Both the position numbers and the translations under genes were made by a program. Positions 1 through 20,162 of a stretch of DNA of 20,162 nt are shown here, in pieces. The DNA lies in IMG/VR virus record IMGVR_UViG_3300025674_000516, positions 1-20,162 of that record. One strand, given 5' to 3'. The stretch's first letter is position 1, and every line of letters begins with the position of its first letter. The notes beneath the pieces are model-generated. The model worked only from the letters and a program-made list of their open reading frames with translations, made no database searches and was not told the origin of the DNA. The stretch comes from a virus.

Positions 1-126
1 CTTATCAAGATCATTAGCACCAACTTTGTTGTCCACAACTCTCATCTGGTTGGGGCAACCACAGAATTGTACCTTACTTGTGGATGTTAATTCTGTTCCA
101 CATTCTTTGCATCTTACGGTAATCAT
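1..126 (-). CDS. Small zinc-ribbon-like protein, 3' end outside window
   Basis: The first 42 codons of a gene that runs off the left edge with no stop. The visible part has a CxxC pair (C6-K-E-C9) near the N-terminus and a CGC cluster around residues 28-30, a four-cysteine zinc-ribbon or rubredoxin-knuckle pattern. I recall small proteins of this kind in T4-like cyanophages but know no function. The ATG at 126 is fixed as the start because an in-frame TGA lies two codons upstream; a GGAGG sits about 11 bases upstream. An overlapping ORF starting at 133 in another frame encodes only 19 residues and is not supported. The gene follows tRNA-Val by about 24 bases and is probably co-transcribed with the tRNA cluster. 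Confidence 0.6.
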   Translation of the reverse strand, partial: MITVRCKECGTELTSTSKVQFCGCPNQMRVVDNKVGANDLDK

Positions 127-150
127 TGGTCATGTTCCTCCTTGGTGGAA

Positions 151-222
151 TGGGAGTTACTGGAATCGAACCAGTGACCAGCTGCGTGTAAAGCAGATGC
201 GCTACCGCTGCGCCAAACTCCC
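151..222 (-). tRNA. tRNA-Val (anticodon UAC)
   Basis: The reverse complement folds as a 72-nt cloverleaf. The 7-bp acceptor pairs GGGAGTT with AACTCCC, the D stem is GCGC/GCGC, and the anticodon stem CTGC/GCAG closes the loop TTTACAC with anticodon TAC. The T arm carries GGTTCGATTCC. The discriminator is A and CCA is not encoded, so the host must add it. The anticodon reads GUA codons. It lies 3 bases after tRNA-Asn in transcription order, so the two are probably processed from one precursor. Confidence 0.95.
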
Positions 223-225
223 GTA

Positions 226-298
226 CTCCTCCACTTGGACTCGAACCAAGAACCTCAAAGTTAACAGCTTCGCGCACTACCGATTGTGCTATAGAGGA
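226..298 (-). tRNA. tRNA-Asn (anticodon GUU)
   Basis: A 73-nt cloverleaf with acceptor TCCTCTA/TGGAGGA (one U-G pair), anticodon stem CGAAG/CTTTG closing loop CTGTTAA, and anticodon GTT. The T arm is CTTGG-TTCGAGT-CCAAG. The discriminator is G and no CCA is encoded. Its first 10 nucleotides overlap the 3' end of the upstream 54-aa gene (289-453), so maturing the tRNA would cut the end off that message. Confidence 0.95.
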
Positions 299-453
299 TT
301 ATGTTGTTCCTTCTTAAGTTTGAAATACAGTTTATAATACTTATCACACATTTTTCTGAGGACATCTCTATCTTCATCAAAACCAAGTTTCTTGGTGTGT
401 TGATAAGAACCTTCTAACTCTGATATGAGAAGAAGAATTTCTACTGGTTTCAT
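289..453 (-). CDS. 54-aa hypothetical protein between tRNA genes
   Basis: A short complete ORF with ATG at 453 and TAG at 289-291, lying between tRNA-Gly and tRNA-Asn. An AGGA precedes the ATG by about 4 bases. The product is charged and apparently all-helical: it starts MKPVEILLLISELEG, has an acidic patch FDEDRD in the middle, and ends in a lysine- and tyrosine-rich segment. I do not recognise the family. Support comes from the ribosome binding site, the otherwise unexplained 170-base gap between tRNAs, and protein-like composition. The last 10 bases overlap tRNA-Asn, which is unusual and argues either for economical packing or against expression. Confidence 0.5.
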   Translation of the reverse strand: MKPVEILLLISELEGSYQHTKKLGFDEDRDVLRKMCDKYYKLYFKLKKEQHNPL

Positions 454-469
454 GTTCCTAAAGAAGGAA

Positions 470-540
470 AGCGAATGACGGGGATCGAACCCGTGACACC
501 AACTTGGAAGGATGGGATGTTACCGCTACACCACATTCGC
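470..540 (-). tRNA. tRNA-Gly (anticodon UCC)
   Basis: A 71-nt cloverleaf with acceptor GCGAATG/CATTCGC, a short D arm, loop CTTCCAA with anticodon TCC, and T arm ACGGG-TTCGATC-CCCGT. The anticodon stem CCCAT/GTTGG has a C-U mismatch at the third pair. The discriminator is U and no CCA is encoded. It reads GGA, a codon common in AT-rich phage genes. Confidence 0.93.
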
Positions 541-544
541 AAGG

Positions 545-618
545 CAGGCAAGGAGGGACTCGAACCCCCGACCAACGCATTAGAAGTGCGTGGCTCTATC
601 CATCTGAGCTACTTGCCC
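545..618 (-). tRNA. tRNA-Arg (anticodon UCU)
   Basis: A 74-nt cloverleaf with acceptor GGGCAAG/CTTGCCT (first pair G-U), D arm containing GCTCAGATGGATAGAGC, anticodon stem CGCA/TGCG closing loop CTTCTAA, and anticodon TCT. The T arm is GGGGG-TTCGAGT-CCCTC with weak pairing at one end. The discriminator is G and no CCA is encoded. It reads AGA. It is the first tRNA after the protein genes, and its 5' GGG also takes part in a long stem with upstream sequence (616-660). Confidence 0.94.
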
Positions 619-660
619 TTGTGGTGGTTCCTATCGCCGCTAACCCTGAACCACCAAGGG
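616..660 (-). other. Long inverted repeat upstream of tRNA-Arg
   Basis: TGGTGGTTC (622-630) pairs perfectly with GAACCACCA (648-656) around a 17-base loop. The arms can extend to CCCTTG..GTGGTTC against GAACCACCAAGGG with a 2-base bulge. There is no T-run, so this is not a standard rho-independent terminator. The outer GGG belongs to the 5' end of tRNA-Arg, so the stem competes with the tRNA acceptor. A role in RNA processing or as a stable 3' end for the 75-aa gene is inferred. Confidence 0.5.
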
Positions 661-675
661 GATTACCGCAGTTGA

Positions 676-906
676 TTATGCTCTTTCGATACCGTCTGAG
701 TAATCAACAAAGTCATCATACTGGTCTTTGCTAATTTCGTCAAGGGAGATAACTTCTAGATCTTCTTGAGGATCAAACCACTCATCGAATTCTGCCATGA
801 TTGCCATCTGATCATAAATTCTGTCAATTCCTTTGCCGTTGTACTCTTGAACTTTATCGATTGCCCACTGTCGAACATCAGCAACAATTTCTTCAGTTTC
901 CATCAT
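676..906 (-). CDS. 75-76-aa acidic hypothetical protein
   Basis: I take the start at the double ATG (906/903), which overlaps the end of the endonuclease gene by 11-14 bases. Starting further upstream would make nearly half the protein a shadow of that gene. The product starts METEEIVADVRQWAID and is strongly acidic at the C-terminus (DEWFDPQEDLE, DQYDDFVDYSD). This suggests a small soluble protein, perhaps one that binds a basic partner or mimics nucleic acid charge; that is a guess. It is the last protein gene before the tRNA cluster and ends 57 bases before tRNA-Arg, with a long inverted repeat between. The family was not recognised. Confidence 0.6.
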   Translation of the reverse strand: MMETEEIVADVRQWAIDKVQEYNGKGIDRIYDQMAIMAEFDEWFDPQEDLEVISLDEISKDQYDDFVDYSDGIERA

Positions 907-1336
907 AGTAATCTTTTCGGAAGTATCTACTGAGGATGTTACTATTGTAGTAGGCAGGTTCTCCTGTGTCAAGGGATTCGGTGAGAACTCCGTGGACGAA
1001 GAGTTGTCTTGTTTCTTCAAAGTTTGTTTTGCCAGCTGTTTTATGTAAGCTGAGGATAGTTCTACTAAAATTCTGTCTACCCAATCGTTCAATGTCTTCT
1101 TTAAGTTCAGGACAAGACCCATAATACTTTTTCCAGTCAGATTCTTTTTTTACTCGGCGTTTTTTTCCTGGAGGTTTTCGATGAGACCAAAAATACTTTC
1201 TCCCAATGTATTGTCGTTGGTTTGTGAGATTGGTAATGTTATACACAAAACCATAAAAGTCGTGAATATCATCACTAGTAAAAGGTCTCTCACCATATCT
1301 CCATGGATTTTCATAATCGATATTCATCAATTGCAT
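893..1336 (-). CDS. GIY-YIG-type (Seg-like) endonuclease
   Basis: A 147-aa protein with a GIY-YIG nuclease signature: G29-F-V-Y32 followed by Q-Y-I-G45 and R46. Downstream come the YYGS segment (71-74), the E-RLGR-F region (83-90) and a glutamate-rich stretch NFEETRQLF (105-113) that could supply the metal-binding Glu. This arrangement resembles the free-standing Seg homing endonucleases of T4-like phages, which cut DNA at specific sites and bias inheritance of their own locus. The gene sits one ORF downstream of nrdB and is nested: its start overlaps the 53-aa gene by 26 bases and its end overlaps the 75-aa gene by 11-14. Methionine 4 is an alternative start. Nuclease class is fairly sure; homing activity is inferred. 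Confidence 0.78.
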   Translation of the reverse strand: MQLMNIDYENPWRYGERPFTSDDIHDFYGFVYNITNLTNQRQYIGRKYFWSHRKPPGKKRRVKKESDWKKYYGSCPELKEDIERLGRQNFSRTILSLHKTAGKTNFEETRQLFVHGVLTESLDTGEPAYYNSNILSRYFRKDYYDGN

Positions 1337-1472
1337 CCAGCACCATATTGAGATATTTATGTGCTAGATTTCGTGCTTCTTCACTATATTGATGTTCTTC
1401 CCAAAAGAGTTCATTCTTTATCTTCAGAACTCTTGTCTTGAATTCGATTGCAGAAATTTCATTTCTTGGCAT
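1311..1472 (-). CDS. 53-aa hypothetical protein
   Basis: A complete short ORF with ATG at 1472 and TGA at 1311-1313, filling the gap between nrdB and the GIY-YIG gene. The product starts MPRNEISAIEFKTRVL and looks helical, with charged segments (KIKNELFWEEHQYSEEAR) and no membrane span. Its 3' end overlaps the endonuclease start by 26 bases. A 7-bp GC-rich hairpin ends only two bases before the ATG, so a normal ribosome binding site is absent; the GGGGGAG in the hairpin arm is too far away unless the stem brings it closer. Family unknown. Confidence 0.5.
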   Translation of the reverse strand: MPRNEISAIEFKTRVLKIKNELFWEEHQYSEEARNLAHKYLNMVLDAIDEYRL

Positions 1473-1474
1473 TA

Positions 1475-1494
1475 AGGGGGATGCATCTCCCCCT
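1475..1494 (-). terminator. GC-rich hairpin after nrdB
   Basis: On the minus strand AGGGGGA (arm) pairs with TCCCCCT around a 6-base loop, 14 bases after the nrdB stop. Only two T residues follow, so it may be a weak terminator, a pause site or an RNA-stabilising 3' structure. It also lies directly in front of the 53-aa gene. Confidence 0.5.
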
Positions 1495-1507
1495 ATTTAA
1501 GCAAAAA

Positions 1508-2656
1508 TCAGAGTTGAAAACCACTGAATGTGTCTTTTTTAACATCTTGCTTAATACCACCAACAACATAGGACTCTACTTCTGTCTCCTGTGGTGCCAC
1601 CTGGAGACCCTTAGAGGAGATCCAGTGCTGCGTCCATGGCAGTGGATTATTCTTGGCAGGAACATCATATTGTCTCTTCAATCCAATCGCTACAAGACGG
1701 CGATTAGCAATCCACTCAACATATTGCTGAAGAAGTTTGTCGTTCAAGCCAATCATAGATCCATCTTTGAACAGATAGTCTGCCCATCTTTTCTCTTCAT
1801 TGACAGCATTATCAAATGCCTTGTAAGTCCACTCTTCCTCTTCCTTCATGATCTGCTTCATTTCAGGATCATCGCCCTGTTTCCACTTATTGAGGATGTT
1901 TTGTGTTATTGCGAGGTGTTGATTCTCATCTCTAGCAATAAGGGAGATAATTTTTGCTGAACCTTCCATGAGTTTAAGTTCACCAAAAGCAAAACTGCAA
2001 GCAAAAGAAACATAAAACCGAATTCCTTCAAGGATGTTAACATTTGCAACTGCTCTATAAAGTTTACGTTTCAGTTCATAACGGTCGAATTTACCTGCAA
2101 TATGACCCTCATTAGCAAGTTGCCACATGGTGCTATTGTCATACTGATGAGCACTACCAATAAAGTCATCGTATGCTGCTGTAACACTGCTTGCACGTTC
2201 CAAAATGCGATCATCAGTTACGATCTTGTCAAAGACCTCTGAGGGGTCACTGTAGACATTCTTGATAATGTAGGTATAGGAACGACTATGGATCATTTCC
2301 ATGAATCCCCAGACCTCCATACATGCCTCTAGTTCAGGTAGGCTGCAGTAAGGAATAAAAGCCATCCCAGGACCACGCCCTTGAATGGAGTCAAGCATAA
2401 TCTGGTACTTGAGGTTAGAGGTATAGATATGCTTTTGTTCTGGACGAAGTGTTTGATAGTCCCCACGATCTTTCTGCAGTGAAACTTCTTCTGGTCTCCA
2501 GAAGTAACCCAACTGTTGTGTAGTAAGTTTATCGAAGACCGGGTATTTGTAAGAGTCATACCTCTGTACTCCCAGAGGTTGACCAAAAAACATTGGCTGC
2601 TTTTTAGTATTTACTTGTTCAGTGTTAAAGACCGTCATGCCCTTAACTTTAGTCAT
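1508..2656 (-). CDS. nrdB: Ribonucleotide reductase class Ia, beta subunit
   Basis: Makes and holds the diiron-tyrosyl radical used by NrdA to reduce ribonucleoside diphosphates to deoxy forms, supplying dNTPs for phage DNA synthesis. Numbering from the GTG at 2701 (397 aa) and comparing with remembered E. coli NrdB, the ligands are present: D104 (LLDSIQGR-like), E135, H138 and radical Y142 (EMIHSRSYTY), E225 (NILEGIRFYVSF), E259 and H262 (ARDENQH). The C-terminal tail ends in FSGFQL, like the E. coli tail that docks on NrdA. I prefer the ATG at 2656 (382 aa) with GAGG 8 bases upstream. The GTG at 2701 also has a strong GGAGGG, but it overlaps the acidic 3' end of nrdA. It is co-transcribed with nrdA. 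Confidence 0.95.
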   Translation of the reverse strand: MTKVKGMTVFNTEQVNTKKQPMFFGQPLGVQRYDSYKYPVFDKLTTQQLGYFWRPEEVSLQKDRGDYQTLRPEQKHIYTSNLKYQIMLDSIQGRGPGMAFIPYCSLPELEACMEVWGFMEMIHSRSYTYIIKNVYSDPSEVFDKIVTDDRILERASSVTAAYDDFIGSAHQYDNSTMWQLANEGHIAGKFDRYELKRKLYRAVANVNILEGIRFYVSFACSFAFGELKLMEGSAKIISLIARDENQHLAITQNILNKWKQGDDPEMKQIMKEEEEWTYKAFDNAVNEEKRWADYLFKDGSMIGLNDKLLQQYVEWIANRRLVAIGLKRQYDVPAKNNPLPWTQHWISSKGLQVAPQETEVESYVVGGIKQDVKKDTFSGFQL

Positions 2657-2681
2657 ATTAATGTCCTCTACGGATGAAACT

Positions 2682-4979
2682 TTAAACTGCACAGGATTCA
2701 CACTCTCCCTCCTCGGCTTGTTCTAATTCGGTTAACAGATTCTCTAATGTGGATTTTTCTTCCTCTACTTCATCATTTTTCATATCATGGGTATTTTGAT
2801 AGTAGGAAGTTTTCCACCCGTACTTATATGTAGTTAAAAAGTCTTGTGCCATGGTGGACACTGGAACTTCGTTGTCTGGATAGTTTTCAGGATTGTAACT
2901 CCAGTTACCAGAAATTGCTTGATCAAAGAATTTTTGCATCACAGCAACAACATTAATATAACCACGATTGGACTCCATATCCCAAAGGAGAGTATAATTG
3001 TTTTTAAGATAGTTGTATTGAGGAACAATCTGTTTGAGTGGTCCTTTTTTACTCTTCTTAATGGACAGGTAGTCTCTAGGTGGCTCGATTCCATTTGTTG
3101 CGTTTGACACAACGGAACTGCTCTCTGAAGGCATTTGTGCGGACAATGTTGAGTGCCGTAAACCGTGTTCAGAGATAGATGCCCTAAGAGCCTCCCAATC
3201 ATGCGTCAACTCCTGATTAGTAATTTCATCAACATCCTTCTTATATGTATCGATAGGTAAAATACCATCAGCATACTTAGTGCGGCCGAAGTCAGCACAC
3301 CAACCTTTCTCTTTAGCAATTTGATTAGATGACTTCAAGAGATAATATTGAAATGCTTCAGTCAGTCCATGAACTGCATCCCATGCCTCTTGTGAATCAT
3401 AATTAAATCCAAGTTTGGCAAGATAGTGTGCCAGACCAATAAAACCGATTCCAAGAGATCTCCGTGCCTTTGTAGCGCGTTCTGCTGCCTTCACAGGATA
3501 CTCCTGATAATCAATTAGTTCTTCCAGTCCACGCACAGAAAGATCACAAAGATCTTCAAGTTCCTCATCAGACTTGACCTTACCAACGTTGATTGCAGAC
3601 AGAATACAAAGGGCAATCTCACCAAAATCATCATCAATATGATTGATAGGATCTGTAGGCAGGGTGATCTCTTGACACAGATTACTCATGTTCACTTTAT
3701 CTTTGAACGATGAATGAGTATTACAATGATCGATGTTCATAATATAGACACGACCAGTCTCAGCACGCTCCTTGAGAAGATCAAGAATCAGTTTCTGTGC
3801 CCCAATAGTCTTTCTTGGAACAGACTCGTCTCGTTCAAAACCCACATATAGATCATCGAACCTATCAGTACCAAAAGCGTCATATAAACCTGGTACGTCA
3901 TGCGGTGAGAAGAGGCTAATCTCTCCATCCTGGATGAAACGTTCGTAGAAAAGTTTTGAAGTTTGGATTGAATAGTCAAGTTTACGGACTCTATTATCTT
4001 CGGTGCCTTTGTTGTTCTTTAGGACGATGATGTCTTCGATTTCTTGATGCCAGATTGGAAAGTGAACAGTCGCTGACCCACCTCGGATACCGTTTTGTGT
4101 GCAGCATCGCACAGTTGATTCAAACTTTTTGAGGAAGGGGACCACACCTGTGTGTTGAACCTCTCCGCCTCGGATCTTACTGTTGATGCCACGGATTCTA
4201 CCCGCGTTGATACCGATTCCCGCTCTTTGTGCAACATATTTGCCAATTGCCATATCAGAGCTAAAGATACTATCGAGGGTGTCATCAACATCAACAAGAA
4301 CACAGCTAGCAAATTGTCGAAGTGGAGTTCGCACTCCCGCCATGATAGGTGTGGGAATGTTGAGTCTGTGTTTGGAGATTGCGTCATAGTACCTCTTTAC
4401 GTATGACATGCGAGTATCTTTTGGATACTCAGCAAAAATTGTCAGTGCAATCATGATATACATGAACTGTGGAGTCTCGTAGACACCACCAGAACTTCTG
4501 TCCTGTACTAGATATTTATCTGCAACTTGTCTTAAACCAGCATAAGTGAACAGGAAATCACGATCATGGTCAATAAAAGTATCTGCCTTGGCAATCTCTT
4601 CCTTAGAATACTTAAGAAAAATGTCTTTATCATACACATCAATGTTTGTGCAATCCATGATGTGTTTCTCTAAACTAGGAAGTTCTCTCATCTTCCCATA
4701 AAGACTTTTCCGGAGACTAAACAAAAGCAAACGTGCTGCGACAAACTGATAATTGGGATGATCAAGATCAATTAGATCGGAAGCAGAACGTATCAAAATT
4801 TCTTGGATTTCTGCGGTGGTAATTCCATCATAAAACTGAATACCGGATTTCATTTCTACTTGACTTGCAGACACTCCTGCAAGACCCGCAGTTGCCTCCT
4901 CAACCATCAAATGCATCTTGTCTAGGTCAAGAGGTTCAATTCTTCCGTCTCTCTTTTTAACCTTGGTGCCGTTACTCAT
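2682..4979 (-). CDS. nrdA: Ribonucleotide reductase class Ia, alpha subunit
   Basis: The 765-aa large subunit carries the active site and allosteric sites. An ATP-cone domain covers about residues 1-95 (VKKRDGRIEPLDLDKM), so inhibition by dATP is possible. The catalytic elements are N433, C435 and E437 (NMSNLCQEI), with redox cysteines C226 (FASCVLV) and C458 (ALCILSAIN). The radical-path Tyr pair is in WKTSYYQNT near the C-terminus. The C-terminal tail ends ECESCAV, with the C760/C763 pair that accepts electrons from glutaredoxin or thioredoxin. Length is as expected for T4/E. coli NrdA, and no intron or intein interrupts it. It overlaps the primase gene by 4 bases (ATGA) and precedes nrdB. 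Confidence 0.97.
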   Translation of the reverse strand: MSNGTKVKKRDGRIEPLDLDKMHLMVEEATAGLAGVSASQVEMKSGIQFYDGITTAEIQEILIRSASDLIDLDHPNYQFVAARLLLFSLRKSLYGKMRELPSLEKHIMDCTNIDVYDKDIFLKYSKEEIAKADTFIDHDRDFLFTYAGLRQVADKYLVQDRSSGGVYETPQFMYIMIALTIFAEYPKDTRMSYVKRYYDAISKHRLNIPTPIMAGVRTPLRQFASCVLVDVDDTLDSIFSSDMAIGKYVAQRAGIGINAGRIRGINSKIRGGEVQHTGVVPFLKKFESTVRCCTQNGIRGGSATVHFPIWHQEIEDIIVLKNNKGTEDNRVRKLDYSIQTSKLFYERFIQDGEISLFSPHDVPGLYDAFGTDRFDDLYVGFERDESVPRKTIGAQKLILDLLKERAETGRVYIMNIDHCNTHSSFKDKVNMSNLCQEITLPTDPINHIDDDFGEIALCILSAINVGKVKSDEELEDLCDLSVRGLEELIDYQEYPVKAAERATKARRSLGIGFIGLAHYLAKLGFNYDSQEAWDAVHGLTEAFQYYLLKSSNQIAKEKGWCADFGRTKYADGILPIDTYKKDVDEITNQELTHDWEALRASISEHGLRHSTLSAQMPSESSSVVSNATNGIEPPRDYLSIKKSKKGPLKQIVPQYNYLKNNYTLLWDMESNRGYINVVAVMQKFFDQAISGNWSYNPENYPDNEVPVSTMAQDFLTTYKYGWKTSYYQNTHDMKNDEVEEEKSTLENLLTELEQAEEGECESCAV

Positions 4980-5944
4980 ATCTTCTTCCAGGTGTTGAAT
5001 TTAAGTTTTGCTTGTAAACCACTATAGGTGTTTAATTCTATCACAGACTGCACATCCAGTCCAGACATCACCATATCATTTATGTCTTTATCATCGATGC
5101 TTTCAGGCCAGATGACTACCGACTGACCAGAATCGATGGTCTTAGAGATTCGGTTTGTAATCTCTCTGTTGCGTGGTTCGTTATCATAAATCCACACAGG
5201 ATTGTCAATCCCCCAACGACTGATATCAGCATCAGCTCCGCACATAGCAATCGCATTGCGAATGAACGTGCTGTCGAAAGGTCCTTCTGTAATGTAGACT
5301 GGAGCATCTCTTCTGATGTTATCCAATCCGTAGATTTTTGGTGCATCATCGTCAAGCATCACGGTAATGTATTTAACCTTGCTCGGACCTAGGGATCTTC
5401 CCTGGAATCCAATTAAGTTCTTTTCATAATAAAGAGGGATGATAATACGTTCTTCATCATGTGTTTCACTCTCAAATGTTGGTTTAAGACTGTTAGCAAA
5501 CTTCTTAAACTTTTCAGCGTAGTAGAAATTATCAGGGTTTAGTTTCCTTGCTGTAAGATACCCTGCTGGTGTAGGATATTCTGATGCCTTAGGAAGTTTT
5601 AGTTTCTTTTTAAATCTAGGTGCTTCAAATTTAAAGATAGGTTCCTCTACGACTGTAGATCGACCAGTTTTTCCATCCTTAAATCTTTCAAAGACATACT
5701 GTTTATGAAGAACAGGATCTTGCTGTTTCAAAAAGCTACTAAATGTCATCGAAGCACCACAGTTGTGACACTTATAGTTAACATCTGATTTTACAGAGTA
5801 AAGGTATCCTCTTGTCTTTGACTTATTCTTCTGTGAGTCTCCACAGATTGGACACCGAAAATTGTATAAATTTGACTTTACTCTTTTAAACTTTTGTAGT
5901 TTTGATGAAAGAAGATTGATAAACTTTGAATCAACGTGATTCAT
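4976..5944 (-). CDS. 61: DNA primase, T4 gp61-like
   Basis: Synthesises RNA primers for lagging-strand synthesis, acting with the gp41 helicase. The 322-aa length is close to T4 gp61 (about 340). The N-terminal zinc finger has C31/C34 (CPIC) and C59/C62 (CHNC). A basic linker follows. The TOPRIM core has E220-G (YITEGPFDST), D254 in WIYDNEP and the acidic KDIND segment (286-290), the expected metal-binding set. The start ATG overlaps the preceding coiled-coil gene by 14 bases and the stop overlaps nrdA by 4. It sits about 8 kb from its helicase partner, separated by the virion block, so the replisome genes here are in two blocks. Confidence 0.93.
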   Translation of the reverse strand: MNHVDSKFINLLSSKLQKFKRVKSNLYNFRCPICGDSQKNKSKTRGYLYSVKSDVNYKCHNCGASMTFSSFLKQQDPVLHKQYVFERFKDGKTGRSTVVEEPIFKFEAPRFKKKLKLPKASEYPTPAGYLTARKLNPDNFYYAEKFKKFANSLKPTFESETHDEERIIIPLYYEKNLIGFQGRSLGPSKVKYITVMLDDDAPKIYGLDNIRRDAPVYITEGPFDSTFIRNAIAMCGADADISRWGIDNPVWIYDNEPRNREITNRISKTIDSGQSVVIWPESIDDKDINDMVMSGLDVQSVIELNTYSGLQAKLKFNTWKKI

Positions 5945-6335
5945 TCACAGATGCCACCACTGGTGCTACTATAACACTTTCTGCATGAGATAACAAGGGT
6001 CTCAGGGTTTTAATTGCTTGTGGATTAGTAATTATCAGTACTGCTCCCAGTGCTCCGATACCAATCCAAAGTTTGCGTTCCAATAATGATAGTCGTTTAG
6101 TAACGCTGTCATGATCGCTGTCCATTTTATCACGGAGTTTGTCGATTTTATCAAACAACACCGCGTCGATGTCCTCTTGTTTTGATATTCTTTCCTCATG
6201 GACCGCTAACATTCGCGACACATTATTATTTACCTCAGCAATTTTTTCAATAGCAGCATCAAGTTTAGAAACTATACCCTCGAAAGTCTCTAATCTTTGA
6301 TCTAAAACCGCGAGTTTTACTTGCTGATCATCCAT
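5931..6335 (-). CDS. Coiled-coil protein with one C-terminal membrane span
   Basis: I use the ATG at 6335, which overlaps the stop of the 62-aa gene by 8 bases and gives 134 aa. A GTG at 6359 would add 8 residues but has no spaced ribosome binding site. Residues about 5-85 have heptad-like hydrophobic spacing (LDQRLETFEGIVSKLD, IDKLRDKMDSDHDSVTKR), suggesting a long coiled coil. A hydrophobic span WIGIGALGAVLIIT follows at about 90-103, then a proline- and valine-rich tail. Helical bundle plus anchor suits a membrane-tethered or spanin/holin-accessory-like protein, but no lysis neighbour is seen. DUF7201-type phage proteins have a similar plan, recalled with low certainty. Function unknown. 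Confidence 0.72.
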   Translation of the reverse strand: MDDQQVKLAVLDQRLETFEGIVSKLDAAIEKIAEVNNNVSRMLAVHEERISKQEDIDAVLFDKIDKLRDKMDSDHDSVTKRLSLLERKLWIGIGALGAVLIITNPQAIKTLRPLLSHAESVIVAPVVASVNESR

Positions 6336-6516
6336 TGGGCGTCCATGTTTTTCTAACACCTTTCATGTAAATATACTTCTTCTTCTTTTTAACAGGAGGA
6401 TCGTCTCCAGCCTCTACGGTGCCAGCAATTTTACCACCACCAACATTATTAGTTGGCTGCTCATAAAGATGAGAACGAATTATATCTATAACTTTATTGT
6501 ATGCCTTGCTTTTCAT
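6328..6516 (-). CDS. 62-aa hypothetical protein with Lys tract
   Basis: An ORF with ATG at 6516, overlapping the end of the 131-aa gene by 23 bases. It starts MKSKAYNKVIDIIRSHLYEQ, then has a glycine-rich linker with NVGGGKIAG, an acidic turn ending DDPPV, a run of five lysines and an aromatic/basic tail (RKTWTPNG). I recall short proteins of the same plan in T4-like cyanophages near baseplate and structural genes, without a known role. The helix plus flexible linker plus basic tail would suit a scaffold or nucleic-acid contact, which is inference only. Confidence 0.68.
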   Translation of the reverse strand: MKSKAYNKVIDIIRSHLYEQPTNNVGGGKIAGTVEAGDDPPVKKKKKYIYMKGVRKTWTPNG

Positions 6517-6889
6517 CGTAGATTTTGTAAAGTTCGGTCAAACAAGTCATGTCAACTTGAATATCATGAATGTAAGTATGAGGATACTCTGGAAATCTAC
6601 CTAAAAAAATAATAAAACTTTTCATTGCAGACCAGAGATCACTTTCAATTTTAAAAAACAACATTGGTGTTGTTGCTTCACCAAAAATATTATATAAAAT
6701 AATAAAATGGTTTAAGAGAAGATGAGTCTTTAGTTGACCAGAATTTTTATATCGTTTTAAGAGTCTTTTGATATATTTAAAATGATTTAAATCTCTGTCA
6801 AAATCTTCTCTTGTTACAGCTTGAGGATTTTCATAATGTTTAATAGCAAACAAAAGGAAGTTATCCTCATTCAACTCATTAAAAATCAT
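6494..6889 (-). CDS. DUF7207-like conserved phage protein
   Basis: A 131-aa helical protein starting MIFNELNEDNFLLFAIKHYE and containing FKYIKRLLKRYKNSGQLKTH and HFIILYNIFGEATTPMLFFK. I associate this pattern with a conserved T4-like cyanophage family (DUF7207, from memory) found beside structural genes. Hydrophobic residues are spread through helices and no clear membrane span or catalytic motif is seen. It lies directly after the virion protein gene and its end overlaps the 62-aa gene. The coding sequence is visibly AT-rich, with many AAA/ATA codons, compared with its neighbours. A structural or assembly role is inferred from position only. Confidence 0.72.
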   Translation of the reverse strand: MIFNELNEDNFLLFAIKHYENPQAVTREDFDRDLNHFKYIKRLLKRYKNSGQLKTHLLLNHFIILYNIFGEATTPMLFFKIESDLWSAMKSFIIFLGRFPEYPHTYIHDIQVDMTCLTELYKIYDEKQGIQ

Positions 6890-6903
6890 ATATTACATAC
6901 TAA

Positions 6904-7449
6904 TTATTTTTGACCAGGGAATGCAGGACGGTTACCTGTAGTAATACCGGACATGGCAACGAGAGTTTCTTTCTTGACTCTCAGGGTTCCGTGCTGATCA
7001 GTGTAAGTTGTAATACCAACCCAACCTACACCAGTTTCATATGCTGTTCCAGATGCACTCTGAGATCCTGTTGTCGAAATACCATAAACAAAGGTGTCCT
7101 TATTACTATTGCGTTGACTGTAATTTGAGTCTGTAATAGTGCTCTTAGGACACTGAGAAATGGTATACACAGTAGATCCCATTCCTGTTTTCAGTCCTGC
7201 AGTAGATCCAATTGTCAATCTATTTGCGCTAGCGATAGAAACAATAACTGCATCACCAAAATATGTTGAAATACCACCAATTGTGGCATCCCTATGACCA
7301 AATCGAATAATGTCACCAACTCTTGCCTCTGTGTGCCCCGCACCAGCAGCACCAAAAGTAGTACCACTACCAGTAACCAATCCTGTAGAATAATTGAGAC
7401 TAACAGTCCCTGCGTTATTCAGATTGTCATTATTGCCCCAAAGTGCCAT
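6904..7449 (-). CDS. Probable virion structural protein, 181 aa
   Basis: Starts MALWGNNDNLNNAGTVSLNY and is rich in Gly, Thr and Ser with short beta-like segments (VTGSGTTFGAAGAGHTEARV, VGWVGITTYTDQHG). It has few charges and no signal peptide. The overall look is that of beta-structured T4-like cyanophage virion proteins, and I recall similar MALWGNND openings annotated as structural. It has its own T4-type late promoter 34 bases upstream (7483-7490), which supports late, virion-related expression. Exact place in the particle (tail, neck or capsid decoration) is unknown. Confidence 0.75.
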   Translation of the reverse strand: MALWGNNDNLNNAGTVSLNYSTGLVTGSGTTFGAAGAGHTEARVGDIIRFGHRDATIGGISTYFGDAVIVSIASANRLTIGSTAGLKTGMGSTVYTISQCPKSTITDSNYSQRNSNKDTFVYGISTTGSQSASGTAYETGVGWVGITTYTDQHGTLRVKKETLVAMSGITTGNRPAFPGQK

Positions 7450-7482
7450 GTCTCTCTTCCGAAAAGTTTATTTGCTATAAGA

Positions 7483-7490
7483 TATTTATA
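7483..7490 (-). promoter_or_regulatory. T4-type late promoter TATAAATA
   Basis: A perfect match to the T4 late promoter octamer on the minus strand, in the 59-base gap between the 67-aa gene and the virion protein gene. The ATG at 7449 is 34 bases downstream. It implies recognition by a gp55-type late sigma factor and coupling of virion gene expression to replication. Confidence 0.8.
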
Positions 7491-7508
7491 AAAAGGATAG
7501 GTTATAGA

Positions 7509-7712
7509 TCAACCCTCTTCACGGGTAACCATTGCCTTCTTGACAACCTCTAAAAGTTGATCGTCCATGTCAGTCTTGGTTAGCTTAACCGCTTTACCCA
7601 AGATAACAAGACAGATCTCAACCAACTTCTCACCGAGTTCCTCATTTTCCGGAATCTTGGCGACGGCATCTTTAATTACCTTTGCTGCTAATGGAAGTAA
7701 GAATGAAAGCAT
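7509..7712 (-). CDS. 67-aa small helical protein
   Basis: Starts MLSFLLPLAAKVIKDAVAK and continues with amphipathic helices (EELGEKLVEICLVILGKAVK) and a charged C-terminus (VTREEG). GAGG lies 7 bases before the ATG. The N-terminal hydrophobic stretch is short and interrupted by Lys, so a true transmembrane holin is not supported; a peripheral membrane or assembly protein is possible. I recall similar small proteins in cyanophages between head/tail genes, without known function. It is flanked by the DUF3008-like gene and the virion protein gene. Confidence 0.7.
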   Translation of the reverse strand: MLSFLLPLAAKVIKDAVAKIPENEELGEKLVEICLVILGKAVKLTKTDMDDQLLEVVKKAMVTREEG

Positions 7713-7742
7713 GATGAACCTCGTAGTATATTCTATATATCG

Positions 7743-8207
7743 TTATTCTTTGTTAGAAACGTATCTCCCTAACTTTTTATCGTAACGTTTGACTTCACCA
7801 GGACGAAGACGATCTCTTGCTTCCCTTGCCTTACCAACAAACTTACCGAATTTCATCTTACGGTCTGCCTTGGCAAACTGTTTCTTCTCCTTGTCATACC
7901 TATCATACTTAGTTGTTTCATTCACATCACCAGAAGTATCTTTCTTATGGAGGCTTTTATAGAGATGCTTATGAAAAGGTTTTGCCTTCTTCATAATCTT
8001 ATCTCTCTGAGAGTAGTCTGCTGCTTCTTTTGCAACTTTCTTCTCAGGAAGTTTCTTGTGCTTGGTTGATGCAAAGTCTTTTACATCACTCTTCTTCATA
8101 TCAGCAGCTGCTTTAGCAGTCTCAGGAGTGGTTGGTGCCATCTCACCTTTTTGAATAGCACGAACTATTCCAAAGAATCGTTGCTGCTTTTTAGATACGG
8201 CAGGCAT
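7743..8207 (-). CDS. DUF3008-like basic protein
   Basis: A 154-aa lysine-rich protein. Its N-terminus MPAVSKKQQRFFGIVRAIQK matches my memory of the DUF3008 pattern found in marine T4-like phages and some bacteria. The rest is low-complexity and basic (KLPEKKVAKEA, KKAKPFHKHLYKSLHKKD), predicted largely disordered. A basic, disordered protein in a virion block could be an internal DNA-binding protein, but this is inference. Its ATG overlaps the TGA of the 553-aa gene (TGATG), implying translational coupling. Confidence 0.8.
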   Translation of the reverse strand: MPAVSKKQQRFFGIVRAIQKGEMAPTTPETAKAAADMKKSDVKDFASTKHKKLPEKKVAKEAADYSQRDKIMKKAKPFHKHLYKSLHKKDTSGDVNETTKYDRYDKEKKQFAKADRKMKFGKFVGKAREARDRLRPGEVKRYDKKLGRYVSNKE

Positions 8208-9868
8208 CAGTCACCTCTATAACGAGAACCAGGACGAGGACCAGTAGCATCGGTCATCTTCTGAGCATCTGTTCTGGTATCCTTTTCACGTTTTACTTTT
8301 TTGATAGCACCAAGTAATTTCGAGTTTGCTGCTCTCTTCTCCTCAGGAGACTTTCTATTGTAATCCCTAGAGATTTTCATCTGCTGATCAACAGACAATT
8401 CTTCTTTAAACTTCTTACCATCTTTCATTCGCTTGACATCATTATCAACTTTTTTATGTAACTCACCCATCTTCTTATCAGTTTCAAGTGCAGCATCAAG
8501 CACACCTTCACCCATCTCAGATTTTACGATGCTTGGACACTCTTTCTTTCCATGAACAGGACAGTCCTTACCCTGTGGATTATGAGCACAATCCATTTCT
8601 TCACCCATCGCTTTCGTGGGTGGTTCAGACTTTTTTACTTTGTTCAACCCCTGCTGTCTTTTCTGTGCGATCATTTTATCAAGCATTGCTTTCTTCTTTT
8701 GAAGTTGCAATTCTTGAGGAGACATTGATGCCTCTTCATCAACCAATTCAACCATCTCAATAATTTTTCCACCAATCTCCTCAACAGCTTCACCCAGTTT
8801 AGGGTTTATTTTTATTTTATTAGAGATCTTTTTTTCTTTAACTGGATTTGAATCAATATCATCGGACATAATTTCAGAGAGATCTTGTCTCCAGTTGGAG
8901 ATATTCTCTTCATTCATTTTTTTCTTTTGATCAACATTCTTTTGCAGTTTCTGAAAAACCTGCATTCTTTCTTCATCAGGATTTTTTTTGTACTGAGGAT
9001 GATCACTCATCTTCATACCACGCTTTTTCTCAAGACGTGCCTTACGCTCAGCAGTTCCTTTCTCAGGATCCATGTCACGAACACCTTCGGACATTTTCTT
9101 TTTGATTGCCTTACCGATTGCCTTACGACGGTTCATCAGATACTTATCAGTACCATCCTTCTTACCGTCATTATTGACATCACCGTCTTCCTTGCCGACA
9201 GGATCAAGTCCTTCTTTTACTCGAACTTTTCTTCCAAGAACAACACCGCCAGAATCCTGGAACTTTCCAGGATACATTTTCTTAGGAGACTTCTTATCTT
9301 TAATAGTAGAAGGTCTCTTTACAGGTTCGCGAGTTGTGATTTGGTTTGGATCTCCAGCCTTGGTTTCCCTAGTAGTTTTGGGATGATCCATATCCCTTTC
9401 ATATTCCATTTTTTCAAGAATTTCTTCAATCTCTTCTGCAGTAAAAAGACCTGATGCTTCAAGTTCTTCCATTTTTGCACCTGACTTGTGTCTAGTTGTG
9501 CCTGCGGAATCAACATAAGTTTCTCTCTCCTTTCTAGGAGATACATAACCAACGCCAGGTACTACACCAGTCTTTCCAGCAGCACGGGCAGCATTTCTTT
9601 CTGCTGCTCTTTGTGCTGCTCTCTTACGATTTCTATCATAAGAACTCATCGCTTCATCAACCTCAACTTCCTCAGAGGACATACTACCTGTTGGACCATC
9701 TCCAAAGTGTGGGTTGCTCATAGAACCCATCTTCTTCATATCTTTACGTGCCTTCTCATTATTTTTCTGACGTTTCTTCATATCAGTCTCAAGATATGAA
9801 TCATCTTTTTTCTCTGCAATCTGTTCTTTATAGACCTTGGAGAGATCTTTCAAATGAATTCCAGACAT
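8207..9868 (-). CDS. 553-aa charged modular protein, probably virion-associated
   Basis: A long Lys/Glu/Met-rich protein with several recognisable modules. The N-terminus is MSGIHLKDLSKVYKEQIAE. A charged helix RKRAAQRAAERNAARAAGK spans 81-99, followed by VPGVGYVSPRKERETYVDS (about 103-121). An EF-hand/dockerin-like loop lies at D230-V-N-N-D-G-K-K-D-G-T-D241, and KINPKLGEAVEEIGGKIIE at about 353-371. A Cys/His cluster lies at C427, H429, C436, H439, C444. Several (I/L)xE tripeptides resemble T4 prohead protease sites. I recall some of these modules in other cyanophage structural proteins. It may be an internal head or scaffold protein; this is not proven. A late-type promoter with one mismatch (9899-9906) lies 31 bases upstream of the start. 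Confidence 0.75.
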   Translation of the reverse strand: MSGIHLKDLSKVYKEQIAEKKDDSYLETDMKKRQKNNEKARKDMKKMGSMSNPHFGDGPTGSMSSEEVEVDEAMSSYDRNRKRAAQRAAERNAARAAGKTGVVPGVGYVSPRKERETYVDSAGTTRHKSGAKMEELEASGLFTAEEIEEILEKMEYERDMDHPKTTRETKAGDPNQITTREPVKRPSTIKDKKSPKKMYPGKFQDSGGVVLGRKVRVKEGLDPVGKEDGDVNNDGKKDGTDKYLMNRRKAIGKAIKKKMSEGVRDMDPEKGTAERKARLEKKRGMKMSDHPQYKKNPDEERMQVFQKLQKNVDQKKKMNEENISNWRQDLSEIMSDDIDSNPVKEKKISNKIKINPKLGEAVEEIGGKIIEMVELVDEEASMSPQELQLQKKKAMLDKMIAQKRQQGLNKVKKSEPPTKAMGEEMDCAHNPQGKDCPVHGKKECPSIVKSEMGEGVLDAALETDKKMGELHKKVDNDVKRMKDGKKFKEELSVDQQMKISRDYNRKSPEEKRAANSKLLGAIKKVKREKDTRTDAQKMTDATGPRPGSRYRGD

Positions 9869-9878
9869 GGTGATACGA

Positions 9879-11105
9879 CTACTTCTTTTTCTTATACTTA
9901 TTTATTAAATTTTTCACACCAACAGTTCCAGTTAGTCTCATCACATACTCACGATGAGCATCAGTTCCTACAAGTCTTTGATCGGAGGGAACACCAGATG
10001 GACCTGGATAATTTACTACAGCTTCCATAACATCACGTATCCAGGACTTAAACATATAGTCCTCTTCTGTTACACAAATAAGATGATTGGTTCCACGTCT
10101 GATAATTTTACCAATCAATCCAGTATTTAAGTTTTCAACAATATCTCCCAAATTAAAGATATTGCCTCTTACATATTCATTGCGAAGACCTTTTGGATCA
10201 CACTTAGGTGCAATCTCCCACATCTCAACAACTTCTTTCTTCTTAGATTTGATTTTCATACCAGAACGAACAGCATCAAACAATGCTTGAGTATCGCCAT
10301 CATTCAGATCTTTTGGTGTTCCACTACGGAATGCTTTGAAGTCCCCATCAACAACTGCTTTTCTCATTTTAGATGCAGACATTCCCTCCACACCCGCAGC
10401 ATCTGCATCTCTTACACCTGCAGAGATAACACGAATATTCTCAAAGTCATAAAGTTCTCCATTATATTTGGTTGCCAGATTCTCAAACTCAGACTGACGA
10501 TCTGAACCTACAATAATATTAACATCTTTATAACCGCCTTCAGATGCAGCGATAAGAACATTGAATATTGATTTCATCTCATCATCATTGACAATGTTCT
10601 CTGCATAATCAGGGAACATTTTCTTCATGAAAGAAATCTTCATATCAGGATCCAATGGATTTTTCTTAGGATCCTGTGAACGTGAAGGATATATTTTAAG
10701 ATCACCACCTTGCGATGCTTTCTTGGCAGCAGCAAGTAACTTACCATGACCTACAGTTGGTGGATTGAAACGACCAAATGCAACAGTCAAAACTTCTGAA
10801 GTCTCTGCACCAGTGTCTTCTTTCTCATCTGCTTTTGGTGTTGTAGCATCAGTCTCTTTTGGTGCAGTCTCCTTAGGTTCTTCTTCAGGTTTTGCCTGCG
10901 TTGATTTTGATTTTGCAGATTTGTCATCTTCTGCTTTTGCTTTTTTCTTACCAACAAACTTTAACTTACCATCTTCAGTAGTCGCAACAAATTTTCCACG
11001 GGAGTTCAACCAACCTCCGTGACCATCACTTACAAGGTTCAGTTTTCTCGCTTGCATACTTGCTTGCGACTGAGCCTCATTCAAAAACTGAAAGAAACTT
11101 TTCAT
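9879..11105 (-). CDS. Nucleotidyltransferase (NMNAT/cytidylyltransferase-like) with KOW-like C-terminal domain
   Basis: A 408-aa protein in four parts. Residues 1-11 (MKSFFQFLNEA) resemble the T4 capsid-targeting sequence MKTYQEFIAEA. Residues 12-50 form a conserved-looking segment (GHGGWLNSRGKFVATTE). A Lys/Glu/Thr-rich linker runs about 52-102. The catalytic domain has the HxGH-type motif at 111-120 (GRFNPPTVGH) and the ISSTxxR-like motif S243-A-S-K-M-R248, so it should transfer a nucleotidyl group, perhaps in NAD metabolism; the substrate is not determined. The C-terminal region (about 310-408) has a KOW/SH3-like core GDIVENLNTGLIGKIIRRG. AAGGA lies 12 bases before the ATG. Catalytic family is fairly sure; packaging is inferred. 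Confidence 0.85.
   Translation of the reverse strand: MKSFFQFLNEAQSQASMQARKLNLVSDGHGGWLNSRGKFVATTEDGKLKFVGKKKAKAEDDKSAKSKSTQAKPEEEPKETAPKETDATTPKADEKEDTGAETSEVLTVAFGRFNPPTVGHGKLLAAAKKASQGGDLKIYPSRSQDPKKNPLDPDMKISFMKKMFPDYAENIVNDDEMKSIFNVLIAASEGGYKDVNIIVGSDRQSEFENLATKYNGELYDFENIRVISAGVRDADAAGVEGMSASKMRKAVVDGDFKAFRSGTPKDLNDGDTQALFDAVRSGMKIKSKKKEVVEMWEIAPKCDPKGLRNEYVRGNIFNLGDIVENLNTGLIGKIIRRGTNHLICVTEEDYMFKSWIRDVMEAVVNYPGPSGVPSDQRLVGTDAHREYVMRLTGTVGVKNLINKYKKKK
9899..9906 (-). promoter_or_regulatory. Late-type promoter with one mismatch (AATAAATA)
   Basis: AATAAATA on the minus strand differs from TATAAATA at the first base. It lies inside the 3' end of the nucleotidyltransferase gene and 31 bases before the 553-aa gene start, a spacing like the other two late promoters here. 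The position is coding, so a chance match is possible. Confidence 0.45.
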
Positions 11106-11141
11106 TTATATTGATAATCCTTATACATTATTTAGCGTTTA

Positions 11142-12236
11142 TTATCCCCGATATAATAGTTTAAGCATGGTAAATGCTCCAAGTTTTCCTTTCTGCTTCG
11201 CCTCCCTATATTCAGAGTCGCTCCTAATGGTCATGGTTAAAGTCATTTTTTTATTATTACTACCCATGATATCAATAAACCATTCTTGAACCGAATTGGG
11301 TTTTAAATATGCATTAACAGAAGTTACTGCTGGCAAAAATTCTCTCAAAGGATCAGTTGCACTAGACTCCGCCTTAGCACCAATAGCTTTTACGAGCATC
11401 ATCGGAACTTCTACATCCTTTTTTTCCAATCTAAATTCATCTTCAATCCATGCTTTGGTTGCATTTACGTCGCCGTTTATCATACCAATCAACTTATTTC
11501 TACATATAGTATTCATCCTAACATAGAGTGCTTCAAACGCTAAATTATCATACTTAAATAAGTCAAGAATTTTTGCTTGCAAAATTTTATTAGGAGTTTG
11601 TCTTGAAGTAGATAAAACTAGATAATTAGTTTTATTAACAGACTTAGGAAGACCCGGAATTAAAGAATAAACATTATTCCACAACTCCTCTTTCAATTCT
11701 TCAACTGCTCTAGGATATTTTTTCTTCCAAGCAGGTTTTCTCATAGTGGTTGCCACGTATGAGTTTAATTTTGGTTCTTTAGATTTGGAAGTTCCTGCCT
11801 TCAAGCTAATCCCCATAATTTTGGGATGAACTTTTTTATCTTTAAACATTATAAAAATATCACCCGCATGATTATTGGGAACACCATTTGGTTTTTCTCT
11901 ATATCCCCAAACAACTTTTTCTATTTCTCTTTGATGATTATAATCATAAATCCAATTCAATATACCTACAGCATTTTCTAATTTAGTTTTTTTCATGGCA
12001 GGTCTAATCCGTGCCATTTTCGTAATATATTCTTTTGCAGATTCAATATTACTAGAATTCACAAAAGATTTACTTGCTCCATTAGAAGATAAGTCAACTC
12101 CTTTGATAAACTCTTCTAGTTCATCTGCAGTTCTAGGATGAACACCAGAGTTAAAAGCAAGTGCCGGAAATAATTCGGTTATGGTAGAATTAATTGTGGT
12201 CTGTTCACCACCAGACAAATATGGAAGATCTTCCAT
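11142..12236 (-). CDS. 364-aa protein with possible PD-(D/E)XK nuclease core
   Basis: No family recognised with certainty. Residues 85-148 show a pattern like PD-(D/E)XK nucleases: a helix with E87 (KLENAVGILNWIYDYN), then D126 in NNHAGDIFIMF, then a strand ending S144-L-K146 (IMGISLKAG). The rest is mixed alpha/beta with a Lys-rich region (AWKKKYPRAVEELKEELW) and a C-terminal domain rich in strands (KKMTLTMTIRSDSEYREAK). Coding sequence looks AT-richer than the replication genes. It sits between tRNA-Ala and the virion block, a common place for phage accessory genes. It could be a homing or anti-host/anti-phage nuclease, or a packaging-related protein. ATG at 12236 has only AAAGG 3 bases upstream. 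Confidence 0.75.
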   Translation of the reverse strand: MEDLPYLSGGEQTTINSTITELFPALAFNSGVHPRTADELEEFIKGVDLSSNGASKSFVNSSNIESAKEYITKMARIRPAMKKTKLENAVGILNWIYDYNHQREIEKVVWGYREKPNGVPNNHAGDIFIMFKDKKVHPKIMGISLKAGTSKSKEPKLNSYVATTMRKPAWKKKYPRAVEELKEELWNNVYSLIPGLPKSVNKTNYLVLSTSRQTPNKILQAKILDLFKYDNLAFEALYVRMNTICRNKLIGMINGDVNATKAWIEDEFRLEKKDVEVPMMLVKAIGAKAESSATDPLREFLPAVTSVNAYLKPNSVQEWFIDIMGSNNKKMTLTMTIRSDSEYREAKQKGKLGAFTMLKLLYRG

Positions 12237-12255
12237 TACCTTTTTTAGGTATTTA

Positions 12256-12328
12256 TGGAGTTAAGCGGACTCGAACCGCTGACATCCTGCTTGCAAAGCA
12301 GGCGCTCTACCAACTGAGCTATAACCCC
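12256..12328 (-). tRNA. tRNA-Ala (anticodon UGC)
   Basis: A 73-nt cloverleaf with acceptor GGGGTTA/TAACTCC (one G-U pair), D arm GCTCAGTTGGTAGAGC, anticodon stem CCTGC/GCAGG closing loop TTTGCAA, and anticodon TGC. The T arm is AGCGG-TTCGAGT-CCGCT. The discriminator is A and no CCA is encoded. It stands alone, 12 kb from the other four tRNAs, between the small paralogue genes and the 364-aa gene. Confidence 0.96.
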
Positions 12329-12343
12329 GAGAACCCCGAAGGG

Positions 12344-12535
12344 TCAGTGATCGTGATCTTCAGGAAGATTTGCTTCGATCTGTTCATCTAATTGTTGAAT
12401 AAATTTACGAATAATTACAGCTCTCTGTGAGGGAAATTCATAACTATCTTGTTTGGTATGTTGAAACAAATATGTACGAATAAGTGCTGCTTCATGGATA
12501 TTAAGTTTCAGATCAATACTAATGTCGCAACTCAT
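12344..12535 (-). CDS. 63-aa hypothetical, second of a tandem paralogue pair
   Basis: Starts MSCDISIDLKLNIHEAALIR and aligns along most of its length with the preceding 61-aa protein: I-x-L, an [ED]-A-x-L-[IL]-R helix start, L-F-x-x-T-K, and a later Q-L-D-x-x-I-E helix. It ends in His/Asp (EDHDH). The two look like a duplicated small helix-turn-helix-sized fold, though no DNA-binding motif is certain. Its ATG overlaps the preceding stop by 4 bases (ATGA). The 3' end lies 15 bases before tRNA-Ala. Confidence 0.75.
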   Translation of the reverse strand: MSCDISIDLKLNIHEAALIRTYLFQHTKQDSYEFPSQRAVIIRKFIQQLDEQIEANLPEDHDH

Positions 12536-12717
12536 AGGTCTTTCTCCTTTTGTTTAATGTCGAACTCTCTTTCAATTCCTTTATCCAACTGATTTGATAT
12601 TTCTCTGATTTTTAAAATAGCATCATCAGAGAAGAAACCAGGGTGATCTTTTGTGTACATAAAAAGAGTATGACGCAGAAGAACTGCATCATTCATACTC
12701 ATCTCAAGATTAATCAC
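12532..12717 (-). CDS. 61-aa hypothetical, first of a tandem paralogue pair
   Basis: Starts MINLEMSMNDAVLLRHTLFM and shares the pattern of its downstream neighbour (A-x-L-L-R-x-x-L-F-x-x-T-K, then IREISNQLDKGIE). Predicted all-helical, charged C-terminus (KQKEKDL). It overlaps mazG by 4 bases upstream and the 63-aa gene by 4 bases downstream, so translation is probably coupled along the three genes. Family known to me only as small cyanophage hypotheticals; function unknown. Confidence 0.75.
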   Translation of the reverse strand: MINLEMSMNDAVLLRHTLFMYTKDHPGFFSDDAILKIREISNQLDKGIEREFDIKQKEKDL

Positions 12718-13121
12718 AAATCTCCATCCTTACGGTTTTCAGATTTATGAACATCAAACTCACCACCAGGGTAGCGTGCTTTCAGTTTGTCTACATTCAT
12801 TTCTAGCACCTCATCAAAGGTTGTGTCAAGTGCCATACATGCCTGAGCAAGATACCAACAAATATCACCCAGTTCACGTTTCATGTGAAAGACATTCTCT
12901 TCAGTATAAGGTTTACCCTGGAAAATGATCTTCTTCACAACCTCAGTAAACTCACCAGACTCTGCAGTGAGACCAAGAGATGCAGTCAAAAGTTGTGTCA
13001 CATTACAATCTTCTTGAAGTTCAAGAGAGTTGGTACGAGTAAGAAATGCAGCATAATCCAAAGAGGGATCACTGGTTACTCCTTTTACAAATTCAATATA
13101 CTTTTCGGTGTCTACGGTCAT
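12714..13121 (-). CDS. mazG: MazG-like nucleotide pyrophosphohydrolase
   Basis: A 135-aa all-alpha NTP pyrophosphohydrolase of the MazG type. The metal-binding motif is E54-S-G-E57 (GLTAESGEF) and E83-L-G-D86 (KRELGDICWYLAQA), with the later N109-x-x-K112-L-x-x-R-Y motif typical of the family. It hydrolyses NTPs or dNTPs to monophosphates and pyrophosphate. Cyanophage MazG has been proposed to alter host ppGpp or to clear GTP/dGTP during infection; which applies here cannot be told. The single-domain length fits phage forms. ATGA overlaps on both sides place it in the replication operon. Confidence 0.9.
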   Translation of the reverse strand: MTVDTEKYIEFVKGVTSDPSLDYAAFLTRTNSLELQEDCNVTQLLTASLGLTAESGEFTEVVKKIIFQGKPYTEENVFHMKRELGDICWYLAQACMALDTTFDEVLEMNVDKLKARYPGGEFDVHKSENRKDGDL

Positions 13122-13414
13122 GTCAAGTCAATAGGTTGTAGTTCGCTTTCAGGTAAGATTTGTTGCATAGGTAGTTCCAAGTCAGGATCAAGCCTTACGT
13201 ATGGAACATCTACAGTCTGTGGTGGAGATGGCAGAAGTATCTTAGCATACACCGCATCTGGATATATGCTTAGAACACATTCAACATCCTTTAAAGTTCC
13301 ACAATGACGTTTTGACCCATTAGGTAAAGTCATCTCATAGTAATGAGGAATGTCTGTTCTTACTAGGTCAGAATTTGAATCCGTCAAAAGACTTCTTTGG
13401 TTTTGGTTCTTCAT
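13118..13414 (-). CDS. 98-aa conserved-looking protein overlapping gp41
   Basis: I choose the ATG at 13414, with a weak GAAGAG 7 bases upstream; this overlaps the 3' end of the helicase gene by 47 bases. The part after the overlap is clearly protein-like: IPHYYEMTLPNGSKRHCGTL, then a helix DVECVLSIYPDAVYAKI, then PSPPQTVDVPYVRLDPDLEL and QQILPESELQPIDL. I recall cyanophage proteins with the same VDVPYV segment next to replication genes, without a known role. A longer ORF to 13507 exists but is mostly a shadow of gp41. It overlaps mazG by 4 bases. Confidence 0.75.
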   Translation of the reverse strand: MKNQNQRSLLTDSNSDLVRTDIPHYYEMTLPNGSKRHCGTLKDVECVLSIYPDAVYAKILLPSPPQTVDVPYVRLDPDLELPMQQILPESELQPIDLT

Positions 13415-14744
13415 AATTATACTCTTCATCCTGACCGCTGTCAAGAATATCCTCCTGTGCTGACTGTTCGCAATCATAAAGACGCATCTTGGCACGATCA
13501 ATACCAACTACGAATCGTTTGAAGATGGTTGGATCATTGTATCTATTCTTCAATTGCTTCACCATAATTTGCCCGAGTCCTTCAAGATCTTCAGTTGAAA
13601 TAAGGGCAAACATAAGATCAGCAGTAGCAGGGAGACCAAAGGACTCAGAGGTATCAGTAAGTTCAACGTCACTGCTACCATAACCAGAACGAGTGGTCTG
13701 GGTGGCAGAAACGATAGGTACGTTCGCCTCGCAAGCCAGTCCTCGAAGTTCTTCAGCAATTGCCTTGACAACTGTATATGAATTGACATTGCTGCCTGCG
13801 CGATACCGTTCGGAAGCACATATATTAAGGTAATCAATGAAAATAATATCAGGTCTAAATGACTTCTTAAGTGCAAGTTCATTAAGAAGTGACCTAAAGT
13901 GTCCTGCATGTGCAGACGCCGTTGGATACTCTTTAATAATTAGGGATCCTTGAGTTCTGTTTGCAAGTTTTGTTACCTTATCCTCAAACATCACTTTAGG
14001 AAGTTCTGTTATCTCCTGGATAGGAACATTGAGAAGATTAGCATCGATTCGCTCTGCAATTTTTTCTTCAGCCATTTCAAGCGTGATGTATAATACGTTT
14101 TTCCCTCCCAAGAGTGCGGAAGATGCCACATGGCACATAAACAAACTTTTACCGACACCAGTGCCAGCCAGAGCAATGTTAAGTGTCTTGTTCGGGAGAC
14201 CACCCTTCGTAATCTTGTTGAAATACTCAAGGTCGAATGGGATGAGATCTTCTTTTTTGTGATATGCTTCGTATCTTTCTTCATAATCAATCAGATAGTC
14301 GTGACCGATATGTGTGTCAAATGAAACTGCTAGAGCATTTGATAAAATGCTAGGGATAGCACCTCTATCTTTTTCTTTATCCTTTCCATCAGCAAGAGCA
14401 ATGGATTCCATCAGTGCCAAATAGATAGCACGATCTCTACACCACTTCTCTGTGGTATCACATAACCAATCATAATCAGTTGGAACATCTTCCAAATAGC
14501 TAATTAGTTTTGTAATCTCAGTAAAAGTCGTGTCATTAATATCCTGACGTTTCTCTACCTCAATACAAAGAACTTCTTTGGTTGCTGGTTGATTGTATTC
14601 ATGAACAAATTTTTCGATTTCCTCAAATACAATCCTTTGATTTGAGTCTTCAAAATAATCTGATTTAATAAATGGAACTACTTTACGAAGATATTTTTCA
14701 TTATATATTAGGTTTCTAAGGATTAGAACCTCAACTTTCTCCAT
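13368..14744 (-). CDS. 41: Replicative DNA helicase, T4 gp41-like
   Basis: Hexameric 5'-3' helicase (DnaB/RecA fold) that unwinds the fork and works with gp61 primase. I start at the ATG at 14744 (458 aa) because AAGGA lies 8 bases upstream; the reading frame extends to a TTG at 14765. It overlaps uvsX by 14 bases. An N-terminal helical domain (about 1-150) is followed by the ATPase domain: Walker A A193-GTGVGKS200, a catalytic Glu in LYITLEMA (about 223), Walker B IIFIDYLN with D304, and a Q/H-loop region with VSATQTTRSG. Length is near T4 gp41 (about 475). The acidic C-terminus overlaps the next gene. Confidence 0.95.
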   Translation of the reverse strand: MEKVEVLILRNLIYNEKYLRKVVPFIKSDYFEDSNQRIVFEEIEKFVHEYNQPATKEVLCIEVEKRQDINDTTFTEITKLISYLEDVPTDYDWLCDTTEKWCRDRAIYLALMESIALADGKDKEKDRGAIPSILSNALAVSFDTHIGHDYLIDYEERYEAYHKKEDLIPFDLEYFNKITKGGLPNKTLNIALAGTGVGKSLFMCHVASSALLGGKNVLYITLEMAEEKIAERIDANLLNVPIQEITELPKVMFEDKVTKLANRTQGSLIIKEYPTASAHAGHFRSLLNELALKKSFRPDIIFIDYLNICASERYRAGSNVNSYTVVKAIAEELRGLACEANVPIVSATQTTRSGYGSSDVELTDTSESFGLPATADLMFALISTEDLEGLGQIMVKQLKNRYNDPTIFKRFVVGIDRAKMRLYDCEQSAQEDILDSGQDEEYNYEEPKPKKSFDGFKF

Positions 14745-15738
14745 AACTGTATTCCTTCTTTGCAATTTGGTCTAACTTTTCCATTACTTCAGGAGTGAAG
14801 TATGCCTCTGGATCTTTGTAGATTGCTTTGGCATAAACTTTTTTACCACCTATTTCATAACGACCTGCCACGTTTTTCCAGAGACCACCGAGTTCGCCCA
14901 ACTCCAATAGACCATAATATCGATCAAGACCACGCTCATCGTAATAAAGACGCACCGTAACATCTTTGTTCTCCTTACTTAAACGCGACTTAGCAGTCTT
15001 AGCTTTGATAAGATTTCCAACGATTTCCGTTCCATCCTTTTCTTTCTTTTTGCTGAGATAGATGATTGAAGATGCAGCATACTTGAGTCCACTACCTCCA
15101 CCCATTTCTTTTGTAGGAACATAAGCGCCGATGACATCGTAGGTATGATTGGTAACTATCATGGGAATATTTGCTTGTCCCAGTTTCAGAGTCAGCATTC
15201 TGAATGCACCTTTGACCAGTTGAGATTTGGTCATGTCACGAACTTGTTTATCGTTCAGTGCGTCAGTGATCTCCTTCTCTGTAGATAGCATACCCAGAGA
15301 GTCTAGCACAAACATGCAAGGTCTGCGTTCATCTTCTGGTTTCTTAAGATATATATCAACTGCCTTCAGGGCTTTGGTCCTAAACTCTTCAATTGTGACA
15401 ACATTAACAACAACTAATCTCTCTAGGTCGATCCCACGACTTGCGATAAGAGATTTGTTAACAGCGGCTTCAGTGTCAAAATATAGACAATAACCATCAG
15501 GGTTAGCATCAAGGAAGTTCTTGACGACAGCAAGGGAGAAAAAAGTTTTTCCAGTGCTAGACTCCCCAGCAATGGCAGTAATCTTATTCCCAGATACACC
15601 ACCAAATATAGACCCTGAAACAAGTCCGTTAAAAATGTACGAACCCGTGTCCACGTATTGTTCTGTGTCGTCGATGTCTCTTGCGAGTTTGGTATAGTCA
15701 TCTCCGATTTCTTTTACAATTTCTTTTAAAAAATCCAT
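14731..15738 (-). CDS. uvsX: UvsX RecA-like recombinase
   Basis: Strand-exchange protein used in recombination-dependent replication and repair. Of 335 aa, the RecA core shows Walker A G58-ESSTGKT65, the catalytic Glu in YFDTE90, and Walker B with D146 (CMFVLDSLGML). Loop L1/L2 regions contain TKEMGGGSGLKYAASS. The C-terminal part (YFTPEVMEKLDQIAKKEY) is as in other cyanophage UvsX. T4 UvsX is longer (about 390). The gene starts directly after the 56-aa gene and overlaps gp41 by 14 bases. Confidence 0.95.
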   Translation of the reverse strand: MDFLKEIVKEIGDDYTKLARDIDDTEQYVDTGSYIFNGLVSGSIFGGVSGNKITAIAGESSTGKTFFSLAVVKNFLDANPDGYCLYFDTEAAVNKSLIASRGIDLERLVVVNVVTIEEFRTKALKAVDIYLKKPEDERRPCMFVLDSLGMLSTEKEITDALNDKQVRDMTKSQLVKGAFRMLTLKLGQANIPMIVTNHTYDVIGAYVPTKEMGGGSGLKYAASSIIYLSKKKEKDGTEIVGNLIKAKTAKSRLSKENKDVTVRLYYDERGLDRYYGLLELGELGGLWKNVAGRYEIGGKKVYAKAIYKDPEAYFTPEVMEKLDQIAKKEYSYGES

Positions 15739-15908
15739 TAAATTACAAATCCAAATTCTTCACGAGCAATTTTCTTATAAGGACCACCAGGATTGGCATC
15801 ACGAATCTGTTTAATTTTAGTCAGTTTTTGATAAAGAGCAGCATCACCACCCAGTCGCAATGCACTGACAATAGTAGCAAGTTCTTTATCGTTGATAGGA
15901 AGGTCCAT
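15738..15908 (-). CDS. 56-aa hypothetical protein between gp43 and uvsX
   Basis: The start ATG at 15908 overlaps the TAA of gp43 as TAATG; a longer frame to 15953 is within gp43 and has no support. The product starts MDLPINDKELATIVSALRLG, continues GGDAALYQKLTKIKQIRDAN and ends ARREFGFVI-like (IAREEFGFVI), so it is helical and charged. Similar small ORFs occur at this place in cyanophage genomes as I recall, without function. A role with UvsX or the polymerase is only a guess from position. Confidence 0.72.
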   Translation of the reverse strand: MDLPINDKELATIVSALRLGGDAALYQKLTKIKQIRDANPGGPYKKIAREEFGFVI

Positions 15909-18403
15909 TAGGAGAAAAATAGTTCTAAGTTTACAGTTTTTTCGACATTCCATCCAATAGAATCAAGGATGGCTTTCAGTGGTTCGACAAAGGACTTTTC
16001 AAATTGTAAGTCATAGTCGATGTACTTGTCAAGATTAAGCTCGCGTGGAAAATCTTGAATAAAGGAGATGATGTTTTCATGGATTACATTTGGTTTTTTT
16101 AGATAACAAAATTTGATCTTTTCACCATTTTGAATCAGAGAATATTTGTTTGTAAGTTTCTTCTCTTTAACATAATGATTAAACAAAAGAGCACCGCGAC
16201 AGTGAATAGGAGTCCCTTTGATGTAGATATCAGAGGAAGATTTATATTTCTGAACATCTGAAACTGATCGGGGAAAAGCAATCTGCTCTGGTGGTAACTT
16301 TTTAAACTCTTCCCTTGACTTATCAATGAAATGAATGACATCCTCTTCAGTGCCAGTCATCATCAACTTCAAAGCATCCTTAATCATCTTCCTACATGGA
16401 GCAGGAGTTGATGATTTAACTGCCTCAATACCCATCATCTTGAGTTTAGGATCTTCGTAACGAACACCCTCACTATCCCACACGTTAAGAATGTATCGCT
16501 TCTTCGCAGTCCAAATACCACGGTCAGCAATATTCTCACGTTTCATTTGCATTTTCTGGTCATATGCCGAGACATAGTTCGCCAGATTCTGATAGCATTG
16601 ATCGATATATGGTTCAAACTTCTCTTCGCAGATCTTGTTAAGTAAGGAAACAATTGCTGCTTTGTCGCTAGACTTAGAAGCAAAAAATTTATTAACAAGA
16701 GGTCCAAGATTAAGATAAATTGAATCTGTGTCAGATGCAATTACGTAATCCTCTTCGGTTGTTTGCAACAGTTTATTTAGATACTCATTCATCTTACCCT
16801 CAATCCAACGGATAGAGACTTGACCAGAAAGCGTAATCGCCTCCGCATTGGCCAGTTTATAGTACCTAAAATACTGATTACCGATAGCACCATAAGCAGA
16901 GTTGAGTGAGATCTTCTTAGCCATCTGGATATTATTACAGCGGGCGATCTCTTTCTCCAGTGCCTTAGTTGGAGTCTTTTCATATTGCTGCTTTGCCTGA
17001 AGCATTCTCTTCTTAAAAATTACCCGCTCATTATACATCTTGTCCATGAGTTCTGGCAGGAACCCACGAACATCTTTGCGATACATGGCACCATTAGCAC
17101 ACACCGCATTATCTTTATACAACTCAAAGTTTATTTCTTCCGCAAGAATTCTATCAACCGTAGCTGTGGGATGTCTCTCATCAAGGAGTGTCTCAGGGGA
17201 GATATTATACTGCATAATAAGATGAGGGTAGAGAGAGTTAAGATCAAAACTGATAACCCAATCATACTTTCCTGGTATCGGTTCTTTGACATAAGCACCC
17301 GCGTACTTTTCGTTTTTGTCAGACCTAATCTTGGGAGGAATAACAATATTCCGTTTCTTCAGATAATTGTAGATAATGTTGTCCCACATACGAACTTGGT
17401 AGAACACATCTGCATAGTTGACCTTGGCATCATAAGCCATAGTCAAGGCAAGTTCAATCAGTTTCATCTTGTCTTCCAAACGGTCAACAAGTTCTACGTC
17501 AACAATGTTATATTCAATAAACTTCTGCCACCCTTTGGTATAGAAATCTTTAAAGGTATCAAATTCAGAGTGGTCTAGTTTCTTTTGACCTAACTCCACC
17601 TCAGCTATGTAGTCAAGGCGATAAGATTCTTGTGCTTTATAAGTAAACTTCTTATACAGATCAAGATAATCTAGTTGAGTTACACCACCAACGTCAAACA
17701 TAATCTGCTTTCTACCTTTAATGAAGATCTCGTTTTCAGTAACAAGACCCCATGGAGAAAAACGCTTCATGAGTTTTTCTCCCAAAACACGATTTAATCT
17801 TTTGCAGATATATGGAATATCGAAAAGTTGAATATTCCATCCAGTGATTACATCAGGGACATCTTGCATCCAATAATTAATAAAGTGGCTAAGCAGTTCA
17901 TGTTCTGAAGGACAGTGATGATAAGTAACGTTCTTCTGCTTATTCAAAAAAGGTTTGACACCCCAAGTAATAATTTGCTTGGTAGTATAATCTTGAATAG
18001 TGATTGCAATAATTTCTTCCGATGCAGACTCCACATCAGGAAATCCTTTCTCTGCAGTTGTCTCAATATCAAGAGTTACTAATTTAATCTGACTAATATC
18101 AAACTTAATTTCATCTTCAGGATACTTCTCTGAAATATACTGATAGATGTAACGATCATTTCCATAGATGGGGAATCCATCTACTTCATCATACTTTTTA
18201 TAAAACTCACGACAATCACGAACTGTACCTGGATGGACTTCTTCTACATTTTCTCCACTTAATGTTCTATACTTTGAATTTCTTTTGGATTTTACAAATA
18301 GAGTTGGAAAAAATTCATCTCTATTTTCATATCTTCTACCATTCTCCACTCCCCGAACGAGGAACTGATTACCAATCAACTGAACATTAGTGTAAAACTT
18401 CAT
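15908..18403 (-). CDS. 43: DNA polymerase, family B, T4 gp43-like
   Basis: The replicative polymerase, 831 aa (T4: 898). The N-terminal 3'-5' exonuclease has Exo I D112/E114 (LDIETT), Exo II D195 (GWNIQLFDIP) and Exo III Y298/D302 (YNIVDVE). The polymerase domain has motif A D387-LNSLYP, motif B K497-x3-N501-S-x-Y504-G, and motif C D558-T-D560-S, followed by KKRY. All catalytic residues are present, so proofreading and synthesis should both work. It is one uninterrupted ORF, unlike some T4-like phages with split gene 43. It overlaps the 77-aa gene by 4 bases at its start and the 56-aa gene by 1 base at its end. Confidence 0.97.
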   Translation of the reverse strand: MKFYTNVQLIGNQFLVRGVENGRRYENRDEFFPTLFVKSKRNSKYRTLSGENVEEVHPGTVRDCREFYKKYDEVDGFPIYGNDRYIYQYISEKYPEDEIKFDISQIKLVTLDIETTAEKGFPDVESASEEIIAITIQDYTTKQIITWGVKPFLNKQKNVTYHHCPSEHELLSHFINYWMQDVPDVITGWNIQLFDIPYICKRLNRVLGEKLMKRFSPWGLVTENEIFIKGRKQIMFDVGGVTQLDYLDLYKKFTYKAQESYRLDYIAEVELGQKKLDHSEFDTFKDFYTKGWQKFIEYNIVDVELVDRLEDKMKLIELALTMAYDAKVNYADVFYQVRMWDNIIYNYLKKRNIVIPPKIRSDKNEKYAGAYVKEPIPGKYDWVISFDLNSLYPHLIMQYNISPETLLDERHPTATVDRILAEEINFELYKDNAVCANGAMYRKDVRGFLPELMDKMYNERVIFKKRMLQAKQQYEKTPTKALEKEIARCNNIQMAKKISLNSAYGAIGNQYFRYYKLANAEAITLSGQVSIRWIEGKMNEYLNKLLQTTEEDYVIASDTDSIYLNLGPLVNKFFASKSSDKAAIVSLLNKICEEKFEPYIDQCYQNLANYVSAYDQKMQMKRENIADRGIWTAKKRYILNVWDSEGVRYEDPKLKMMGIEAVKSSTPAPCRKMIKDALKLMMTGTEEDVIHFIDKSREEFKKLPPEQIAFPRSVSDVQKYKSSSDIYIKGTPIHCRGALLFNHYVKEKKLTNKYSLIQNGEKIKFCYLKKPNVIHENIISFIQDFPRELNLDKYIDYDLQFEKSFVEPLKAILDSIGWNVEKTVNLELFFS

Positions 18404-18633
18404 TCGTCATCATCATTAAAAAAGGAACCAAACATACCACTACTTCCAGGATCGCGGTTGTCGATCAAGTCCATAATCTCATCAAACTTCTTTGTCTGTT
18501 CCATACTCATAAGAATATCAGACAGATTTTTTACAACCATGGGTTTTTCATTAACTGCAGCAGATTTAATTGCTGCTCGGATATGAGACTCTGCTTCAAG
18601 TAAATGATCTAGAGTATTTTTTGATAGTGCCAT
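18400..18633 (-). CDS. 77-aa hypothetical protein upstream of gp43
   Basis: Starts MALSKNTLDHLLEAESHIRA with two or three helices (KPMVVKNLSDILMSMEQTKK, FDEIMDLIDNRD), then a Gly/Ser/Phe stretch and an acidic tail (FFNDDDE). It overlaps gp43 by 4 bases (ATGA) and shares the TAATG junction with the gene before it. The acidic, phenylalanine-containing tail resembles tails that bind SSBs or clamps, but this is a guess. Family unknown to me beyond being a cyanophage hypothetical. Confidence 0.72.
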   Translation of the reverse strand: MALSKNTLDHLLEAESHIRAAIKSAAVNEKPMVVKNLSDILMSMEQTKKFDEIMDLIDNRDPGSSGMFGSFFNDDDE

Positions 18634-18890
18634 TACTTTGTTAGGTCCTCATACTTTTCAACTAAGGTGGGCATTGGTTCTGTGATTGTTAGAATTTTAT
18701 CAGAACTGATCATAAAAATGTCTTGACGCGATATAGAAATCAACCAGGGTTCCAATGTTCCATCATCTTTTAACAAAAATGGGTTAGTCATTTTACAATC
18801 AGGTTCACCTATATCTGCTCCTACTTCATCAATCTGAGTTATCAGAATCTGTCCGTTCGTCAGTAGTAGTGCCTTTACTATCTTTTCCAT
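18633..18890 (-). CDS. 85-aa beta-rich protein, paralogue of upstream 126-aa protein
   Basis: Starts MEKIVKALLLTNGQILITQI and shares with the upstream protein the order: LLL-x-[NS]-G strand, a conserved N/P strand (MTNPFLL versus LNRPCVV), a PW segment (EPWLISISRQDIFMISSD), and TITEP...EKY at the end. The short alternating strands look like an Sm/Lsm-sized beta barrel, so RNA binding is possible but unproven. The start overlaps the upstream gene by 62 bases in another frame, with no clear ribosome binding site. Confidence 0.7.
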   Translation of the reverse strand: MEKIVKALLLTNGQILITQIDEVGADIGEPDCKMTNPFLLKDDGTLEPWLISISRQDIFMISSDKILTITEPMPTLVEKYEDLTK

Positions 18891-19209
18891 AATTTACAAT
18901 GTCTTCGATGTACATTTCTTTTAGTTTAATCGTCGGTTCAACCATTGTTACCACCCAGTCAGATGGAACAGGAATAATTTCCTCTGCAGATAGGGGCATC
19001 CAAGGAAACAGTGAGACCTCGTATCCGGCTTTACGTCCCCTACCTTCACTTCGATCTTCAAGCATATTAGGATCGCGCATCTTCACCACACAAGGGCGGT
19101 TTAGATAGTAACCCACAACCCTACGATCTTCATCTTCACCATATGCCATCTCAGTGACATCGGCAATCATATCTTCACCTGATTTCAAAAGCAATAGTTT
19201 GATAGTCAT
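18829..19209 (-). CDS. 126-aa beta-rich (possible Sm-like) protein
   Basis: First gene of the replication cluster. Starts MTIKLLLLKSGEDMIADVTE, then VVGYYLNRPCVVKMRDPN, SLFPWMPLSAEEIIPVPSDW and VVTMVEPTIKLKEMYIEDIV. The alternating-strand pattern with a central FPW motif is one I recall from a cyanophage family near gp43; a possible Sm-like fold is inference. The last 20 or so residues are hydrophilic (Thr/Asp/Ser) and encoded in the 62-base overlap with the next gene. The promoter at 19232-19260 lies just upstream. Confidence 0.75.
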   Translation of the reverse strand: MTIKLLLLKSGEDMIADVTEMAYGEDEDRRVVGYYLNRPCVVKMRDPNMLEDRSEGRGRKAGYEVSLFPWMPLSAEEIIPVPSDWVVTMVEPTIKLKEMYIEDIVNYGKDSKGTTTDERTDSDNSD

Positions 19210-19231
19210 AAGTTAGTTTTTCTTCGTTTCT

Positions 19232-19260
19232 ATTTTAACAATAAAAAAGAGGGGCGTCAA
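19232..19260 (-). promoter_or_regulatory. Sigma70-like promoter for the replication cluster
   Basis: TTGACG (19255-19260) and TAAAAT (19232-19237) are separated by exactly 17 bases on the minus strand, each one base from consensus. The ATG of the 126-aa gene follows at 19209. The -35 lies in the descending arm of the terminator hairpin and the T-run fills the spacer, so terminator and promoter share bases. It likely uses host RNA polymerase for early/middle transcription of gp43, uvsX, gp41 and mazG. Confidence 0.65.
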
Positions 19261-19283
19261 CTGGATTGTGCCAGTTACCCCTC
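19243..19283 (-). terminator. Rho-independent terminator
   Basis: On the minus strand GAGGGG-T-AACTGG pairs with CCAGTT-GACG-CCCCTC around a 6-base loop, followed at once by TTTTTT. Two 6-bp blocks are separated by an asymmetric internal loop (1 versus 4 bases). It ends transcripts arriving from the Hsp20 and micropeptide genes before the replication cluster. Confidence 0.85.
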
Positions 19284-19315
19284 CGTCTGCGACGACGATA
19301 TTCAGTTTTATTTAG

Positions 19316-19417
19316 TTAGTAAGGAAGAAATAATTCTTCTTCTTTTGATTTTGGTGTTAATTTGTATGCCCCGATTGCTGATGCCGTAAGAACTGAGAAG
19401 AGTGCGAATAGTGCCAT
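19316..19417 (-). CDS. 33-aa single-span membrane micropeptide
   Basis: ATG at 19417, TAA at 19316-19318. The N-terminal half MALFALFSVLTASAIGAYKL is a hydrophobic helix of about 18 residues, followed by a hydrophilic end (TPKSKEEELFLPY). The plan (short N-terminal span, charged C-terminal tail) is like the small subunits of photosynthetic complexes and other membrane micropeptides, but I do not recognise it. No strong ribosome binding site is seen. It lies directly upstream of the terminator, which supports it as the last gene of a short transcript. Confidence 0.5.
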   Translation of the reverse strand: MALFALFSVLTASAIGAYKLTPKSKEEELFLPY

Positions 19418-19459
19418 TATGGTGTTGTAAAATAAAAGGACTCTATACTGGGGGGACTA

Positions 19460-19543
19460 TTAGGGGAATGTGCTCCCAATGGTGCTACTGAAAAAAAGGG
19501 TCATTGCAGTGCCAATGGTAAGAGTGGCGGCTGTGAGATTCAT
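19460..19543 (-). CDS. 27-aa hydrophobic micropeptide
   Basis: ATG at 19543 with a very good GGAGG 8 bases upstream, and TAA at 19460-19462. The product (MNLTAATLTIGTAMTLFFSS and seven more residues) has no charged side chain and forms one membrane span of about 20 residues. The strong ribosome binding site and the TATAAT box at 19576-19581 argue that it is really translated. No family recognised; possibilities include a regulator of a host membrane complex or a toxin-like peptide, neither supported by direct evidence. Confidence 0.58.
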   Translation of the reverse strand: MNLTAATLTIGTAMTLFFSSTIGSTFP

Positions 19544-19568
19544 AAGTCGTCCTCCATAAGTACGAAAC

Positions 19569-19581
19569 TATTTAGATTATA
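19569..19581 (-). promoter_or_regulatory. TATAAT box overlapping a late-like TCTAAATA
   Basis: TATAAT (19576-19581) matches the sigma70 -10 exactly, but no -35 hexamer is found 16-18 bases upstream; instead the palindrome 19583-19599 occupies that place. TCTAAATA (19569-19576) is one base from the T4 late promoter. The pair could serve the 27-aa and 33-aa genes at different times. The leader to the ATG at 19543 is about 25 bases. Confidence 0.5.
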
Positions 19582-19582
19582 G

Positions 19583-19610
19583 TGTATCATAATGATACAT
19601 TTCTGTATCA
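19583..19610 (-). promoter_or_regulatory. Operator-like array of three TGTATCA half-sites
   Basis: A 17-bp perfect palindrome, TGTATCAT-A-ATGATACA (19583-19599), is followed by a third half-site TGTATCA (19604-19610). The two direct copies start 21 bp apart, two helical turns. The array abuts the TATAAT box where a -35 would be. In RNA, the third and middle sites could instead form a 7-bp stem with a GAAA tetraloop. Likely a binding site for a dimeric regulator; the regulator is unknown. Confidence 0.55.
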
Positions 19611-19635
19611 GTTGCGGCAAAAATTAGTCAGGATA

Positions 19636-20070
19636 TCAGAACCAATCCTTTCTTTGATGATGTTGTGGAACAATTCTACCAAGTGTAATACTTAGCAACC
19701 CATCCTCAAAGCTAACTGATCTAACTTCCGTCTCGTCACTGAGGGTCCATGATCTAGTGAAAGATCTTTGAGCCACTCCTCTATGGACATATTCTGTCCC
19801 GGTTTCTCCATCTTCTCTTTGTCCTTCGACAAAAAGTTTTCCGTCTTGCGTGTAGACATTGACTTGCTTTTTCTTAAATCCTGCTAGTGCTAGTTCCAGT
19901 CTAGATTCAACGTTGCTGACTGTCACTAGGTTATATGGCGGATAATTGGAAGTTGTTTCGTGAAGGTCAAACAACCTACCAAAGTATTCATCCATACCAA
20001 TACTATTCTTATTTATGCGATCTAGCAAAGCAGGCAGATCCGCAGCACTGTAACGTGTAAGGTTTCCCAT
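19636..20070 (-). CDS. Small heat-shock protein, Hsp20/IbpA-like
   Basis: A 144-aa ATP-independent holdase chaperone of the alpha-crystallin family. The N-terminal region contains DEYFGRLFDLHE; the alpha-crystallin domain starts at YPPYNLVTVSNVESRLELAL and has AGFKKKQVNVYTQDGKLFVE, YVHRGVAQRSFTRSWTL and the conserved A/G-x-L-like segment FEDGLLSITLGRIVP. This matches IbpA closely in order and spacing. Hsp20 genes are common in T4-like cyanophages, with a proposed role in protecting virion or host photosynthetic proteins. AAGGAG lies 8 bases before the ATG, and a perfect late promoter is 58 bases upstream. Confidence 0.93.
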   Translation of the reverse strand: MGNLTRYSAADLPALLDRINKNSIGMDEYFGRLFDLHETTSNYPPYNLVTVSNVESRLELALAGFKKKQVNVYTQDGKLFVEGQREDGETGTEYVHRGVAQRSFTRSWTLSDETEVRSVSFEDGLLSITLGRIVPQHHQRKDWF

Positions 20071-20127
20071 TTGTACTTCTCCTTAAAAAGCGAGATTTGA
20101 TTGTGTGGACCCCGAAGGCATCCGATA

Positions 20128-20135
20128 TATTTATA
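20128..20135 (-). promoter_or_regulatory. T4-type late promoter TATAAATA for hsp20
   Basis: A perfect octamer on the minus strand (context CTATAAATAT). The hsp20 ATG at 20070 lies 58 bases downstream with AAGGAG in the leader. It implies late expression of the chaperone, alongside virion proteins. Confidence 0.8.
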
Positions 20136-20162
20136 GCACAGAATATAAAAAACGGGGTAGTG

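Follow-up and report, generated by a model that had tools for sequence, protein, structure and literature searches.

A T4-type capsid targeting leader on a predicted head-cargo nucleotidyltransferase of marine cyanophages

A nucleotidyltransferase gene of a cyanomyovirus-like contig begins with a leader of the type that targets T4 internal proteins to the capsid. We consider it probable that the product is an enzyme carried as cargo in the phage head, which would bind the scaffold, be cut after E10, be injected and act in the host as an adenylyltransferase. Computation here or published work supplies the leader and the pattern of its conservation, the cut site that matches, the fold, and the detection of homologues in virions. 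The window, by which we mean the whole stretch analysed, is a virus record of 20,162 bases; its gene order is that of a cyanomyovirus near Synechococcus phage S-SM2.

The gene runs from 11105 to 9879 on the minus strand, as do all its features given below, and encodes 408 residues starting MKSFFQFLNEAQSQASMQARKLNLVSDGHGGW. An earlier note on this DNA had called the same frame, 9879-11105, and it stands, with the strand as minus. From its N terminus, the protein (9879..11105) consists of the leader, a small module, a linker, an adenylyltransferase-fold domain and an SH3-like C-terminal domain. By profile it belongs to phrog_395, 'cytidyltransferase' (E 2.9e-104), a family named T4-GC190 in S-SM2 and P-SSM2. 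It is a clear homologue of the members in S-SM1, S-SM2 (79.6% identity), S-SCSM1 (66.5%), S-SZBM1 and S-CREM2, and its neighbourhood is that of S-SM2, with mazG upstream and nrdA/nrdB downstream. With names assigned from the matching order in S-SM2, the contig reads DNA polymerase, UvsX, gp41 helicase, MazG, leader gene, primase, NrdA and NrdB, all on the minus strand.

Residues 1-10, MKSFFQFLNE (11076..11105), form a leader of the T4 IPII/IPIII type. To gauge its conservation, homologues were fetched from IMG/VR through peptides outside the leader and through the enzyme domain alone. Among 134 distinct homologues obtained through these other parts of the protein, 131 keep the leader; two of the remaining three are cut by the contig end and one is degenerate. 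M1, F7 and E10 are invariant, K2, F4 and A11 hardly vary (A11 is present in 95% of homologues), and positions 3, 5, 6 and 9 are free. In the 129 homologues with a standard-length leader, F4 occurs in 121, F7 and E10 in all, and L, I, F or V at position 8 also in all, the last partly by the rule that defines the leader. The codons beneath these residues vary synonymously (position 4, TTC 61/TTT 60; position 7, TTT 71/TTC 58; position 10, GAG 72/GAA 57), and selection therefore acts on the protein. The leader also persists where the stretch between it and the enzyme is absent or unrelated: hardly anything separates it from the enzyme in L191, L193, L213 and S-CREM2, and other sequence stands between the two in Sf-CH8 and S-SZBM1. 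Conservation, codons and the pattern controls described below argue against a chance resemblance, and the earlier reading of the first 11 residues, MKSFFQFLNEA, as a T4-like leader is borne out.

In T4, the ten N-terminal residues of IPIII are enough for packaging, and a mutational map of the capsid targeting sequence assigns residues 4 and 7 to targeting and residues 8 and 10 to processing (PMC9026906). Judged by alignment, the conserved positions of the cyanophage leader mirror this map, and the leader carries the residues that characterise internal proteins with a capsid targeting sequence. It shares with IPII and IPIII, and with IPI, the ten-residue plan M-K-x-[YF]-x-x-F-[IL]-x-E|A at the same fixed positions; as in the T4 internal proteins (MKTYQEFIAE|A), the cut-site motif is that of the same protease family and the leader sits on unrelated bodies (PMC3012670, PMC9026906). 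Unlike those small, basic proteins, the cyanophage body is a 400-residue enzyme with an extra module, and targeting in cyanophages is predicted from sequence. The earlier note had named T4 Alt as an enzyme with this leader. Alt, an ADP-ribosyltransferase, is likewise packaged and is injected, but it is a different enzyme and has a 7-residue propeptide instead of an MKSFFQFLNE-type leader (PMC9026906); the right T4 match is the internal proteins.

The predicted prohead-protease cut falls between E10 and A11, that is, between 11076 and 11075. FLNE|A11 is the same motif as at the maturation sites of cyanophage capsid proteins and T4 gp23, and an [IL]xE|A site is present. T4 gp23 loses 65 residues (PMC9026906), and its residue 65 is the E of SFLTE65|A. 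Aligned capsid-protein sites of eight cyanophages, among them GLLTE|A, SFLAE|A, ILTE|A, FLSE|A, MLNE|V, ILTE|T and MIAE|Q, have A, V, T or Q after the E. The (I/L)xE consensus that had been proposed to end at E10 thus holds as a site, LNE|A. We infer from these alignments that cyanophage capsid proteins are probably cut at the aligned position and the leader after E10. Homologues of gp21 and gp22 are encoded by eight cyanophages (S-SM2, S-SCSM1 and six other relatives); the 20-kb contig ends short of that region.

It is very unlikely, in our estimate, that the leader is a targeting signal that stays uncut, or that the tail or neck, and not the head, carries the protein. Cleavage data were sought in the virion proteome papers and none are given there, and the downstream gene at 6904..7449 (minus strand) encodes a homologue of S-SCSM1 gp277, annotated 'tail fiber protein (virion protein)' (56% over 179 aa). 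Against this, E10 is invariant and A11 stands at 95%, a pattern that fits a requirement for position 10 in processing (PMC9026906), and the leader motif is that of the capsid-protein site.

Other neighbours on the minus strand also have counterparts among annotated virion proteins. The gene at 8207..9868 is a partial homologue of S-SCSM1 gp280 (37% over 191 aa, E 2e-22), and its product has a repeat-like stretch found too in gp280 and in other cyanophage proteins; the gene at 7743..8207 is an N-terminal homologue of S-SCSM1 gp279 (72% over 57 aa). Upstream, a phrog_2496 gene at 11142..12236 lacks the leader and takes the position of the S-SCSM1 virion protein gp282, a positional match only, with no significant BLAST similarity between the two; its product has no Pfam match, and its relatives in the fetched loci are too few to model. 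Just upstream of its start at 12236 lies a weak T4-late-promoter-like sequence, CATAAATA (12250..12257, minus strand), which could perhaps drive late expression of this gene and the leader gene. HATAAATA is only weakly enriched within 90 nt upstream of leader genes (33% versus 20%), and we set the promoter aside as support for our reading of the leader gene. Elsewhere in the window, 893-1336 encodes a SegE-type GIY-YIG homing endonuclease (PF19835, E 1.1e-54), for whose family the PHROG label 'NAD synthetase' looks wrong.

Homologues of the enzyme have been reported in purified virions of S-SM1 (PMC3037559), S-SCSM1 (PMC9602691), S-SZBM1 (PMC9146016) and S-CREM2 (PMC10665884); the family members in the last three phages are ORF91, S-SZBM1_140 and ORF154, respectively. 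Packaging of the family is therefore already known as an observation. The virion proteome papers speculate about its packaging, and no packaging signal is named in the open-access literature searched; there we found no paper naming the signal of this cyanophage family, and 'capsid targeting sequence' and 'cyanophage' occur together only in a T4 review. The earlier prediction of packaging with a T4-like leader is well supported by the key residues, the cut site and the homologues in four virion proteomes; the example of Alt falls.

The leader also predicts which other proteins are found in virions. Under a wider rule that was fixed after inspection of several genomes, and pooled over S-CREM2, S-SZBM1, S-SCSM1 and S-SM1, 8 of 11 leader ORFs are virion proteins where 2.1 are expected (P 1.3e-4; the S-SM1 ORF total is approximate, and S-SCSM1 virion status comes from notes in its sequence record). 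By this rule all five S-CREM2 leader ORFs (6, 13, 14, 136 and 154) are in its virion (P 6.5e-4); they include an S-AdoMet lyase and a kinase. A stricter first DNA pattern has exactly two matches in S-CREM2, the S-AdoMet lyase ORF6 and the enzyme ORF154, both in the virion table. Three leader ORFs of S-SZBM1 and S-SCSM1, of 105-165 aa, went undetected in the virion proteomes. Left out of the counts was S-CREM2 ORF12, a packaged nuclease-like protein whose leader lies 16 residues in, at a CTG codon, and which would need a CTG start or an internal leader. In the S-AdoMet lyase (L101:3837-5081, minus strand; PF23780, E 2.3e-19), the enzyme directly follows the leader; this member of the published virion proteome is a possible injected anti-restriction enzyme.

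These data bear on a simpler explanation, that an abundant protein sticks to purified particles and the leader serves some other end, for example folding or contact with membranes. Some proteome authors have themselves warned that abundant proteins may co-purify (PMC9602691, PMC10665884). We regard this explanation as highly improbable: several groups have detected the protein, in at least four phages, the leader positions fit the T4 map of targeting and processing (PMC9026906), and among unrelated proteins the leader predicts which are present in virions.

As a DNA pattern, the leader codons ATGAARNNNTWYNNNNNNTWYNTNNNNGAR have 11 matches in nine phage genomes and none when reversed. The three matches in T4 are IPII, IPIII and gp61.1. 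In IMG/VR, the leader codon pattern occurs in at least 120 stretches, and among the matches listed 123 of 124 lie at gene starts, counted as the beginning of an open frame that is 60 aa or longer or that runs off the contig; a permuted codon pattern occurs in 33 stretches, none of them (0/33) at a gene start. Cyanomyovirus-like genes are present on 115 of the 120 leader contigs among the matches listed. Clustering divides the first 80 leader loci into about 30 mutually dissimilar groups; a GNAT acetyltransferase, DUF6267 and a DPBB lytic-transglycosylase-like protein are among them. The leader sits on dozens of unrelated marine-phage proteins. Applied to T4 ORFs of at least 60 aa, the leader rule finds IPII and IPIII only; IPI (MKTFKEF...ITE|A) has a longer leader. 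In S-PM2 and S-CBWM1, the rule finds no leader ORF. T4 gp61.1 (L411:267-431; NC_000866 18966-19130) is an uncharacterised protein of 54 aa that starts MKTFKEFIKED, with a possible cut after E10, and could be an overlooked internal protein.

Behind the leader lies a module of about 40 residues, which we call SDGHG (residues 14-54, 10944..11066), recognised by HMM and BLAST and modelled with a pLDDT of 77-89. Its HMM was built from 31 seeds of this enzyme family only, replacing models made with two seeds or with S-CREM2 sequences. Run against 18,268 ORFs of ten phages, it matched only the enzyme family and two S-CREM2 virion proteins, the kinase ORF14 (two copies, E 1.3e-19) and the nuclease ORF12 (E 3.6e-13). 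BLAST with the window protein also finds ORF14 and ORF12, with E 4e-7 and 3e-4 in a small set. On a related marine contig, a weaker SDGHG-like module (E 2e-4) lies near the N terminus of an ADP-ribosyltransferase exoenzyme-like protein at L265:9941-10774 (PF03496, E 1.3e-16), a candidate Alt-like protein of one marine phage. The module is followed by a low-complexity linker (residues 55-103, 10797..10943) that is unconserved in the alignment and predicted to be disordered (pLDDT below 50 at 54-101). The protein ends in a beta domain (residues 300-361, 10023..10208), for which the secondary structure of the AlphaFold2 model suggests the name SH3-like; in P-HM2 (PHM2_164) and S-CAM3 (S250808_179), this domain is part of a separate gene.

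These flanking parts could be the point of the protein. On this alternative, the leader, module and SH3-like domain form a core part of the head or bind DNA, and the enzyme domain is a passenger or is degenerating. Three loci, L195 (minus, 2196), L216 (plus, 3793) and L299 (minus, 1004; all coordinates give the frame start), keep leader, module and SH3-like domain and lack the enzyme domain; they may be natural deletions that show the packaging parts. The TxGH motif is lost in five leader-bearing members, L240, L236, L284, L282 and L267. The loss of the catalytic motif or of the enzyme domain in some leader-bearing members suggests that catalysis is perhaps not in every case what the protein is for. 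We nonetheless judge a structural role unlikely, since most homologues keep FGRFNPPTxGH, GxDR and SASKxR, and phages of other clades retain the enzyme as a separate protein of 180-190 aa.

The enzyme also occurs without the leader, in P-HM2, S-CAM3, GAP32, Callisto and L223. The earlier note had held that homologues keeping the enzyme domain but not the first 11 residues would count against packaging. Taken literally, such homologues exist; all belong to distant lineages, and what they show is a modular, added leader, not an unpackaged family. In L223 and L292, a neighbouring DUF6267 protein bears the leader and the enzyme does not, and in S-PM2 the enzyme and DUF6267-like sequence share one frame. 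The gene for DUF6267 (PF19782) often lies immediately upstream of that for the enzyme. DUF6267 proteins have an invariant KxDG motif of the kind known from nucleotidyl-transferring ligases, and they bear the leader at L189:4695-5942, L223:6418-7623, L245:2761-3999, L266:10197-11432 and L292:10076-11266. A DNA ligase is its best PDB match, but with E 0.14 at best, and we do not claim that it is a ligase.

The catalytic domain spans residues of about 104-288 (10242..10796). Its AlphaFold2 model (pLDDT mostly 85-95) matches CoaD (PPAT), NadD and NadM about equally well (VIA-align Z 12.3-13.8), with which it shares the fold and the motifs GRFNPPTxGH and SxSxxR, although identity is only 10-15%. 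Both motifs lie as the earlier note had described them: GRFNPPTVGH, which binds the nucleotide, at residues 111-120 (10746..10775), in columns that are invariant or nearly so, partly by selection of the homologues, and SASKMR at residues 243-248 (10362..10379), where S243 and R248 are invariant. An adenylyltransferase fold with T/HxGH and SxSxxR motifs, as in NMNAT enzymes, is thus present. NCBIfam NMNAT models match 17 and 16 of 40 family members, and PPAT models match 4. For the window protein, no specific NCBIfam model and no curated equivalog profile scores above its cut-off; the only match is the generic TIGR00125 (E 0.0058), below its cut-off. The enzyme is therefore not filed as an NMNAT. 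A PDB sequence search with the enzyme gave nothing significant. In three family members a P-loop kinase follows the enzyme, which recalls the layout of NadR; in L191:11230-12507, the leader is followed by the nucleotidyltransferase and an AAA_33/Zeta-like P-loop kinase.

The chemistry foreseen earlier is retained in part. The fold and weak profiles point to an ATP-using adenylyltransferase, NMNAT- or PPAT-like, and specific support for CTP is lacking. Adenylylation of NMN or NaMN is, on profile and model, somewhat the better bet; a PPAT-like or other adenylylation is a distinctly weaker candidate. Use of CTP, after the cytidylyltransferase name in most records, would be compatible with packaging and is quite unlikely. 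Pfam CTP_transf_like does match 31 of 40 family members, though that model spans adenylyl- and cytidylyltransferases alike; the structural matches among the best 50 rows are CoaD, NadD and NadM, with no cytidylyltransferase, and the specific NCBIfam matches are to NMNAT and PPAT.

The course of events that we favour would begin late in infection, when the leader residues, chiefly F4 and F7, would bind the enzyme to the gp22-type scaffold core of the prohead, a step modelled on the T4 internal-protein leaders. A gp21-type prohead protease would then cut after E10 (FLNE|A), and the DNA-filled head would contain an enzyme of 398 residues. The enzyme would enter the next host cell along with the DNA. 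There it would most likely adenylylate a small nucleotide or cofactor precursor, NMN/NaMN being the favoured substrate and phosphopantetheine a possible one. Accessory roles in packaging or retention may fall to the SDGHG module and the SH3-like domain.

Beyond this gene, we think it reasonably likely that one short T4-type tag is the general means by which marine T4-like phages load injected effectors, drawn from a large set whose members can be exchanged. A second module of about 40 residues would often join the tag, and the tag alone would predict cargo from sequence. The cargo would plausibly include nucleotidyltransferases, S-AdoMet lyase, kinase-like, nuclease-like and acetyltransferase proteins, DUF6267, ADP-ribosyltransferase and many uncharacterised proteins. 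Several groups have found the enzyme in cyanophage particles and left undecided whether it is true cargo; a conserved tag would answer that question, and F4, F7 and E10 are named residues open to mutational test. The T4 capsid targeting sequence would extend from small proteins of an E. coli phage to enzymes of phages of photosynthetic hosts. If this is true, the leader is a sequence rule that lists proteins that abundant ocean viruses may deliver into cells ahead of all phage gene expression.
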